Below are positions 1 to 64,000 of a stretch of DNA of 64,000 nt, piece by piece; position 1 is the stretch's first letter, and every line of letters begins with the position of its first letter. The DNA comes from Akkermansia muciniphila. Lineage in GTDB: Bacteria; Verrucomicrobiota; Verrucomicrobiia; Verrucomicrobiales; Akkermansiaceae. Below the pieces are notes generated by a model. That model did no database searches. It saw nothing but the letters and a program-made list of their open reading frames with translations, and had not been told where the DNA came from. The translations under genes and the position numbers were made by a program. The stretch spans positions 1,364,001-1,428,000 of the forward strand of contig NZ_CP156688.1 of NCBI RefSeq assembly GCF_040616545.1, given 5' to 3'.

Positions 1-1110
1 GGAGTCAATGGGGATAATGCCAGCCAGGATTTTCAGCAGGGTGGATTTGCCCGCGCCGTTGGGGCCCACCAGCACGGTGCGTTCTCCGCGTTCCACCAGA
101 AGGTCCAGGTTTTCATAAACCCTGTGGTCGCCGTAGGACTGGCTGATTTTTTCCAGCTCCATGACCTTCTGAGTGCTGCGCGGCGGCTGGGGAAAGTTGA
201 ATTTGAATACCTTCCTGCGCGCCACGGGTTTCTGGATGACCTTCATCTTTTCCAGCTGCTTGATGCGGCTCTGCACCTGGCCGGCCTTGGAGTTGATGGA
301 ACGGAAGCGGTCGATGAATTCCTGAATGTGCGCGATTTCCTTCTGCTGGTTGCGGTAGGCGGCCTGAAGCTGTTCAAAGCGCAGGTCCCGCTGTTTCAGG
401 AAGTCCGAGTAGTTGCCGCGGTATTCCACCAGTTCCTCGTTGTCGATGTCGTACACGTTCTCCACCAGTTCATCCATGAAATCCCGGTCGTGGGAAATCA
501 TCAGGATGGCGCCGGGGTAGTTTTTCAGGTAGCGCTGGAACCACAGCAAGGAAAGGAGGTCCAGGTGGTTGGTCGGTTCGTCCAGCATCAGGAGGTCCGG
601 TTCCAGGACCAGAAGTTTGGCCAGGTACGCGCGCATGATCCAGCCGCCGGACATTTCCCGTGCCGGGCGGTGGAAGTCGCTTTCACGGAAGGCCAGCCCC
701 TTGAGGATTTTCTTGGCCTTGGGCTCCAGCTGGTAGCCGTTGGCTGCATTGAACGTGTCAATGGCTTCCGCGTACTCCGGCGTGTCCGTCTTGTTGGCGT
801 TTTCAGCCGTACGGATGACGTGGATGGCCCGTTCCATCTCCGGCGTGATACCCATGGCTATTTCCAGCACGGTTTCATCCTTCGGTTCGCTGGCTTCCTG
901 CGGAAGATAGCCCACCATGGCATATTCATCCATGTTGATGGTGCCTTCGTCCGGCGTGTCCTCTCCCAGAATCATGCGGAACAGGGTGGATTTGCCTGCG
1001 CCGTTGGGGCCTACCAGGGCGACACGTTCCCCCCAGTTAATGGTCATTTCCGTTTCCCTGAACAGGGTGCGTCCTGCGTGTGATTTCGTGAGCTTTTTGA
1101 TCGTCAGCAT
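1..1110 (-). CDS. ABC-F family ATPase, C-terminal end cut off by the window edge
   Basis: Soluble tandem-ATPase protein of the ABC-F class; members act on the ribosome (translation factors or antibiotic protection), not in transport. The reverse strand begins MLTIKKLTKSHAGRTLF. The first nucleotide-binding domain has Walker A GPNGAGKST (about residues 36-44), the signature MSGGW, Walker B LLMLDEPTNHLDLLS and the switch histidine in ISHD. The inter-domain helical linker (EFIDRFRSINSKAGQVQSRIKQLEK) follows, then the second Walker A (VGPNGAGKSTLLK), which runs off position 1. About 370 residues are visible. No transmembrane segment is seen. A second ABC-F gene with the same linker lies at 24961-26955. 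The family call is firm; the subfamily is not decidable. Confidence 0.93.
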   Translation of the reverse strand, partial: MLTIKKLTKSHAGRTLFRETEMTINWGERVALVGPNGAGKSTLFRMILGEDTPDEGTINMDEYAMVGYLPQEASEPKDETVLEIAMGITPEMERAIHVIRTAENANKTDTPEYAEAIDTFNAANGYQLEPKAKKILKGLAFRESDFHRPAREMSGGWIMRAYLAKLLVLEPDLLMLDEPTNHLDLLSLLWFQRYLKNYPGAILMISHDRDFMDELVENVYDIDNEELVEYRGNYSDFLKQRDLRFEQLQAAYRNQQKEIAHIQEFIDRFRSINSKAGQVQSRIKQLEKMKVIQKPVARRKVFKFNFPQPPRSTQKVMELEKISQSYGDHRVYENLDLLVERGERTVLVGPNGAGKSTLLKILAGIIPIDS

Positions 1111-1232
1111 GGTGAAGAAGGGCGGCATTCTACCGGGCCGGAAAGGGGAAGGCAAGAGCCGTCAGGGCGTCAGCGGGCATTTTTGAAAGCTTTACTGGAT
1201 TTTTACACGCAATCTGCTAGCCTTGACGCGCT

Positions 1233-1991
1233 ATGCCGACCATGCAGACATTCAGGCTTTTGCTTGCCGCCGCCCTTCTGTGCGGGTGGAGTTCCTGCTG
1301 TACTCCCCCGGATGAGGATTTTGTACAGAAACCTTACGTGCAGCGGCAGATGTCCGGCCTGGCCAATGACTTCCTGACCCTGCTTCCGCCGGAGAAAGCC
1401 GCCCTTCCCGCCGCGCGGGAGGAGGCCAAATGGCTGGCTGACACGGCCGTGGTCCAGTCCGCCGCCATCGCCCGGGAGAACAGGATTGTTCTGTTCGGCT
1501 GGCTGAACAACATCCTGGTTAACTCCAACGTGCGGGACCGCGGCCTCTGCTGGCAGGTCCAGCAGGATTTGTACCGTGACATGCGCCGCCGCCCCGTGAA
1601 GTATTTCCGGGTAGGCCTGACCATCCGCGACCGTGGAACGGGCAGGGAGCACAGTTGCGTGTACGTAAACGCGGCCGGCGGGGGATTGCAGGATTCCATC
1701 GTTCTGGACGCCTGGAAGAACTGCGGCCACCTGGTGGTGCTGAAGCAGAAGGACCGGGAAGGCAGGAAATGGGAGGAAGACTGGCGGGAGCCTTTCGTAT
1801 CCAAGGCATTCCCGGAAGGTCATTCCTACGGGATGGACCATCACCTGGTCTGGCCCGGCTGGGCCAAGAAGCGCCCGATGCTGATCCAGAGGATGTTCCA
1901 GTCCAGCCAGCAGGAAGAGGCTAAGTCTGCCAGCCCTGCGGCGGACGGCGGCAAACAGGCTGGCGGTTCCGGCGCGCAGGCGGCCGTTTAA
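1233..1991 (+). CDS. Putative lipoprotein of unknown function
   Basis: 252 residues. The N-terminus MPTMQTFRLLLAAALLCGW is a lipoprotein signal; the Cys in WSSC is the likely lipidation site (a second Cys follows). The mature part has a mixed alpha/beta composition and a C-terminal Ala/Gly/Gln-rich tail after about residue 225 that looks unstructured. The start could instead be the second Met three codons on. Codon use matches its neighbours. It is divergent from the ABC-F gene, whose start lies about 120 bp away, so the two could share a regulatory region. I recognise no domain. Confidence 0.75.
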   Translation: MPTMQTFRLLLAAALLCGWSSCCTPPDEDFVQKPYVQRQMSGLANDFLTLLPPEKAALPAAREEAKWLADTAVVQSAAIARENRIVLFGWLNNILVNSNVRDRGLCWQVQQDLYRDMRRRPVKYFRVGLTIRDRGTGREHSCVYVNAAGGGLQDSIVLDAWKNCGHLVVLKQKDREGRKWEEDWREPFVSKAFPEGHSYGMDHHLVWPGWAKKRPMLIQRMFQSSQQEEAKSASPAADGGKQAGGSGAQAAV

Positions 1992-2136
1992 AAGGGTCGG
2001 AGTTGATGAATGGAGCCGCCCGCATGGCGGCAAGGAACGGCGTGCCCGGTAATTGTCCAGGTAACGCTATGCCCGTTTTTTACGGGAAATGCGGGTGAAC
2101 CGGGAAACGACAGCTGAAAACCGGATTCAGGGCAAA

Positions 2137-2171
2137 TAAAAACGCACTCAGTGCGTACACCGAGTGCGGAT
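2137..2171 (-). terminator. Rho-independent terminator after the 42-residue lipoprotein gene
   Basis: Read on the minus strand, the sequence forms a stem from CGCACTCGG pairing with the later TGAGTGCG, followed directly by TTTTTATTT. It lies about 50 bp downstream of the small lipoprotein stop codon, so that short gene has its own transcription end. Confidence 0.7.
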
Positions 2172-2217
2172 TAATTGGATGATTTGCTAATGTTGCAGGG
2201 CAAGCCCTGCTGCAAAC

Positions 2218-2346
2218 TTACTTGCCCTTGGCCTGCACAACCGGAGCGGGAGCAGGAGCGGTGGTTTGCTGTTGCTGCTGCTGCTGGGAGCAAGAAGCAA
2301 CCAGGCAAGCGGCGCCGGCGATGGCGAGGATAGCGATGTTCTTCAT
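2218..2346 (-). CDS. 42-residue lipoprotein with polyglutamine run
   Basis: Short gene. Translation begins MKNIAILAIAGAACLVASC with a good lipobox (VAS-Cys19), then Ser, seven glutamines, TTAPAPAPVV and QAKGK. The mature peptide is only 24 residues: a lipid-anchored, flexible Gln/Pro/Ala tail. It has its own downstream terminator and an upstream bidirectional hairpin, which argues that it is a real, separately transcribed unit. The function is unknown; small entericidin-like or structural lipoproteins are possible analogues. The poly-Gln is encoded by a CAG/CAA tract that could vary in length between strains. Confidence 0.75.
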   Translation of the reverse strand: MKNIAILAIAGAACLVASCSQQQQQQQTTAPAPAPVVQAKGK

Positions 2347-2471
2347 AATTCGAATTAAATACAGTGTTTGTTAACTACTGGAACCTCCGCATCCACGGAG
2401 GTTTGCTGGGACCAATGTAAATGGTGGCAAGTAGAAATCAAGAGATTTTCTTGTTCCATGTCACGGCATTA

Positions 2472-2517
2472 CAGAAAAGAGCAGGACCCCCGGTTTCAGG
2501 AGCCCTGCTCTTTTTGA
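2472..2517. terminator. Bidirectional hairpin terminator
   Basis: AAAAGAGCAGG pairs with CCTGCTCTTTTT around a short loop containing the mismatched GACCCCCGG/CAGGAGC part. A-run on the left and T-run on the right allow use from either side. It lies between hpf and the small lipoprotein gene, both transcribed leftwards. Confidence 0.7.
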
Positions 2518-2559
2518 ACCGTTATGGAAAACGGCCTGTTTTAAAACCGTTTTTTACGG

Positions 2560-3153
2560 TTATAATGTGGTGCCGAGTTCAATAATGGAGTAGTCACCGT
2601 CCGGACGGCGGTATACGATCTGGAGCACGTCACGGCGCGCATTCCTATAGAGCACGAAGGGCTTGTCGGAAAGTTCCAGTTCCATGATGGCTTCCTCCTT
2701 GTAAAGCTTCTTGAGATTGTAGCTTTCCCTGTGAATGAGCAGGGGTTCCGGGTCTTCCTTGGACTCTCCGGGATAATCCAGTACGGAATCGTCATACACC
2801 GTTTCATCCAGCTTGCGGATGGTTTCCTGGTGATGGGGGCGGTAATTTTTCATCAGGCGCGTTTTGTGCTTGCGCATGCGGCGCATGATTTTGGTGATCG
2901 TCTCATCAATGCAGGCGTACATGTCCGTCCCTTCCGTGGAAGCGTCAATGGTGATGTGGTCCGAGCAGAACAGGATCACCTGGGAAATCTTGCGGTCGCG
3001 TTGCACATCAAGCAATACTTTAACCTCCATAATGCGCGGGAAGTCCAGGCGGATCCCCTCAATCTTTTTCGTCACGAATTCCCGGATCGCGTCTGTGACT
3101 TCCACGTGACGGCCCGTGATCGTAATGGGTGTGTTTACGTTTACCTTTTGCAT
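2560..3153 (-). CDS. hpf: Ribosome hibernation promoting factor, long form
   Basis: 197 residues. The N-terminal half (about residues 5-110: ITITGRHVEVTDAIREFV, then IMEVKVLLDVQRDRKISQVILF) is the YfiA/HPF beta-alpha-beta domain that sits in the decoding channel of the 30S subunit. The C-terminal part (about 138-195: EPLLIHRESYNLKKLYKEEAIM, then SDKPFVLYRNARRDVLQIVYRR) is the dimerisation domain found only in long HPF, which joins two 70S ribosomes into a 100S dimer. The linker is charged and includes a basic stretch RRMRKHKTRL. Length is typical for long HPF. Monocistronic: a terminator hairpin lies about 45 bp downstream. Confidence 0.95.
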   Translation of the reverse strand: MQKVNVNTPITITGRHVEVTDAIREFVTKKIEGIRLDFPRIMEVKVLLDVQRDRKISQVILFCSDHITIDASTEGTDMYACIDETITKIMRRMRKHKTRLMKNYRPHHQETIRKLDETVYDDSVLDYPGESKEDPEPLLIHRESYNLKKLYKEEAIMELELSDKPFVLYRNARRDVLQIVYRRPDGDYSIIELGTTL

Positions 3154-3504
3154 TGTCGTACCTCTTTCTAGTTGATGTTAATGCGCGGAACCCAGTCCGC
3201 ACCTTTCAAGATATACTGATTTGACAATGTTTGTCGAGGAATCCTTTCTTTTTTTCCGTGTGCGGGGCAGGGGGGCTCTTTATGCCGCCCCGCGCTTGCG
3301 GAAGAGCGGCGCGCGCCCTACCTGTTGTGATCCAAGCCGCCGCAGGGGAAGTGCGTTTTCTCGCCGTCTTGCGCCGCCTCCGCAAAGCGTTCCCGGCTCT
3401 CTGTCATACGAGCGGCTGCTCAAAATTTTTTATATGAAAATACTTGACATATTGCTGGAATAAGTTAAAACAATCCCGCACTCCTCTACGGATGCCCTCT
3501 AAAT
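3154..3504. other. Intergenic region hpf / initiator tRNA
   Basis: About 350 bp with no convincing gene. The middle (3250-3420) is GC-rich with short overlapping open frames on both strands that have no recognisable content. The right end becomes AT-rich and carries the tRNA promoter. Confidence 0.6.
3444..3471 (+). promoter_or_regulatory. Candidate sigma70-type promoter for the initiator tRNA
   Basis: TTGACA at 3444-3449 is a perfect -35 box. A TAAAAC/TTAAAA element at 3465-3471 is at acceptable distance (15-16 bp). The tRNA begins about 35 bp further on, a normal leader for a processed tRNA transcript. Confidence 0.5.
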
Positions 3505-3581
<77 letters not shown>

Positions 3582-3586
3582 TTTGA

Positions 3587-3621
3587 AAGCCCTGCAAGTC
3601 AAAAGCTTGCAGGGCTTTTTC
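3587..3621 (+). terminator. Rho-independent terminator of the initiator tRNA
   Basis: AGCCCTGCAAG pairs perfectly with CTTGCAGGGCT across a TCAAAAG loop and runs into TTTT. It starts six bases after the CCA end, so the tRNA is a single-gene transcript. Confidence 0.88.
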
Positions 3622-3905
3622 GTGTCCGCGCTCCGTACACGCTGCGGAAGTCCATTAAGAAGGTCATCCTTGAAAGGGAGGCCGGAACGAACGGGTATTT
3701 CTGGGACTGATGGAATACCGGCGCGCCGTTACTTGCTTTCTTTGGCCTTGTGGCGATTACAGACAAAGAGTATGGTGTCGCAAGATAACCTGCACCATGG
3801 ACGGCAAGATGAATGAAAACGGCCTCTGGCCGGCTTGAAACGATCGTTTGCCCTCCTTCCGTGTCGCCGTTCCGGCTGAATCATATCACATAAAACACTA
3901 CAATA
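3622..3905. other. Intergenic region before the GH31 gene
   Basis: About 280 bp, no gene that I can support. The final 60 bp are AT-richer and contain AAAACACTACAATA just before the GH31 start codon; no clear promoter or ribosome-binding site is visible. Confidence 0.5.
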
Positions 3906-6900
3906 ATGGGAAACTCAATTGACCATGGCATGTTCCGGAAGTCCGTTCTGCTGGCTTGCGGATTGTCCTTTTCCTTTTCCGGCCTGGCTCTTGCCGCATC
4001 AGGCGCACAGGCGCCGGAACAACAGGTCCAGGCTGTTGAAGGCGCCAGGAAAATCAATCCTGCCGCCGTGGAAGTGCTGCTTGGAAAAAATCAGCGGATG
4101 ACGTTTGATTTCTACGGGGACAATGTTTTCCGGATTTTCCGGGACGACCAGGGCGGTATCATCCGGGACCCCAAGGCGGAACCGGAAGCTAAAATCCTGG
4201 TGGACAATCCGCGGAAACCGGTTTCCAGGCTGGACGTGGACCAGAAGGACGGCGTGGTCACCATCACCACCGGCAAGATCAGGATTGAAATAGACAAGAA
4301 AACCTCCCTGCTCAAGATCATCAACCTGAAGGACCATTCCGTGGTGGTGGAGCAGGCGTCCCCCGTCCTTTTTGAGAAGGGTAAAACCAGTTTTTCCCTG
4401 AAGGCGAATCCGGATGAGTATTTCTACGGAGGCGGCGTGCAGAACGGCCGCTTTTCCCACAAGGGGAAGGTGATTTCCATTGAAAACCAAAACAGCTGGA
4501 CGGACGGCGGCGTGGCCTCCCCCACTCCCTTTTACTGGTCCACCAACGGCTACGGCGTCATGTGGCATACCTTCAAGAAGGGCCAGTATGACTTCGGTTC
4601 CAAGGAAAAGAACCTGGTCAACCTCCAGCATGATGAAAACTATCTGGACGTCTTTTTCATGGTCAATGACGGGGCCGTCAGCCTGCTGGGGGATTTCTAC
4701 CAGCTTACCGGCACACCCGTGCTGCTGCCCAAGTTCGCCTTTTACCAGGGCCACCTGAACGCCTATAACCGTGACTATTGGAAGGAGGACGAGAAGGGCA
4801 TCCTGTTTGAGGACGGCAAGCGGTACAAGGAAAGCCAGAAGGATAACGGCGGCACCAAGGAATCCCTGAACGGGGAAAAGGACAATTACCAGTTTTCCGC
4901 CCGGGCCGTAGTGGACCGCTACAAGGCCCATGACATGCCCCTGGGCTGGCTTCTGCCTAATGACGGCTACGGCGCCGGGTACGGGCAGACGGATACGCTG
5001 GACGGCAACATCGCGAATTTGAAGAGCCTGGCGGACTACGCCAAGAAGAACGGCGTGGAGATCGGCCTGTGGACGCAGTCCGACCTGCACCCCAAGCCGG
5101 AAATCAGCGCCCTGCTTCAGCGGGACATCGTGAAGGAAGTGCGGGACGCCGGAGTGCGCGTGCTGAAGACGGACGTCGCCTGGGTGGGCGCGGGTTATTC
5201 CTTCGGCCTGAACGGCATTACGGACGTAGCCCAGATCATGACCTACTACGGTAACAACAGCCGTCCGTTCATCATCTCCCTGGACGGCTGGGCCGGAACC
5301 CAGCGTTATGCGGGCATCTGGTCCGGCGACCAGACGGGCGGCGTCTGGGAATACATCCGTTTCCACATTCCCACTTACATCGGGTCCGGACTTTCCGGCC
5401 AGCCGAACATCTGTTCGGACATGGACGGCATTTTCGGCGGGAAGAACGCGGTGGTGAACACCCGTGATTTCCAGTGGAAGACCTTCACCCCCATGGAACT
5501 GAACATGGATGGCTGGGGGGCCAATGAAAAATATCCCCACGCCTTCGGCGAACCCTACACCTCCATCAACCGGTGGTACCTGAAGCTTAAATCGGAACTT
5601 CTCCCGTACGCGTACAGCATTGCGGAGGAAGCCGTTTCCGGAAAGCCCATGATCCGGGCCATGTTCCTGGAATACCCCAACCCCTATACCCTGGGGAAGG
5701 CCACGCAGTACCAGTTCATGTACGGGCCCTATTTCCTGGTGGCTCCCGTTTACCAGGAAACGCGGGCGGACAAGGAAGGGAATGACGTACGCCACGGTAT
5801 TTACCTGCCCGAAGGCCAGTGGATCGACTACTTCACCGGGGATCTGTACGAGGGCGGCAAGATTTACAATGATTTTAACGCTCCCCTGTGGAAACTGCCC
5901 GTGTTCGTGAAAAACGGAGCGATCATTCCCATGGCGAATCCGAACAACAACGTTGCGGAAATCAACCCGGACCTGCGCATTTACGAGCTTTACCCGCACG
6001 GCCATACCTCTTTCTCCACGTATGACGACGACGGCGTGACGGAGGAATACCGGGCCGGCAAGGGCGTGCGCACCCTGGTGGAATCCAGGGTGGACGACAA
6101 GAACAACGCGACCGTCACCGTTCATCCGGCGGTGGGGGATTTCACGGGCTTCCAGAAGAAGAAGGCCACGGAGTTCCGCGTGAACGTGACGGAAAAGCCG
6201 TCCAGGGTTTCCGCCAGGGTGGGGGAAAATGAGGTCAACCTGGCGGAAGCGAATTCCAGGGATGATTTCAATTCCCGCGAAAACGTGTATTTTTATGACC
6301 AGGCTCCCAGCCTGAACAGGTTTGCGACGAAGGGAAGCGATTTTGAGAAGAAGGTGATTGCCAAAAACCCGCAACTGCTGGTGAAGCTGGCCGCGGCGGA
6401 TATTACGGCTGCCCCCGCCGTGCTTTCCGTGGAGGGCTTCCGCTTTGAACCCGCTGAAAAATACCGTGTTTCTTCCGGCGCCCTGGCCGCTCCCGCGAAT
6501 GCCAGAGTGACGGAGGAAAACGCGACCGCATACACCCTGACCCCCTCATGGGACGCCGTTCCGAATGCGGATTTCTATGAAATCGAGTTCGGCGGGATGC
6601 TGTACACCACCATCAAGGGCACGGAATTCCTGTTTGAGGATTTGGAGGCTGAAACGCCCTATTCCTTCAACGTGCGCGCCGTCAACAAGGACGGCCATTC
6701 CGCCTGGACGGCCATCAGCGCGAAGACCAAGGCCAACCCGCTTGAGTTCGCCATCCCGGGTATCGAAGGTGAAACGAGCGTGGAAAACCAGGGCAATTCC
6801 CTGACGAAGCTCTTTGACTTCAAGGAAAAGGACACGTGGCACACGAAGTACAATGAGAAGGCCGTGCCGTTTGACCTGGTTCTGGACCTGAAGACCATCA

Positions 6901-7841
6901 ACAAGCTTGATAAGTTCCACTATGTTCCCCGTGAGGACGGCGGCAACGGAACGCTTCTGAAGGGCTCCGTTTCCTACAGCATGGACCGGGAAAACTGGAC
7001 GAAGGCCGGAACGTTCCAGTGGGACAAGAATGGCGAAGTGAAGATCTTCAACTTCAAGGACGCCCCCACGGCCCGCTACATCAAGCTGAACGTCACGGAA
7101 GGCGTAGGCGACTACGGTTCCGGACGGGAAATCTACGTCTTCAAGGTTCCGGGCACGGAAAGCTACCTGCCGGGCGACATCAACAACGACGGCAAGATTG
7201 ACCGGAACGACCTGACTTCCTACATCAACTACACGGGCTTGAGGAAGGGCGATTCCGACTTCGAGGGCTATATCAGCAACGGGGACATCAACAAGAATGG
7301 CCTCATTGACGCCTATGATATTTCCGTAGTGGCCACCCAGCTGGAGGACGAAACCGACCAGCCGCAGGAGGAAGCCGCGGCGAAGGATGAAGATGCCGAA
7401 AAGAAAGACGGCGATGAAGACAAGGAAAAGGCCGCCGCGAAGGACCAGAAGAAGGCCCATGTGGACGGGAAGCTGGTGCTCAGCGCCGACAAGAAGAAAT
7501 ACGCCAAGGGAGACGCCGTCAAGGTGACCGTGAAGGGCAGGAACCTCCGCATGGTGAATGCGCTGAGCTTCGCCCTCCCCTATAATCCGCAGGATCTGGA
7601 GTTTGTGGGCGTGGAGGTCAAGGGCATGAAGAAGATGGAGAACCTGACGAACGACAGGCTCCATACGAACGGGACCAAGGCCCTGTATCCCACCTTCGTC
7701 AACATTGGAGACAAGGAGCCCCTTGAAGGTTCCTCCGAGCTCTTTGTGCTGAAATTCAAGGCCCGCCGCGACGTGAAGTTCCAGCCGAAGCTTACGGACG
7801 GCATGGTGGTGGATAAAAAGCTGAATACCAAGAAACTGTAG
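3906..7841 (+). CDS. Secreted modular GH31 glycoside hydrolase (possible alpha-N-acetylgalactosaminidase) with FN3, CBM32-like, dockerin-like and cohesin-like modules
   Basis: 1311 residues. Signal peptide about 1-30. GH31 N-terminal beta domain and TIM barrel to about 760: the nucleophile is Asp423 in VLKTDVAW and the acid/base is Asp475 in WSGDQTGG. These two motifs differ from the usual alpha-glucosidase forms (WxDMNE, WTGDN) and resemble the GH31 branch acting on alpha-GalNAc; the substrate is inferred. FN3 module about 860-943. F5/8-type carbohydrate-binding module about 952-1082. Dockerin-like pair of Ca-binding loops about 1090-1147 (GDINNDGKIDRND and GDINKNGLIDAYD). A Lys/Glu-rich linker runs 1150-1185, and a cohesin-like beta domain 1187-1310 ends the protein. 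Probably exported to the envelope or medium and acting on mucin or blood-group-type glycans. Monocistronic. Confidence 0.9.
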   Translation: MGNSIDHGMFRKSVLLACGLSFSFSGLALAASGAQAPEQQVQAVEGARKINPAAVEVLLGKNQRMTFDFYGDNVFRIFRDDQGGIIRDPKAEPEAKILVDNPRKPVSRLDVDQKDGVVTITTGKIRIEIDKKTSLLKIINLKDHSVVVEQASPVLFEKGKTSFSLKANPDEYFYGGGVQNGRFSHKGKVISIENQNSWTDGGVASPTPFYWSTNGYGVMWHTFKKGQYDFGSKEKNLVNLQHDENYLDVFFMVNDGAVSLLGDFYQLTGTPVLLPKFAFYQGHLNAYNRDYWKEDEKGILFEDGKRYKESQKDNGGTKESLNGEKDNYQFSARAVVDRYKAHDMPLGWLLPNDGYGAGYGQTDTLDGNIANLKSLADYAKKNGVEIGLWTQSDLHPKPEISALLQRDIVKEVRDAGVRVLKTDVAWVGAGYSFGLNGITDVAQIMTYYGNNSRPFIISLDGWAGTQRYAGIWSGDQTGGVWEYIRFHIPTYIGSGLSGQPNICSDMDGIFGGKNAVVNTRDFQWKTFTPMELNMDGWGANEKYPHAFGEPYTSINRWYLKLKSELLPYAYSIAEEAVSGKPMIRAMFLEYPNPYTLGKATQYQFMYGPYFLVAPVYQETRADKEGNDVRHGIYLPEGQWIDYFTGDLYEGGKIYNDFNAPLWKLPVFVKNGAIIPMANPNNNVAEINPDLRIYELYPHGHTSFSTYDDDGVTEEYRAGKGVRTLVESRVDDKNNATVTVHPAVGDFTGFQKKKATEFRVNVTEKPSRVSARVGENEVNLAEANSRDDFNSRENVYFYDQAPSLNRFATKGSDFEKKVIAKNPQLLVKLAAADITAAPAVLSVEGFRFEPAEKYRVSSGALAAPANARVTEENATAYTLTPSWDAVPNADFYEIEFGGMLYTTIKGTEFLFEDLEAETPYSFNVRAVNKDGHSAWTAISAKTKANPLEFAIPGIEGETSVENQGNSLTKLFDFKEKDTWHTKYNEKAVPFDLVLDLKTINKLDKFHYVPREDGGNGTLLKGSVSYSMDRENWTKAGTFQWDKNGEVKIFNFKDAPTARYIKLNVTEGVGDYGSGREIYVFKVPGTESYLPGDINNDGKIDRNDLTSYINYTGLRKGDSDFEGYISNGDINKNGLIDAYDISVVATQLEDETDQPQEEAAAKDEDAEKKDGDEDKEKAAAKDQKKAHVDGKLVLSADKKKYAKGDAVKVTVKGRNLRMVNALSFALPYNPQDLEFVGVEVKGMKKMENLTNDRLHTNGTKALYPTFVNIGDKEPLEGSSELFVLKFKARRDVKFQPKLTDGMVVDKKLNTKKL

Positions 7842-8073
7842 CATGCTTCACTGATGCGGTCCCATGTTCCGGTTGAAAGAGCCGGCGCATGGGGCCGACA
7901 TCTCCCGGCGGGGCGTCCCGCGGCTTTCACCGCCGCGCGGGCGCCCTTCCGCATGTTCCGGAAACGCGGGGTGACGCAATGAGGCTCCCTCCGCGGGCGC
8001 ATGGCCCGTTTTTTGCTGGAGAGGCGGCCTTTTTCACGTATGTTGGGGGCGCCTGCCAGGCGCCCATGATGCC

Positions 8074-9384
8074 ATGATTGGCCCCGGACTCATCTCCTTC
8101 TTCTGTTTTCTGATGACGGCCGCGCATTTTTTACGCGGCGGCGCGGATACGGGGGCCATTTTGTGCCTGGCGCTGGCGGTCCTGTCTTTTTCCGGGCGCG
8201 GCTGGCTCCGCAGGAGCGTAACATTCCTTCTGCTGGCCTCACTGGTTCTTTGGGGAGTGGAATTGGTCCATCTGGTGAGGCTGCGGATAGTGGCGGGGCT
8301 GCCGTTCGCGCGCCTGGGCGCCATTCTCCTGGGCGTCCTGCTGCTCCATGCCGGAGCCATTCTGTGGCGCAGGCGGGGGGAGAGGAATTTGTCCGCGCCG
8401 GAACTGGCGCGCAGCCGCGTGTTTTCCGCCTCTGTGGCGCTTCTCTTCGCGCTGGATGCGCTGGCTCCTTTCCCCCTTCTGCTGGGAGAGCGCGTGCTGC
8501 CATGGCAGGGCGTCAACGGAGCGGCGATTCTGCTTCTGGCGTGGTGGGGCGGCTATTGCGCGGAGGGCCTCCTGAATCCGCAGGCGTCTCCCCGCAGGCG
8601 GCGGGTGATGTGGACCGTGTTTGCCTCCGTCTTTTTCCTGCAATTCCTGCTGGGCGTCACGGTGGCTTCCTCCCTGCTGATGACGGGCAGGCTCCATCTT
8701 CCCGTGCCGTTCATGATGCTTTCCGGCCCGGTGTACCGGGGAGAGGGGATGTTCATGCTGGCGCTGTTCAGCGTATCCGTGCTTCTGGTTGGAAGCGCCT
8801 GGTGCAGCCACCTGTGCTACTTCGGGGTTTGGGACTGCTTGTCCGCCACCTCTTCCCGCAGGAAGGGGCGCCCGGTGAAGGGCGGCAAAAGTTCCCGTGA
8901 CTGGAGATGGGGTTTCCTGGCCGCGGCAGTGGGGCTCCCGTTCCTCCTGGCCGTTCTGGGCGTGCCGCTGGAATACGCCCTGGCGGCCGCGCTTGCCGCG
9001 GCGCTCGCGGCTCCCTTTGTCTGGAAGAGAAGCTCCGCAAACGGCGTGCGGGAATATTGCAGCAGGTTCTGCCCCATGGGCCTGGCGGCCAGTCTGCTGG
9101 GCAGGTTTTCCCCCTGGCGCATGCGCGTGGGGGAGACGTGCACCGGCTGCATGAAATGCGCCTCCGCCTGCCGTGACCTGGCCATCTCCCGTGAGGGAGG
9201 GGTTTGCCGTATTTCCCGCCGCTGCACCCTGTGCCGGGACTGCATTTCCCGGTGTTCCCATGGCGCGCTTGGCCTCGGCATGGCCGGCCCCTTTTCCTCC
9301 GTTCCGTCCGCGCGGGCGGACCTGTACTTTATAACGCTGATTTCCGTCATGCACGTGGTGTTTCTGGCCACGGCGAGAGTCTGA
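8074..9384 (+). CDS. Membrane polyferredoxin-like protein (NapH/CcoG-type 4Fe-4S)
   Basis: 436 residues. Many hydrophobic segments occupy about residues 1-320. The WCSHLCYFGVWD motif near 245 resembles the membrane-embedded Cys motif of NapH/NosR/CcoG proteins, and YCSRFCPMG lies near 327. The C-terminal part has two ferredoxin-type clusters: CTGCMKCASAC (Cys356, 359, 362, 366) and CTLCRDCISRC (Cys384, 387, 390, 394), each with a bacterial 2[4Fe-4S] spacing. A last hydrophobic segment ends the protein. Known members pass electrons from quinol or other carriers to a soluble reductase. The sulfite-reductase gene starts 17 bp downstream, so this is its likely electron donor (inference). Confidence 0.8.
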   Translation: MIGPGLISFFCFLMTAAHFLRGGADTGAILCLALAVLSFSGRGWLRRSVTFLLLASLVLWGVELVHLVRLRIVAGLPFARLGAILLGVLLLHAGAILWRRRGERNLSAPELARSRVFSASVALLFALDALAPFPLLLGERVLPWQGVNGAAILLLAWWGGYCAEGLLNPQASPRRRRVMWTVFASVFFLQFLLGVTVASSLLMTGRLHLPVPFMMLSGPVYRGEGMFMLALFSVSVLLVGSAWCSHLCYFGVWDCLSATSSRRKGRPVKGGKSSRDWRWGFLAAAVGLPFLLAVLGVPLEYALAAALAAALAAPFVWKRSSANGVREYCSRFCPMGLAASLLGRFSPWRMRVGETCTGCMKCASACRDLAISREGGVCRISRRCTLCRDCISRCSHGALGLGMAGPFSSVPSARADLYFITLISVMHVVFLATARV

Positions 9385-9401
9385 CATCATTCAATCCGAT
9401 C

Positions 9402-10865
9402 ATGAGAGATACCTATACCCTGGAATACCCTTTTTGCGGAGGCTGGATGGAGCCCGCCCAGTGGCACGCCATTCTGGAGGCCGTGGACGGCGGATGCCGC
9501 CTTGTTTCCTTCTCCACCCTGTCCATTCCCCTGGACGGAGAGGATGAGCGCGAATGCGTGCGGAAGGGCATGGCCCTGGCGGAGAAGCTTTCCCGCCTGG
9601 TCCCGTATGCGGAACAGGCCGTGGATGTGGGTTCTTCCCTTTGCTGGGGGGAAAACCGGGACGCATGGCTGCAATTTGCCGGAAAACTGAACCGGTTTTC
9701 CTCCCCCGTTTCCTTCCCTGCATATGAAATACGCAGGAACCGCGAATGCCTCTTTTCCTCGGATCCCAGGCCGGAAGAACGCTTCTCCGCCCTGCACAAG
9801 CGCGTCAGGATTTGCCTGGAAGAAGCTCCGCACCATGAATTCGGCCTGTTCTCCTGTGACCTGGGTTTTGCGGTACCCAAAGGCGGCCATCCGGAAGGCG
9901 GCGTGCATTTGTTTGCCGGAGGCGGGGGCGGCATCCCCGCCGGCAGTCCGGCCCTGGCCCCGCGGGCCGCGTCCTGGCTGGGGCGGTATTCCCTGCCGGA
10001 AGCCCTGAAAGCGGCGGCGGTACTGACGGCCTTGAATGAACGGTTCGGGGAAACGGAGAACCCGCGCAAAAGGCGATTGAAGTCATTGTTCGCCACGCGT
10101 GGCCTGGACTGGGTGCGGAACGAATTGAAAAACGCCGGATTGTATCCGGGAGAAGGGGAGGAGCCGGAGTTTTCCTCATCCGGGGAATGGAGCCGCAATG
10201 ACTTTTACAACGGGCTGCTGGTGGCGCTCCCTTCCGGAAGCCTGGAGGATACGCCGGAATATGCGGTGGCGGCGGCGTTCCGGCGCGTGGCTCCCTTTCT
10301 GACGGCTCCGGTGCGCATCACGCCGCGCGGCAATCTCCGGCTTCATCCGGCGGACAGGTGCGTGGCGGAACGCATCAAGGCGCTGCTGCGCGGGTCCAGG
10401 CGCTTTTCTCCGCTCTCCATAGAGTCCTGTTCCTGCCGCGGCCTGCCCGGCTGCCGCCGCGCCCGTGCCGCTTCCTCCCTGATTCATCAGGAGCTCAACG
10501 GCTGGCTGGAGGAAATCCTGCGTGAATTCGGGCTTGATGACGAACCCGTGGTGTTCCGTATTTCCGGCTGTCCCAACGGCTGTTCCCGCCCCCTGTTTGC
10601 GGAGCTGGCCCTGGTGGGCCGCAGCGAGGGCGTTTACGACGTGTTTGCCGGAGGACGCGCCCAGGGTGACAGGACGGCGTTCCTGCTGCGCCGGGCCGTT
10701 CCCATCGGGAAGGTGCGGGAGCTGTTCCGGGAGATTTTCCGCCAGTTTGCCCTTGCCAAAAGGGAGAATGCGTGGACGTTCGGGGAATGGGCCTTTGACC
10801 GTCTTCAGGCCGGGGAGGTGGGGCCGAGCTGCGCCCACCGTCCGGGAATTCCGCCGCAGGCGTGA
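9402..10865 (+). CDS. Siroheme sulfite reductase-type hemoprotein
   Basis: 487 residues. The four cluster/siroheme ligands are intact: Cys345 and Cys351 (SCRGLPGC) and Cys390 and Cys394 (SGCPNGC). The spacing of 6, 39 and 4 equals that of E. coli CysI. The parts before them match the duplicated nitrite/sulfite reductase fold: ENPRKRRLKSLF with a downstream GLDWVRNELK, and VRITPRGNLRLHP. Reduces sulfite to sulfide, by family. The N-terminus is shorter than CysI, and no CysJ-like flavoprotein is nearby. The frame is open upstream to 9204 but that part overlaps the preceding gene, so the ATG at 9402 is chosen. It probably works with the membrane Fe-S protein encoded upstream. Nitrite as substrate is possible but less likely. 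Confidence 0.85.
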   Translation: MRDTYTLEYPFCGGWMEPAQWHAILEAVDGGCRLVSFSTLSIPLDGEDERECVRKGMALAEKLSRLVPYAEQAVDVGSSLCWGENRDAWLQFAGKLNRFSSPVSFPAYEIRRNRECLFSSDPRPEERFSALHKRVRICLEEAPHHEFGLFSCDLGFAVPKGGHPEGGVHLFAGGGGGIPAGSPALAPRAASWLGRYSLPEALKAAAVLTALNERFGETENPRKRRLKSLFATRGLDWVRNELKNAGLYPGEGEEPEFSSSGEWSRNDFYNGLLVALPSGSLEDTPEYAVAAAFRRVAPFLTAPVRITPRGNLRLHPADRCVAERIKALLRGSRRFSPLSIESCSCRGLPGCRRARAASSLIHQELNGWLEEILREFGLDDEPVVFRISGCPNGCSRPLFAELALVGRSEGVYDVFAGGRAQGDRTAFLLRRAVPIGKVRELFREIFRQFALAKRENAWTFGEWAFDRLQAGEVGPSCAHRPGIPPQA

Positions 10866-10960
10866 ATGTCGGCACGGCGTTGTGCCGCTCTACGGAGTGG
10901 GGAAGCTGTTGTGTGGCGATTTTTGACCTGAAAATGGTTCAGGATGTTTTCGGAATGGCT

Positions 10961-11221
10961 ATGGTGAGGAATCATGTTCCCAGCCTCTTTTTTCTGTGCC
11001 GCCTGTCTTGGCTGTGCGCGGGTTCCGCGTGTGGCGCGGAAGGTTTTTCTTTCTGGAATGGAACGCGGGCTGCATCTGGAACATTCCGGCTCCGGACATT
11101 GAAAAAGGTGCGCATCGGGGAAGTAGCGCACAAAAAGGGAGGCCTGGCCCTTGATTGCGCGGACCCGGCGGAAGGCCATTTCATGCTGACGGTGGAATTG
11201 CTGAAGAGGCGCCAGGGCTGA
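10961..11221 (+). CDS. Possible small secreted protein (weak)
   Basis: The frame is open from a GTG at 10862, but the first plausible product begins at 10961: MVRNHVPSLFFLCRLSWLCAG, a signal-peptide-like N-terminus with a cleavage site near ACGAEG, then about 60 residues (FRLRTLKKVRIGEVAHKKGG and so on). No ribosome-binding site and no recognisable domain are seen. It could be a real hypothetical protein or chance coding. Confidence 0.3.
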   Translation: MVRNHVPSLFFLCRLSWLCAGSACGAEGFSFWNGTRAASGTFRLRTLKKVRIGEVAHKKGGLALDCADPAEGHFMLTVELLKRRQG

Positions 11222-11324
11222 TGAATTAGGTTTTCTCCCGCCGGATATGGGAGAAATTCAGGGCCATTCGGAAGAGAGGAATTTGGTTTCAGAAGGTCAT
11301 TTCTGCTGTTCATTGATGAATTTA

Positions 11325-11351
11325 TTGAGCATTTATAGTTTTTGTTATGAT
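11325..11351 (+). promoter_or_regulatory. Candidate promoter for the LytTR gene, giving an almost leaderless mRNA
   Basis: TTGAGC at 11325-11330 and TATGAT at 11346-11351, 15 bp apart. The ATG lies at 11358, only six bases beyond the -10 box, so a transcript from this promoter would start at or next to the start codon. Confidence 0.35.
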
Positions 11352-11357
11352 TTTTGA

Positions 11358-11843
11358 ATGACCGTTAAATTTATTAAAGTCACTAAAAAAGATAGGGTCT
11401 GCTACGCTCCGGTCCCGGAGCCGGTAGAACAGGGGGACAAGCTGGAAATCATGGAAATGAAGGAGGGGGCTTTCTCCCCGCCGGCGGGCAGGGCGGCTGC
11501 GGTTTCCCTGTCCAGGAACCCCATGGTGTTCGTTAAAATGAATGACGGATTCCAGCGCATCCTGATGAAGCACATCCTGTATGTGGAGGCCGCAGGAAGC
11601 TACTGCACGCTGCACGTGCACGGCATGTCGTCCATTCTGGTATCCGCGCCGCTGGCTCGGGTGGCGGAACACCTGGACGGGGAATATTTCATCCGTGTGC
11701 ATCGTTCCTACCTGGTTAACAAGTTGCATATAGAGTCCATTGCGGGTAATTTCCTTCAGGTAGGGAATGTCTCCATCCCCGTCAGCAAGTTCATGAAAAA
11801 GAAAGTGCTGGGAAGCCTGAACATGCTATCGTTTTCCAAATAG
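11358..11843 (+). CDS. LytTR-domain DNA-binding regulator
   Basis: 161 residues. The C-terminal about 100 residues are a LytTR DNA-binding domain: HILYVEAAGSYCTLHVHG, then FIRVHRSYLVNKLHIESI and the final beta hairpin. There is no response-regulator receiver domain; the N-terminal 55 residues are short, charged and proline-containing, so activation by a histidine kinase is unlikely unless indirect. It lies 147 bp upstream of, and in the same direction as, the DUF2589 cassette and is the obvious candidate regulator of it (inference from position). Confidence 0.88.
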   Translation: MTVKFIKVTKKDRVCYAPVPEPVEQGDKLEIMEMKEGAFSPPAGRAAAVSLSRNPMVFVKMNDGFQRILMKHILYVEAAGSYCTLHVHGMSSILVSAPLARVAEHLDGEYFIRVHRSYLVNKLHIESIAGNFLQVGNVSIPVSKFMKKKVLGSLNMLSFSK

Positions 11844-11865
11844 CCGCCAGCCATGCCCCGCCGGC

Positions 11866-11899
11866 GCTCCGGGAAGGCGGAACGGGCCTTCCGGACAGG
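11866..11899 (+). other. Stem-loop between LytTR gene and DUF2589 cassette
   Basis: TCCGGGAAGGC pairs with GCCTTCCGGA around GGAACGG. No T-run follows, so it may be a weak terminator, attenuator or a regulator-binding inverted repeat. Confidence 0.4.
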
Positions 11900-11990
11900 C
11901 GGGGTGGAAAAGGCGCCGGAATGGAATGATCATGACAACGTCGCCGGAAGGCGGCACATCATATTAACCTCAACCAGAAAATAAAATAAT

Positions 11991-12830
11991 ATGGCAATTG
12001 ATAAATCAGCAGCCGACGTGGCGACTTCCTCCCTGCAGTCGCTTCCTTTCGGCAACATCATCGGCGGTCCCCTGGTCGCCTGTGTGGAAGCCCAGGCCCA
12101 GGCGGCCCGGACCTCCTGGGAGTTCATCCAGAATGTGGGCCTGTACACGGAGGGAGAAGAGAAGAAGACGGTGAACGTCTCCTTCCAGTTCATCAAGGAC
12201 GGGCACATGGCCCAGATTACGGTCCCCCTTCTGACCATCGTCCCCATTCCCTACATCGCCATCAACTCCATTGACATCAACTTCAAGGCGAACATCAGCG
12301 CTTCCGCCGCCAGTACGGAAACGGAGAATTCCTCCAGCTCCGCCGATGTCAAGACATCTGCCTCTGCAAGATGCTTCTGGGCGCGCGGCAGCATGAACGC
12401 CAGTTATTCCAGCAAGAAGGACTCCTCCGCCACGAAGGACTCCAAGTACAGCGTGGAATACACGATGGACGTGGCCGTCCATGCCGGGCAGGACAGCATG
12501 CCCGCCGGGATGGCCAAGGTGCTGGAAATGCTGAACAACAGCATTTCCGTAGTATCTCCGGAAGGTTCCCTGGAAGTGCAGCATGCCATCCAGGATGACG
12601 GAACCGTGAAACTGATGACCTCCTACAAGAACAAGGAAGGCCTGTTTGATCCGGACGCCATCACCCTCCGGATAGGGGAGGCCACGGACCCGTTTGATAA
12701 CGGTGCGGGGAATGAAGCCAAGATTGTGAAAACGGATTCCGGCAAGGAATACACGATTTCCAAGGAGGACGCCAGGAACTGCACGGTGAACGCCGGAGAA
12801 CTCAAAAGGAAGGTGGCTGTAGGCGCCTGA
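11991..12830 (+). CDS. DUF2589 family protein, long paralogue
   Basis: 279 residues, function unknown. Family hallmarks, in order: FGNIIGGPLVACVEAQAQAA (about 20-40), SFQFIKDGHMAQITVPLLTI with VPIPYIAINSIDINFKANI (about 65-105), a serine-rich middle (STETENSSSSADVKTSAS), then YSVEYTMDVAVHAGQDSMPAGMAKVLEMLNNSI (about 150-182). DUF2589 ends there; the remaining about 95 residues are an extra C-terminal domain not usual for the family. No signal peptide or membrane segment, so probably cytoplasmic. First gene of the cassette; the next gene starts 38 bp later. Confidence 0.85.
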   Translation: MAIDKSAADVATSSLQSLPFGNIIGGPLVACVEAQAQAARTSWEFIQNVGLYTEGEEKKTVNVSFQFIKDGHMAQITVPLLTIVPIPYIAINSIDINFKANISASAASTETENSSSSADVKTSASARCFWARGSMNASYSSKKDSSATKDSKYSVEYTMDVAVHAGQDSMPAGMAKVLEMLNNSISVVSPEGSLEVQHAIQDDGTVKLMTSYKNKEGLFDPDAITLRIGEATDPFDNGAGNEAKIVKTDSGKEYTISKEDARNCTVNAGELKRKVAVGA

Positions 12831-12868
12831 TAACCGGACCATAACGATTTCTCCTCCATCCCAGAGCC

Positions 12869-13675
12869 ATGTCTCGTCTGAATCTGATTGTCGAATCCCT
12901 GCTGAGGGACATTATTGAAGCGCAGCATGCGGCGAACTGCCATGCGGCGGGGCTGGCGCGCCAGTACGGGAAGCACGGCGGTGTGCGTGGCTTCCAGCTT
13001 CCCAGCGCCCAGATAGGGTCCCTGGAATTCGATCTGAAGTATGCGGTGACGGGAACCTCCGGGGTGGAGGAGAAGCAGGTGCTGGATGCGGAGCAGTGCA
13101 GCCTGTTCCAGCAGGAACTGGCGGAGCGCGTGCCTGCGTACGCCATCCGTTCCATTGTGATGGCCGTGGTGCACTCCAATCTCCCGGCGGATGAGGCAAG
13201 AAGTGACTTTTCCTCCCTGCTTGCCAGGGAGGAACAGTGGAAAAGGAATTTCTGCCTCTACCTGGGAAAGAAGTTCACTGCGGCCATTTCAGGCCATGAG
13301 GGGGCCCTCCTGCGGGCGGACTCCGGATTGGACAAGGGATTGCTGGCGGAACTTCTGGCGGATGTGGCGGAGAAGGAATTCATGGACAATCCCGATCTGG
13401 CGGACCTGTTCCAGGGAGCGCAGGGCGACGCCCTCAGGCAGGAGTGCCGCAAGAACCTCCAGGAGGGCCTCTCCTCCTTCATTGACGTGCTTGCGGAAAA
13501 GTATGCGTTCACCCGGCAGGTAAGCAATGTGGTGGTGGACGTGGAGGTGGAGACGGAAAAGCTGAAAAAGATGCCGGAGAACTCCATCCAGACGCTGCAC
13601 CTCAACATCGCGCCCGCCGCCGTTCCCGCCGTCCTGGCGGAGCAGAATGACGTCTCCGGACTGGCCGCGCAATAG
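12869..13675 (+). CDS. DUF2589-associated protein of unknown function
   Basis: 268 residues, soluble and mostly helical. The N-terminal part (EAQHAANCHAAGLARQYG, then FQLPSAQIGSLEFDLKYAV) resembles the start of proteins that accompany DUF2589 genes: a helix rich in Ala/His followed by a beta-strand segment. The middle is helical (LLADVAEKEFMDNPDLADLF), and the C-terminal beta portion (VSNVVVDVEVETEKLKKM) ends in an alanine/proline tail. No catalytic motif is seen. It lies between the two DUF2589 genes, so the three proteins probably form one assembly (inference). Confidence 0.75.
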   Translation: MSRLNLIVESLLRDIIEAQHAANCHAAGLARQYGKHGGVRGFQLPSAQIGSLEFDLKYAVTGTSGVEEKQVLDAEQCSLFQQELAERVPAYAIRSIVMAVVHSNLPADEARSDFSSLLAREEQWKRNFCLYLGKKFTAAISGHEGALLRADSGLDKGLLAELLADVAEKEFMDNPDLADLFQGAQGDALRQECRKNLQEGLSSFIDVLAEKYAFTRQVSNVVVDVEVETEKLKKMPENSIQTLHLNIAPAAVPAVLAEQNDVSGLAAQ

Positions 13676-13686
13676 TGATATTTATT

Positions 13687-14280
13687 ATGAGTGATTCTAC
13701 AAACAACAAGGTGAACGGGCACATCATGAGCCTGCAGCAGTTGATTTCGGCCCCGCTGGTCGCGACGATTGATGCGGACGCGATGTCCACGGAACGCTAC
13801 ATGAAGCATTTCATGTCCCTGGCTTTTGAGTCCTACAATCCCGCGGACGGTTCCACGGGGGCGTTAAGGCTCATCAGCTTTAATTTTACGGACAGCGACG
13901 CTTCCGGCGGCGCGGAGAAGAAAGTCAGCGTGCCGCTCATCAGCCTGGTGACGCTGCCTCTGCTGCAAATCAAGCAGGCGGACTTTGACTTTGACATCAA
14001 CATCATTGACGCGGTCGCCTCCGCTCCGGATGAACGCTTTTCCCTGAACAAGGGTGAGGTGGATTCCTCCGCTGGGAAGGGGCAGGGTGACGGCCTGAAC
14101 TTCCGGGCTTCCCTGGCGCCCCAGTCGGGCAGGGGGGCCGCCTCTTCCTCCCTGCAGGCGAACATGAAAATCCATGTAGCCATGCAGCAGGCGGACATGC
14201 CTTCCGGCCTGTCCCAATTCCTCCAGCTGACCTCCAGGCCGCATTATGAAGACTCTCCCTCCCAGGAGAAAAATAACTAA
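13687..14280 (+). CDS. DUF2589 family protein, short paralogue
   Basis: 197 residues. The DUF2589 pattern is clear: MSLQQLISAPLVATIDADAM near the N-terminus, KKVSVPLISLVTLPLLQIKQADFDFDINI in the middle, and SSSLQANMKIHVAMQQADMPSGLSQFLQLTS at the end. It lacks the extra C-terminal domain of the long paralogue. An in-frame GTG at 13675 overlaps the previous stop codon; the ATG at 13687 is preferred because the family homology starts just after it. No signal peptide. Confidence 0.85.
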   Translation: MSDSTNNKVNGHIMSLQQLISAPLVATIDADAMSTERYMKHFMSLAFESYNPADGSTGALRLISFNFTDSDASGGAEKKVSVPLISLVTLPLLQIKQADFDFDINIIDAVASAPDERFSLNKGEVDSSAGKGQGDGLNFRASLAPQSGRGAASSSLQANMKIHVAMQQADMPSGLSQFLQLTSRPHYEDSPSQEKNN

Positions 14281-14294
14281 TTGAAAGAAAAAAC

Positions 14295-14525
14295 ATGGAC
14301 CAGAAAACCACTTATTCCTACCAGCGCACTCCGGGGCTTGACTGCCCCAAATGCGGTGTGTATTTCCCCACAACCATTCCGGACCTGTTGTCCGGCGGCA
14401 TTGAATGCCCCCACTGCGGGCTGAAGCTTTCCATTGACCGGAAGTCTTCCGACCACGCCATGCAGGCCCTGGAAAAGTTCCAGGCTACCCTTGACAAACA
14501 GCTTCCTGCCGCCTCCCTGTCATGA
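14295..14525 (+). CDS. Small zinc-ribbon protein
   Basis: 76 residues. Two CxxC knuckles, CPKC (about residues 17-20) and CPHC (about 38-41), are set 17 residues apart, the geometry of a rubredoxin-like zinc ribbon. A C-terminal helix of about 30 residues follows. It overlaps the next gene by four bases (ATGA) and follows the short DUF2589 gene by 14 bp, so it belongs to the same operon. Role unknown; possibly a structural or nucleic-acid/protein-binding adaptor. Confidence 0.8.
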   Translation: MDQKTTYSYQRTPGLDCPKCGVYFPTTIPDLLSGGIECPHCGLKLSIDRKSSDHAMQALEKFQATLDKQLPAASLS

Positions 14526-14875
14526 AGAGACTGCTGATGATGCTGTCCGCCATGCTCTGCATGGCTCTGCCCCCCCTTTCCCAGGCGGAAATGCAGCAGC
14601 GGGAGCCGGGCCAGCTGGCCGCCGCCTGGCAGGACGTGAAGAAGCAAATTTCAGGCGACGGCCAGACCATCCGTGTGAGGGACGGAGCCAAGGCGCTTGA
14701 CCTGCTGGGCGAACTGGGCGTTGTCTCCGTTCCGGAGGATGGCGTGAAGCTGTCCCGCGGCACCCTGACCATTATCGTCACGCGCGGAAAGAAGGAGGAC
14801 GGGGTATTTTATGTGCTGACCGTCACGGAAGAGGATGGGACAAGGCGGGAAGTGAGGCTCGTTCCCTCCTCCTGA
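14522..14875 (+). CDS. Small exported protein at the end of the DUF2589 cassette
   Basis: 117 residues. Signal peptide MKRLLMMLSAMLCMALPPLSQA, cleaved before EMQQ. The mature part has one helix (LAAAWQDVKKQI) and several strands (GTLTIIVTRGKKEDGVFYVLTVTEEDG). Start overlaps the stop of the zinc-ribbon gene. It is the only exported member of an otherwise cytoplasmic cassette. No recognisable domain. Confidence 0.75.
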   Translation: MKRLLMMLSAMLCMALPPLSQAEMQQREPGQLAAAWQDVKKQISGDGQTIRVRDGAKALDLLGELGVVSVPEDGVKLSRGTLTIIVTRGKKEDGVFYVLTVTEEDGTRREVRLVPSS

Positions 14876-14911
14876 TTCCCCGGAAAAGATGCGTCCCTTC
14901 CGGAGGGAAGG

Positions 14912-15232
14912 TTATTCGTTCTCAAAATCCCACACGCGGCGGCGGGCGTTTTTCTTCGTCCGTCCGCCGTTGGCCTTGCGGAAGGGGTCAAAAAGCGGGT
15001 CCAGCCCGTTACCCTTCAGCAGCAGGCACTGTTCCATCAGGCGGCCAAGTTTTCCCTTGGGGAAGCCCTTGGCCTGGAACCATGCCAGGTATTCCTGGGG
15101 CACGTCCATCAGCGGGCACCCCTGGGGCGGGTACTTGGCCGGGCCGTACATGCCGAAGGGGACATGGGTCCGGGCGATTTCCTCCACCAGTTTTCTCAAA
15201 TCTTCCGCGTCCGGTATTTTGGGATCGTTCAT
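14912..15232 (-). CDS. DUF3820 family protein
   Basis: 106 residues. The core PFGMYGPAKYPPQGCPLMDVPQ followed by EYLAWFQAKGFPKGKLGRLME fits the DUF3820 pattern (short proteins sometimes called quorum-sensing-regulated virulence factors in Proteobacteria). The C-terminus is very basic (RKANGGRTKKNARRR), so nucleic-acid binding is possible. The frame extends upstream, but the ATG at 15232 overlaps the stop of the preceding hydrolase gene by four bases and is the natural start. Confidence 0.8.
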   Translation of the reverse strand: MNDPKIPDAEDLRKLVEEIARTHVPFGMYGPAKYPPQGCPLMDVPQEYLAWFQAKGFPKGKLGRLMEQCLLLKGNGLDPLFDPFRKANGGRTKKNARRRVWDFENE

Positions 15233-15933
15233 GGGTTTTGCAGGATGAATTGTTGAAGGCTTTCCGCCAGCCGTGCCGGAGCTTCCAGGGGGAGGCGGTG
15301 GCCGGCGTGGGGGATGATGACGGCTTGTTCCCCCGCCGCACGACGGGCCAAGGCAGTAAATTTGGTGTCGCGCTCCCCGGCTATCCACAACTGGGGCACG
15401 GGGGACTGGCGCAGGAGGGGCGCCAGGTTCTTCTGCGCACCCACGGACCAGTCAATAAACGCGCGGGAGATGGACTTGCGCCACGGTTTCAGGGAGGAGC
15501 GGTCAGGATTTCCCGATTCTCCGCCAAACACGGCCTGCGTGTCCCATTCCTTTAAAAAATCCTCCCATGGGGCGGAAAGGCATTTGACGGCCCATTCCGC
15601 ATCCTTTGCGCGGCGCGCGGCTTTTTCCGCTTCATCTTCCAGCCCGGGATGGGCGCTGACGAATACGGCGCCCTTCCAGAGGGGGGGATGGGCCAGAACG
15701 GCCTGCATGGCCAGCCTGCCTCCCAGGGAATAGCCGCAGAGCCAGGGATGCTTGTCCTGGGCGGCTATTTCAGAGCACAGCACGCGCCCCATGTCCTCCA
15801 GGCTCTTGGGGCAGCATTCCAGATACTTCCATAGATTCAGGGCGCGGGCCTCTATCCCTCCGGCGCGCAGGGCTTCCATGGCGGGCTTCCAGTCCGCAGG
15901 AGATCCCAGATTGCCGTGCAGGAGCCAAAGCAT
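15229..15933 (-). CDS. Alpha/beta hydrolase, MenH-like
   Basis: 234 residues. Alpha/beta-hydrolase fold with oxyanion segment LLHGNLGSPADW near the N-terminus, nucleophile elbow GYSLGGRLAMQA (about residues 86-97, Ser at about 88) and the catalytic His in AGHRLPLEAP near 215. The overall pattern (GYSLGGRLA; HAGHxLPLE) is that of MenH, which forms SHCHC in menaquinone synthesis. No other men gene is in the window, so the assignment is by motif only; a general esterase is possible. Translationally coupled to the DUF3820 gene. Confidence 0.75.
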   Translation of the reverse strand: MLWLLHGNLGSPADWKPAMEALRAGGIEARALNLWKYLECCPKSLEDMGRVLCSEIAAQDKHPWLCGYSLGGRLAMQAVLAHPPLWKGAVFVSAHPGLEDEAEKAARRAKDAEWAVKCLSAPWEDFLKEWDTQAVFGGESGNPDRSSLKPWRKSISRAFIDWSVGAQKNLAPLLRQSPVPQLWIAGERDTKFTALARRAAGEQAVIIPHAGHRLPLEAPARLAESLQQFILQNP

Positions 15934-15948
15934 GGTGAAAGCCCTTTC

Positions 15949-16554
15949 CTATTTCACGCCGTATCCGGCGAGGCCATTCATAAACATCTGGACGGAAATC
16001 ATGATGAGCACCATGCCCATCATCCGTTCCAAGGCGATCGTTCCCTTTTCCCCCAGCAGGCGCAGGAACCTCTGCGCAATGAAAAGCACCACTCCGGAAA
16101 GGAGCCATGCCGTCACGATGGCCCCGGCGTAAGTCATCTGGGAAATGCTGTCCGGGCTCTGGGAAGCATGCAGCATGATGATGGCCAGGGAGGAAGGCCC
16201 GGCCATCAGGGGCATGGCGATGGGAACGATGAAAGGCTCGTCCTGGCCTGCCGTGCGTCCGGCGGAGGCAAGCATGTCCTTGGCCGGGAATACCATGCCC
16301 AGCGCCACGAGGAATAGCAGGATGCCTCCGGAAATATTCAGGGTAGCCGGTTCCAGCCCCAGCAGGTTCAGCAAGAATTTGCCGGAAAAAAAGAACAACA
16401 GCAACAGGCTCAGCGCAAACACAAGTTCACGCATCAGAATGGCCTTCTGCCGGGCCGGAGAATACTTTTTCAGCATGCCCTGAATCATCGGAGCCAGTCC
16501 CACGGGATCAATGACGATGAACAGGAGAATAACGGTGGAAAGGAAATCCTGCAT
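15949..16554 (-). CDS. MarC family inner-membrane protein
   Basis: 201 residues, six hydrophobic segments. The conserved start FLSTVILLFIVIDPVGLAP and the later motif IAMPLMAGPSSLAIIM identify the MarC/UPF0056 (YhgN-like) family of integral membrane proteins. Function is not established; despite the historical name the family is not known to confer multiple antibiotic resistance. Sixteen bases separate it from the hydrolase gene downstream, so it may head the MarC-hydrolase-DUF3820 operon. Confidence 0.88.
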   Translation of the reverse strand: MQDFLSTVILLFIVIDPVGLAPMIQGMLKKYSPARQKAILMRELVFALSLLLLFFFSGKFLLNLLGLEPATLNISGGILLFLVALGMVFPAKDMLASAGRTAGQDEPFIVPIAMPLMAGPSSLAIIMLHASQSPDSISQMTYAGAIVTAWLLSGVVLFIAQRFLRLLGEKGTIALERMMGMVLIMISVQMFMNGLAGYGVK

Positions 16555-16744
16555 GGAATACGCACCTTGTAAACGATACGGGCGCGTGCGTCAAAGAGAA
16601 CCGCCGCCAGCGGAAATTTTCCCCGTTTGGCTGGCTGTTTTCTTCACCAGCGCTGAAGCAGGTTCTTTATATCTGAAAAGCGATTTGAGAATCCCGGCAG
16701 ATTTTGTGTAGAATGCCACAGTATTTTTAAGGAAGCGGGAACAG

Positions 16745-17305
16745 CTATTGAGGAATAACTCCTTTAGGAGATCGGCTTACTGGTTCAAAATCTTTTCTGC
16801 CCACATACTTTCTCCAGATCCCCGGCTCTCCATATCCATCCCGGAAGCGTACTTCCAACTCGTACTTCTTTCCGTTGAAAAGACGTGGAAAAGGGCCAAG
16901 ATAGACTAACAATGAATACGCATCCTTGATGAGCACTTCATGTTTTTCTCTCGGTTGTAACGTAATGAAGTGCAAGGAGTTAGCTCTTCGTTCAATTTGA
17001 TACCCGGCTCCATACCAAGCTGTGGGCTTGTCCATTTTCTTCCCGTTTCCCGTTTTTAAAAAAATCTTTATGAAAATATTCGGGCCATAATCCTTGAGGG
17101 GATAGAAGTCATCAAAAAGGCGCACGGTCTTTTCACCCTTGTTCGTAAACACCAGCTTGAAGTCCGGGAAAGTCTCTCTTGCGTCAAACTCGGTCTTTTC
17201 CATCACCACGGAACATTCGATCCCGTTGTCGGCCATGTCCCCCCATGCCGCAGCATGGAGGGACAGGCACCCCAAAATTCCTAAATACCGGAAGATTTTT
17301 TTCAT
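16745..17305 (-). CDS. Secreted protein, tandem paralogue A
   Basis: 186 residues; signal peptide MKKIFRYLGILGCLSLHAAAWG. The mature protein starts with the block shared by all three neighbours (ADNGIECSVVMEKTEFDAR, then FPDFKLVFTNKGEKTVRLFDD), reads like a small all-beta domain (HEVLIKDAYSLLVYL, then YELEVRFRDGYGEPGI) and ends SRSPKGVIPQ. An upstream ATG overlapping the paralogue B stop would add 13 residues before the signal peptide, so the later Met is chosen. Last gene of a low-GC operon. Function unknown; secreted immunity-type or inhibitor proteins are one possibility. Confidence 0.78.
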   Translation of the reverse strand: MKKIFRYLGILGCLSLHAAAWGDMADNGIECSVVMEKTEFDARETFPDFKLVFTNKGEKTVRLFDDFYPLKDYGPNIFIKIFLKTGNGKKMDKPTAWYGAGYQIERRANSLHFITLQPREKHEVLIKDAYSLLVYLGPFPRLFNGKKYELEVRFRDGYGEPGIWRKYVGRKDFEPVSRSPKGVIPQ

Positions 17306-17337
17306 CATAGCGCGAGTTTGGCCGTTGCCCGGAGATT

Positions 17338-17928
17338 TTACCATCTACGGACCCCTTCAGGAGATTGATTTGACGTTTTAAATTCCTGTCTGCCTACGTA
17401 TTCTCTCCGAACGCCGGGTTCTGCATATCCATCCTTGAACCTGACTTCAAGCTCGTACCACTCTCCATTGCGAAGATGCTCGAAATATACCAGCAACAAG
17501 TAAGCGTCCTTGATGGACACTTCATGTTTTTCTCCGGGTTTCAGAGTAATGAAGCGCATCAAGGCCCCTACCCGTTCAAACATATACATGGGTCCATACC
17601 AAGCTATAGGGGTTTCTCTTTCTAATCTGACTACTCCAAGTCTCTTCCCATTTTCCTTTCTCCATATTTCTATATGAATATTCGGCGCTTTTTCTCTTCT
17701 GGGTTCACGAAGACGCACAATAGGATAAACGTCGTCAAAAAGACGTACGGTTTTTTCGCCCTTGTTGGCGAACACCAGCTTGAAGTCCGGGAAGGTTTCC
17801 CTGGCATCAAAACTGGTCTTTTCCATCACTACGGAACATTCAATTCCGTTGTCCGCCTGGTCGCCCAGGGCGCTGCTAGAAAGGGACAGGCCAACCAGCA
17901 GATTGGCGAAGAGACAGGTCTTGTTCAT
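17338..17928 (-). CDS. Secreted protein, tandem paralogue B
   Basis: 196 residues. The signal peptide differs from A and C (MNKTCLFANLLVGLSLSSSALG), but the mature protein is clearly the same: DNGIECSVVMEKTSFDAR, FPDFKLVFANKGEKTVRLFDD, PGEKHEVSIKDAYLLLVYFE and a C-terminus NQSPEGVRRW. The large difference in signal peptide next to near-identical mature blocks suggests recombination or gene conversion among the copies. GC content is clearly below that of the flanking regions. Confidence 0.8.
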   Translation of the reverse strand: MNKTCLFANLLVGLSLSSSALGDQADNGIECSVVMEKTSFDARETFPDFKLVFANKGEKTVRLFDDVYPIVRLREPRREKAPNIHIEIWRKENGKRLGVVRLERETPIAWYGPMYMFERVGALMRFITLKPGEKHEVSIKDAYLLLVYFEHLRNGEWYELEVRFKDGYAEPGVRREYVGRQEFKTSNQSPEGVRRW

Positions 17929-18007
17929 GAGTTAGGGGAAATGGTCAGTTTTCTTCACCGTTGATCGGAGGAAAGAAGCAGGGAAGGTTGGCATAGGATT
18001 CCATAAT

Positions 18008-18598
18008 TTACCATCTAGGAGCTCCTTCAGGAGATCGACTTGACGTGTTAAATTCCTGCCTGCCCACGTATTCTCTACGGATTCCCGGTTCACTATATCC
18101 ATCCTTAAAGCGTACTTCCAGCTCATACCTATTATTGTTGCGAAGATACTCGAAATAAGTCAGCAATAGATAGGCATTCTTGATAGGCACTTCATGCTTT
18201 TCTCCGGGCTTAAGCGTAATGAAGCGCATCATGTCCTCACGCCATGCTTTCATAGGCCCGGTTTCATACCAGGCTAAAGGCATTTTTTTTCCGAGTATTA
18301 CTTTCCCGAATCTCTTTCCAGTTCCCTTTCCCCATATTTCTATACGAATTTCCGGCGCTTCTGCCTTCCTGGGTTTACGAAGGCCCACAACAGGATAAAT
18401 ATTATCCAAAAGGCGCACGGTCTTTTCGCCCTTGTTCGTGAATACCAGCTTGAAGTCCGGGAAGGCTTCCCTAGCATCAAAACTGGTCTTTTCCATCACC
18501 ACGGAGCATTCTACCCCGTTGTCGGCCATATCCCCCCATACCGCCGCATGGAAGGTCAGGATTGCCAGACATCCTAAAAACTGAAAGATTCTTTTCAT
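18008..18598 (-). CDS. Secreted protein, tandem paralogue C
   Basis: 196 residues, signal peptide MKRIFQFLGCLAILTFHAAVWG. The mature blocks match A and B (DNGVECSVVMEKTSFDAR, FPDFKLVFTNKGEKTVRLLD, PGEKHEVPIKNAYLLLTYFE, SRSPEGAPRW). The open frame extends 26 codons upstream, but that part is not signal-like, so the Met at 18598 is used. First of the three copies in transcription order, 119 bp after the interrupted gene. Function unknown. Confidence 0.8.
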   Translation of the reverse strand: MKRIFQFLGCLAILTFHAAVWGDMADNGVECSVVMEKTSFDAREAFPDFKLVFTNKGEKTVRLLDNIYPVVGLRKPRKAEAPEIRIEIWGKGTGKRFGKVILGKKMPLAWYETGPMKAWREDMMRFITLKPGEKHEVPIKNAYLLLTYFEYLRNNNRYELEVRFKDGYSEPGIRREYVGRQEFNTSSRSPEGAPRW

Positions 18599-18717
18599 TA
18601 CAGCACAAGTACCTCTCATTCTAGAAACTATAGTAAATTGTTTTATGTTCACAAGAACATTGTACCAATTTTTCAAGTATTCCCTGTTTCAGCGTTCGGG
18701 ACAAGGCTTTGTCGCAT

Positions 18718-19488
18718 TTACCCTTCGTTGACCGGAGGTTTGAAACAAGGAGGCTCAATGGCTCCCGGTTCTGTGACCTGATCGGGTACCCTGCTCCATC
18801 CGTTGGTTTTTGCCTGGGCGATAATCTGGAGAGTCACTTCATTCAGGGATTTTTGTCCGGCACAATAAGGACGAGTATTGGCCTCATCCGGAAACCGTTT
18901 TATACAGTTTTCCACTTGATCCGAAAGATCGCTCTCAAAACCCAGAGCAAATTGTTCCATGAAATGTATTGCATTGTCCATGTTCATCCCTAAACAGGGA
19001 ATAGTCTTACTTTCCAATTCCTCCTGTATATTCAATTCCTTCCAGTAAAATTTAAACGCTTCTTCAAATTCCCGGCGGTGATGTTCTTCATGGGCGAGGG
19101 AAGCTGCCGGAGTATGCCATGTCCTCACTTTTTCGCGCGCCTGGTAGCCGTTCATCGCGTTAACGGCATCAATGGCTTCCTCTTCGGTAGTGGAGGGATG
19201 GAGCAAGGGGGCCCTAAAATTGTCCCGGTGTATTGTAATTTTAGCTCCGGCGGAGGCGGAAGCGACACGGCATCTCCACACGTCCTCCACCTCATCCCTG
19301 CAAACAGTCACGCAGATTTTGGGGCGGGTTTTTGTTGTTGAACAGGCATCTGCCGTTTCCATATAGATAGGTTCCGGTTTTTCGAATTCCAGTTCTATTT
19401 TCTTAGATTCTTCGCAGGTAATGGAGGATTCCTTTTCAATCGTCCACAGCTTGATTTTGGGAGAAGGCTAAAATTCACGCTTCATCAT
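18718..19488 (-). pseudogene. Unknown gene apparently interrupted by an in-frame amber codon
   Basis: A good ribosome-binding site (AAGGAGA, 5 bp spacing) precedes ATG at 19488. The frame reads MMKREF, then TAG at 19468-19470, then stays open for about 250 codons (PSPKIKLWTIEKESS, later AHEEHHRREFEEAFKFYWKELN) to 18718. The part after the stop has natural-looking sequence with no other break. A product could be restarted only from METADACS at 19362 (214 residues), which has no ribosome-binding site. It contains a His-rich AHEEHH stretch and several Cys; no domain is recognised. Either a decayed gene, a strain-specific nonsense mutation, or a sequencing error. Confidence 0.55.
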
Positions 19489-19498
19489 GGAATCTCCT

Positions 19499-19819
19499 TC
19501 ATATTTCCCTTCCTGAATCGGTTGCCAGGTTCAGCTTGCCGTTGGGCTGTGTTCCATCCTTCTCACAAAGTTGCTCGCCGGCAATGGAGATACTGCCCGA
19601 ATCGTCGGCCTCCACGCCGAAATAATACAGGCCGTCTTCTTCAACCTTGATGAACATTTCCGGCGCGCCGGCACAAGTGGCGTGCTCGCACTCCGAACCG
19701 TCAAAATTGAACGTCATGGCATCGACTCCGAGCTTCTGAGGAATGAGAGCCTGGTACCCGTCGCAGATGACCTTAGGGCCGACAGCCTTGTTTAGGGGAA
19801 TATAGTTATTCATTTTCAT
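19499..19819 (-). CDS. Small protein with PA14-like segment
   Basis: 106 residues, no signal peptide. The stretch MFIKVEEDGLYYFGVEADDSG followed by SISIAGEQL resembles the strand pattern of PA14-type sugar-binding beta barrels (EDGxYxFxxxxDDxxxLxIxG), but the protein is shorter than a full PA14 domain (about 140), so it may be a fragment. Its stop codon overlaps the ribosome-binding site of the next gene (TGAAGGAGA), so the two are coupled. First gene of the low-GC operon; a perfect palindrome lies 17 bp upstream of its start. Confidence 0.6.
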   Translation of the reverse strand: MKMNNYIPLNKAVGPKVICDGYQALIPQKLGVDAMTFNFDGSECEHATCAGAPEMFIKVEEDGLYYFGVEADDSGSISIAGEQLCEKDGTQPNGKLNLATDSGREI

Positions 19820-19836
19820 GATCGTTTCTTGTTTGC

Positions 19837-19854
19837 GAACTAAACGTTTAGTTC
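19837..19854. promoter_or_regulatory. Perfect 18-bp palindrome, probable operator
   Basis: GAACTAAACGTTTAGTTC is its own reverse complement. It lies just upstream of the first gene of the low-GC operon. Size and symmetry suit a dimeric repressor such as a TetR-type regulator; no such regulator is encoded within the window. Confidence 0.55.
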
Positions 19855-20005
19855 TCCAATGAGCATGATGAATTCCTGGGACGGCAACAACATGCTTTAA
19901 TCGGGATGAGAGCCGTTTTCCGGAAAAATCGGCCGCCTTTGGAGGGCTGCCGTATCATCCGGCCTGGGCGCCGGAAAAAAGAGGGGCATCTTCGGATGTT
20001 CCATA

Positions 20006-20042
20006 TAAAAAATTGGCGGATGCCATCCAGCATCCGCCAAGG
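20006..20042 (-). terminator. Rho-independent terminator after the anti-sigma-like gene
   Basis: On the minus strand TTGGCGGATGC pairs with GCATCCGCCAA across TGGATG and runs into TTTTTTA. It is the expected end of leftward transcription from 20212 and separates that gene from the low-GC operon. Confidence 0.8.
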
Positions 20043-20211
20043 GAGGTTACAGTAGTTTGAATGTATTCCGGATATCCCTGTGCCCATGCGCTCCGGGTTC
20101 CGGAAAAGGGGGCTGGAATATGAATTCAAGACAGGGGAAAAAGAAATCCGGTCTGTCCGGTGGAGAGTTGCCTCCTTCCGCCGGGCATGCAGAATGCTCC
20201 CGTTTCCGGAG

Positions 20212-20619
20212 TTACAGAAGGAGGTCCTGGATGTTGTCCGAGGAGATGACGCCCGTTTCCGTGGAGGACAGCACGCAGAGGGCGTCCACCAGGTTTTCCT
20301 GGCCCAGGGCAAGCCCGGCTTCTTCCACCAGCACATCGTCAATGTTCATGGTGGCGAAGGACATGGGGGCCGTTTCCGGAGCAGAGGGTTCCATCAGGGC
20401 GGCAATGCCGATGACGGCTGCCACCAGGGCCGCAGCGGCGGCTCCCCAGATGCGGAAGGAGTGCCGCTTGAAGTGGAGGATGGATTCCACCGGAACGGCA
20501 GGGACGTTTTCTTCCCCGGCAATACGCATCATGACCTTGCGGGCAAAATCATCCCCCGGCGCAGGCTGGGAGGCATGGCCCAGAATCTGCCAGAGTTTTG
20601 TATCGTCCTGTTCGTTCAT
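20212..20619 (-). CDS. Single-pass membrane protein, anti-sigma-factor-like
   Basis: 135 residues. An acidic N-terminal cytoplasmic segment (KLWQILGHASQPAPGDDFARKVM, about 8-30) has the helical form of anti-sigma N-termini. One transmembrane helix follows at about 57-76 (IWGAAAAALVAAVIGIAAL), then a short acidic outer part. No ZAS zinc motif and no sigma-factor gene adjoins, so the role is uncertain. A hairpin with T-run between it and the SGNH gene suggests partial separation from that operon. Confidence 0.6.
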   Translation of the reverse strand: MNEQDDTKLWQILGHASQPAPGDDFARKVMMRIAGEENVPAVPVESILHFKRHSFRIWGAAAAALVAAVIGIAALMEPSAPETAPMSFATMNIDDVLVEEAGLALGQENLVDALCVLSSTETGVISSDNIQDLLL

Positions 20620-20649
20620 TGTGGTATTTCTGCTGAGGTTTCTATGAGG

Positions 20650-20674
20650 AAAAACACCGGAAAGCGCGTCCGGT
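20650..20674 (-). terminator. Terminator after the SGNH hydrolase gene
   Basis: On the minus strand ACCGGA pairs with TCCGGT around CGCGCTT and is followed by GTTTTT. The stem is short (6 bp), so it may attenuate expression of the downstream gene rather than stop it. Confidence 0.5.
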
Positions 20675-20686
20675 TTCTTGGCGGCT

Positions 20687-21652
20687 TTATTTTTTCCGTT
20701 CCGCCGCCTGCCTGATGACAGGGGCCAGCACGGCGGCGATGCGTTCGTAACCGGCCGCGGAGGGATGCAGGCCGTCGCTGGAGAGTTCTTCCGGAACGTA
20801 TCCGGAAGCGTCCGCCATGACGCGGCCCGGTTCCGTGTAAATGAAACCCTGTTCCGCAGCCAGGCGGTTCAGGAGAAGATTGATGGAGGCAATGCGTTCC
20901 GCCGTGCCTTCCCGCGCGCTGTTGCGCGGGTAGAAGCCCTGGAGGATGATGGCGGCTCTTGCCAGCCTTCCGGTGATTTCCCGGCAGACGGCGCGGACGC
21001 CTTCCAGGATTTCCGCGTCCGTGTTTTCCGTGAGGTTGTTCGTGCCCAGGAGGACCACGCAGACGGCATTTTCCGCCGCGCCGTCCAGCTCGCCGTGGCG
21101 GAGCCGCCACAGGGCGTTTTCCACCCGGTCATAGCCGAAGCCCAGATTGGCCGCCGTCATTCCCGCCGTGCACAGGTTCCATGTTTCCGGGGATTTCTGG
21201 AGGATGTCCCGGTGGGGCTCGTCCACAGGCGGCCCTCCCCAGAAGTGGGTGATGGAGTCACCGATGAAGAGGAGGTCCGGATGCGTTTCCCGCACCAGGC
21301 GGCACACGGCTTCATGGCGCGCGGGCCAGTCATAAATCATGAAATCCCGGTTCTGGGTGCAGGGAATCAGCGTGGACGGCACGGGCTGGGCGGGAGGAAT
21401 GCCCGGCATGATGAAGGTTTCCGGTTCCGTAAGCCCGCGCCTGCCCTGAAACAGGCGGTAACGGATGCGCGTGCCGGGGGGCGCCTGCACCGGAGCCAGG
21501 TAACGGCCCTGCGTGCAGAGCATGCGGGGAGAGTCCGCATTTATGTCCATGCGGACGACTGCGCCGGGAGGGGCGTTTACCGTGGAGAGTTCCAGTTCTC
21601 CGGCGCCGTTCAGGACGGCGCGGATCCCGGGGGGTGGAGAAGGTTCTGTCAT
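20687..21652 (-). CDS. SGNH/GDSL-type esterase
   Basis: 321 residues. Block I is LLFIGDSITHFWGG with nucleophile Ser133; block III is LLGTNNLTE (Asn oxyanion); block V is SSDGLHPSAAGY with the Asp-His pair. The form is that of platelet-activating-factor acetylhydrolase-like esterases, which deacylate lipids or deacetylate sugars. The N-terminal about 100 residues form an extra beta-rich segment (ELELSTVNAPPGAVVRMDI). No signal peptide is evident from the chosen start. The frame is open 59 codons further upstream, but the ATG at 21652 overlaps the TPM gene stop by four bases and fits the operon. Confidence 0.85.
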   Translation of the reverse strand: MTEPSPPPGIRAVLNGAGELELSTVNAPPGAVVRMDINADSPRMLCTQGRYLAPVQAPPGTRIRYRLFQGRRGLTEPETFIMPGIPPAQPVPSTLIPCTQNRDFMIYDWPARHEAVCRLVRETHPDLLFIGDSITHFWGGPPVDEPHRDILQKSPETWNLCTAGMTAANLGFGYDRVENALWRLRHGELDGAAENAVCVVLLGTNNLTENTDAEILEGVRAVCREITGRLARAAIILQGFYPRNSAREGTAERIASINLLLNRLAAEQGFIYTEPGRVMADASGYVPEELSSDGLHPSAAGYERIAAVLAPVIRQAAERKK

Positions 21653-22707
21653 GAGACGTCGCGCATGTGCTGGCGCATCTGCCTGCGGCCGATGGAGTCC
21701 GGCCCGCGGCCGTCCTGCATGCAGTAGTTCACGGGGCGGCTCTGGGAGGCGCCGTGCGGAGCGCCCAGGCGCTTGTCCGGTTCCGACGGCAGCAGATGCA
21801 CCACTCTTTTGTTTTTCCAGACCAGCCACAGCACCACCACGGCCGCCAGCGCGGAGACATGCAGGATGATGCCGGCTACATTGGCCAGGGCAAAGGACAT
21901 CCAGGCCTTCATCATGGCGTGGAGGTGGGATTCACGCGCTTCCTCCGGCTCCTTAATGGTAATGTTGGCCTCCGGGATGCTGGCAGGGTTGTCCGGGTCC
22001 AGCGCGGGCAGCGTGGGCTTGGGGGCGGAGGCCATGTCCGCCTCCGTCCTGCGCGCCAGGGAGATCATGGCTTCAATAAGTTCGTCCTGCGGGTGGGTGA
22101 AGCGGGAGGCGTCCTGCTTCACCTGGTACAGGAGGTCCCGGCGTCCCGCATCCCCAAGCTGCGCGCTCAGTTCCGGGTCCAATGCAATCTGGGCGCTTTT
22201 AATGTCGCCCATGTGGAAGTGGAGCAGCAGGTTGCGCTCCTTGTTCCTGAAAATCTGGCGGGCAATGGTGGGGGCATTGACAGAGGGGGGCACCTTCTGC
22301 CCGGCGGCGAAGATGCTGACGAACAGGTTGACGTTGTACCGGGACTTGATGAGCTTGATGAGTTCAATGACGTCATTGCTCTCCACTTCCGTAAGCAGCT
22401 TCTGGGGGTCGATCAGCCCGGTGGAGGTGCGGATGTAGTCCGGAAGAAAGTATTCGTTCACGTCCGTGAAGTCCTCCGGAACGGGGTCCACGGCGGGGGA
22501 GTCCGTGCTGGCGGCAGGCTCCGGCGCGGAGGGGGAAGGGGAGGCCGCCGCATCCACGGGGGGCAGCAGGGGGGCATGGGCGTCCCACCAGGTTCCCTTC
22601 ATCAGGGATTGCTGGTCGCGGGGCGTCCATTTCAGGGCTGGAAGCTCCTGGGCCGTGGCCGCGCACACGGCCGCCGTCAGCAGGAAGGGAAGGAAAGGGA
22701 ATTTCAT
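21649..22707 (-). CDS. TPM-domain protein with C-terminal membrane anchor
   Basis: 352 residues. Signal peptide MKFPFLPFLLTAAVCAATA; Pro/Ala/Ser-rich spacer to about residue 78. The globular part about 85-220 (FLPDYIRTSTGLIDPQKL, then YNVNLFVSIFAAGQKVP and KERNLLLHFHMGDI) looks like a TPM (TLP18.3/Psb32/MOLO-1) domain. One transmembrane helix lies at about 272-298 and a basic tail follows. Topology: domain outside the cytoplasmic membrane, tail inside. Start overlaps the preceding gene stop by four bases. TPM domains are implicated in envelope or photosystem maintenance; the role here is unknown. Confidence 0.72.
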   Translation of the reverse strand: MKFPFLPFLLTAAVCAATAQELPALKWTPRDQQSLMKGTWWDAHAPLLPPVDAAASPSPSAPEPAASTDSPAVDPVPEDFTDVNEYFLPDYIRTSTGLIDPQKLLTEVESNDVIELIKLIKSRYNVNLFVSIFAAGQKVPPSVNAPTIARQIFRNKERNLLLHFHMGDIKSAQIALDPELSAQLGDAGRRDLLYQVKQDASRFTHPQDELIEAMISLARRTEADMASAPKPTLPALDPDNPASIPEANITIKEPEEARESHLHAMMKAWMSFALANVAGIILHVSALAAVVVLWLVWKNKRVVHLLPSEPDKRLGAPHGASQSRPVNYCMQDGRGPDSIGRRQMRQHMRDVS

Positions 22708-23324
22708 GCGCCGCCTCCTTTCCGGTCCGCGGGGGGAGGGGGCGTCAATCCGTAGCGCATGGGGTGCCTGACCTTGGAGCGCGCCTTCCGGGCCACGAGC
22801 TGGACGGCGTCTTTCATGATGGAGCCCACCGCCTGGAGCAGCATGCTTTCCCGCAGGGGGATGCGGGCCTTCATGATGGATTTGTTGATCAGGTCCGGCT
22901 CCACGTACGGGTCCAGTTCATAACCCCACATGAAGCAGGCCGTGTCCGTGCGCACGTCCAGCACCAGGATCAGGAGCCACTGTGGGTCCAGGGGCCCGCG
23001 GTGGTTGGGGAAGCCGGCTTCGTCCACCGTCAGGTGGTTCATCATCCAGAAGCTGTGTGGGATGAGGGAGAAGGGCTCCAGGATATTGGGGAAATAAACG
23101 GAAAGGAGAACGGGGGGGATGCGGCGTTCCAGCTTCTCCAGCAGGGCGTTCAACTTCACGCGGTCCTGCTGCCGGAGGGCTCCGGCGTTGTCGCATACGC
23201 GGCGGTAGGGGATGGAATCCCGGCCGTATTTCCTGTCCAGGTTTTCCAGGGAAAAGCCGCAGTGAGGGCACAATGATTCCGCCCCGCGGTGGAAATTATG
23301 TAAACACTTCGGACAAGTCGGCAC
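22704..23324 (-). CDS. Zinc-ribbon plus TPM-like domain protein
   Basis: 206 residues. An N-terminal zinc ribbon CPKC...CPHC (about residues 4-22) precedes a TPM-like region (KLNALLEKLERRIPPVLLSV, later LILVLDVRTDTACFMWGYELDP). No signal peptide or membrane helix, so cytoplasmic. First gene of a tightly coupled operon (four-base overlaps) with the anchored TPM protein and the SGNH esterase; a cytoplasmic and an exported TPM protein made together is suggestive of partner proteins on two sides of the membrane. Confidence 0.72.
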   Translation of the reverse strand: MPTCPKCLHNFHRGAESLCPHCGFSLENLDRKYGRDSIPYRRVCDNAGALRQQDRVKLNALLEKLERRIPPVLLSVYFPNILEPFSLIPHSFWMMNHLTVDEAGFPNHRGPLDPQWLLILVLDVRTDTACFMWGYELDPYVEPDLINKSIMKARIPLRESMLLQAVGSIMKDAVQLVARKARSKVRHPMRYGLTPPPPADRKGGGA

Positions 23325-23390
23325 GGGGGAAGTTTAAGCACGAAATTCGCTGCCGAAAAGGCTAATTGTCAGAAAGAAATCAAGTATGTC

Positions 23391-24200
23391 TCAATCTTCC
23401 AGATTTTCTTTTGTCACACGGTAAATGGCGGCGCATCTGGGGCACGTGACTTCCAGCTCGTCTTCTCCCTGGAACAGGTCTTCCTCCCGTTCCTGAAGAG
23501 CCTTCAGCGTCGGCAGGATGCGGTCCAGCGTGCAGCCGCAGTAAAAGCGGAACCTGCGCGTTTCAAGCACGCGCGTGTCTTCATTCTCTTCCAGATGGGC
23601 CAGTTTCTCACAGGTGAGGGAGGCCAGCCATTCTTCATCCGCGTCCGGCTGGGACGTCACCATGGTGTAGCATTCATCCGGCAGTTCTATGCAGCGCGCA
23701 TTTCTCTGTTCACTCTGCTTGTAGAATTCCTCCACCCACTGGGCGGGGGTGGTTCCAGGAATGGGAACTACGGAGTAACGCGGTTCAAAACCCTTGCGGA
23801 GCATGGTGGCGTAAAGGGTGTTTTCCTCCGGCTCCTTGATTTCCTGCGTGAAGATGCGGCCCACCACGGATTCCGTCAGGGAGGAGCCCGTGACAAACAG
23901 GTTGGCCACGGCGGGCGTCTTCAGGTTCACCGTCCAGGCGTGCTGTTCCGCCCAGGGGCGCGCGACCATGTAGAGGGTGAAGTAGGCCATCAGCTCTTTC
24001 AGGAGGCTGTCGTAAGGCTCCTCGTTCCGCAGCCCGTACTGCATGAGATGGAGGTAGTAGTCCGTGAACAGGGGGGAGAATTTCGCCTTCAGCACCAGGC
24101 AGTTGCGCTCCCGGACAAAGATGGATTCAACCGTAACGAATTCTTCTACCAGTTCTTCGCTCATATCATATAAATTCAGCTCTTCCCCGCAGAAAATCAA
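23391..24200 (-). CDS. Hsp33-like redox chaperone, divergent
   Basis: 269 residues. The C-terminal zinc/redox module is recognisable: FYCGCTLDRILPTLKAL (Cys pair C-x-C) and CPRCAAIYRVTKENLE (CxxC), as in Hsp33/HslO, where oxidation of these four Cys releases zinc and activates the holdase. The N-terminal domain is very diverged (PAVANLFVTGSSLTESVVGR). The start is a TTG: AGGAGG ends five bases before TTG at 24200, the best Shine-Dalgarno in this stretch; the alternative ATG at 24164 has none. Monocistronic, divergent from the cyclophilin gene. Confidence 0.78.
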   Translation of the reverse strand: MIFCGEELNLYDMSEELVEEFVTVESIFVRERNCLVLKAKFSPLFTDYYLHLMQYGLRNEEPYDSLLKELMAYFTLYMVARPWAEQHAWTVNLKTPAVANLFVTGSSLTESVVGRIFTQEIKEPEENTLYATMLRKGFEPRYSVVPIPGTTPAQWVEEFYKQSEQRNARCIELPDECYTMVTSQPDADEEWLASLTCEKLAHLEENEDTRVLETRRFRFYCGCTLDRILPTLKALQEREEDLFQGEDELEVTCPRCAAIYRVTKENLED

Positions 24201-24372
24201 CCGTTCCTCCTGTCATTAGCGGGGATCATGACAGGTAGCCGCCGCGCTGCCGCTCCCTTGACGCACCCCGGAAAAAAGGAAAAGGAGACTGGCGCGGAAA
24301 TAACGGCGCAGGCCCGGCGACTGCACGCAATACAGTCTTTACCATGCCTTTCCGCGCGTTTAACATGCACCC

Positions 24373-24876
24373 ATGGCAACCGACAAGAATATCACCATCC
24401 ATACTTCCAAGGGCGACATCAAGCTCACGGTGTTCGCTTCCAAAACGCCCGTGACGGCGGCTTCCTTCCTGAACCTGGCTTCCAAGGGGTTTTATGACGG
24501 GCTCAAGTTCCACCGCGTGATTCCGGATTTCATGATCCAGGGCGGCGACCCCACCGGCACGGGCATGGGCGGTCCCGGCTACCGTTTTGAGGACGAATGC
24601 CGTCCGGACCTCAAGCATGACGCTCCCGGCGTGCTTTCCATGGCAAACGCGGGCCCCGGCACCAACGGTTCCCAGTTCTTCATCACCCACGTTCCCACTG
24701 ACTGGCTGAACGGCAAGCACACCGTCTTCGGCAAGGTGACGGAAGGCCAGGACGTGGTGGACTCCATCAAGCAGGGGGATACCATTTCCGGTATTACCAT
24801 TGAAGATGCTGCGGACGACTTGTTCACGGAGCAGGCGGACCGCATTGCCGCATGGGACAAGGCCCTGGGCAAATAA
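24373..24876 (+). CDS. Cyclophilin-type peptidyl-prolyl isomerase, cytoplasmic
   Basis: 167 residues. Cyclophilin fold with the catalytic signature [22 protein letters not shown] (Arg of FHRV), the FFI segment [27 protein letters not shown], and normal bacterial length. No signal peptide, so cytoplasmic (PpiB-like). It catalyses cis-trans isomerisation of X-Pro bonds. The downstream ABC-F gene starts 84 bp later, with a GC-rich inverted repeat between. Confidence 0.94.
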
Positions 24877-24960
24877 GGCTGCCTCCAACTTCATTCAGGC
24901 GGCGGAAAGGCGTTTTTAACCGCGCCTTCCGCTGCCTTCTTCTCTCTGCTTTTCCGGTAC

Positions 24961-26955
24961 ATGGTTCTGGCTGTTCAAAATCTGCGCGTACAGTATGGCG
25001 CGCGCGTTCTCTTTAATGACCTTTCCTTCACGATTGAGGATGGGGAAAGAATTGCCCTGGCGGGCCATAACGGCGCGGGCAAGTCCACGCTGATGAAGTG
25101 CATCGCCGGGCTTAATGAACCGGATTCCGGGTCCATCATCAAGGCCAGGAACACCCAGGTGGGCTATCTGCCCCAGGAGGGCATCCATGTCCGCGGGCGC
25201 AGGCTCATTGATGAAGCCATGTCCGCCTTTGCGGATTTGATGGACCTCCAGAAGCGCATTGACGCGCTGACGAAGGAGATGGCGGAGCTGGACCCGCGCT
25301 CCGCCGCGTATTCCGAGGTGCTCAACGAGATCGGGGAACTGGAGCTGGTGCTGCACGCCCATGATTCCGCCCGCCTCCGCCCCCGCACGGAATCCATTCT
25401 GCGCGGGCTGGGGTTCAAGGACCGGGATTTTGAACGGGACTGCGGGGAATTTTCCGGCGGCTGGCAGATGCGCATCGCCCTGGCCAAGCTGCTGCTCCGG
25501 GAGCCGGAAGTACTGCTGCTGGATGAACCGACGAACCACCTGGACATTCAGTCCCAGCGGTGGATGGAACAGTACCTGCGCACCTACCGGGGCGCCATCA
25601 TCCTCATTTCCCACGACGTGGCGCTGCTGGATTCCCTGGTTTCCCGCACCATTGCCTTTTACCATGGCCGGGCGGAGGAGTATGCGGGCAATTTCTCCTA
25701 TTTCCTGAAGGAAAGCGTGCTGCGGAAGGAAATCCTGCTGCGCCAGAAAAAGGCCCAGGACCGGGAAATAGCCAAGACGAAGGAGTTTATTGACCGCTTC
25801 CGCTACAAGGCCACCAAGGCGTCCCTGGTGCAGTCCCGCATCAAGCAGTTGGAAAAAGTGGAGCTGATTGAGGTGGAGGAGGACGACGCCGTGATGAATT
25901 TTCATTTTCCCACCCCTCCCGCCGGAGCGCATTCCGTGGTCAGGCTGGAGAAGGTCTCCAAGCGTTACGGCGCCATTTCCGTCTTTGAAGATGTGGATGT
26001 TGAAATCGTGAAGGGGGACCGCATCGCCATTGTGGGGGTGAACGGCGCGGGCAAGTCCACGTTTTCCCGCCTCATTTCCGGCGGGGAGGAGCCCAGCTCC
26101 GGCAGTGTGACGATGGGCCGCCATACGCAGATCGCCTTTTTCTCCCAAACCCATGCCGATGACCTGGACCCGGAAAAAACGGTTCTGGAATGCGTGGAGG
26201 CGGCAGCCACGCGGGAATCCGCGCCCATGGTGCGCAACCTGCTGGGCTGTTTCCTGTTCCGGGGGGATGACGTGCACAAGCGTGTGGGCGTGCTTTCCGG
26301 GGGTGAACGCTCCCGCGTGGCGCTGGTGTGCATGCTGCTGCATCCGGCCAATTTCCTGATTCTGGACGAACCGACGAACCACCTGGACATCCAGTCCCAG
26401 CAAGTGCTTCAACAGGCGTTGTCCGAATATCCGGGCTCCTACTGCATTGTTTCCCACAACCGCAGCTTCCTGGACCCCATTGTGACGAAGGTGCTGGAAT
26501 TCGTGCCGGGAGAGAAGCCGCGCGTTTACATAGGCAACGTTTCCGATTATCTGGAAAAGGTGGAGCGGGACCAGGCCCTGTCTTCCTCTGCCGCGTCTTC
26601 CGCCTCCGGGGCGGGTGAACCGGGAGCCGGAGTGGACCGCAAGGCGCGCAGGCGCATGGAGGCGGAAATCCGCCAGAAAAAGACGCGCCTGCTCCGTCCC
26701 CTCCAGGAAAAACTGGAACAGTTGGAAGCGGAGATAGCGCGTCTGGAAACGGAAAAGACGGAGATTACCTCCCAGCTGGAACGCCCGGAGGTGGCGGCTG
26801 ATACGGAGGCGGTCATGGAGCTTACCTCCCGCTTCCAGCAGGCGGACCGCCAGTTGGAAACCTGCTTCACGCAGTGGGCTGATCTTTCAGAGAAGATTGA
26901 GGAGACGGAAGCCCGCATTGAAGAAGAGGCGGAAAGAAACGTTTCCGGAAACTGA
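24961..26955 (+). CDS. ABC-F family ATPase
   Basis: 664 residues. Two ATP-binding domains: Walker A GHNGAGKST (about 35-43) and GVNGAGKSTF (about 361-370), signatures FSGGW and LSGGERSRVAL, Walker B LLLDEPTNHLDI and LILDEPTNHLDI. The inter-domain linker carries IDRFRYKATKASLVQSRIKQLEK. The C-terminus about 560-664 is a charged helical hairpin (RRMEAEIRQKKTRLLRPLQEK and so on), as in the Uup/YdiF-type members. No membrane segments: a ribosome-associated translation factor, not an exporter. Paralogue of the partial gene at 1-1110. Confidence 0.94.
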   Translation: MVLAVQNLRVQYGARVLFNDLSFTIEDGERIALAGHNGAGKSTLMKCIAGLNEPDSGSIIKARNTQVGYLPQEGIHVRGRRLIDEAMSAFADLMDLQKRIDALTKEMAELDPRSAAYSEVLNEIGELELVLHAHDSARLRPRTESILRGLGFKDRDFERDCGEFSGGWQMRIALAKLLLREPEVLLLDEPTNHLDIQSQRWMEQYLRTYRGAIILISHDVALLDSLVSRTIAFYHGRAEEYAGNFSYFLKESVLRKEILLRQKKAQDREIAKTKEFIDRFRYKATKASLVQSRIKQLEKVELIEVEEDDAVMNFHFPTPPAGAHSVVRLEKVSKRYGAISVFEDVDVEIVKGDRIAIVGVNGAGKSTFSRLISGGEEPSSGSVTMGRHTQIAFFSQTHADDLDPEKTVLECVEAAATRESAPMVRNLLGCFLFRGDDVHKRVGVLSGGERSRVALVCMLLHPANFLILDEPTNHLDIQSQQVLQQALSEYPGSYCIVSHNRSFLDPIVTKVLEFVPGEKPRVYIGNVSDYLEKVERDQALSSSAASSASGAGEPGAGVDRKARRRMEAEIRQKKTRLLRPLQEKLEQLEAEIARLETEKTEITSQLERPEVAADTEAVMELTSRFQQADRQLETCFTQWADLSEKIEETEARIEEEAERNVSGN

Positions 26956-26976
26956 GAGGATTTTTCAACGAGAAAC

Positions 26977-27010
26977 AGGACCGTTCCCCGGCGGGGCGGT
27001 CCTGTTTTGG
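26977..27010 (+). terminator. Terminator after the ABC-F gene
   Basis: AGGACCG...CGGTCCT stem with inner CCCC/GGGG pairing, followed by GTTTT; 20-25 bp after the ABC-F stop codon. The facing PEP-CTERM gene ends at 27046. Confidence 0.75.
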
Positions 27011-27045
27011 TGAGGAATAAAGCAGAGATTAAATGATGCCTGCGG

Positions 27046-27696
27046 TTATACCCGGCGGCGCAGAAGCAGGGCGGCCAGCCCGAGAAGGCTGAGGGAGGCT
27101 GTTGCCGGTTCCGGCACCGCGTCTCCCTGGAGGGCCAATTGGGAAAGCCCCAGGAAGGTGCCCCCGGTATTGGGCGCCTTGGCGTTCACGGTAAGGGTAA
27201 AGGTTTCTCCCGCCTTGACTGTGACCGGGGTATTGAAGGAAGCCTGCTGGATATCCGCTGTCGGTGTGCCGTCCTTGTCGGCCTGGACGCGCTCGAAACT
27301 CAGATCAGCCGTAGCGGAAGAATCTCCGGCGGTTAGCGTAACGGTAGCGGTTCCCGTCTTGGGGTCCGTATTGCCGTGCCGCGTGCCGGTTCCGGTAACG
27401 AATTGAAAGCCCAGGTCAAGAGAAGAAAGAATGATGTCCTGCGTAGCCGTGAAGGAAAAGGTGACGGTCCATCCGGCGTTGTTATTCTGCATCTGGACAT
27501 TGGGAACAAGGAGGTTCGCAGCCAGGTTTCCGGAAAGGGATGTGGAGGGATTGGAGAGCGTAACGGAAGCGCCGTCTAGAAAATTACTGTCCGCATTAAT
27601 GGAGGTTTGATGAAACTGGGTTTCATACAGGGTAGTCGCTGCCTGTACCCCGGAAATGCACATTAAAAAAGCTGAGATGGAAAGGAGCTTCTTCAT
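27046..27696 (-). CDS. PEP-CTERM-like exported protein 1
   Basis: 216 residues. Signal peptide MKKLLSISAFLMCISGVQA. The mature protein is a Thr/Ser/Asn-rich beta sandwich (WTVTFSFTATQDIILSSLDL, later VKAGETFTLTVNA). It ends with the sorting tail VPEPATA, a hydrophobic stretch (LLGLAALLL) and RRR, the layout recognised by exosortase-type systems. Its upstream region contains one of the two inverted-repeat pairs described below, the near repeat ending only 14 bp before the start codon. Probably surface or matrix associated; biological role unknown. Confidence 0.85.
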   Translation of the reverse strand: MKKLLSISAFLMCISGVQAATTLYETQFHQTSINADSNFLDGASVTLSNPSTSLSGNLAANLLVPNVQMQNNNAGWTVTFSFTATQDIILSSLDLGFQFVTGTGTRHGNTDPKTGTATVTLTAGDSSATADLSFERVQADKDGTPTADIQQASFNTPVTVKAGETFTLTVNAKAPNTGGTFLGLSQLALQGDAVPEPATASLSLLGLAALLLRRRV

Positions 27697-28092
27697 GAAT
27701 TTTATATTAGCGGATTAGATATCCGCAAACAACAAAATTTTTTGAGGAAAAACGAGTTTCACCGCAGGTAAAGGGGAAGAATAAGAAATACGGACAAAAT
27801 GCCACGAAGCGCCGTTTTCATGAGTCCTTGATAATGTGCTCTTTTACTTACTCCTATTTTCCTTTTCCCATTGCCGGATATCTAATCCGGTAGCAGGAAT
27901 CTTTCCATGGTGTAACAGAATGAACGTTTGGCTGAAACAGGGCATCATCTCGCATGGCATGCCTTTTTCTCTGTAGAAGGAAAAAGAGAGCCATGCTTCC
28001 AAAAACCGGAAACGCAGGGGAAATCCTGTCCGGGAAATGGTTCCCGTTCATTTCCCTTCATGGAAAACGGCATGAGCCGGAAGCGGACGGAA
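27697..28092. other. Intergenic region upstream of PEP-CTERM gene 1
   Basis: About 395 bp with no supported gene. It contains the inverted-repeat pair and an AT-rich segment between the repeats; the right part (27890-28090) holds only short shadow frames. Confidence 0.6.
27711..27889. repeat. Pair of perfect 15-bp inverted repeats flanking 149 bp upstream of PEP-CTERM gene 1
   Basis: Left copy 27711-27725 is CGGATTAGATATCCG; right copy 27875-27889 is its exact reverse complement. Each copy is itself a near-palindrome (CGGAT/ATCCG arms, 5-bp asymmetric core TAGAT), pointing inwards. The enclosed segment is AT-rich, carries no gene and includes the likely promoter region. A sister pair with a different core lies upstream of PEP-CTERM gene 2. 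Possible invertible promoter, or paired operators. Confidence 0.75.
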
Positions 28093-29028
28093 TCAGCTTT
28101 TTTGCAGGATGGCCTTTTCTTCCTTGTCTCTTGCGCTTTTCCGCGTTTTTTTCCTGTACTCGGAAATCGTGACGCCGCAGAGGGTCAGCAGAATCCCCGT
28201 CAGGGAAATCCAGGTCAGGCGTTCTCCCAGAATGATGGAGGAAGCCACCACAGCCACGACCGGAACCATGTAGATGTAAACGCTGGATTTGACTGCTCCC
28301 AGGATTTCCACCACGCGGTTCCAGGACAGGAAACACAGGGCGGAGGCGAAGAGGCCCAGGTACAGCAGGTTGAGGGCGTTGACGGGCTTCACCATCAGAT
28401 GCCAGTCTAGGTTTACCGGAAGGACGAACAGGGCCGGAATCATCAGCACGATACCGTAAAAGAAGATGCGCCGCGTGCAGATGATCATGTTGGACGTGTT
28501 GACGCCGATTTTCTTCATCAGGATGGAGTAAACCGCCCAGACGAAGGCCGCGCCCAGGGCCAGCACATCCCCCACCGGGTTCAGCTCCAGCACAAAGGCG
28601 CCGTTCGCCATGATGAGGAAGATGCCTGTAAAGGCGGCGGCGAAGCCCAGGAAGAAACGCCGGGAGAAGCCTTCCCCTTTCAGCAGGAAGTGGGCCAGCA
28701 GGGCGGTGAAGAAGGGCACTACGGCCACGATGATGCCCACATTGGAAGCGAAGGTGTACGTGAGGGCGATGTTTTCCAGCAGAAAGTACAAGGTAACGCC
28801 CGTAAGGCCCGCTCCGGCGAACAGGAGTTCCTTTCTCCAGCCGGAGAGCGGAAGCAACTGCGGCTTCAGGCACCAGAGGAAAGCGTATCCGATGACAAAC
28901 CGTGTAAAGAGCACCGTGACGGGCGTGAAGTCCCGGAGAAGCACCTTGGTGGAGACGAAGGTGGTTCCCCAGATTAGGATGGTCATCAGGGCAGCGGCAT
29001 GGCCCAGGGTACGCTGGCGGGAGCTCAT
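28093..29028 (-). CDS. EamA/DMT-type membrane transporter
   Basis: 311 residues with ten hydrophobic segments in two five-helix halves, each opening with the EamA pattern (LGHAAALMTILIWGTTFVST at the start; LALGAAFVWAVYSILMKKIG in the middle). DMT carriers export amino acids, metabolites or nucleotide sugars; substrate not predictable. The C-terminus is basic (YRKKTRKSARDKEEK). Its start overlaps the stop of the cupin gene by four bases, so it is the last gene of the cysS-cupin-EamA operon. Confidence 0.9.
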   Translation of the reverse strand: MSSRQRTLGHAAALMTILIWGTTFVSTKVLLRDFTPVTVLFTRFVIGYAFLWCLKPQLLPLSGWRKELLFAGAGLTGVTLYFLLENIALTYTFASNVGIIVAVVPFFTALLAHFLLKGEGFSRRFFLGFAAAFTGIFLIMANGAFVLELNPVGDVLALGAAFVWAVYSILMKKIGVNTSNMIICTRRIFFYGIVLMIPALFVLPVNLDWHLMVKPVNALNLLYLGLFASALCFLSWNRVVEILGAVKSSVYIYMVPVVAVVASSIILGERLTWISLTGILLTLCGVTISEYRKKTRKSARDKEEKAILQKS

Positions 29029-29369
29029 CGGTTGGACGGGATTGGGGGAGTGCAGGGGGCTTCCAGCGTCAGGCCTACGATTTCCGCCGGTTCCGCGCTC
29101 CGGTTCCAGACGGCATGGAGGGCGCCGCCGGGCACGAGCAGGGATTCATGCTCACGGACCGTTTTTTCCTCTTCATCCATCAGGACGGTGACCGTTCCGC
29201 GGGTAACGATGAACAGATGGGCGTGCGCGTGGCGGTGCGGGGAGAGAGGGCCGCCTCCGCCGGGTTCCATTTGGGCGAAGGCTCCCTCCTTCAGGACTCC
29301 CTGCGCTTCTGCAAACAGGGGCCTGGCCGTGAAGCCGGTATGGTTGGGGATAGGGGAAAAAGCGTCCAT
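29025..29369 (-). CDS. Small cupin-domain protein
   Basis: 114 residues, a single cupin barrel. Motif 1 is PHRHAHAHLFIVTRGTVTVL with three histidines, and motif 2 is LLVPGGALHAVWN; these give the usual metal site of cupin 2 proteins. Enzymatic role not predictable. It sits between cysS (6 bp gap) and the EamA transporter (four-base overlap). Confidence 0.88.
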   Translation of the reverse strand: MDAFSPIPNHTGFTARPLFAEAQGVLKEGAFAQMEPGGGGPLSPHRHAHAHLFIVTRGTVTVLMDEEEKTVREHESLLVPGGALHAVWNRSAEPAEIVGLTLEAPCTPPIPSNR

Positions 29370-29375
29370 GGCAGG

Positions 29376-30791
29376 TCAGTTGCGCGCCAGGTCGTACCCG
29401 TCCTTGCGGTCCTTGATGGTCCAGCCCAGTTCCGTCACTTCCGCCCGCAGCCGGTCGGCTTCCGCCCAGTCCCGGTTCTGTTTGGCCTGCCAGCGCTGTT
29501 CCGCCAGGGAGCGTACTTTCTCCGGTGCTTCCTCCTGTTCCTCTTCCGGCAGAAGGATGCCGAAGGCGGCCAGGATGAAGTGGAAGGCATTACGCATGCG
29601 GCGCGCTTCCTCCGGAGCCAGGGAGGGAACGTCCGCCTTTTTGATGGCGCTAAAGACGTGGCCCAGGGCCTCCGGAGTGTTCAGGTCATCGTTCAGGCTG
29701 TCCCATGCCGGCTGGAAGATGCCCGGTTCCGGGGGAGCCGCGCAGAATTCCTCATAGGATGGAACGGAGTCCGTTCCGGAGGCGCTGCGGAGCTGCGCGT
29801 CGAATTTGGACAGGCGGTTCAGAGCGGCTTTGGCGTCATCCAGAGAGGAGAGGGTGAAGTTCAGCGGCCGGCGGTAGTAGCCGCCGGCCAGCACGTACCT
29901 GACGGCTGACGGCTTGTGGCCCAGTTTGTCCAGGTCCGCCAGCGTGTACATGTTGCCCAGGGATTTGGACATCTTGCCGCCGTTCACCAGCAGGTGCGTG
30001 ATGTGGAACCACAGCCGCGCAAAACCTCCGCCGCAGGCGCAACGGGACTGCGCCACCTCGTTTTCATGGTGGGGGAACACCAGGTCCACGCCGCCGGAGT
30101 GAAGATCAAAGTCATTGCCGAAGTACTTGTGGATCATGGCGGAGCATTCCAGGTGCCAGCCGGGGCGGCCTTCTCCCCATGGGGAGGGCCAGAAGTTATC
30201 CCCGTCTTCCGGACGGCGGCTTTTCCACAGGACGAAGTCCGCCACGGAATCCTTTTCATATTCGTCCGCGTTGGACCGGGCATTCGCGGTTTTGCCCAGG
30301 TCCAGTTCACGTTCATCCAGGTGGGAGAGTTTCCCGTATTCCGGGAAAGAGGAAATTTTGAAGTAGACGGAACCGTCATCCGAGACATAGGCGTGGCCCT
30401 TTTCCACCAGCGCCTGCACCATTTGAATCTGTTCCGGAATGTGGCCTACCGCGGAGGGTTCCTCGTGCGGAGGAAGGCAGTTGAGGGCCGTGCAGTCCCG
30501 GTGGAACAGGTCCGCCCAGCCGGCGGTAAATTCCGCCAAGGTGACGCCGGCCTTTTGGGAATCACGGATGGTCTTGTCATCCACATCCGTCAGGTTGCGG
30601 ACGTGCATGGTAGGGGTCCCGCCCAGCTCCACGACGCGGCGGAAAATGTCCTGCATGACAAAGGTGCGGAAGTTGCCGATGTGGGCCGGTCCGTACACCG
30701 TGGGGCCGCAGCAGTAGAAACGCAGCCTTTTTCCATCCATGGGGGAAATGTCCTGTGCCGTTCTGGTGCGGGTATCGTAAAGGTGTAACAT
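29376..30791 (-). CDS. cysS: Cysteinyl-tRNA synthetase
   Basis: 471 residues, usual length. The class I synthetase HIGH motif is present as PAHIGNF (about residues 37-43) and the KMSKS loop as GGKMSKSLGN near 270. Zinc ligand Cys in the CCGPTVYG segment and the later HHENEVAQS signature (His/Glu) are in place. Charges tRNA-Cys. It ends with the anticodon-binding helical domain. First gene of an operon with a cupin and an EamA transporter. Confidence 0.97.
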   Translation of the reverse strand: MLHLYDTRTRTAQDISPMDGKRLRFYCCGPTVYGPAHIGNFRTFVMQDIFRRVVELGGTPTMHVRNLTDVDDKTIRDSQKAGVTLAEFTAGWADLFHRDCTALNCLPPHEEPSAVGHIPEQIQMVQALVEKGHAYVSDDGSVYFKISSFPEYGKLSHLDERELDLGKTANARSNADEYEKDSVADFVLWKSRRPEDGDNFWPSPWGEGRPGWHLECSAMIHKYFGNDFDLHSGGVDLVFPHHENEVAQSRCACGGGFARLWFHITHLLVNGGKMSKSLGNMYTLADLDKLGHKPSAVRYVLAGGYYRRPLNFTLSSLDDAKAALNRLSKFDAQLRSASGTDSVPSYEEFCAAPPEPGIFQPAWDSLNDDLNTPEALGHVFSAIKKADVPSLAPEEARRMRNAFHFILAAFGILLPEEEQEEAPEKVRSLAEQRWQAKQNRDWAEADRLRAEVTELGWTIKDRKDGYDLARN

Positions 30792-30833
30792 GGCGGGACG
30801 ATTAGAAGGGAAGAGAGCCGTCCGGTCAAGCGG

Positions 30834-30878
30834 GAAAAAGAGGGCCGGGGACTGGCGGCTGCCCGCGTCCCCGGCCCT
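30834..30878 (-). terminator. Strong terminator of the GH20 gene
   Basis: On the minus strand AGGGCCGGGGAC pairs with GTCCCCGGCCCT (12 bp) around a 14-base loop, followed by CTTTTTCCC. It lies 35-70 bp after the GH20 stop and before cysS. Confidence 0.85.
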
Positions 30879-30913
30879 GGAAGAACCGGATGGTGCTGAG
30901 GGATCAGGAAAGG

Positions 30914-32470
30914 TTATTTGCCAGCGCCCTGCTGGCCCTTCTTATAGTTCGCGTTAATGCGGTCTATTTCTTCCTGGGTGATGAAGGATTCCCGGTAGGG
31001 CTTGTTTTCCACCGTGCGTTCCAGAGTGTAGCCGAAGCGCTTCTGGAAGCGCTTCTTGTGCGTTTCCATTTTCTTTTCAAAGTCCTCCAGGCTGGGGCGT
31101 TCCTTGTGGCTGCCCCAGGCGCTTTCGGAAACGGCCATGGCGCGCGGATAGGTCATGTACATCAGCAGTTCTCCGGAGGGAATCCATTCCGCCCACATGC
31201 AGAGATTGATGCCCTTGATGTGCTTGACGTCGTTCTTGTCACGCCCGTTGCGGGGATCAAAGTTGTAGCAGTCTTTCAGCAGGATGGGGCCGCCGCCGGG
31301 CCGGGCGCGCACGTCGTCCGCCGGGAATTTCATCTGGGTGCGGGCCAGGTAATACTTGTACTGGGGCGTGACGATGAGGTCGATGCCCTGTTCCTTCGTC
31401 TTGTCAATGCAGCGGGGGAATTCTCCCGGCAGCCAGGACATGACGGTTTCCCCCTTGTGGTAGTAGCTCTTGTTGATGTCGTACCACAGGATGGGCTTTT
31501 TCTTATTCTTGGCAAGCATGGCTCCCAGGCTCTTGGTGAAGTCGCTCATCTGGGCTTCCACGTCATCCCCCTGGCCCTTCTTGGCGCGGGCGGCCTGGCA
31601 GTCCGGGCATTTTTTCCAGTCGCCCATGGGGCATTCGTCTCCGCCGATGTGGACGTACCCGAAGGGGAAAATCTGCTGGAGGGTGTCATAGGTGTCCTTG
31701 AGGAATTTCTTGGTGCCCGCTTTCTGGGGGCAGATCAGCTTGGAGGAAACGCCTCCGTGCGTCCATAACTGGGCCCGCTTGGTGTTGCAGCAGAATTCGG
31801 GGTAAGAGGCCGCCAGAGCCATGTTGTGGCCCGGCATTTCCACTTCCGGGAGTACCTGGATGCCGCGGGTGCGGCAGTAGGCCACCAGGTCCTGGAGTTC
31901 CTTCTTGGTGTACATGCCTTCATTGGCCAGCAGGGAGTTGTTCTGGCCTTCCGGGGCGGAGGGCCGAACGGAGCCGATGGTGCGGAGCTTGTCATAGCCC
32001 GGCACGGGGAGGCGCCAGCCCTGGTCTTCCGTCAGGTGAAGGTGCAGGACGTTGTACTTGTAGTAGTGCATGGCGTCCACGAAGTTGTAGAGCTCCTTCA
32101 TGGGGTAGTAATAGCGGCCCACGTCCACCATCATGCCGCGCCAGCCGAAGTCCGGAGCGTCCTGGATGGAGCCGCAGGGGAGGCCTTCCGGGGAGTCCGC
32201 GAGCTGGTCCTGAAGCTGGAACAGGGTTGCCATGGCCATGGCTTTTCCGTTGGGGGTGGTGTAGCGGAGCTCCACGCCGCCGGGCGTGAGCTTCATGGAA
32301 TATCCTTCATTGCCCAGGCCGGAGACTTTTTGCTCGTTCAGGATTTTGAGGTTCTTGGTGGTGCCGGAAGCCGTGGTTACCTTCACGGGCTCCGGAATGA
32401 TGTTGTAGGGATTGGTCCCGGCCCAGCAAAGGGAGCCGAGGAACGCTGCCGCTAATAAAAGCGCTTTCAT
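30914..32470 (-). CDS. Secreted GH20 beta-N-acetylhexosaminidase
   Basis: 518 residues; signal peptide MKALLLAAAFLGSLCWAG. The small N-terminal beta domain (NPYNIIPEPVKVT) precedes the TIM barrel, beginning GWRGMMVDVGRYYYPM. The catalytic pair is Asp278-Glu279 in VHIGGDECP; substrate-assisted hydrolysis through the N-acetyl group is the family mechanism. Other conserved pieces are HLHLTEDQGWR and WAEWI. It removes terminal GlcNAc/GalNAc from glycans, here likely mucin O-glycans. The sulfatase gene lies 90 bp upstream in the same direction, so the two are probably co-transcribed. Confidence 0.93.
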   Translation of the reverse strand: MKALLLAAAFLGSLCWAGTNPYNIIPEPVKVTTASGTTKNLKILNEQKVSGLGNEGYSMKLTPGGVELRYTTPNGKAMAMATLFQLQDQLADSPEGLPCGSIQDAPDFGWRGMMVDVGRYYYPMKELYNFVDAMHYYKYNVLHLHLTEDQGWRLPVPGYDKLRTIGSVRPSAPEGQNNSLLANEGMYTKKELQDLVAYCRTRGIQVLPEVEMPGHNMALAASYPEFCCNTKRAQLWTHGGVSSKLICPQKAGTKKFLKDTYDTLQQIFPFGYVHIGGDECPMGDWKKCPDCQAARAKKGQGDDVEAQMSDFTKSLGAMLAKNKKKPILWYDINKSYYHKGETVMSWLPGEFPRCIDKTKEQGIDLIVTPQYKYYLARTQMKFPADDVRARPGGGPILLKDCYNFDPRNGRDKNDVKHIKGINLCMWAEWIPSGELLMYMTYPRAMAVSESAWGSHKERPSLEDFEKKMETHKKRFQKRFGYTLERTVENKPYRESFITQEEIDRINANYKKGQQGAGK

Positions 32471-32517
32471 ATCATGTGGTGTGGATTGTTGTTTAGGGAG
32501 GATGATCTCTTTTTACG

Positions 32518-32544
32518 GCCCTCCGGCATTGCGTGCCGGAGGGC
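32518..32544. other. Stem-loop between sulfatase and GH20 genes
   Basis: GCCCTCCGGCA pairs perfectly with TGCCGGAGGGC around TTGCG. There is no T-run on either side, so it is more likely an RNA-processing or stability element, or an attenuator, between two co-transcribed genes than a true terminator. Confidence 0.5.
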
Positions 32545-32560
32545 GGAATGATGGCTGTTT

Positions 32561-34306
32561 TCAGTTTTTGGAGGGGGCGCAGTCCCATTGCGGTTTGACG
32601 GAAAGCTTGCCCGTGGCGCCGGGGAAGCCTTCCGGCACCTGGCAGTCCTTGCGCAGTTTGCCGTACAGTTCCTTGAGTTCCTTCAAGGTTTCCGCATATT
32701 CCGCCTTGCCGGCTACGTTGTGCATCTGGGCCGGGTCCTTTTCATTGTCAAAGAGCATCCATTCGTCACTCGTCCAGAGGTAGGACAGGGTGTAGCGGTC
32801 CGTGCGCAGGCCGTCGTGGCGCGGGGCGTTGTGTTCCCCCGGATTTTCATAAAAGGCGTAATAAAGGGGGCGGTCCGTGAATTCCTTGTGTTCCCCCGTC
32901 TTAAACAGCGGGGTGAGGCTGCGGCCCTGGAAGGTATTCATGTTTTCCGGGGTGGCGGCTCCGGCCACTTCGCAGAAGGTGGGGGCGTAGTCCAGTTCCT
33001 GCACCATGGCGGCGGAGCGCACGCCGGGCTTGATGTGGCCGGGCCATTTCATGATAAGGGGCATGCGGAAGGATTCCTCAAAAATCCAGCGTTTGTCATA
33101 CAGGCCGTGTTCCCCCATGTAAAAGCCCTGGTCCCCGCAGTAGAGAACCAGCGTATTCTTGTCCAGGCCGTTCTGCTTCAGGTAATCCATGATCTGGCCG
33201 ATGCTTTCATCCACGGAGAGCACGGTGCCCAGGTAGTCTTCCATGTAGTGGCGCCAGCGGCGCAGCAGGATATCCCGCTGCGTCTTGATTTTTCCGCTCT
33301 GGATGTCCTTCACGAGATGAATGGTGCGCGCCTTGTGGTAGTTGTACCAGGCTTCCTTCTGCTGCGGGTCCATGCGCACCCATTCCGGCATCTCCCAGTC
33401 ATACTTGGTATGCAGGGTTTTGGATTCCGGGCAGGAAAGCATTTTCTGGATGTCTTCCGGCACCACGTCCTTGATCAGGTGTTCGTCAGACCAGACGTTG
33501 AAATGGTTGAGCAGCGTCTGTTCCGTCATTTTCAGGAATTCCGGGCGGTCCGCAAAGTCATCTTCCAGGTTGGCGGGCGGGTCAATGGCGTCTGCGTACT
33601 GCTTGGCGCGGCCCAGGTTCTGGATGGAGGGGCACCAGCAGCGGTGGGGGGCCTTGTGGCCCACGACGAGCATGAAGGGCTTGTCCTTGTCCCGCTGTTC
33701 CAGCCATTTGAGGCTTTTCTGCGTGACCAGCTCCGTGGCGTAGCCGGGTTCCGTCTTCACCACGCGTTTGCCGTCTTTGCCGGGGGTGATGAAATCCGGA
33801 TTGAAGTAATTGCCCTGGCCGGGAAAGATTTCCCAGTAGTCGAACCCGGTGGGATTGGACTCATATTTGGACGTGTCTCCCTTGGCGTCCGGCGGAATGG
33901 CTTCCAGGTGCCACTTGCCTACGATGGCTGTCTGGTAGCCGGCCTTCTGGAGCATCTTGGGGAAGGTTGGCTGGGAACCGTCAAAAGGAGCCGCATGTTC
34001 ATTGAAAAGGTAGCCGTTCATGTGGGAATGGCGCCCCGTGTAGATGCAGGCGCGGGAGGGGCCGCAGAGGGAGTTGGCGCAGTAGCTCCGGTCAAAGACC
34101 ATGCCTTCATCCGCCAGTTTGCGGAAGTTCGGATACGGCATGGGGGAATCCTTGTCACAGGTGCCCAGGGTCTGGTAGGAGTGGTCATCAGTAACAATAA
34201 CCAGGATATTGGGGCGCTGGCCCGGCGCCTGCTTCTGCGGCTGGTCCGCGGAAGCTGGCAGGGAACAGGCCGCAAGCATCAATGCGGTGACGGCATGGCG
34301 GTTCAT
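32561..34306 (-). CDS. Secreted sulfatase, S1 (formylglycine) family
   Basis: 581 residues; signal peptide MNRHAVTALMLAACSLPASA. Metal site VTDDH near residues 40-42. The formylglycine-forming Cys81 lies in CGPSRACIYTGR, a cysteine-type sulfatase signature needing FGE-type maturation. KWHLE and the C-terminal GEHGLYDKRWIFEE also match the family. The fold form resembles carbohydrate sulfatases, so a GlcNAc-6-O-sulfatase activity on mucin is likely but not proven. Followed by the GH20 hexosaminidase: desulfation and then removal of the amino sugar is a sensible order. Confidence 0.88.
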   Translation of the reverse strand: MNRHAVTALMLAACSLPASADQPQKQAPGQRPNILVIVTDDHSYQTLGTCDKDSPMPYPNFRKLADEGMVFDRSYCANSLCGPSRACIYTGRHSHMNGYLFNEHAAPFDGSQPTFPKMLQKAGYQTAIVGKWHLEAIPPDAKGDTSKYESNPTGFDYWEIFPGQGNYFNPDFITPGKDGKRVVKTEPGYATELVTQKSLKWLEQRDKDKPFMLVVGHKAPHRCWCPSIQNLGRAKQYADAIDPPANLEDDFADRPEFLKMTEQTLLNHFNVWSDEHLIKDVVPEDIQKMLSCPESKTLHTKYDWEMPEWVRMDPQQKEAWYNYHKARTIHLVKDIQSGKIKTQRDILLRRWRHYMEDYLGTVLSVDESIGQIMDYLKQNGLDKNTLVLYCGDQGFYMGEHGLYDKRWIFEESFRMPLIMKWPGHIKPGVRSAAMVQELDYAPTFCEVAGAATPENMNTFQGRSLTPLFKTGEHKEFTDRPLYYAFYENPGEHNAPRHDGLRTDRYTLSYLWTSDEWMLFDNEKDPAQMHNVAGKAEYAETLKELKELYGKLRKDCQVPEGFPGATGKLSVKPQWDCAPSKN

Positions 34307-34685
34307 CGTAGGGATTATGAATTAAACAGGTGAATGGTTGAACAGGAGCGGTGATTTGTCCGGAAGGAAATTGTCTCCGGAGAGGAAAAAGACCACAGTC
34401 CCGAAAGAAAAAACTGACAGAAGAGAGTTTTAGGAAAAATAAAACATCAGTTTTATATTTCAATACAAAAATAGGAGTAATGCCGGGAAGCGGGAAAAAG
34501 AGCCCTCTTCCGCCGGAGCGGCAGGAGGGGAGGAGGCCCGGGCCCGAATGAAAGGCATGACGGCAGATTCCGGCAGCGGGGATGCCTCCCTGCACGCCGG
34601 ATGGCGTGGCGGAGGATAACGCTGAAATGCCGGAATTCCTCAGGTTGCGGCATTCCTGTACGGATGGGAAAAAGGGCCGGGCGCC
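34307..34685. other. Intergenic region upstream of the sulfatase
   Basis: About 380 bp with no supported gene. An AT-rich block (34420-34480) contains the candidate promoter; the remainder is GC-rich spacer downstream of the leftward lipoprotein gene's end. Confidence 0.5.
34436..34463 (-). promoter_or_regulatory. Candidate promoter of the sulfatase-GH20 unit
   Basis: On the minus strand TTGAAA (34463-34458), 16 bp, TATTTT (34441-34436), in the only AT-rich part of the upstream region. It would give a leader of about 120 nt before the sulfatase ATG. Confidence 0.4.
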
Positions 34686-35660
34686 TCAGGGAGCGTGGCG
34701 CCCGTTCCTTCTGCTGTTTTCATGGGCCTTCTTCTGTTCCAGAAGCCATTTCCTGTCCTGAGGGCTGATTTTTTGCAGGGACGTCCTGCTCTGGTGGCCA
34801 TCCAGTTCCTGGAGCCAGAGGGCTTGGTCTTTCTCCGAGTAGCGTGAAAGCTTGGCGAAGACAGTGTTCCCGTTAAGTCCCGTCCAGACTCGGTATCCCT
34901 TGGGTATGAGAGTCTTCTTGAATTCCTCATATTGCTGCCCGGCCAGTTTGACGCTGTTTTTGATCTGGTCAAAGTAAAGGGCGTTCTGGCCCGTATAATA
35001 ACCGCGTATGGTGTCCACCTTGGTTCCATCAGGAGACATGACCAGCAGCACGGGCGTACCCCTTACGCCAAACAGGGAAGGGGCCTTTTGCACATATTCC
35101 AGCATTTTTCTGCGCTTTTTGAAAATGGGTTCGCTTTCAAACTTTTCCGCCTGGTCATAACAGACCCGGACGACGTTGTTTTTTGCCCAGTCCTCAAATT
35201 CCTTCGTATGGAGAAGTTCCGCCGCCAGCTTCCGGCTGGGGGGGCTGCCTGCGGAATGGTGGAACCAGATCAGGATGGGTTTTCCGGTGCTTTGGGCTTC
35301 CCGGAGGGCAGAGGGGTAGCTCTGGATCCAGCGTTCGTTCTCCTTGCGCTGGGCGAAGGCTTCATCCAGTCCGGGGATGGGGGCTTCCGGGTCATGCGCG
35401 TCCGTATAGTAGACGGCGCCGCTGTCCGTCCTGGTCATCTCCTCCTGCGTGGAGGCGGTGAGCTGGTGGGCCTGCTGCTGGCCCGGCGTGGTGCCCAGCA
35501 ATCCGGTCGGAACGTTGGCGATGGAGTTGGCCATATTGTCCTGCATGTATTCCGAAAGGCTTTTTTTCACCTTCGGTTTCCCTGATTCCGGAGAGGTCCC
35601 CACGCAGGAGCACAGGGCGGCGGAGACAAACAGAAGCATGGATAGCCTGGGGAGACTCAT
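34686..35660 (-). CDS. Lipoprotein with thioredoxin-like fold lacking CxxC, plus SHD1-like domain
   Basis: 324 residues. Lipoprotein signal with the Cys in LCSC near residue 19. About residues 125-245 are thioredoxin-like (GKPILIWFHHSAGSPPSRKL, then FGVRGTPVLLVMSPDG with the cis-Pro), but the CxxC site reads SAGSPPS, so it cannot do dithiol exchange. The C-terminal about 260-312 (YRVWTGLNGNTVFAKLSRYS, then LQKISPQDRKWL) resembles an SHD1 domain, common in planctomycete/verrucomicrobial envelope proteins. The start at 35660 is preferred over an ATG 12 codons upstream because the signal begins there. Role unknown; a structural or protein-binding envelope lipoprotein. Confidence 0.72.
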   Translation of the reverse strand: MSLPRLSMLLFVSAALCSCVGTSPESGKPKVKKSLSEYMQDNMANSIANVPTGLLGTTPGQQQAHQLTASTQEEMTRTDSGAVYYTDAHDPEAPIPGLDEAFAQRKENERWIQSYPSALREAQSTGKPILIWFHHSAGSPPSRKLAAELLHTKEFEDWAKNNVVRVCYDQAEKFESEPIFKKRRKMLEYVQKAPSLFGVRGTPVLLVMSPDGTKVDTIRGYYTGQNALYFDQIKNSVKLAGQQYEEFKKTLIPKGYRVWTGLNGNTVFAKLSRYSEKDQALWLQELDGHQSRTSLQKISPQDRKWLLEQKKAHENSRRNGRHAP

Positions 35661-35756
35661 GCCTGATCTGATAGCATAACCGGGAGCGGTTCGCAACCGG
35701 GAATTTGCAGTCTCCGGCCCTTCTTCCCGGGGAAGGGAGAGCGTGGGATGCGGGAA

Positions 35757-37556
35757 TCAGTCCCCCGTTTTCAGCACCTTGATAAAAGCTTCCTGCGGGA
35801 TGTTGATTTTCCCGATGGCCTTCATGCGCTTCTTGCCTTCCTTCTGCTTTTCCAAAAGCTTGCGCTTGCGCGTGACGTCACCGCCGTAGCATTTGGCCGT
35901 CACGTCCTTGCGCATGGGGGAGATGCTTTCACGGGCAATGATCTTGCCGCCAATGCAGGCCTGGATGGCTACGGTGAAAAGCTGGCGGGGAATGACGTTT
36001 TTCAGTCGTTCCGCCAGTTCGCGGCCACGGGAGGCTGCCTTGTCCTGGTGGACGATCATGGAGAAGGCGTCCACCGGTTCCCCGGCAATGAGCATATCCA
36101 TCTTGATAAGCTTGGCCGCCTGGTAGCCGGCGTACTCATAGTCCATGGAGCCGTAGCCGCGGGTCATGGATTTGAGCTTGTCGTTGAAATCCACCAGAAT
36201 TTCCGCCAGAGGCACGGTACAGGTAAGCATCACGCGCGTATCGTCAATCGTTTCCGTATTGGTCACGCTGCCGCGCTTTTCCAGGACCAGCTGCATGATG
36301 TCTCCGATGTATTCCCCGGGGAGCATGACGAACACCTTGACAATGGGTTCCCGGATTTCCTGAATTTCCTGCTGCTCCGGAAGCAGGCTGGGGTTGTCCA
36401 CATTGATTTCCTCCCCGTTGGTCTTGGTGACCTCGTAAATCACGGAGGGGTACGTGGAAATGATGTCCATGTTGAATTCCCGGCGCAGGCGCTCCTGGAT
36501 GATTTCCATGTGGAGCAGGCCCAGGAAGCCGCAGCGGAACCCGAAGCCCAGGGCCACGGAGGATTCCGCCTGGAAGGAGAAGGCGGCGTCGTTGATCTGG
36601 AGCTTGGCCATGGCGGCCTTCAGGGCTTCAAAGTCCGAGGAGTCCACCGGATAAATGCCGGAAAAGACCATGGGGCGGATTTCCTTGAAGCCGGGCAGGG
36701 GAGAGGGGCACGGGCGCATGTAGTCCGTGTAGGTATCACCGATCTTGACGTCCGCCGCGGATTTCATGTTGGCGATGATGTAGCCCACGTCGCCGGCTTC
36801 CAGGGAGTCCGTCCGGGTCATCTTGGGGGTGAAAATGCCCACTTCCTTAACTTCATACACTTCATCCGTGGCGAAGAGCTTCACCTTCATGCCGCGCTGA
36901 ACGCTGCCGGAAATGACGCGCACATAAGAGACCACGCCGCGGTAGGCGTCATAAACGGAGTCAAATACCAGGGCGCGCAGGAGGCCGTCTTCCTGCGTCT
37001 TGGGGGGAGGGATGCGCTGGACGACGGCTTCCAGAATGTCGTCAATGCCAATGCCCATCTTGGCGGAAGCGTGGATGGCCTCCTCATGGGGGATGCAGAC
37101 GATGTCCTCCAACTGGCGGTATACGTTGGGCAGGTTGGCGCTGGGAAGGTCAATCTTGTTGATGACGGGGATGATGGCCAGGTTCAGGTCCATCGCCAGG
37201 TGCATGTTGGCGAGCGTCTGGGCCTCCACGCCCTGGGCCGCGTCTACGATGAGGAGGGCGCCTTCACACGCGGCCAGGGAACGGGACACTTCATAGGAGA
37301 AGTCCACGTGGCCGGGCGTATCCAGCAGGTTGAGCTTGTAGGTTTTTCCATCCTTGGCCTTGTAAAAGATGGTAACGGGGTGGGACTTGATGGTGATGCC
37401 CTTTTCCCGTTCCAGATCCATGGCGTCCAGAAGCTGATCCTGCTTTTCCCGTTCGGAAATGGTATTCGTCTTTTCCAGCAACCGGTCGGAAAGGGTGGTC
37501 TTTCCGTGGTCAATGTGAGCGATGATGGAGAAATTGCGAGTCAGTTCAATGGACAT
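35757..37556 (-). CDS. lepA: Elongation factor 4 (LepA)
   Basis: 599 residues, standard length. GTPase motifs: G1 AHIDHGKTTL near the N-terminus, G3 DTPGHVDF, G4 NKID. The LepA-specific C-terminal domain is present (ETIDDTRVMLTCTVPLAE, later IPRQLFTVAIQACIGGKIIAR and KKRMKAIGKINIPQEAF). Ribosome-associated GTPase that back-translocates or aids ribosome biogenesis. The frame is open 24 codons further up, but homology starts at MSIELTRNFSI. Single gene. Confidence 0.97.
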   Translation of the reverse strand: MSIELTRNFSIIAHIDHGKTTLSDRLLEKTNTISEREKQDQLLDAMDLEREKGITIKSHPVTIFYKAKDGKTYKLNLLDTPGHVDFSYEVSRSLAACEGALLIVDAAQGVEAQTLANMHLAMDLNLAIIPVINKIDLPSANLPNVYRQLEDIVCIPHEEAIHASAKMGIGIDDILEAVVQRIPPPKTQEDGLLRALVFDSVYDAYRGVVSYVRVISGSVQRGMKVKLFATDEVYEVKEVGIFTPKMTRTDSLEAGDVGYIIANMKSAADVKIGDTYTDYMRPCPSPLPGFKEIRPMVFSGIYPVDSSDFEALKAAMAKLQINDAAFSFQAESSVALGFGFRCGFLGLLHMEIIQERLRREFNMDIISTYPSVIYEVTKTNGEEINVDNPSLLPEQQEIQEIREPIVKVFVMLPGEYIGDIMQLVLEKRGSVTNTETIDDTRVMLTCTVPLAEILVDFNDKLKSMTRGYGSMDYEYAGYQAAKLIKMDMLIAGEPVDAFSMIVHQDKAASRGRELAERLKNVIPRQLFTVAIQACIGGKIIARESISPMRKDVTAKCYGGDVTRKRKLLEKQKEGKKRMKAIGKINIPQEAFIKVLKTGD

Positions 37557-37817
37557 GGTGGTCTCTACCCTTCTAAAACGTGAGTGCCCTGTGCGCGGGG
37601 AGGGTAACACAGCCCGTGCGGCGGTCAAGACCGGAGCATGACTGCCCGCCGTTCCTTGCCGGCAGGCCGCGCCGCTCCCGTTTTCTCCGTTCCGGAAAAA
37701 CCGTCATTCATGACAGGGGCGGAACCGGTAGATTGAACGTGGAGGGGAAGGGGAGGCTCTTAACTGGTGCAGGCACGCGAGTCCTTCTCCGTGCAGCCAC
37801 TTTTACTTTGTCAGCAT

Positions 37818-38021
37818 ATGAAATCCTTTTTAGCAGCCATTTTAAGTTTATTCGTTCCCGGCCTCGGCCAGTTGTACAAGGGCCACTTCGTCCAGGCCAT
37901 CATCTGGTTCCTGGTGGTGGGCGCAGCCTACGGCCTCCTGTACTGGTTCGTCTTCGCTCTCGTTCCCATTGTCCTGCATATCATCTGCATTCTGCAGGCG
38001 TACTTCATGGATAACGAATAA
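37818..38021 (+). CDS. Small two-helix membrane protein
   Basis: 67 residues with two transmembrane segments (about 3-22 and 28-58). The sequence FLAAILSLFVPGLGQLYKGH resembles the TM2-type pattern (PGLGQxYxG at the turn). The upstream in-frame ATG at 37767 would add a non-membrane part; the ATG at 37818 fits the family. Function unknown. It converges with the GyrI-like gene, the two stops 19 bp apart. Confidence 0.7.
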   Translation: MKSFLAAILSLFVPGLGQLYKGHFVQAIIWFLVVGAAYGLLYWFVFALVPIVLHIICILQAYFMDNE

Positions 38022-38040
38022 GGCCTCCCGGAACGGAAGC

Positions 38041-38682
38041 TTAACGATTCCTTACCGGAACGCGGAGAACAGTCTTCAGGCGTTCCGGCGGAGTTTTCCG
38101 GGGATCGGACAGGTAAATCTCATGGTGGGTGCGCGCGCCCTCCGTGTCCGGAAGGAGCGCCTCCTGTTCCATGAAAGCGTGCATGCGCGCCAGCGTGGCC
38201 GGTTCGTCGTCATAGGGGCCTGTGTGCAGGCACTGCACGCAGAGGCCTTCCCGCAGGGAGCCCAGGCGGGTGGCTTCCGTATTCAGGTGAGTTTTTTTTC
38301 TGGCGACCTGCTCCTGTGCATAAGACAGGGTCTCCTGCGTGACGAAGCCGGGCTGGCGGATCATGGATAACCACCGGAAATCCTTTTTGGCTGCAGGCGT
38401 GGCGGCTTCGCCGTTCCACCACAGGCTTTCCAGCGGCGGGACGACGTATTCATGGTAATCCGGAATGGGGAAAGTCTTTTTTTTGCCTCCCATGCGCACG
38501 GCATAGGACAAGGCGTACAGCAGTTCCACGGCGTGCTGGTAAGCTCCTGCCGGGTCATTGGGGTCTCCCTCTCCCTCCACCATGAAAAAGTTCATTTCCG
38601 GGATGTCCGCCAGCACGGGGTGTGAAGGAGGGAGATAGAAGCGCTTTTCTTCTTTTTTAAAATCCAGAGGGGACATGGGCAC
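38041..38682 (-). CDS. GyrI-like (AraC effector-binding-type) domain protein
   Basis: 213 residues. The pattern MNFFMVEGEGDPNDPAGAYQ, then LYALSYAVRM, then LHTGPYDDEPATLARMHAFM and YLSDPRKTPPERLKTVLRVP is that of the GyrI-like small-molecule-binding superfamily. No DNA-binding domain is present, so it is a stand-alone sensor or binding protein; such proteins bind toxic small molecules or gyrase in some bacteria. Start at 38682; the codons before it are not domain-like. Confidence 0.85.
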   Translation of the reverse strand: MPMSPLDFKKEEKRFYLPPSHPVLADIPEMNFFMVEGEGDPNDPAGAYQHAVELLYALSYAVRMGGKKKTFPIPDYHEYVVPPLESLWWNGEAATPAAKKDFRWLSMIRQPGFVTQETLSYAQEQVARKKTHLNTEATRLGSLREGLCVQCLHTGPYDDEPATLARMHAFMEQEALLPDTEGARTHHEIYLSDPRKTPPERLKTVLRVPVRNR

Positions 38683-38711
38683 AGCTTATCAGGAAAGGGG
38701 AAGCGTGCACG

Positions 38712-38755
38712 AATAAAAAGGCTGTTCCTCCCGTGGAAGAAACAGCCTTTTTAGG
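38712..38755. terminator. Terminator after PEP-CTERM gene 2
   Basis: AAAAAGGCTGTT pairs with AACAGCCTTTTT around CCTCCCGTGGAAGA. A- and T-runs on both sides allow use from either direction; the leftward PEP-CTERM gene ends at 38772. Confidence 0.85.
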
Positions 38756-38771
38756 AAGCACGGAGAATGCG

Positions 38772-39479
38772 TCAGGCCCTGCGGCGGCGCATCAACAGCG
38801 CGGCCAGCCCCAGCAATCCCAGGGATGCCGCAGCCGGTTCCGGGACGACGGCCAGCGTGCCTTCCAGGGAAATGTCACTGATTGTGGCGTTGTTGCCGTT
38901 CGAACCCCCGGCACTGCCCAGAACAGCGTAAATCTTTCCATTGCCGTTCGTCTTCAAAGCGGACATCTGTTCATCCGTCAGGTCATAAGAAACATTCCAT
39001 ACGGAAGCATTGTTGCCTCTGGTTCCCTGGCAAAGATTCACGATGTCGCCATCTGCGGTTTCATACCACAGGGAATACGTGAAGGTGGGGCCGGTGCCGG
39101 GAGGCGTAAGGCTGAAGCTGAAGGTCAGGCTGTCATAGGCCTGCATGTTGTCAATGGTCATTTTCAGGCCGGCGCACACGCCCTGGGTGCCGTTCATATT
39201 GGGAAGGGTGATTGTCTGGTTGTCTACGTTCACGGAGGCCTTGCCCCACTGCATGTCTCCGTTGCCCGTGGTAGAATACCATCCGTCAGTTACGGAACTG
39301 CTGCCCAGCCAGTTTTTGACATCGGCCGATGTAATTCCATTGCCGGGAAGACGGCCGGCAGTACTGAGACCTTTCCCGGTAATACCGCTGATTTCAGGCA
39401 TCAGCTGGATAGTGGCCGCGGAGGCCGAAGCTACCAGCGCCGCCACGCCAAGAAAAATGGTGCAGAGTGTTTTCTTCAT
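38772..39479 (-). CDS. PEP-CTERM-like exported protein 2
   Basis: 235 residues from the Met that opens the signal peptide MKKTLCTIFLGVAALVASASA; the frame continues 60 codons upstream but that stretch includes the inverted-repeat region and is not protein-like. The mature part is a beta-rich, Thr/Asn/Gly-rich domain (QTITLPNMNGTQGVCAGLKM, later SLTFSFSLTPPGTGPTFTYS). The tail is VVPEPAAASLGLLGLAALL and RRRR, a sorting signal as in PEP-CTERM protein 1. The near inverted repeat ends 34 bp before the start codon. Surface-associated role likely, function unknown. Confidence 0.85.
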   Translation of the reverse strand: MKKTLCTIFLGVAALVASASAATIQLMPEISGITGKGLSTAGRLPGNGITSADVKNWLGSSSVTDGWYSTTGNGDMQWGKASVNVDNQTITLPNMNGTQGVCAGLKMTIDNMQAYDSLTFSFSLTPPGTGPTFTYSLWYETADGDIVNLCQGTRGNNASVWNVSYDLTDEQMSALKTNGNGKIYAVLGSAGGSNGNNATISDISLEGTLAVVPEPAAASLGLLGLAALLMRRRRA

Positions 39480-39513
39480 ATCTTTTTGGAGTGAGAATCG
39501 GTACTTACATTTG

Positions 39514-39818
39514 CGGATTAGCAATCCGGAGTCAAGTTCCAATTCTAAGAACAAGGAATTTGTGTTAAACGGCGTTGCATATATCAAAGGCGTTTTCCTG
39601 TGATCGTGAACTTTCCGTAACCGCCAGACCATCCCAGGGAGCTTCGCAGGCTTCTGCAATAGTCGGTCGTGAAATTGAACGAAAGCTTACTTTATTACCT
39701 GAAAGACAGTATGCCCTGACGGGCGTCTGTATTTCAGATGCGGCAGGGGTCTGCGGAGTTCCTCTAGAAGGATGGAAATCCATACTCCGTTTTTCATTCA
39801 TAACGGATTGCTAATCCG
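39514..39818. repeat. Pair of perfect 15-bp inverted repeats flanking 275 bp upstream of PEP-CTERM gene 2
   Basis: Left copy 39514-39528 is CGGATTAGCAATCCG; right copy 39804-39818 is its exact reverse complement. Arms (CGGATTAG and ATCCG) are the same as at PEP-CTERM gene 1, but the two core bases read CA instead of AT in both copies of this pair. Outside the 15 bp the flanks do not match. The enclosed segment has no supported gene. Confidence 0.75.
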
Positions 39819-40159
39819 GTGAAGACTCTATTTTTGGTTAGATAGGAATGCAAGGCATTCTATGTAAAAATCTTGCATCTTTATCTATTTTCAAGCAACC
39901 GCGTTTTTTCTAAAAAAGGAGAGCTTTTATCAGATGTAGCGGTAAGTTCCGCGTGGGCCCCATCGGTTATATGGAAAAAGGGCCTGGACCCCGTGTCCCC
40001 CGCCAGGCAGGACGATCGTGCGGTGCCGCAGTTCCGTCCCTTTCCGGGGCTGGGAATGGAGGGAAATGGAATGTTCATTCATACGGAGGTTTTGTTCCGG
40101 AGGAAGATGAAAGAAAGGCGCCCGGCCTGGAAACCCGGTGCGGCTGCTTTTCCCCGGGC

Positions 40160-40198
40160 ATAAAAAATGCGGGGCCTTCTGAATGAAGGCCCCGCAGG
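40160..40198 (-). terminator. Terminator of the rpoBC operon
   Basis: On the minus strand CTGCGGGGCCTTC pairs with GAAGGCCCCGCA around ATTCA and runs into TTTTTTA. It begins about 20 bp after the rpoC stop codon. Confidence 0.9.
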
Positions 40199-40220
40199 TT
40201 GAGGTGTTGCCGGGAACGGC

Positions 40221-43200
40221 TTAGCGCTCGTTGTCGAAGTTGATGGTATCGTTCAATACGTCTTCGGCAAACTCGGCCGCTTCCTCATCTTCCCCGGCCA
40301 GAGCGATTTCTTCCGCGCCTTCCGCGGGCTCCACTTCAATCTTGCTGTACAGGGGGAACCCGGTACCGGCAGGGATGAGGTGGCCCATGATGACGTTTTC
40401 CTTGAAGCCTTCCAGCATGTCAGTCTTGCCGAGGGTGGAGGCTTCCGTCAGCACGCGCGTGGTATCCTGGAAGGATGCGGCGGAGATGAAGGATTCCGTT
40501 TCCAGAGAGGCCTTCGTGATGCCGAGCAGAACGGGCTTGGCGGCGGCAGGCTGGCCGCCCTGGGCTACGGTCTGTTCGTTAATGCGGTCAAAGGTGGTTT
40601 TGTCCACCTGGTCGCCCCACAGGAATTCGGTGTTGCCGGGTTCCGTGATGACTACCTTGCGGAGCATCTGGCGCACGATGATTTCCACGTGCTTGTCATT
40701 GATTTCCACCCCCTGGAGGCGGTAGACTTCCTGCACCTCGTTGACGAGGTGTTCCTGCAGGCTGTCCTTGCCGCAGACGTCCAGGATTTCTTCCGGAGAA
40801 ACGGGGCCTTCCGTAAGCTGGTCGCCCAGATGCACATGGTCGTCTTCGTGAACGATGACGTGCTTGTTCATCGGCACCAGGTGGTCCACCAGTTCACCCG
40901 TGGGGGTTTCAATGGTGATGACCTTCTTGCCGCGGGAGGTGTTCTTGCTGCTGAGGCGCACAATGCCTTCCACGCGTGCAATGGTGCAGGCGTCCTTGGG
41001 CTTGCGGGCTTCAAACAGTTCCGCCACTCGGGGCAGACCGCCGGTGATGTCCTTCGTCTTGGCCACCTTGCGGGGCGTCTTGGCCACCATCGTGCCGGCG
41101 GAGATGTTTTCTCCGTCTTCCACGGTGAGGTTGGCGCCTGCGGGAATGGCGTGGTGGGCCAGGACTTCACGGGTCTTGGCGTCACGGATGACGACCTGCG
41201 GGTGAAGTTCCTGCTTGTGTTCCATCACGACGAGGGAGGAGGTGCCGGTTTCACGGTCCGTTTCCTTGGAGACGGTGATGCCGACGATCATGTCCTTGAA
41301 TTCGACCACACCGCCCTTTTCAGCGATGACGGGTACGTTGTACGGGTCCCAGGTGGCCAGAGTCTCATCCTTCTTGATGGCGCCGCCGTTGGGAACGTAC
41401 AGGATGGTACCGATGACGGGCTGGTAGGATTCCAGTTCGCGGCCCTGTTCGTTTTCAATGCGGACGGAGCAGTTCTTGTTCAGGACGACGAAGTTGCCGT
41501 CTGCGTTTTCCACCGTGCGGAGGTCTTCCGTGTAGATGACGCGGCCGTCGTTCTTCGCTTTCACGATGGGCTGCTTGAACGCCGTGGTGGCGGTGCCGCC
41601 CACGTGGAACGTACGCATGGTAAGCTGCGTGCCGGGTTCACCAATGGACTGGGCGGCGATGATGCCGACCGCTTCCCCGATCTTCACTTCCTGGCCGGTG
41701 GCCAGGTTCAGGCCGTAGCACTTGGCGCAGCAGCCCTTCTTGAGTTCGCAGGTAAGCACGGAACGGATCTTCAGCTGTTCAATGCCGATCTTTTCCAGTT
41801 GCTCCGCCTGCTTTTCATTGATGAGGTCGTTGATGTCCACGATGATTTCACCGTTGACGGGGTCAACAATGCGTTCGCAGGAGGTACGGCCATAGATGCG
41901 GGAGGCCAGGGACGCCACTTCTTCATCACCGTCATATATGGCATGAACGGTGATGCCGTTGCTGGTGCCGCAGTCTTCCGCATGGACGATGACGTCCTGG
42001 GCCACGTCCACCAGCTTGCGGGTCATGTAGCCGGAGTCAGCCGTCTTCAGGGCGGTGTCTGCCAGACCCTTGCGGGCGCCGTGGGTGGAGATGAAGTATT
42101 CCAGCACGGACAGGCCTTCACGGAAGTTGGCCGTAATGGGCTGTTCAATAATTTCACCGCTGGGCTTGGCCATCAGGCCGCGCATGCCGGAGAGCTGCTT
42201 GATCTGCGCCTTGTTGCCTCGGGCGCCGGAGTCCACCATCATGAAGAGCGGGCTGGCCATCTTGGAGCCTTCGTTGTGTTCCAGCTTGCGGTACAGGGCC
42301 GCCTGGATCACGTCCGTGGTCTGGGTCCAGATGTCCACCACCTTCTGGTAGCGTTCACCGTCCGTGATGATGCCGTTCTTGTACTGGCGGGTCACCTTGT
42401 CCAGTTCCGCATAAGCCTTCTCGATTTCCGTCTTTTTCTGGGACGGAACGACCATGTCCACAATGCCGATGGAGCAGCCGGAACGGGTAGCTTCCTTGAA
42501 GCCCAGGTTTTTCAGGGAGTCCAGGGTCTTCACGGTACGTTCCTTGCCCACGGTCTGGTAGCAGCGCCAGATGATGTCACCCATCTGCTTCTTGCCCACG
42601 TTGCGGTTGATGTAACCGAGTTCCCGGGGCCAGATTTCATTGAAGCGGACGCGTCCGGCGGTGGTGACAAGGACTTTCTTGGTCACGTCCCCGTATACGA
42701 CGTCGGAAGGCTTTTTGCCGTAGTCCGGGTTGTGCAGGCGGATCCAGTCATGGTAGCCGATCTTGCGGGCGGCAATGGCGTATTCCACTTCATCGATGGA
42801 TTCGAAGAGGGGGAGGTGATGATGGTTGTCTTGGTTGTTCTGCACTTCCGCTGCACGGGTGTGCGTCAGGAAGTACGCGCCCAGAATAATATCCTGCGTA
42901 GGCGTGGCTATGGGTTTGCCGGAGGCCGGGGAGAAGATGTTGTTGGGCGCCAGCATGAGCTGACGGGCTTCCATCTGGGCTTCTACGGACAGCGGCACGT
43001 GCACGGCCATCTGGTCACCGTCGAAGTCAGCGTTATACGCGTTACAGACGAGCGGGTGCAGACGGATGGCGGAGCCTTCAATCAGGACCGGTTCAAAGGC
43101 CTGGATGGAGAGGCGGTGCAGGGTGGGGGCACGGTTGAGCATCACCGGATGGCCCTTGGTGACTTCTTCCAGGATGTCCCACACTTCCGGCGTCTTGCGG

Positions 43201-44417
43201 TCAATGAGCTTTTTGGCGGAACGCACGGTGTGCACGTAGCCCAGCTCCTTCAGGCGGTGGATGATGAAGGGTTCAAACAGGATAAGGGCCATCTTCTTGG
43301 GAAGGCCGCACTGGTTGAGCTTCAGTTCCGGGCCGATCACGATGACGGAACGGCCGGAGTAGTCCACGCGCTTGCCGAGCAGGTTCTGGCGGAAACGGCC
43401 TCCCTTGCCCTTCAGCATGTCGGAGAGGGATTTGAGGGGGCGGTTGCCGGCGCCCGTGACGGCGCGGCCATGGCGGCCGTTATCGAACAGGGCGTCCACG
43501 GCTTCCTGAAGCATGCGCTTTTCATTGCGGATGATGACTTCCGGAGTCTTGAGGCTCAGGAGGGTCTTCAAGCGGTTGTTGCGGTTGATGACGCGGCGGT
43601 ACAGGTCATTCAGGTCAGACGTGGCGAAGCGGCCGCCTTCCAGCGGAACCAGCGGGCGCAGGTCCGGGGGAATCACGGGCAGCACGTTCAGGATCATCCA
43701 TTCCGGGCGTGTGTTGGACTGAAGGAAGCCCTGGGCCAGCTTCAGGCGCTTGGCGATCTTGCGCTTGTTCTGCTTGGAGTTGGTGTTGTCCAGCTGTTCC
43801 TGCAGGTCCGTGACGAGGGAGGCCAGGTCAATGGAGGAAAGCATCTTCTGGATGGCTTCCGCGCCCATGCCGGCTTCAAAGCTGTCATAGCCGTATTCGT
43901 CTTCCGCATTGCGGAATTCTTCTTCCGTCAGGATGGCTCCCTTTTCCAGGGGAGTGCTGCCGGGGTCTACCACGATGTAGTCTTCATAGTAGATCACGCG
44001 TTCCAGATGGCGGGCGGTCATGTCAAGCATGAGGCCGATGCGGCTGGGCATGCACTTGTAAAACCAGATGTGGGAGACCGGAACGGCCAGTTCAATGTGG
44101 CCCATGCGTTCACGGCGGACGCGCGCGTTGGTTACTTCCACGCCGCAGCGGTCACAGGTGATGCCCTTGTGCTTGATGCGCTTGTACTTGCCGCAGGCGC
44201 ACTCCATGTCACGGGTGGGCCCGAAGATGCGTTCGCAGAACAAGCCGCCTTTTTCCGGCTTGAACGTGCGGTAGTTGATGGTTTCCGGGTTGACGACTTC
44301 ACCGAAGGACCAGCTGCGGATGGTATCCGGGTCCGCCACGGTGATGGCAACCTGGTCAAAGGTCCGGGGTTTGTCGCTCAGACCGTGCATTTCCCTGATG
44401 GTGGGGGTATCAGACAT
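40221..44417 (-). CDS. rpoC: DNA-directed RNA polymerase subunit beta'
   Basis: 1398 residues. Catalytic Mg-binding loop [12 protein letters not shown] at about 461-472. Zinc site 1: [20 protein letters not shown] near the N-terminus; zinc site 2: [13 protein letters not shown] near 900. Trigger-loop and bridge-helix segments are intact ([36 protein letters not shown]). The C-terminal about 40 residues are acidic ([18 protein letters not shown]). Partner of RpoB in the transcription enzyme. Follows rpoB by 74 bp with a stem-loop in the gap; a strong terminator ends the operon. Confidence 0.98.
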
Positions 44418-44447
44418 ATAATAAAAGTTTTGAAGAATGTTTGATGC

Positions 44448-44477
44448 CCACTCCCGCGTCTTGCGGCACGGGAGTGG
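44448..44477 (-). other. Stem-loop in the rpoB-rpoC gap
   Basis: CCACTCCCG pairs with CGGGAGTGG around a 12-base loop (TCTTGCGGCACG region on the plus strand) in the 74 bp between the genes. No T-run; probably an mRNA processing or stability element. Confidence 0.55.
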
Positions 44478-44491
44478 AATACGGTGGATGT

Positions 44492-48430
<3,939 letters not shown>

Positions 48431-48581
48431 GGGCTGCTGTGGCGGAGATGTTATGGGTTTGCATCCTGAAAAACCCGGATGCTGGGCTGATTGGTTCCTT
48501 CCTTGGGAGACGGAACCGACTGGAAGCGTTTTGACGGGTAAAAAGCCTCTAGTCGGTCACGCGGGATGTGAAGACGAGGAA

Positions 48582-48618
48582 GCGCAACAGGAGAAAAACG
48601 GGTTTTCTCCTGTTGCGC
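48582..48618 (-). other. Perfect 16-bp stem-loop between rplL and rpoB
   Basis: GCGCAACAGGAGAAAA (48582-48597) pairs without mismatch with TTTTCTCCTGTTGCGC (48603-48618) around ACGGG, 14 bp after the rplL stop. No U-run follows, so on the RNA it is more likely an RNase III-type processing site or partial attenuator setting the ratio of L7/L12 to RNA polymerase, as known for this gap in E. coli. Confidence 0.65.
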
Positions 48619-48632
48619 GGGAAGTAAAAAGC

Positions 48633-49004
48633 TTACTTGACGTCAACCTTGGCGCCAGCTTCTTCGAGCTTGGCCTTGGCGGCGTTAGCTTCGTCCTTGG
48701 AGACGGCTTCCAGGATGACGGCGGGGGTGCCTTCAACCAGTTTCTTGGCGTCCACCAGGCCGAGACCGGTCTTCACTTCGCGGACGGCCTTAATCACGGC
48801 GATCTTGTTGGCGCCGGCTTCCGTCAGGACGACGTTGAATTCGGTCTTTTCTTCTTCAGCTTCGGCAGGAGCGGCGGCGGCAGCGGCGGCTACGGGAGCA
48901 GCGGCGGAAACGCCCCACTTTTCTTCCAGGAGCTTGACGAGGTCGGCAGCTTCCAGGATGGTGAGGGTACCGAGTTCTTCAGCGATTTTGTTAATATCAG
49001 CCAT
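48633..49004 (-). CDS. rplL: Ribosomal protein L7/L12
   Basis: 123 residues. N-terminal dimerisation helices ([23 protein letters not shown]), an Ala-rich hinge ([19 protein letters not shown], about 35-53) and the C-terminal factor-binding domain ([43 protein letters not shown]). Start at 49004 is preferred over an upstream in-frame ATG because the family begins there. It stimulates GTPase factors on the ribosome and binds L10. Gap to rpoB contains a long stem-loop. Confidence 0.97.
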
Positions 49005-49102
49005 TGTATTGTTTTCTAGTTTGGTTTCGAGTCGCGCCAAGAGCCAACTTGGCATTTCAGTTCTCCGGCTGGAGTTCCGACAAGGAACCTGTAGGAGAGT
49101 CA

Positions 49103-49142
49103 GGCCCGGTTTTCACACATTTGGCTAGAGTGCAACCGGGCC
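49103..49142 (-). other. Stem-loop between rplJ and rplL
   Basis: GGCCCGGTT pairs with AACCGGGCC (9 bp) around a 22-base loop in the 158-bp gap. It could separate expression of L10 and L7/L12, which are needed in different amounts. Confidence 0.5.
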
Positions 49143-49162
49143 GTCCGGTCAAGGGGTTAGTA

Positions 49163-49666
49163 TTAGGCGGCGGGTTCTTCGCTGCCGCCGTTTTCTTTGT
49201 CCACATATGCCTGAATAACTCGGGCAAGAGCGGAACCGGCCGCATTGATGGTGCCAAGGAGCTTGGCCAGCAGCTGATCGCGGGGGGGCAGTTCACCGAT
49301 GGCGCGGATCTGGTCCGCGGAGAGGACGTCGCCGTCCAGGATCGCCACCTTGTATTCAGCCTTCTTGGAGGCCTTGGCGAAGGTGTTGATGGCCTTGGCG
49401 GCGGCAGCCACGTCAGACGCGCCGGTCACGAAGGCGGTCTGGCCGACGAGGTGTTCACCGATGTCGGGAAGGCCGGCGTCCGTCAGGGCCGTACGCATGA
49501 AGTTGTTCTTGGCTACGTGGCATTGGGCGCCGCAGGCGGCCAGTGCGGAACGCAGGTTGGTGAACTCAGGCACGGTGATCGAGGTGTAGTCCACGACGAT
49601 CAGGAACGGGGAGGCGTTGACGCGGGCGGTCAGGTCGTCAATGATGATACGCTTGTCAGGATTCAT
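49163..49666 (-). CDS. rplJ: Ribosomal protein L10
   Basis: 167 residues. NPDKRIIIDDLTARVNASPFLIVVDYTSIT at the start and the strand/helix pattern VAKNNFMRTALTDAGLPDIGEHLVGQTAFV are typical of L10. The C-terminal helix that binds L7/L12 dimers (LAKLLGTINAAGSALARVIQAYVDK) is intact. Base of the ribosomal stalk, and in other bacteria the translational repressor of its own operon. 21 bp after rplA. Confidence 0.96.
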   Translation of the reverse strand: MNPDKRIIIDDLTARVNASPFLIVVDYTSITVPEFTNLRSALAACGAQCHVAKNNFMRTALTDAGLPDIGEHLVGQTAFVTGASDVAAAAKAINTFAKASKKAEYKVAILDGDVLSADQIRAIGELPPRDQLLAKLLGTINAAGSALARVIQAYVDKENGGSEEPAA

Positions 49667-49687
49667 GATGTGCTAAATCGGTTCGGG

Positions 49688-50389
49688 TTACAGTTTGGCG
49701 ATGGAAGCGGTGTCAACCGGGAGACCGGGGCACATGGCGCATGAAACGGTGACGGATTCGATGTAGGCGCCCTTGGCGGAAGCCGGGCGGGCCTTGACGA
49801 CGGAATCAATCAGGGCAGCGATATTTTCAGTGATGCCTTCGTTGGAGAAGGACAGCTTGCCTACAGCGGCGGAGATGTTGGCGTTCTTGTCAACCTTGTA
49901 GTCAACGCGGCCGGCTTTCACTTCCTTCACGGCCTTGGCCGTATCATCCGTAACGGTGCCGGTTTTCGGGTTGGGCATCAGGCCGCGCGGACCCAGTACA
50001 CGGGCAACCTTGCGGACCTCCGTCATGGCGTCGGGGGTGGCAATGGCCGTGTCAAAGTCAACGAAACCGTCCTGGACCTTCTTGATCAGGTCTTCAAAGC
50101 CCACGAATTCCGCTCCGGCTTCCTGGGCGGCCTTGGCGGCATCACCCTGGGCGAAGACGAGGACGCGGACATTCTTACCCGTGCCGTTGGGCAGGGAGAC
50201 GCTGCCGCGGACCATCTGGTCAGATTTGCGGGGGTCCACGGTCAGGTGGAAGGAAACGGTGACAGTCGGGTCAAATTTCGGGGCCGGGAAAGACTTCATG
50301 GTTTCCACGGCTTCCGTGATGCTGTAGTTCTTGTTAGGGGTAACAAGCTTGGCTGCTTCTTGATATCGCTTGCTGCGTTTGGTAGACAT
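49688..50389 (-). CDS. rplA: Ribosomal protein L1
   Basis: 233 residues. Two-domain L1: TKRSKRYQEAAKLV start, FDPTVTVSFHLTVDPRKSDQMVRG, the GLMPNPKTGTVTDD motif and the closing KGAYIESVTVSCAMCPGLPVD. Binds 23S rRNA at the mobile L1 stalk near the E site and, in other bacteria, represses its own mRNA. Fifty bp after rplK. Confidence 0.97.
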   Translation of the reverse strand: MSTKRSKRYQEAAKLVTPNKNYSITEAVETMKSFPAPKFDPTVTVSFHLTVDPRKSDQMVRGSVSLPNGTGKNVRVLVFAQGDAAKAAQEAGAEFVGFEDLIKKVQDGFVDFDTAIATPDAMTEVRKVARVLGPRGLMPNPKTGTVTDDTAKAVKEVKAGRVDYKVDKNANISAAVGKLSFSNEGITENIAALIDSVVKARPASAKGAYIESVTVSCAMCPGLPVDTASIAKL

Positions 50390-50439
50390 GTGTGTATTTG
50401 GCAGTGCGTTCGGATTGGTTAATCCTCCTGCGGTGAGTG

Positions 50440-50868
50440 TTACATACCTTCAACTTCGATGCCCATCTGGCGGGCCTGGCCGGCAAGGATGCGGGCGGCG
50501 CGTTCGGGGTCCTTCGTGTTGAGGTCCGGGAGTTTGGTGTTGACGACTTCCATCAGCTTGGCCTTGGAAAGAGTGGCGACCTTCTTTTTGTTCGGTTCGC
50601 CGGAGCCGGAAGGAATGCCGGCGGCTTTCTTGAGGAGCACGCTGCCCGGGGGCTGCTTGGTGATGAAAGAGAATGACTTGTCCTTGTAAACCGTGATGAC
50701 GGTCGGCAGGAGGTCGCCGGCCTGCTTTTGCGTGGCGGCGTTGAACTCCTTGCAGAATGCCATGATGTTTACACCGGCCTGACCAAGTGCCGGACCCACG
50801 GGCGGGGAGGGGTTAGCAGCTCCGGCATTAATCTGGAGCTTAATGATTTTGGTTATTTCTTTTGCCAT
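50440..50868 (-). CDS. rplK: Ribosomal protein L11
   Basis: 142 residues. [33 protein letters not shown] is the classical L11 N-terminal sequence including the Pro-rich thiostrepton-binding edge. The C-terminal rRNA-binding domain follows ([32 protein letters not shown]). Part of the GTPase-associated centre. Follows nusG by 63 bp. Confidence 0.97.
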
Positions 50869-50931
50869 GGTTTTGCTTTGTTAGCGGAGAAAATGAACGG
50901 GAGAAGCCTGCGGTTTTCCGGATGGGGCGGC

Positions 50932-51501
50932 TCAGGCTTTTTCAACCTGCCAGTATTCCAGGTCCACCGGGGTAGCGCGGCCAAAGATGGAGACGCTGAC
51001 GCGCAGCTTGCCTTTTTCGGGGTCGATTTCTTCGATGGTGCCTTCCTGGCTCTGGAATGGGCCTTCGCAGACGCGCACGGGATCGCCGACAGCGAATTCC
51101 ACCTTGGGGCGGGCGGCTACGGCTTCCGCGTCCAGCAGGGGCAGAAGGTCTTCCACCTCGCGTTTGCGCATGGGGAGGGGGGCGTTGCGGGAACCGGCGA
51201 TGCTGATGACGCCGTCAATCTGCTGGATGAAGTACCAGAGGTCCTTGTTCAGGGTGCCGTCCGCTTCCAGCAGGTACATGTTGGCATAGACGTAGCCGGG
51301 GAAGAGTTTGCTGTGGCGTTCCGTCTTTTTGCCGTTGCGCACTTCGGAGATGAGTTCCGTGGGGACTTCAACGCGGTAGATGAAGTCGGAAAGTTCGGCG
51401 TCCTTTGCCTTGCGGATGATGCGGTCACGAACGCTGTTTTCCTGTCCGGAGAGGACGTGAAGAACATACCATTGTTCGTGAGGCTCTGGGGTACTGGGCA
51501 T
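50932..51501 (-). CDS. nusG: Transcription termination/antitermination factor NusG
   Basis: 189 residues. The NGN domain covers about 1-120 (QWYVLHVLSGQENSVRDRI; FPGYVYANMYL). The KOW domain is at the end (EFAVGDPVRVCEGPFQSQEG; VSIFGRATPVDLEYWQVE). Binds RNA polymerase and Rho or links to ribosomal S10. Start at 51501; it follows secE closely, as is typical. Confidence 0.95.
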   Translation of the reverse strand: MPSTPEPHEQWYVLHVLSGQENSVRDRIIRKAKDAELSDFIYRVEVPTELISEVRNGKKTERHSKLFPGYVYANMYLLEADGTLNKDLWYFIQQIDGVISIAGSRNAPLPMRKREVEDLLPLLDAEAVAARPKVEFAVGDPVRVCEGPFQSQEGTIEEIDPEKGKLRVSVSIFGRATPVDLEYWQVEKA

Positions 51502-51528
51502 GATCGGAGAAAGAAAGTGGGAGTAAAA

Positions 51529-51756
51529 CTAGATAGCCAACTGAATGAGGTAGTTGACCACGCTGTGAAGAAAGATGTCGAACGATGCAACAAACGCGCC
51601 AAGGAAGACCATGGCAATCAGTACGACGAGAGTAGAACCCCAGAGTTCGCGGAATTTTTTAAAACCTTTCACCTTGGGGTCGCTTTCCCAGGGCCAGGTG
51701 GTCTTCTTAAGTTCGCCCTTAACTTCGGCGATGAATTGAGAAATCTTGCGAAACAT
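51529..51756 (-). CDS. secE: Preprotein translocase subunit SecE
   Basis: 75 residues. The conserved amphipathic segment FIAEVKGELKKTTWP is followed by the single transmembrane helix (TLVVLIAMVFLGAFVASFDIFLHSVV). Short one-helix SecE, the usual form outside enterobacteria. Stabilises SecY in the inner membrane. Lies between tRNA-Trp and nusG as in most bacteria. Confidence 0.95.
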   Translation of the reverse strand: MFRKISQFIAEVKGELKKTTWPWESDPKVKGFKKFRELWGSTLVVLIAMVFLGAFVASFDIFLHSVVNYLIQLAI

Positions 51757-51789
51757 GCTTCAAGGTGGGGTGATGTATTTGGAAAGAAG

Positions 51790-51865
51790 TGGCAGGTCAG
51801 GAGGGACTCGAACCCCCAACATTTGGTTTTGGAGACCAACGCTCTACCAATTGAACTACTGACCT
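51790..51865 (-). tRNA. tRNA-Trp (CCA)
   Basis: 76 nt with encoded CCA. Acceptor AGGTCAG/CTGACCT is fully paired, anticodon arm TTGGT-CTCCAAA-ACCAA gives anticodon CCA, and T arm GGGGG-TTCGAGT-CCCTC is normal. Between tuf and secE, co-transcribed with them. Confidence 0.96.
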
Positions 51866-51891
51866 GTTGAAGTCTCTTCTTTCGTGGGAAA

Positions 51892-51919
51892 TGAGGGGGC
51901 CTCCGGGGAGACCCCCTCA
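51892..51919 (-). other. Stem-loop after tuf
   Basis: TGAGGGGG pairs with CCCCCTCA around a 12-base loop between the tuf stop and tRNA-Trp. There is no good T-run, so it may attenuate read-through or aid processing before tRNA-Trp and secE. Confidence 0.5.
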
Positions 51920-51961
51920 TTAAACCTGATGTAGATTCCTCTACAAGTTCCCGGGGGGAAC

Positions 51962-53146
<1,185 letters not shown>

Positions 53147-53190
53147 AATGTTTTGTTTAGGTTTGGGCTGCTATGGGTCTAGCTTGAAGA

Positions 53191-53265
<75 letters not shown>

Positions 53266-53376
53266 ATAGACTTCTTCCGCCTTTCGCTGCTCTTAGAGAG
53301 TTGTAAATCCGCCCAAACCTGCGGTTCTAGCGGATAAATAGCATCCTCCCGTGTTGCCTGACGAAAAGCGGACGCT

Positions 53377-53405
53377 AGGTTACGTTTTTTAATGTCGGAT
53401 GTCAA
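53377..53405 (-). promoter_or_regulatory. Promoter of the tRNA-Thr/tuf/rpl-rpo cluster
   Basis: On the minus strand a perfect TTGACA (53405-53400), 17 bp, TAACCT (53382-53377). Transcription would begin near 53370 and reach tRNA-Thr after about 105 nt. The block upstream of the -35 is very AT-rich (an A/T-run at about 53406-53440), as expected for an UP element of a strong translation promoter. Confidence 0.65.
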
Positions 53406-53470
53406 TGAAAACATGAACATTTTTTTATCTTTATGCCGCAAATACGGGGTGTTCATGTATAATATCTTTA

Positions 53471-54553
53471 TCAGGAATGCGTTGAATATTTAGATCTGTT
53501 CAGATCTTCCGTCAATTTGAGATTGGGGTCAACGTCTTCATCCAGAGAGTGGAACAATCCCCTGCGTGCTTTGAGGCAGGTGACATAGGCGATCATGGCG
53601 GCATTGTCCGTCGTCAGGTCGAAGTCCGGCAGCACCAGTTCCACCTTTTCACGGGCGCAGGCGGCCTTCAGCCGGGTACGCAGCTCCCCGTTGCAGGAGA
53701 CGCCGCCGGAAACGGAAAGGGTGCGGTGGCCGGAGACGCACAGGGCATGCAGCGCCTTGTGAATCAGAACGTCTGTTACGGCACGCTGGAAGGAGGCACA
53801 TATATCCCGCAGGGTTTGCTCCGGCAGGTCATGCGGGTTGCCGCTTTCCGTCAGTTTGGGGAGCGTGTAGAGGACGGCGGTTTTCAAGCCGGAGAAGGAG
53901 ACGTTGGCCGTGTGCTCCTTCATCAGGGCGCGGGGGAAGGAGAAGGCCTCCGGGTCTCCTCCCGCCGCCATGCGGTCTATTTCCGGACCGCCGGGGTACG
54001 GAAGGCCGAGCATTTTTCCTACCTTGTCAAAGGCTTCCCCCGCGGCGTCGTCCAGGGAACGGCCCAGCAGGCGGTAGTCCCCCACGCCGCGGACGTCCAC
54101 AAAAAGGGTGTGCCCGCCGGAGACGACCATGCCCAGATGGGGCACGGGGCCTCCGGGACGTTTGACGAAGGGGGAGAGGAGGTGGCCTTCCAGATGGTTG
54201 ACGGAGACGAAGGGCCTGCCCGTCGCCAGCGCCAGCGCCTTGGCCGTGCTGTTGCCCACCAGCAGGGCGGCTACCAGTCCGGGGCCTCCCGTGGCGCCGA
54301 AGACGTCAATGTCCGCCGGGGCGAGGCCGGCCTCCCGGCATGCGGCCCGGATGACGCCGGGAAGGTCCGCCGAGTGGTTGCGGGAAGCCAGCTCCGGCAC
54401 CACGCCGCCGTGGCGGCGGTGAATGGAGATCTGGGAGGAGATGATGGAGGAGAGTATTTCCGGCGCTTCCTCCTCTCCGGCGGAACGCAGGATGGCTACT
54501 GCCGTTTCGTCACAGGAGGATTCTATTCCCAGAACGGTGAGGGATTCCGGCAT
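53471..54553 (-). CDS. tsaD: tRNA N6-adenosine threonylcarbamoyltransferase TsaD
   Basis: 360 residues. ASKHA fold: LGIESSCDETAVA at the start, HRRHGGVVPELASRNH (about 46-60), and the metal-binding NHLEGH with GGHTLFVDVRG. The nucleotide-binding segment DDAAGEAFDKVGKMLGLPYPGG is followed by LSVSGGVSCNGELR. It transfers the threonylcarbamoyl group to A37 of ANN-decoding tRNAs. An upstream in-frame extension of 46 codons lies in clpX and is not homologous. Last gene of the clpX side, starting 17 bp after clpX. Confidence 0.96.
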   Translation of the reverse strand: MPESLTVLGIESSCDETAVAILRSAGEEEAPEILSSIISSQISIHRRHGGVVPELASRNHSADLPGVIRAACREAGLAPADIDVFGATGGPGLVAALLVGNSTAKALALATGRPFVSVNHLEGHLLSPFVKRPGGPVPHLGMVVSGGHTLFVDVRGVGDYRLLGRSLDDAAGEAFDKVGKMLGLPYPGGPEIDRMAAGGDPEAFSFPRALMKEHTANVSFSGLKTAVLYTLPKLTESGNPHDLPEQTLRDICASFQRAVTDVLIHKALHALCVSGHRTLSVSGGVSCNGELRTRLKAACAREKVELVLPDFDLTTDNAAMIAYVTCLKARRGLFHSLDEDVDPNLKLTEDLNRSKYSTHS

Positions 54554-54569
54554 GGCGGAGCGGGTGGAG

Positions 54570-55940
54570 TTAGGAGGCCTGGCGGATTTGCGCCGGTTTT
54601 TTGTCAGTAACCGTTTCCCTGGTGATGGTGACGGAGTCCGCATCATCCATGCTGGGCACCTTGTACATGACGTCCAGCATGAGGGTTTCAAAGATGGAGC
54701 GCAGGGCGCGGGCGCCAGTGCCGCGTTCCATGGCTTCCGCGGCCATGGCTTTCAGGGCGTCCGGTTTCACGTCCAGCCTGGCGCCGTACATGGCGAGCAG
54801 CTTGGAGTATTGCTTGACCAGGGCGTTTTTGGGTTCCGTAAGCAGGCGCACAAGCTGGCCTTCATCCAGCTTGGCAAGCGGGCAGAAGATAGGCAGGCGC
54901 CCCACGAGTTCCGGAATCATGCCGAAGGAGAAGAGGTCTTCCGGCATGGCCTGGGCCAGGATTTCCTCTTCCGAGTATTCCTTGCGGTCGCGCTGTTCCG
55001 TGATGGCGCCGAAGCCCATCTGGGCGGAGCCGAGACGTTTGCGGATGATGTCTTCCAGTCCGACGAAGGCCCCCCCCACGATGAAGAGGATTTTTTCCGT
55101 GTTGACGCGGATGTATTCCTGCTGCGGGTGCTTGCGGCCCCCGGTGGGCGGAACGTTGCAGATGGTGCCTTCAATGATTTTCAGCAGGGCCTGCTGCACG
55201 CCTTCCCCGGAGACGTCCCGCGTGACGGAGACATTCTGGGTCTTGCGGCCTATTTTGTCGATTTCATCCACATAGATGATGCCCTGTTCCGCCTTGGCCA
55301 CGTCAAAGTTGGCGGCCTGGAGAAGGCGCAGGATGATGTTTTCCACGTCTTCCCCCACGTAGCCGGCTTCCGTCAGCGTGGTGGCGTCCACAATGCAGAA
55401 GGGGACGTTGAGCATTTTTGCCAGCGTTTTTGCCAGCAGGGTTTTTCCGGAGCCGGTGGGGCCGGCCAGCAGAATGTTGGACTTTTCAATTTCCACGTCG
55501 TCCAGGGATTCGTCTTCCAGCATCACGGCGCTCTGGCGCAGGCGCATGTAGTGGTTGTACACGGCTACGGAGAGCACTTTTTTGGCGTAATCCTGGCCAA
55601 TGACGTACTGGTTGAGCGTGGCGCACATTTCTTCCGGCGTGGGCAGTGGGCCTTCGTAGGCGGCTGTCCCGCCGGCGGTGTCCTTGAGCATGTCCGCGGC
55701 TGCGGCCTTGCGGGCCTCCGCCTGGCACATGGCATAGGCGGAGGGCTCCATGTTCAGGATGCCCTGGATGAAACGGGTTGCCAGCGGAAGGCCGGTATCC
55801 TTCACAATCATGTTGACGCAAATTTCAACGCAATTGTTGCAGATGTAGAAGTCTTCCGCAATCTGGATGAGCTTGTCCACCTTGTTCCCGGGCTTGCCGC
55901 AGCAGGAACAGGCAGGAATATGGGGGCTGGAACCGGACAT
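54570..55940 (-). CDS. clpX: ATP-dependent Clp protease ATP-binding subunit ClpX
   Basis: 456 residues. N-terminal C4 zinc-binding domain: [10 protein letters not shown] and [11 protein letters not shown] (about 11-42). Walker [16 protein letters not shown] near 165, Walker [13 protein letters not shown] near 225, sensor segment [12 protein letters not shown]. Unfoldase that feeds substrates to ClpP. The pore-loop segment is not clearly identified. Upstream clpP lies 36 bp away and tig precedes it, the usual tig-clpP-clpX order. No truncation. Confidence 0.97.
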
Positions 55941-55976
55941 GGTTTTGCAGATAGAGAGAAATACGCCGGGGGAGGC

Positions 55977-56633
55977 TTAGGCCTTGCCCTTCTTTTTGTC
56001 GTCCTGGCTCTCGGAATGATGGGTCAGCACCTTGTCCACCAGGCCGTAGGCGGCGGCTTCCTCAGCGGTCATGTAGTTGTCGCGGTCGGCATCCTTTTCA
56101 ATCTGCTTTTCCGTTTTTCCGGTGTGCTTGGCCAGAATGCCGTTGAGGCGCTTTTTGAGGTTGAACATGAAGCCGATGGTGCGTTCCACGTCGGAGGCGG
56201 TGCCCTGGGCGCCGCCGGAAACCTGGTGGATCATCACATGGGAGTTCGGCAGGCAGAACCGCTTGCCGGGCGTGCCCGCGGCCAGCAGGACGGAGCCCAT
56301 GGAGGCGGCGATGCCCAGGCAGTACGTGTTCACGTCGCAGGAAACGAACTGCATCGTGTCGTAAATCGCCAGGCCCGCGGTGACGGAGCCGCCGGGGGAG
56401 TTGATGTAGATGTGAATGTCCTTTTTCGGATCGGCCATCTGGAGGAACAGAAGCTGGGCGATGACGGAGTTCGCCACATCATCGTCAATGGCGGAGCCGA
56501 TGAAGATGACGCGGTCCTTCAGGAGGCGGGAGTAGATGTCAAAGGCGCGTTCGCCGCGGCCGTCCTGCTCCACCACCATGGGGACGTAGTAGGCGTTCAC
56601 GGGGCCTGATTTGGAAGATTGGTCTTGAAACAT
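55977..56633 (-). CDS. clpP: ATP-dependent Clp protease proteolytic subunit ClpP
   Basis: 218 residues. Catalytic triad: Ser111 in [12 protein letters not shown], His136 in VMIHQVSGG and Asp at about 181 in [22 protein letters not shown]. The [16 protein letters not shown] segment is intact. Forms the tetradecameric barrel with ClpX. An in-frame ATG 30 codons upstream precedes non-homologous sequence; the Met at 56633 starts the family. Confidence 0.97.
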
Positions 56634-56692
56634 AGTGTTGTTAAAGATGCTGGTGTTGTCTTGTTCAATGTATTTTCCCGCCTGCCGGGTAC

Positions 56693-56730
56693 AAAACGGG
56701 GGAGTCGGGCATGTGCGCGCCAACTCCCCC
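56693..56730 (-). terminator. Hairpin after tig
   Basis: GGGGGAGT pairs with ACTCCCCC around a 17-base loop and is followed on the minus strand by GTTTTG. It lies just after the tig stop, in the tig-clpP gap of about 125 bp, so clpP may have its own promoter as well. Confidence 0.6.
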
Positions 56731-56757
56731 TGGTAAGGTGTCTTGTGCAGAGGAGGG

Positions 56758-58068
56758 TTATTGCTCGTCTACCGTTACTTTGGCTTCTTTTGTCAGGAAG
56801 TCCAGTACCTTGGCTGTCAGCAGGCTCATTCTGATGCCATGCACGCGGCCTTCGCGCTGGAGTTCGCGGATGTAGGACTTGAGGTTCTTTTTCTGCTGGC
56901 GCGCCTGGCGTGCCACTTCATTGTAAAGTTCCATTTCCGTGACGGCGATTTTTTCCACCTGGGCCACTTCCTGAAGCATGAAGAATACCTTGAGATTGCG
57001 CTTGGCTTCCTTTCTGGCTTCTTCACGGGCCTCTTCCACAAACTTGTCCATGTCCGCCGGGGCGTTTCCGCTGTACATGGCCTGCTGCATCTTTTGCTGA
57101 AGGATGCCGTACACTTCGCGTTCCACGACGGCTTCCGGCAGGTTGAAGTCCAGCAGGTCCGCCAGCTTTTCCGTGATCTGGTCAGCCTTCGCTTCGTCAA
57201 TCTGCGCAGTCTTGCGCTGGGCCAGGTTTTCCTTCAGGGCGGTTTTCAGGTCTTCCAGGTTCTTGCCGGGAAGCACTTTTTCCGCAAAGGCGTCATCCAT
57301 GGCCGGGAGTTCCTTTTCACGAACTTCCTTGACGGTGGTGTGGAACACAAGTTCCTTGCCGCGAAGGTCTTCAATCGGGAAGGTATCCGGAATGGTGACG
57401 GTGATGTCCTTGCTTTCGCCAGCCTTCAGGCCTTCCAGGGCGGAGGCGAAGCCGGGCAGGAACTGATCGTCTTCCACTTTCATCCACTGGCCTTCACGGC
57501 CTTCCAGGAAGCCTACGGGCTTGCCGACGGCTTCCGCCACGGGCTTGTCTTCCAGCGTGGTTTTGAAATCAATGATCGCCACGTCGTCCTTCTTGGCGGC
57601 GCGGTCCACGGGAGTGAACTCCGCGATCTGCTCGGCCAGGGACTTCAGGGCTTCCTCCACGTCCGCTTCCGTCACCTCGGAGGAGGGAACCTTGACTTCA
57701 ATGCCCTTGTATTCCGGCAGTTCAAACTCGGGAACTACGGTCATCGTGCTGGTGGCGGTGTAGTTGCCCTTGTCATCCAGGGACTGTTCCGGCTTGCCAA
57801 AGTTAAGCACTTTCAATTTGGGGTTTTCTTCCAGGGCGGCGGAGCAGGCCGTTTCAAAAAGGTTGTCCAGCAATTCTTCCTCAATTTCCTTCTTGAAGCG
57901 CTTTTCAATGATGGACTTGGGCGTTTTGCCGGGACGGAAACCGGGCAGCTTGGCTTTGCCGGCGTAGGAGTCCACAATGGAGGCGCGGCGTGCAGCCGTG
58001 GTTTCTGCGGGGATGGAAGCTTTCAGCGTGGCTGTGCAGTCCGGTTGAATATCAACGTTGATTTCCAT
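56758..58068 (-). CDS. tig: Trigger factor
   Basis: 436 residues. The ribosome-binding signature [16 protein letters not shown] in the N-terminal domain (about 45-60) is present. The PPIase-type middle domain ([44 protein letters not shown]) and the helical C-terminal domain follow. Chaperone at the nascent-chain exit tunnel, with peptidyl-prolyl isomerase activity. Start at 58068 is supported by the family start MEINVDIQP; an upstream extension to 58200 is not homologous. Divergent from bamA. Confidence 0.96.
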
Positions 58069-58327
58069 AAATAATACGGTCAGTGTTAATTGAAAGTGGT
58101 TCTGTCTCGGCTCCGGGATGACGGCAGCGGTCAAAACACGGGCGGCGGTAAATGTAATGAGAGGGTATATGGAGTGCAAGCTATTGCACAGGAATGACAC
58201 AATTGCCTTTTCCGGGCGCCTGCGCGCGCAACATAAAAATGCAGGGCAACTGCGTTCTACGCGGAATCACGTCTTGACTATGCAGGAGGAAAAGTCCTTT
58301 ATATCCCAAGCATTAAGTTCAGCTCTC

Positions 58328-60751
58328 ATGATTCGACCCGTTTTTTTGTGTGTTTCCTTCCCCCTGATGGCATGTTCGGCTGCTTTGGCCCAGGATAAGA
58401 CTTCCCTTAACAGAGGCGGCTATGGTTCCGTGATGACGCCGGACCAGGTGGTGAAGGAACTGGGCCCGGAAACGGGGCTTCTGTCCGGGGACCAGGCGTA
58501 TGAAGGCCGCCCCGTGAAGAGTGTTTCCGTACGTTACAGGAGTACCGGCAAGACCGTGTCTGAAGACCGCCTGAAAAACCTGCTGGCTACGCAGCCGGGC
58601 TCCAGCTATTCCCCGGAAGTGGTGAACAAGGATTTGGAACGCCTGCTGGAAAGCGGCCTGGTGGGCGGCAATACGACGGTGGCCGTGGAACCTTCCGGTG
58701 ACGGCGTTTCCGTGGTGTTTGAAATGGCGGCCCAGAACCTGTTGGGCGGTGTGGGCTTCCGCGGCAACACAGCCTTTGACAACCGGGACCTTTCCGAGGA
58801 GTGCGGCCTGAAAGGGGGGGAAGCCCTCAGCGACAAGGCGCTCAGCAGCGCCATCTCCAAGCTGCGCACCTATTATCAGGAAGCCCGGTATCCGGATGTG
58901 CGCGTATCCTATTTTTACCAGAAAACGGAACGCCCCGGCTTTGTAGATGTAGTCTTTGACATCAACGAAGGCAAGAAAGCCAACATCATCAACATTGACT
59001 TTGTAGGCAACGACCACATCAGCTCCAAGGACCTCCGCCAGGTGATGAAGACCAAGGAAAAGGGCTGGCTGACGTGGATTACCAAATCCGGACGCATTGA
59101 CCGCGAGCAGGTGGAGGACGATCTGGCTGAAGTGGTGACCTACTACCGCAACAAGGGTTACCTGCGCGTCAAGCTGGACAAGGTGGAATACTTCGACGCC
59201 GGCAAGGGCAACGAGCAGAAGCTCACCATGAAGATCACCCTTACTGAAGGCCGCCGCTACAAGGTGAACCAGGTCGCCTTCGGCCCCACCAAGGTGTTCA
59301 CGGCCCAGGAGCTGATTCCCGGTCTGAGCATGTACAACGGGGATACCTATTCCGCCCAGAAGGTGGCTGACGATGTGACGATGATCCGCCGCTATTACGG
59401 CTCCCGCGGGTATGCGGACGCCGCCGTGCGCCCGGACATCCAGGAAGTGGGCATTGACCCCAGGACCGGGTATGGACAGATCAACATCGTTTACCATGTG
59501 ACGGAAGGCAGTCCCTACCGCGTGGGCAACATCCGCCTGATTGGGAACAACCGCACGAAGGATTACGTGATTCGCCAGGAACTTCCCCTCCAGTCCAACG
59601 ACCCCATGAATTCCGTGGATCTGGATACGGCCCAGAAGCGTCTCCAGAATCTGAACTACTTTGACATGGTAGACGTGGCGCAGGTGGGCTCCACCCGGCC
59701 GGGCTACCGTGACATCAACATTGAAGTGGCGGAAAAACGCACCGGGTCCCTGAACATCGGCGTGGCATTCTCCTCCATTGAAAGCGTGTACCTCTTCGCG
59801 GGCATCACCCAGTCCAACTTTGACATGTATGACTGGTCCTCCTTCGTGGGGGGCGGCCAGCGCTTCGCCATCAACACCCGCGTGGGTTTTGAAACGCAGG
59901 ACGCCAGCATCTCCTGGGTGGACCCGTGGTTCCTGCACCGCAAGCTGGCCTTCGGCACGGAAATCTTCTACAGCAACTCCACGTATTTCTCCGACTATTA
60001 CGACCAGCAGAATTACGGCTTTGCCGTTTCCCTGCGCAAGCCGATCGGCGAGCTGGATTACGTGAAACTGGAATACCGCCTGGAACAGTACCAGATTGAC
60101 GCCAAGGGGAACGCCCCCATCTTCTTCTGGATGCAGGACGGCGATTACCTGCGCAGCCACGTGGAACTTTCCTACACCATTGATACCCGTGACGCGCAGA
60201 TATTCCCCCGCAAGGGCGGCAAGTTTGAGGTGCTGGCCGGCTATTCCGGCCTGGGCGGCGATGTGAAGACTTACAACTTCGGCATCAACGGCTCCTATTA
60301 CTGGAACCTGCGTGGAGATACCATTTTCAGCATCAATGCCGGCGCCGCCACCGTGGATTCCTACGGCGACCATGACGTGCCCATTTTTGAACGCCTCTAC
60401 CTGGGTGGCCCGTACAACATGCGCGGCTTCCGTTTCCGGGACGTGGCTCCGTACAATCCGGCTTTGAGCGGTGATGAAACGATGGGCGGCCGGTCCTCCT
60501 TCTTCTGCCAGTTTGAATACTCCATTCCCGTGATTGAAGAAGTGCGCGTCGCCGTGTTCTATGACATCGGCTTCGTTAACGGAGACTCCTTTGACTTCAG
60601 CGCGTCCAAGATTGTTTCCGACTACGGGATCGGTCTGCGCCTGAACCTTCCCATCGGCCCCCTGGCGGTGGACTACGCCATCCCGATCCAGAAGAACAAC
60701 GCCATTGACCGTGGCGGACAATTCCAGTTCTATCTCAACTACTCCTATTAA
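58328..60751 (+). CDS. bamA: Outer-membrane assembly factor BamA (Omp85)
   Basis: 807 residues from the chosen start. Signal peptide MIRPVFLCVSFPLMACSAALAQ. The N-terminal half holds several POTRA domains (for example VKSVSVRYRSTGKTVSEDRL, later VVFDINEGKKANIINIDFVGND and IVYHVTEGSPYRVGNIRLIGN). The C-terminal half is a beta barrel with the Omp85 loop motif LYLGGPYNMRGFRFRD (substrate-channel VRGF-type) and a C-terminal aromatic residue (QFYLNYSY). Core of the BAM machine that inserts outer-membrane proteins. An earlier in-frame ATG at 58280 would put 16 residues before the signal, so it is not preferred. Confidence 0.95.
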   Translation: MIRPVFLCVSFPLMACSAALAQDKTSLNRGGYGSVMTPDQVVKELGPETGLLSGDQAYEGRPVKSVSVRYRSTGKTVSEDRLKNLLATQPGSSYSPEVVNKDLERLLESGLVGGNTTVAVEPSGDGVSVVFEMAAQNLLGGVGFRGNTAFDNRDLSEECGLKGGEALSDKALSSAISKLRTYYQEARYPDVRVSYFYQKTERPGFVDVVFDINEGKKANIINIDFVGNDHISSKDLRQVMKTKEKGWLTWITKSGRIDREQVEDDLAEVVTYYRNKGYLRVKLDKVEYFDAGKGNEQKLTMKITLTEGRRYKVNQVAFGPTKVFTAQELIPGLSMYNGDTYSAQKVADDVTMIRRYYGSRGYADAAVRPDIQEVGIDPRTGYGQINIVYHVTEGSPYRVGNIRLIGNNRTKDYVIRQELPLQSNDPMNSVDLDTAQKRLQNLNYFDMVDVAQVGSTRPGYRDINIEVAEKRTGSLNIGVAFSSIESVYLFAGITQSNFDMYDWSSFVGGGQRFAINTRVGFETQDASISWVDPWFLHRKLAFGTEIFYSNSTYFSDYYDQQNYGFAVSLRKPIGELDYVKLEYRLEQYQIDAKGNAPIFFWMQDGDYLRSHVELSYTIDTRDAQIFPRKGGKFEVLAGYSGLGGDVKTYNFGINGSYYWNLRGDTIFSINAGAATVDSYGDHDVPIFERLYLGGPYNMRGFRFRDVAPYNPALSGDETMGGRSSFFCQFEYSIPVIEEVRVAVFYDIGFVNGDSFDFSASKIVSDYGIGLRLNLPIGPLAVDYAIPIQKNNAIDRGGQFQFYLNYSY

Positions 60752-60771
60752 TCTCTCTACCCTTCGACGAC

Positions 60772-61521
60772 ATGAGCAGCTTCCGCATTCTGATTCTGGC
60801 ATTCCTGGTGGTGGTCCTGGGCGTTCTGGGGATCATCTATGTGAACATTTCCTCAAGAATGGACGTGATCCAGCAACAGCAGCAGCTGGCCTCCGCGCCT
60901 GCTGCGGCGCCCGCCAGCCCCACCCCTTATCTGCCCATGCCTACCCAGGTTCCCAGCACAACCGCCCAGCCGGTGGTGGTGGCGGACCCCGTGGTGAGCG
61001 AGGAACTGGCTCATGCCACGGCTGAGCTGGAACGGATGAAAAAGGAAAATGAAGACTTGAAAAAGCGCCACGCCATGGCGGAGGAGGAACGCGCCCTGCT
61101 GGAACGCCGGAGCATTGAAAAGGGTGATCCGCGCCTGCAATGGCTCAATGAGATCAAGGATGCGGAGCAGGTGGGCCGCGTGACGGAATACTACCGTGAC
61201 GCCAACCTGGTCCTGTTTCAGGCCATCGGCCAGCCCGATCTGAAAGTGGGGCAGGAACTGGGCATCCGGAGGCGCGGAAGCATTTTTGTATCCCTGATTA
61301 TCGACGGGGTTGATCCTGACGGCAAGGTGTTCCAGTCCTATGTGAAGCGCAATACGCTTTTTGACAACAATGACAAGGAAACCATCAAGCCGGGGGATGA
61401 AGTGATTGTCCCGCCAGCCAGCTGGCAGGAAAACATGTCTTCAGAAGGTGGTGCCGGAGCGGCTCCGTCCGCCGCCCCCTCTCCCGCACCCCAGCCGGTG
61501 ATGATTCCCATGGAGCCGTAA
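60772..61521 (+). CDS. Membrane-anchored coiled-coil protein next to bamA
   Basis: 249 residues. One N-terminal transmembrane helix (about 4-26), an Ala/Pro-rich spacer, a charged coiled coil (about 80-120: EELAHATAELERMKKENEDL) and a compact C-terminal domain (about 120-215: VTEYYRDANLVLFQAIGQPD, then IRRRGSIFVSLIIDGVDPDG). A Pro/Ala-rich tail ends it. It begins 20 bp after bamA and may be part of envelope biogenesis, at the position usually held by Skp/OmpH but without its sequence. Function unknown. Confidence 0.7.
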   Translation: MSSFRILILAFLVVVLGVLGIIYVNISSRMDVIQQQQQLASAPAAAPASPTPYLPMPTQVPSTTAQPVVVADPVVSEELAHATAELERMKKENEDLKKRHAMAEEERALLERRSIEKGDPRLQWLNEIKDAEQVGRVTEYYRDANLVLFQAIGQPDLKVGQELGIRRRGSIFVSLIIDGVDPDGKVFQSYVKRNTLFDNNDKETIKPGDEVIVPPASWQENMSSEGGAGAAPSAAPSPAPQPVMIPMEP

Positions 61522-61556
61522 GCGGATACGGATAGAGCCAAGCCAAGTAAAAAGAA

Positions 61557-62492
61557 GTGCATCTGAGAGAAAGATTGCAGTCGGCCGCGGGCCCCAGCCT
61601 GTCCTTTGAATTCTTCCCGCCTAAAAACGAGCAGGCCGCGGCGGCCCTGTACCGGACCATCCGTGAACTGGAGCCGTACCACCCCAGCTTTGTCAGCGTA
61701 ACGTATGGAGCGGGCGGTTCCACCCGGGAACTTACCCGCGAGGTGGTGCTGCGCATCCAGCATGAATCCCGCATTCCCACGGTGCCCCACCTCACCTGCG
61801 TGGGACACAGCCGGGACGAAGTATGGAACATCCTGGACCGGTACGCCCAGGCGGGGGTGAGGGCTGTTCTGGCCCTGCGGGGGGACCCTCCGCGCGGCGC
61901 GGCGGATTACAATCGTGATGCGGACGCCTTTCGCCATGCGGCGGACCTGGTGGCCTTTATCCGTGAATATAATGAATCCGGACGCCATCCGGACCCGGAC
62001 GGGTTTGCCATAGGCGTGGCAGGTTTCCCGGAGGGTCATCCGGCCACTCCCAACCGCCTGCGTGAAATGGACTTCCTGAAAGCGAAGGTGGATGCCGGCG
62101 CAGATTACATCTGCACCCAGCTGTTTTTTGACAACCACGCTTTTCTGGACTACCGGGAGCGCTGCCTCCTGGCCGGCATCAAGGCCCCCATTCTTGCCGG
62201 CATCATGCCCGTGACCAGCCTCTCCGGCATGAACCGCATGGCGGAGCTCTCCGGCGGCACGTGTTTCCCGGCCCGGCTGCTCAAGGCGCTGAAGCGCGCC
62301 GGTTCCAATCCGGACGCCATTCAGGAAGTAGGTATCCAGTACGCCTCCAGCCAGTGTGCGGAGCTGCTGGATTCCGGCGTGGCCGGCATTCATTTCTATA
62401 CGCTCAACCAGAGCCGCGCCACCCGGGAAATCTACAGGAACCTGGGCCTGAAGGATTCCCTTCAGCTTCTGGAACATGGCGAAGATAAGTAA
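61557..62492 (+). CDS. metF: 5,10-methylenetetrahydrofolate reductase
   Basis: 311 residues, GTG start. TIM-barrel flavoenzyme: SFEFFPPKNEQAAAAL with the catalytic Glu, FVSVTYGAGGSTRE, HLTCVGHSRDEV, VLALRGDPP and DYICTQLFFDN. Makes 5-methyl-THF for methionine synthesis. The start has only a weak ribosome-binding site (GTAAAAAG). It lies 35 bp after the coiled-coil gene, so may share its transcript. Confidence 0.95.
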   Translation: MHLRERLQSAAGPSLSFEFFPPKNEQAAAALYRTIRELEPYHPSFVSVTYGAGGSTRELTREVVLRIQHESRIPTVPHLTCVGHSRDEVWNILDRYAQAGVRAVLALRGDPPRGAADYNRDADAFRHAADLVAFIREYNESGRHPDPDGFAIGVAGFPEGHPATPNRLREMDFLKAKVDAGADYICTQLFFDNHAFLDYRERCLLAGIKAPILAGIMPVTSLSGMNRMAELSGGTCFPARLLKALKRAGSNPDAIQEVGIQYASSQCAELLDSGVAGIHFYTLNQSRATREIYRNLGLKDSLQLLEHGEDK

Positions 62493-62545
62493 AAAGCTGA
62501 TTGATTTGACCTGGACAACACGGTAGAAACCTCTTCAACAATATT

Positions 62546-63283
62546 ATGGATATCAAGGATATTAAACGGGCTATGGACAACATGCCCATGGGTGATGGAA
62601 GCGCGTTTGCGGAAATTTCCGTCGGACCGGCCAAGCATGAACAATTTTTGGATGAACACTACGGCAAGGTTGCCCTGGTCGTGCTGCTGTGCGTTCTTGG
62701 CGCTGCCGGCTGGATCATTTACAACGGCATGCAGGATTCCATGGAAAGAAAAGCCGGCGCCGCCCTGGTAGCCGCCATGCCGGAATCCCCCGCCACCGGG
62801 GAAATCTCCCTGAATGAACAGGGGCTTCAGCAGGTGGTGGCTGACTTTGACGATTCCCGCGCCGCCGTTACCGCTACCTATCTTCAGGCGGTTGCCCTGT
62901 GGAACGCCGGCAAGGAAGACGAGGGTGTAGCCCGGATGAAGTCCTTTATTGATTCCGCTCCCACGGAAGAATGGAAAGCCCAGGCTTCCGTTACTCTGGC
63001 ATGCCGCCTGATGAACCGTGGGAAGGCGGATGAGGCGGAAGGCCTGTTCCGTTCCGTGGTGGATGCGGGGGATCCCACGTTCTCCGGCTTCGCCACCATG
63101 TGCCTGGGGGATATTGCCCGGGCCAAAAAGGACAATGCCGCCGCCGGCGCCTTTTACCGTGAACTTGCGGAAAAGTTCCCGTCCAGCGCATTCGCCCTTC
63201 AGCGTGGAGGCTATCTGCTGCGCAAGAGCCTGTTTGATATTCAGAGCCCCGTGCGCATTGAACCCGTTACGGAGAAAAAATAA
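62546..63283 (+). CDS. Membrane-anchored TPR protein, YfgM-like
   Basis: 245 residues. One transmembrane helix (about 40-60: YGKVALVVLLCVLGAAGWII). Periplasmic part with tetratricopeptide-like helical repeats (LQQVVADFDDSRAAVTATYL; ALWNAGKEDEGVARM; RLMNRGKADEAEGLFRSVVD; FCLGDIARAKKDNAAAGAFY with variations). The layout is that of YfgM, which binds the Sec translocon and periplasmic chaperones. Follows metF by 53 bp. Function by similarity of layout only. Confidence 0.75.
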   Translation: MDIKDIKRAMDNMPMGDGSAFAEISVGPAKHEQFLDEHYGKVALVVLLCVLGAAGWIIYNGMQDSMERKAGAALVAAMPESPATGEISLNEQGLQQVVADFDDSRAAVTATYLQAVALWNAGKEDEGVARMKSFIDSAPTEEWKAQASVTLACRLMNRGKADEAEGLFRSVVDAGDPTFSGFATMCLGDIARAKKDNAAAGAFYRELAEKFPSSAFALQRGGYLLRKSLFDIQSPVRIEPVTEKK

Positions 63284-63327
63284 TCCGTGCGCGCTTTTCC
63301 GGGACACCGGAAAATAAACGCTTTCCA

Positions 63328-63361
63328 CATACGCATGCCTGCTCTTTGCGGCATGCGTATG
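63328..63361 (+). other. Perfect 12-bp stem-loop downstream of the TPR gene
   Basis: CATACGCATGCC (63328-63339) pairs with GGCATGCGTATG (63350-63361) around TGCTCTTTGC. No T-run follows, so it is either a poor terminator or an RNA-stability element at the 3' end of the bamA-side transcript. Confidence 0.55.
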
Positions 63362-63549
63362 TTCGTATTCAGGCCTGTGGGGCACGGTGTTCCAGCCTGG
63401 AAAGGCTGCTCGGGAGCGTTCACGCGCATGGGGATCGGTGATGCCGGAATTTCCTGCGGGGTTGTGACATGCTTAAACAAAAAATGAGGAACGTGCGCGC
63501 TTACTGGATGTAAACCGGGCCGCCGGTACCAACCACATTTTTTCAGACC

Positions 63550-63819
63550 ATGAACAGATCTATCAAATCCCTCTGGCTTCTTCCCCTCGCGGGGCTCGCT
63601 CTTTCCCTCCTGCCGTCCTGCACGACGGACAGTTACGGGAACAGCGCCGTGACGCCCGGAGGCGCTGCCGCCATAGGAGTGGGCGCGCTGGCCGCAGGAG
63701 CCGCCATCGGCGCCGCGGTACAGCATGACCGGGACAAGGACAGGTACCGCCATGACTCGCACCATCACCACCACAGCCCTCCGCCGCCGCCGCGCCATCG
63801 TCCCCATTGGCGCCGGTAG
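63550..63819 (+). CDS. Small lipoprotein with glycine-rich helix and His/Pro-rich tail
   Basis: 89 residues. Lipoprotein signal ending in LLPSC (Cys at about 24). A Gly/Ala-rich hydrophobic stretch follows (GGAAAIGVGALAAGAAIGAA, about 38-57), as in glycine-zipper proteins. The tail is charged, then has a run of five histidines, a run of five prolines and a basic end (RPHWRR). The His run could bind a divalent metal. No known family. Confidence 0.75.
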   Translation: MNRSIKSLWLLPLAGLALSLLPSCTTDSYGNSAVTPGGAAAIGVGALAAGAAIGAAVQHDRDKDRYRHDSHHHHHSPPPPPRHRPHWRR

Positions 63820-63848
63820 GGAAGGGCCGTGGGTATTGCTGGACGGTT

Positions 63849-64000
63849 TCAGCTCTGCCGGATGCCGCGGAGCGCCCAGGTCATGCGCTGCCTGGCGCTT
63901 TCCGGGTCATTGAGCATGGTCCCCAGCAGGTCCAGCACCGGGCGGACGGCCTTCGGGTCGTGCACCTGGAGCTGGCCGGAGAGGATGAAAGGGGCTCCTC
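63849..64000 (-). CDS. C-terminal end of a gene of unknown function
   Basis: The reverse strand is open from the window edge and ends TGA at 63849, encoding the last about 50 residues: APFILSGQLQVHDPKAVRPV, then LDLLGTMLNDPESARQRMTW and ALRGIRQS. Leucine-rich helical pattern; no domain can be named from this fragment. The start lies beyond the window. Confidence 0.55.
   Translation of the reverse strand, partial: GAPFILSGQLQVHDPKAVRPVLDLLGTMLNDPESARQRMTWALRGIRQS

Follow-up and report, generated by a model that had tools for sequence, protein, structure and literature searches.

DUF2589 proteins (here D) and a helical protein, H, are inherited together as a pair, in archaea as well as in bacteria; to this pair most relatives add a third protein, C, the clade of the Akkermansia genes described here having a second DUF2589 protein and a zinc ribbon, Z, instead. 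In the genus Akkermansia, the module is an accessory insertion that carries its own LytTR gene. The genes were found in a 64,000-nucleotide stretch of an Akkermansia muciniphila genome (the window), where six of them run in one direction on the + strand: a DNA-binding LytTR regulator without a receiver domain (P0001, 161 aa, 11358..11843; Pfam PF04397); D1, a long DUF2589 protein with a C-terminal extension (P0002, 279 aa, 11991..12830; PF11655); the helical partner H, of a family that recurs beside DUF2589 (P0003, 268 aa, 12869..13675); D2, a short DUF2589 protein (P0004, 197 aa, 13687..14280; PF11655); Z, a small zinc ribbon with a helical tail, recognised by cysteine conservation (P0005, 76 aa, 14295..14525); and a small exported protein, recognised by its hydrophobic N-terminus (P0006, 117 aa, 14522..14875). 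A sequence-only reading had proposed a receiver-less LytTR gene with five tightly spaced followers; all six open reading frames were confirmed on the + strand, and the tight spacing holds for the five followers (gaps of 38, 11, 14 and -4 bp), but not for the 147 bp between LytTR and D1. The start of the exported-protein gene falls in the stop codon region of the Z gene, and D2 has an alternative GTG start at 13675 that is likewise open. A scan placed a terminator-like hairpin 3′ of the cassette (14894..14911, matched on both strands), with six such hairpins in the region against 4.3 expected from shuffles, a weak signal. At gathering scores, Rfam identified three tRNAs in the window, none close to the cassette.

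The order of the six genes is identical in the window and in eight further genomes, with the same right-hand genes alongside, which indicates that the cassette is more than a chance arrangement. DUF2589 is found in 9 out of 76 genomes of the genus. Two genomes without the cassette retain both flanks; in a third, the right flank is partly kept and the left flank has no match of 250 bases or more. The suggestion that the cassette could be an accessory module is thus borne out by its presence in a minority of genomes and by the intact flanks of the two that lack it.

For the wider survey, we used the best 80 of 186 confirmed DUF2589 relatives, selected by two DUF2589 motifs. Four pairs of near-copies (L056/L057, L060/L061, L088/L089 and L051/L052) were kept among the 80, and one of each pair was omitted from the neighbour tallies. 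The H family is present in 77 of the 80 loci, and in 64 of the 80 D, H and C, the last being another helical family, follow each other in this order on one strand. The arrangement of the window, D-H-D-Z, was found in four loci, and the seven D-H-D-Z rows of the tree form a single clade; read from this tree, the module subtypes follow the phylogeny. Furthermore, archaea are interleaved with bacteria (six changes of domain), D and H were found in the identical 10 of 288 genomes of the phylum, and the range of the module extends from Akkermansia and Bacteroides as far as methanogens and Bathyarchaeota; this wide spread was probably achieved by transfer. The sequence-only reading had named DUF2589 neighbourhoods without recurring partners as its refutation, which is not what the H counts show. 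Among the partners it named, the helical protein recurs, but the zinc ribbon and LytTR are not general, and Z with the adjoining second DUF2589 gene is confined to the D-H-D-Z clade; C, the third common partner, was missing from its list. Its description of an uncharacterised multi-gene system is supported. H has no Pfam family, and four out of five C proteins tested had none above cut-off. The C protein of L056 matched the Sf6 terminase small subunit above cut-off (29.6 versus 27 bits, over 52 residues), the other four being unmatched. A signal-peptide-like N-terminus was seen in a single one of the 85 D proteins and in none of the 77 H and 66 C proteins.

D1 and D2 are members of PF11655 above the curated cut-off of 23 (97.9 and 57.4 bits, respectively) and the sole two DUF2589 genes of the genome at E 0.001. 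The family has no described function, and one of 5.39 million open papers was found to name it. When placed in a tree beside D1 and further D proteins, the seven D2 rows require one change, with long branches. The D1 model has an N-terminal helix, long strands and a C-terminal helix (mean pLDDT 66.2, below 70 at 155 of 279 residues); that of H has a mean pLDDT of 82.6. A sequence search with D1 against solved proteins returned no relative, and Foldseek returned no PDB match at E ≤0.001 for either model. The best structural matches had a VIA Z of 4.9 for D1 (5.2 Å over 92 residues) and of 6.5 for the helical part of H (3.5 Å over 114 residues); among the D1 rows, all weak, were Tctex-1 light chains, one fungal protein and, much further down, SecB, and those of H were mostly generic helical bundles and globins, leaving nothing usable for a fold assignment. 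The N-terminus of H is homologous to DUF2589: the profile score is 32.6, and 100 column shuffles gave no more than 23.4. Local comparison of the two profiles gave a probability of 51% (E 0.00016), the whole-length comparison being weaker (12%, E 0.00055), and with an E limit of 10 the H profile matched 33 D sequences, the best of them at 0.00016, the D profile recovering zero H. This homology was established on clean sequence sets, separate from the iterated H profile, which contains DUF2589 sequences. A hetero-assembly is plausible, given the homologous N-termini of D and H.

Neither H, Z nor the exported protein has a Pfam family above cut-off. Z shows zinc-ribbon matches, all sub-threshold, and its four cysteines are conserved in six of six aligned proteins, that of the window included. 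The highest 19-residue mean hydropathy lies between 0.72 and 1.37 for H, D2 and Z and reaches 1.74 in D1 (residues 76-94, modelled mainly as strand and loop); the exported protein has 1.58 at its signal-like N-terminus (residue 4). Among the fetched loci, the exported protein is restricted to the genus of the window. As 15 of 85 D proteins, D1 included, have a hydropathy window above 1.6 somewhere, these proteins might contact the membrane.

The LytTR match of P0001 lies above cut-off (53.3 bits, cut-off 22.6; 3.3e-14), and no two-component receiver domain was matched by Pfam in its 161 residues, so that it does not classify as a response regulator. It is the sole LytTR protein of the genome (E 0.001), and LytTR adjoins DUF2589 in all nine DUF2589-bearing genomes of the genus. 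Upstream of the gene, three short direct repeats, GGTCATTT, TTCATTGA and TTTATTGA, read from the sequence with start-to-start distances of 14 and 12 bases, constitute a candidate operator (11295..11328, + strand), mostly conserved in the alignment of the nine genomes. TATGAT at 11346-11351 resembles a -10 box by eye alone; a promoter scan detected no sigma-70-type site. In the same alignment, the D1 leader contains a short conserved stem, CGCC-loop-GGCG (11942..11953, + strand), constant in the stem and variable in the loop. We searched the fetched DNA with a profile built from the LytTR of the window. Outside the genus, it detected LytTR in three of the 80 loci (L049, L070 and L094) and in a single additional relative (L025), in no case immediately next to DUF2589. 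LytTR is therefore not supported as a general partner, its matches outside the genus being limited to these four, some of them in LytTR-rich lineages. Given this rarity and lack of adjacency, LytTR looks like a local regulator.

The cassette very probably corresponds to Amuc_1010-1014 of A. muciniphila ATCC BAA-835, judging from the single LytTR gene and the gene order, with LytTR as Amuc_1010, D1 as Amuc_1011, H as Amuc_1012, D2 as Amuc_1013 and Z as Amuc_1014. A 2018 report described Amuc_1010-1014 as uncharacterised and jointly up-regulated in co-culture, Amuc_1010 by 5.28-fold, and suggested autoregulation of Amuc_1010 (PMC5945754); the co-induction fits a single operon. In both cases a receiver-less LytTR gene is followed by uncharacterised genes in one direction; the report lists four genes after the regulator, as opposed to five in the window, and its available text names neither DUF2589 nor the wider module. 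In Archaeoglobus fulgidus, the DUF2589-related genes AF0414-AF0417 are jointly up-regulated on lactate (PMC3949148), and are similarly adjacent and co-regulated; they differ in being archaeal and, in the available text, in the absence of any mention of LytTR. As far as their published description goes, the LytTR Regulatory Systems (PMC6193735) share with the cassette a LytTR transcription regulator and, if the suggestion for Amuc_1010 (PMC5945754) is counted, autoregulation; the short candidate repeats 5′ of the LytTR gene may correspond to the direct repeats that these systems have next to the promoter, on its upstream side. They differ in their transmembrane inhibitor, which was not recognised by 19-residue hydropathy among the proteins of the cassette, although a gene for one could lie elsewhere.

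Collectively, we tentatively favour, at somewhat under an even chance, a LytTR-switched cytoplasmic hetero-assembly that handles client proteins and is the Akkermansia form of the widespread DUF2589 module. The genes after LytTR would be the Akkermansia version of that module, and the receiver-less regulator would turn on its own gene and the operon jointly. D1, D2 and H, with their common N-terminal helix and the strand after it, would co-assemble in the cytoplasm, Z would act as a fitting or closing subunit, and the assembly would hold or handle clients, which in several relatives appear to be wall hydrolases or proteases without signal peptides. The exported protein would be a lineage-specific envelope add-on.

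The handling of enzymes is suggested by the neighbours of some relatives, which also bear on a different reading, namely, that a particle or tube built of D, H and C conveys such signal-peptide-less wall hydrolases and proteases outwards or into neighbouring cells, or frees them by lysis. Same-strand neighbours of this kind occur in separate lineages: Amidase_2 in L033, L094 and L098 (in the latter two the only Amidase_2 found in the assembly), GH46 with PG_binding_1 in L072, a caspase in L094, a subtilase in L082 and a matrixin/astacin in L095; a similar gene is present in L084 (Peptidase_S8 has two members among the neighbours), and N-acetylmuramidase lies further downstream, at a distance of some genes in L022 and of two ORFs in L024. 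Amidase_2 lies within 2 kb of the module in at least 3 of 49 genomes versus 0.078 expected (P 7.5e-5), for a family picked after its observation. The N-terminal hydropathy of 15 candidate enzymes (-0.3 to 1.64) is low compared with that of four exported controls picked by eye (2.39 to 3.22). However, only a minority of loci are concerned, and the families were chosen post hoc. Amidase_2 is the commonest family among 132 same-strand neighbours, yet with three members only; it is not among the 25 families listed for 132 far control genes (a random sample of 375), a listing that mostly omits single-match families. PG_binding_1 has 107 matches in the 49 genomes, of which only one, in L072, was recognised beside a module (a lower bound). 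Most D-H-C loci have no hydrolase beside the module, and neither does the Akkermansia cassette contain one. Beyond C, the neighbour clusters are scattered and vary in distance and strand (for example, an ABC-ATPase-like one in 15 loci and a signalling-type one in 13), and neighbour clustering recognised no sheath or baseplate. We consider a delivery machine unlikely, at about one chance in four. Still less likely is the compound proposal that D-H-C and D-H-D-Z encode an unrecognised cytoplasmic assembly, common to bacteria and archaea, that stores and delivers or releases signal-peptide-less wall hydrolases and proteases; in Akkermansia, the dedicated LytTR would switch this assembly on in the presence of another gut bacterium.

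The patchy distribution (10 of 288 genomes), the interleaving of domains and the caspase or subtilase adjoining a few relatives could also point to an anti-phage or abortive-infection system, such as a protease-activated pore, and 49 PADLOC models (a raw count) were matched among 131 adjacent genes, including Cas6, Cas3, a Pycsar cyclase and mads genes. Yet no listed model has more than two members among these genes, five of the six cassette proteins are unmatched by PADLOC at 0.1 (Z matches with 17 bits only), and expression follows culture conditions in two organisms, as far as described (PMC5945754, PMC3949148); we regard the idea as improbable. Nor is a defence island supported: among the adjacent genes, no PADLOC or Pfam family recurs strongly. 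A viral origin likewise finds no support in a scan of viral contigs, which was sensitive to two motifs only and matched 114 stretches with zero relatives. As to a phage structural module, PHROG has no match for D1, H or D2, and 50,697 phage records yielded one unverified match, to a faecal scaffold. That Amuc_1011 (D1) is an outer-membrane protein affecting host contact, as proposed in 2016 and 2018 on the basis, in the available text, of a prediction and of its low abundance in the whole proteome (PMC4960237, PMC5945754), seems highly improbable. The N-terminal hydropathy of D1 is 1.21, not signal-peptide-like, and that of related D proteins exceeds 1.6 in 1 of 85. Moreover, the family and its partners are found in archaea and Bacillota, most of which have no outer membrane. 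Finally, the very unlike proteins and the lineage-specific exported protein could reflect unrelated genes adjacent by chance, but this is contradicted for D and H by the gene order conserved across phyla, by their identical co-occurrence and by the published co-induction, and has a next to negligible probability.

Only one core protein family of the DUF2589 module has even a placeholder Pfam name. With the H partner, the subtypes and a dedicated switch, an orphan domain becomes a defined system open to expression, deletion and imaging experiments. If the identity with Amuc_1010-1014 holds, the Akkermansia module answers to neighbouring species, and its job may bear on encounters between gut bacteria.

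The neighbourhood survey of DUF2589 genes called for by the sequence-only reading revealed a recurring helical partner. A DUF2589 alignment scan of named genomes yielded 186 relatives, the best 80 of which were fetched as loci; profiles of DUF2589 (D), of the helical partner (H) and of a third helical family that follows D-H in most relatives (C) were made from these loci and run on all ORFs. H is present in 77 of the 80 loci and C in 65. The predominant layout is D-H-C (63 loci), followed by D-H (7), D-H-D-Z, where Z is a zinc ribbon (3), D alone (3), and single cases of D-H-C-C, D-H-D-Z-H, D-D-H and a rearranged locus, L103, whose H, D and C genes lie on different strands. D-H-C order on one strand is found in 64 of the 80 loci, with gaps ranging from a 62-base overlap to 403 bases. 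In two H-less loci, the contig ends within 610 (L041) and 174 (L044) bases, respectively; L090 lacks H despite room for one on the contig. Eight loci, the seven D-H and the D-D-H, carry H without C or Z: the contig stops no more than 50 bases from H in L053, L081 and L094, and L068, L070, L076, L083 and L087 form one clade in the tree. Nine H proteins tested had no Pfam match at 0.01, nor had four of five C proteins above the cut-off; the fifth has a 52-residue match to a phage terminase family.

The D-H-D-Z hosts among the 80 loci are one Nitrospinota bacterium, two Pelagibius and one Crocosphaera. Further hosts are the genome of the window, eight more genomes of its genus and L024 (MT839761.1), a scaffold from human faeces recorded as unverified Bacteriophage sp., in which D-H-D-Z accompanies a peptidoglycan-binding muramidase. 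Because a scan of viral contigs yielded no relative, this phage label may be wrong. On the tree of joined D and H sequences (75 rows), one change, placed on a branch of SH-aLRT 100, accounts for the seven D-H-D-Z rows; the seven rows of D2, the short DUF2589, also need one change on the D-only tree, where branches are long and details unsure. Four cysteines are kept in all six Z proteins compared. Archaea interleave with bacteria on the joined tree (6 changes of domain), which suggests that the module has spread by transfer; bins may hold foreign contigs.

The genome carrying the window is a single contig of 3.06 Mb, and all six cassette ORFs, from 11358 to 14875, run in the same direction. 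Pfam recognised one LytTR protein, without a receiver, and two DUF2589 proteins (the long D1 and D2), and gave no match above cut-off for the helical, zinc-ribbon and exported proteins. Searches of NCBIfam, PHROGs and PADLOC returned no name above cut-off for D1, H or D2, and a weak LytR match plus one unnamed PHROG for the LytTR protein. A short stem with a variable loop, conserved in nine genomes, precedes D1 at 11942-11953, and a weak terminator-like hairpin lies 3′ of the cassette. According to Pfam, the cassette is flanked on the left by a sulfite-reductase-like gene and on the right by a QSregVF_b gene, encoded on the opposite strand, and an alpha/beta hydrolase. Farther on, at 16745-18676 on the minus strand, three tandem genes encode similar small proteins, exported by appearance, with an ECSVVMEKT stretch.

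A survey of 288 phylum genomes detected D in 10, including that of the window, and H in the same 10; judging by the lists, both searches used one and the same draw. Among 76 genomes of the genus, DUF2589 occurs in nine and LytTR in ten, namely the same nine and G274; the surveyed genomes are related, and these counts are not independent events. The LytTR of G274 is at best a distant one, since the window LytTR protein, searched at 1e-4, matched nothing within the first 12 kb of the contig that holds it; this different LytTR lies at 3239-3439 of contig C94 (L124), in a genus member without DUF2589. Gene order and right flank are common to all nine cassettes. In two cassette-free genomes (G004 and G247), the left and right flanks known from cassette genomes lie ~1 kb or less apart, and in a third (G015) no more than part of the right flank is matched. 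The stretch from the left core to QSregVF_b seems to be a variable site. The Fer4 protein and sulfite-reductase-like gene at 8074-10862 are matched in only some cassette genomes.

In the model of D1 (78 sequences, mean pLDDT 66.2), long strands are accompanied by one helix at the N-terminus and one at the C-terminus, and the serine-rich middle is uncertain. The H model (70 sequences, mean pLDDT 82.6) consists of a helix of 31 residues, one strand, a helical insert and four further strands. Neither model had a PDB fold match at E 0.001 or below. In a profile comparison made on clean alignments, H positions 3-70 align with DUF2589 positions 12-105 (score 32.6, probability 51%, E 0.00016), compared with at most 23.4 in 100 column shuffles and 15.3 for a reversed profile; comparison over the whole length and searches with single sequences gave weaker or one-sided results. 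An ancient paralogy of D and H is therefore probable, and as paralogues they would be expected to assemble together; such co-assembly is likely.

Enzymes that target cell walls or proteins are encoded on the same strand close to some modules: Amidase_2 (L033, L094, L098), N-acetylmuramidase (L022, L024), GH46 with a peptidoglycan-binding domain (L072), a caspase (L094), subtilase (L082, and L084 alike), matrixin/astacin (L095), FIST (L035) and a metallo-beta-lactamase that also matches SH3 below threshold (L105). Neighbours in L096, L100 and L102 resemble chitinase or peptidoglycan-binding proteins by eye only, with no Pfam match. None of the 15 candidate enzymes has a signal-peptide-like start. 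At least three of the 52 Amidase_2 matches listed for 49 module-bearing genomes (~212 Mb), recognised by coordinates or as the genome's sole match, lie within 2 kb of a module (expected 0.078, Poisson P 7.5e-5), an enrichment that is only suggestive because the family was picked after being seen. Beyond the neighbouring gene, no other Amidase_2 was found in the L094 and L098 assemblies. For PG_binding_1, one of 107 matches in the 49 genomes was recognised beside a module, the sole one of the L072 genome. The majority of loci, and the window's cassette, have no such neighbour; handling of unsecreted enzymes by the module is a lead.

Individual loci offer further observations. In a Runella bin (L094, 1469-4677), a LytTR fragment, Amidase_2, caspase, DUF2589 and H succeed one another on one strand. 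Plasmid CP026659.1 of Deltaproteobacteria bacterium Smac51 (L022, 5098-9380) carries two DUF2589 genes, with the N-acetylmuramidase farther downstream, within an extended series of small hypothetical genes that all point the same way. A common 183-aa protein closely follows D-H-C in L062 (10181-10732) and L064 (10043-10594), with 85 aa in L059 (2048-2305); in L062 its HEQDH stretch resembles, by eye, the metalloprotease HExxH motif.

Amuc_1010 (LytTR, no receiver) and Amuc_1011-1014, annotated as uncharacterised, are reported to be upregulated when co-cultured with Anaerostipes caccae, and the same account suggests that they are co-transcribed and autoregulated (PMC5945754). Amuc_1011 is listed elsewhere among predicted outer-membrane proteins, with low abundance in the whole proteome (PMC4960237). 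One cassette genome has a single LytTR match, and we infer that the cassette is very probably Amuc_1010-1014 of A. muciniphila ATCC BAA-835. In Archaeoglobus, DUF2589-related AF0414-AF0417 are reported to be upregulated on lactate (PMC3949148). Very probably, the Akkermansia locus was already published in 2018 as a cluster of uncharacterised genes, and the module would be new only insofar as none of the known systems, families and folds tested explains it. There is good support for a module that is both conserved and transferable.
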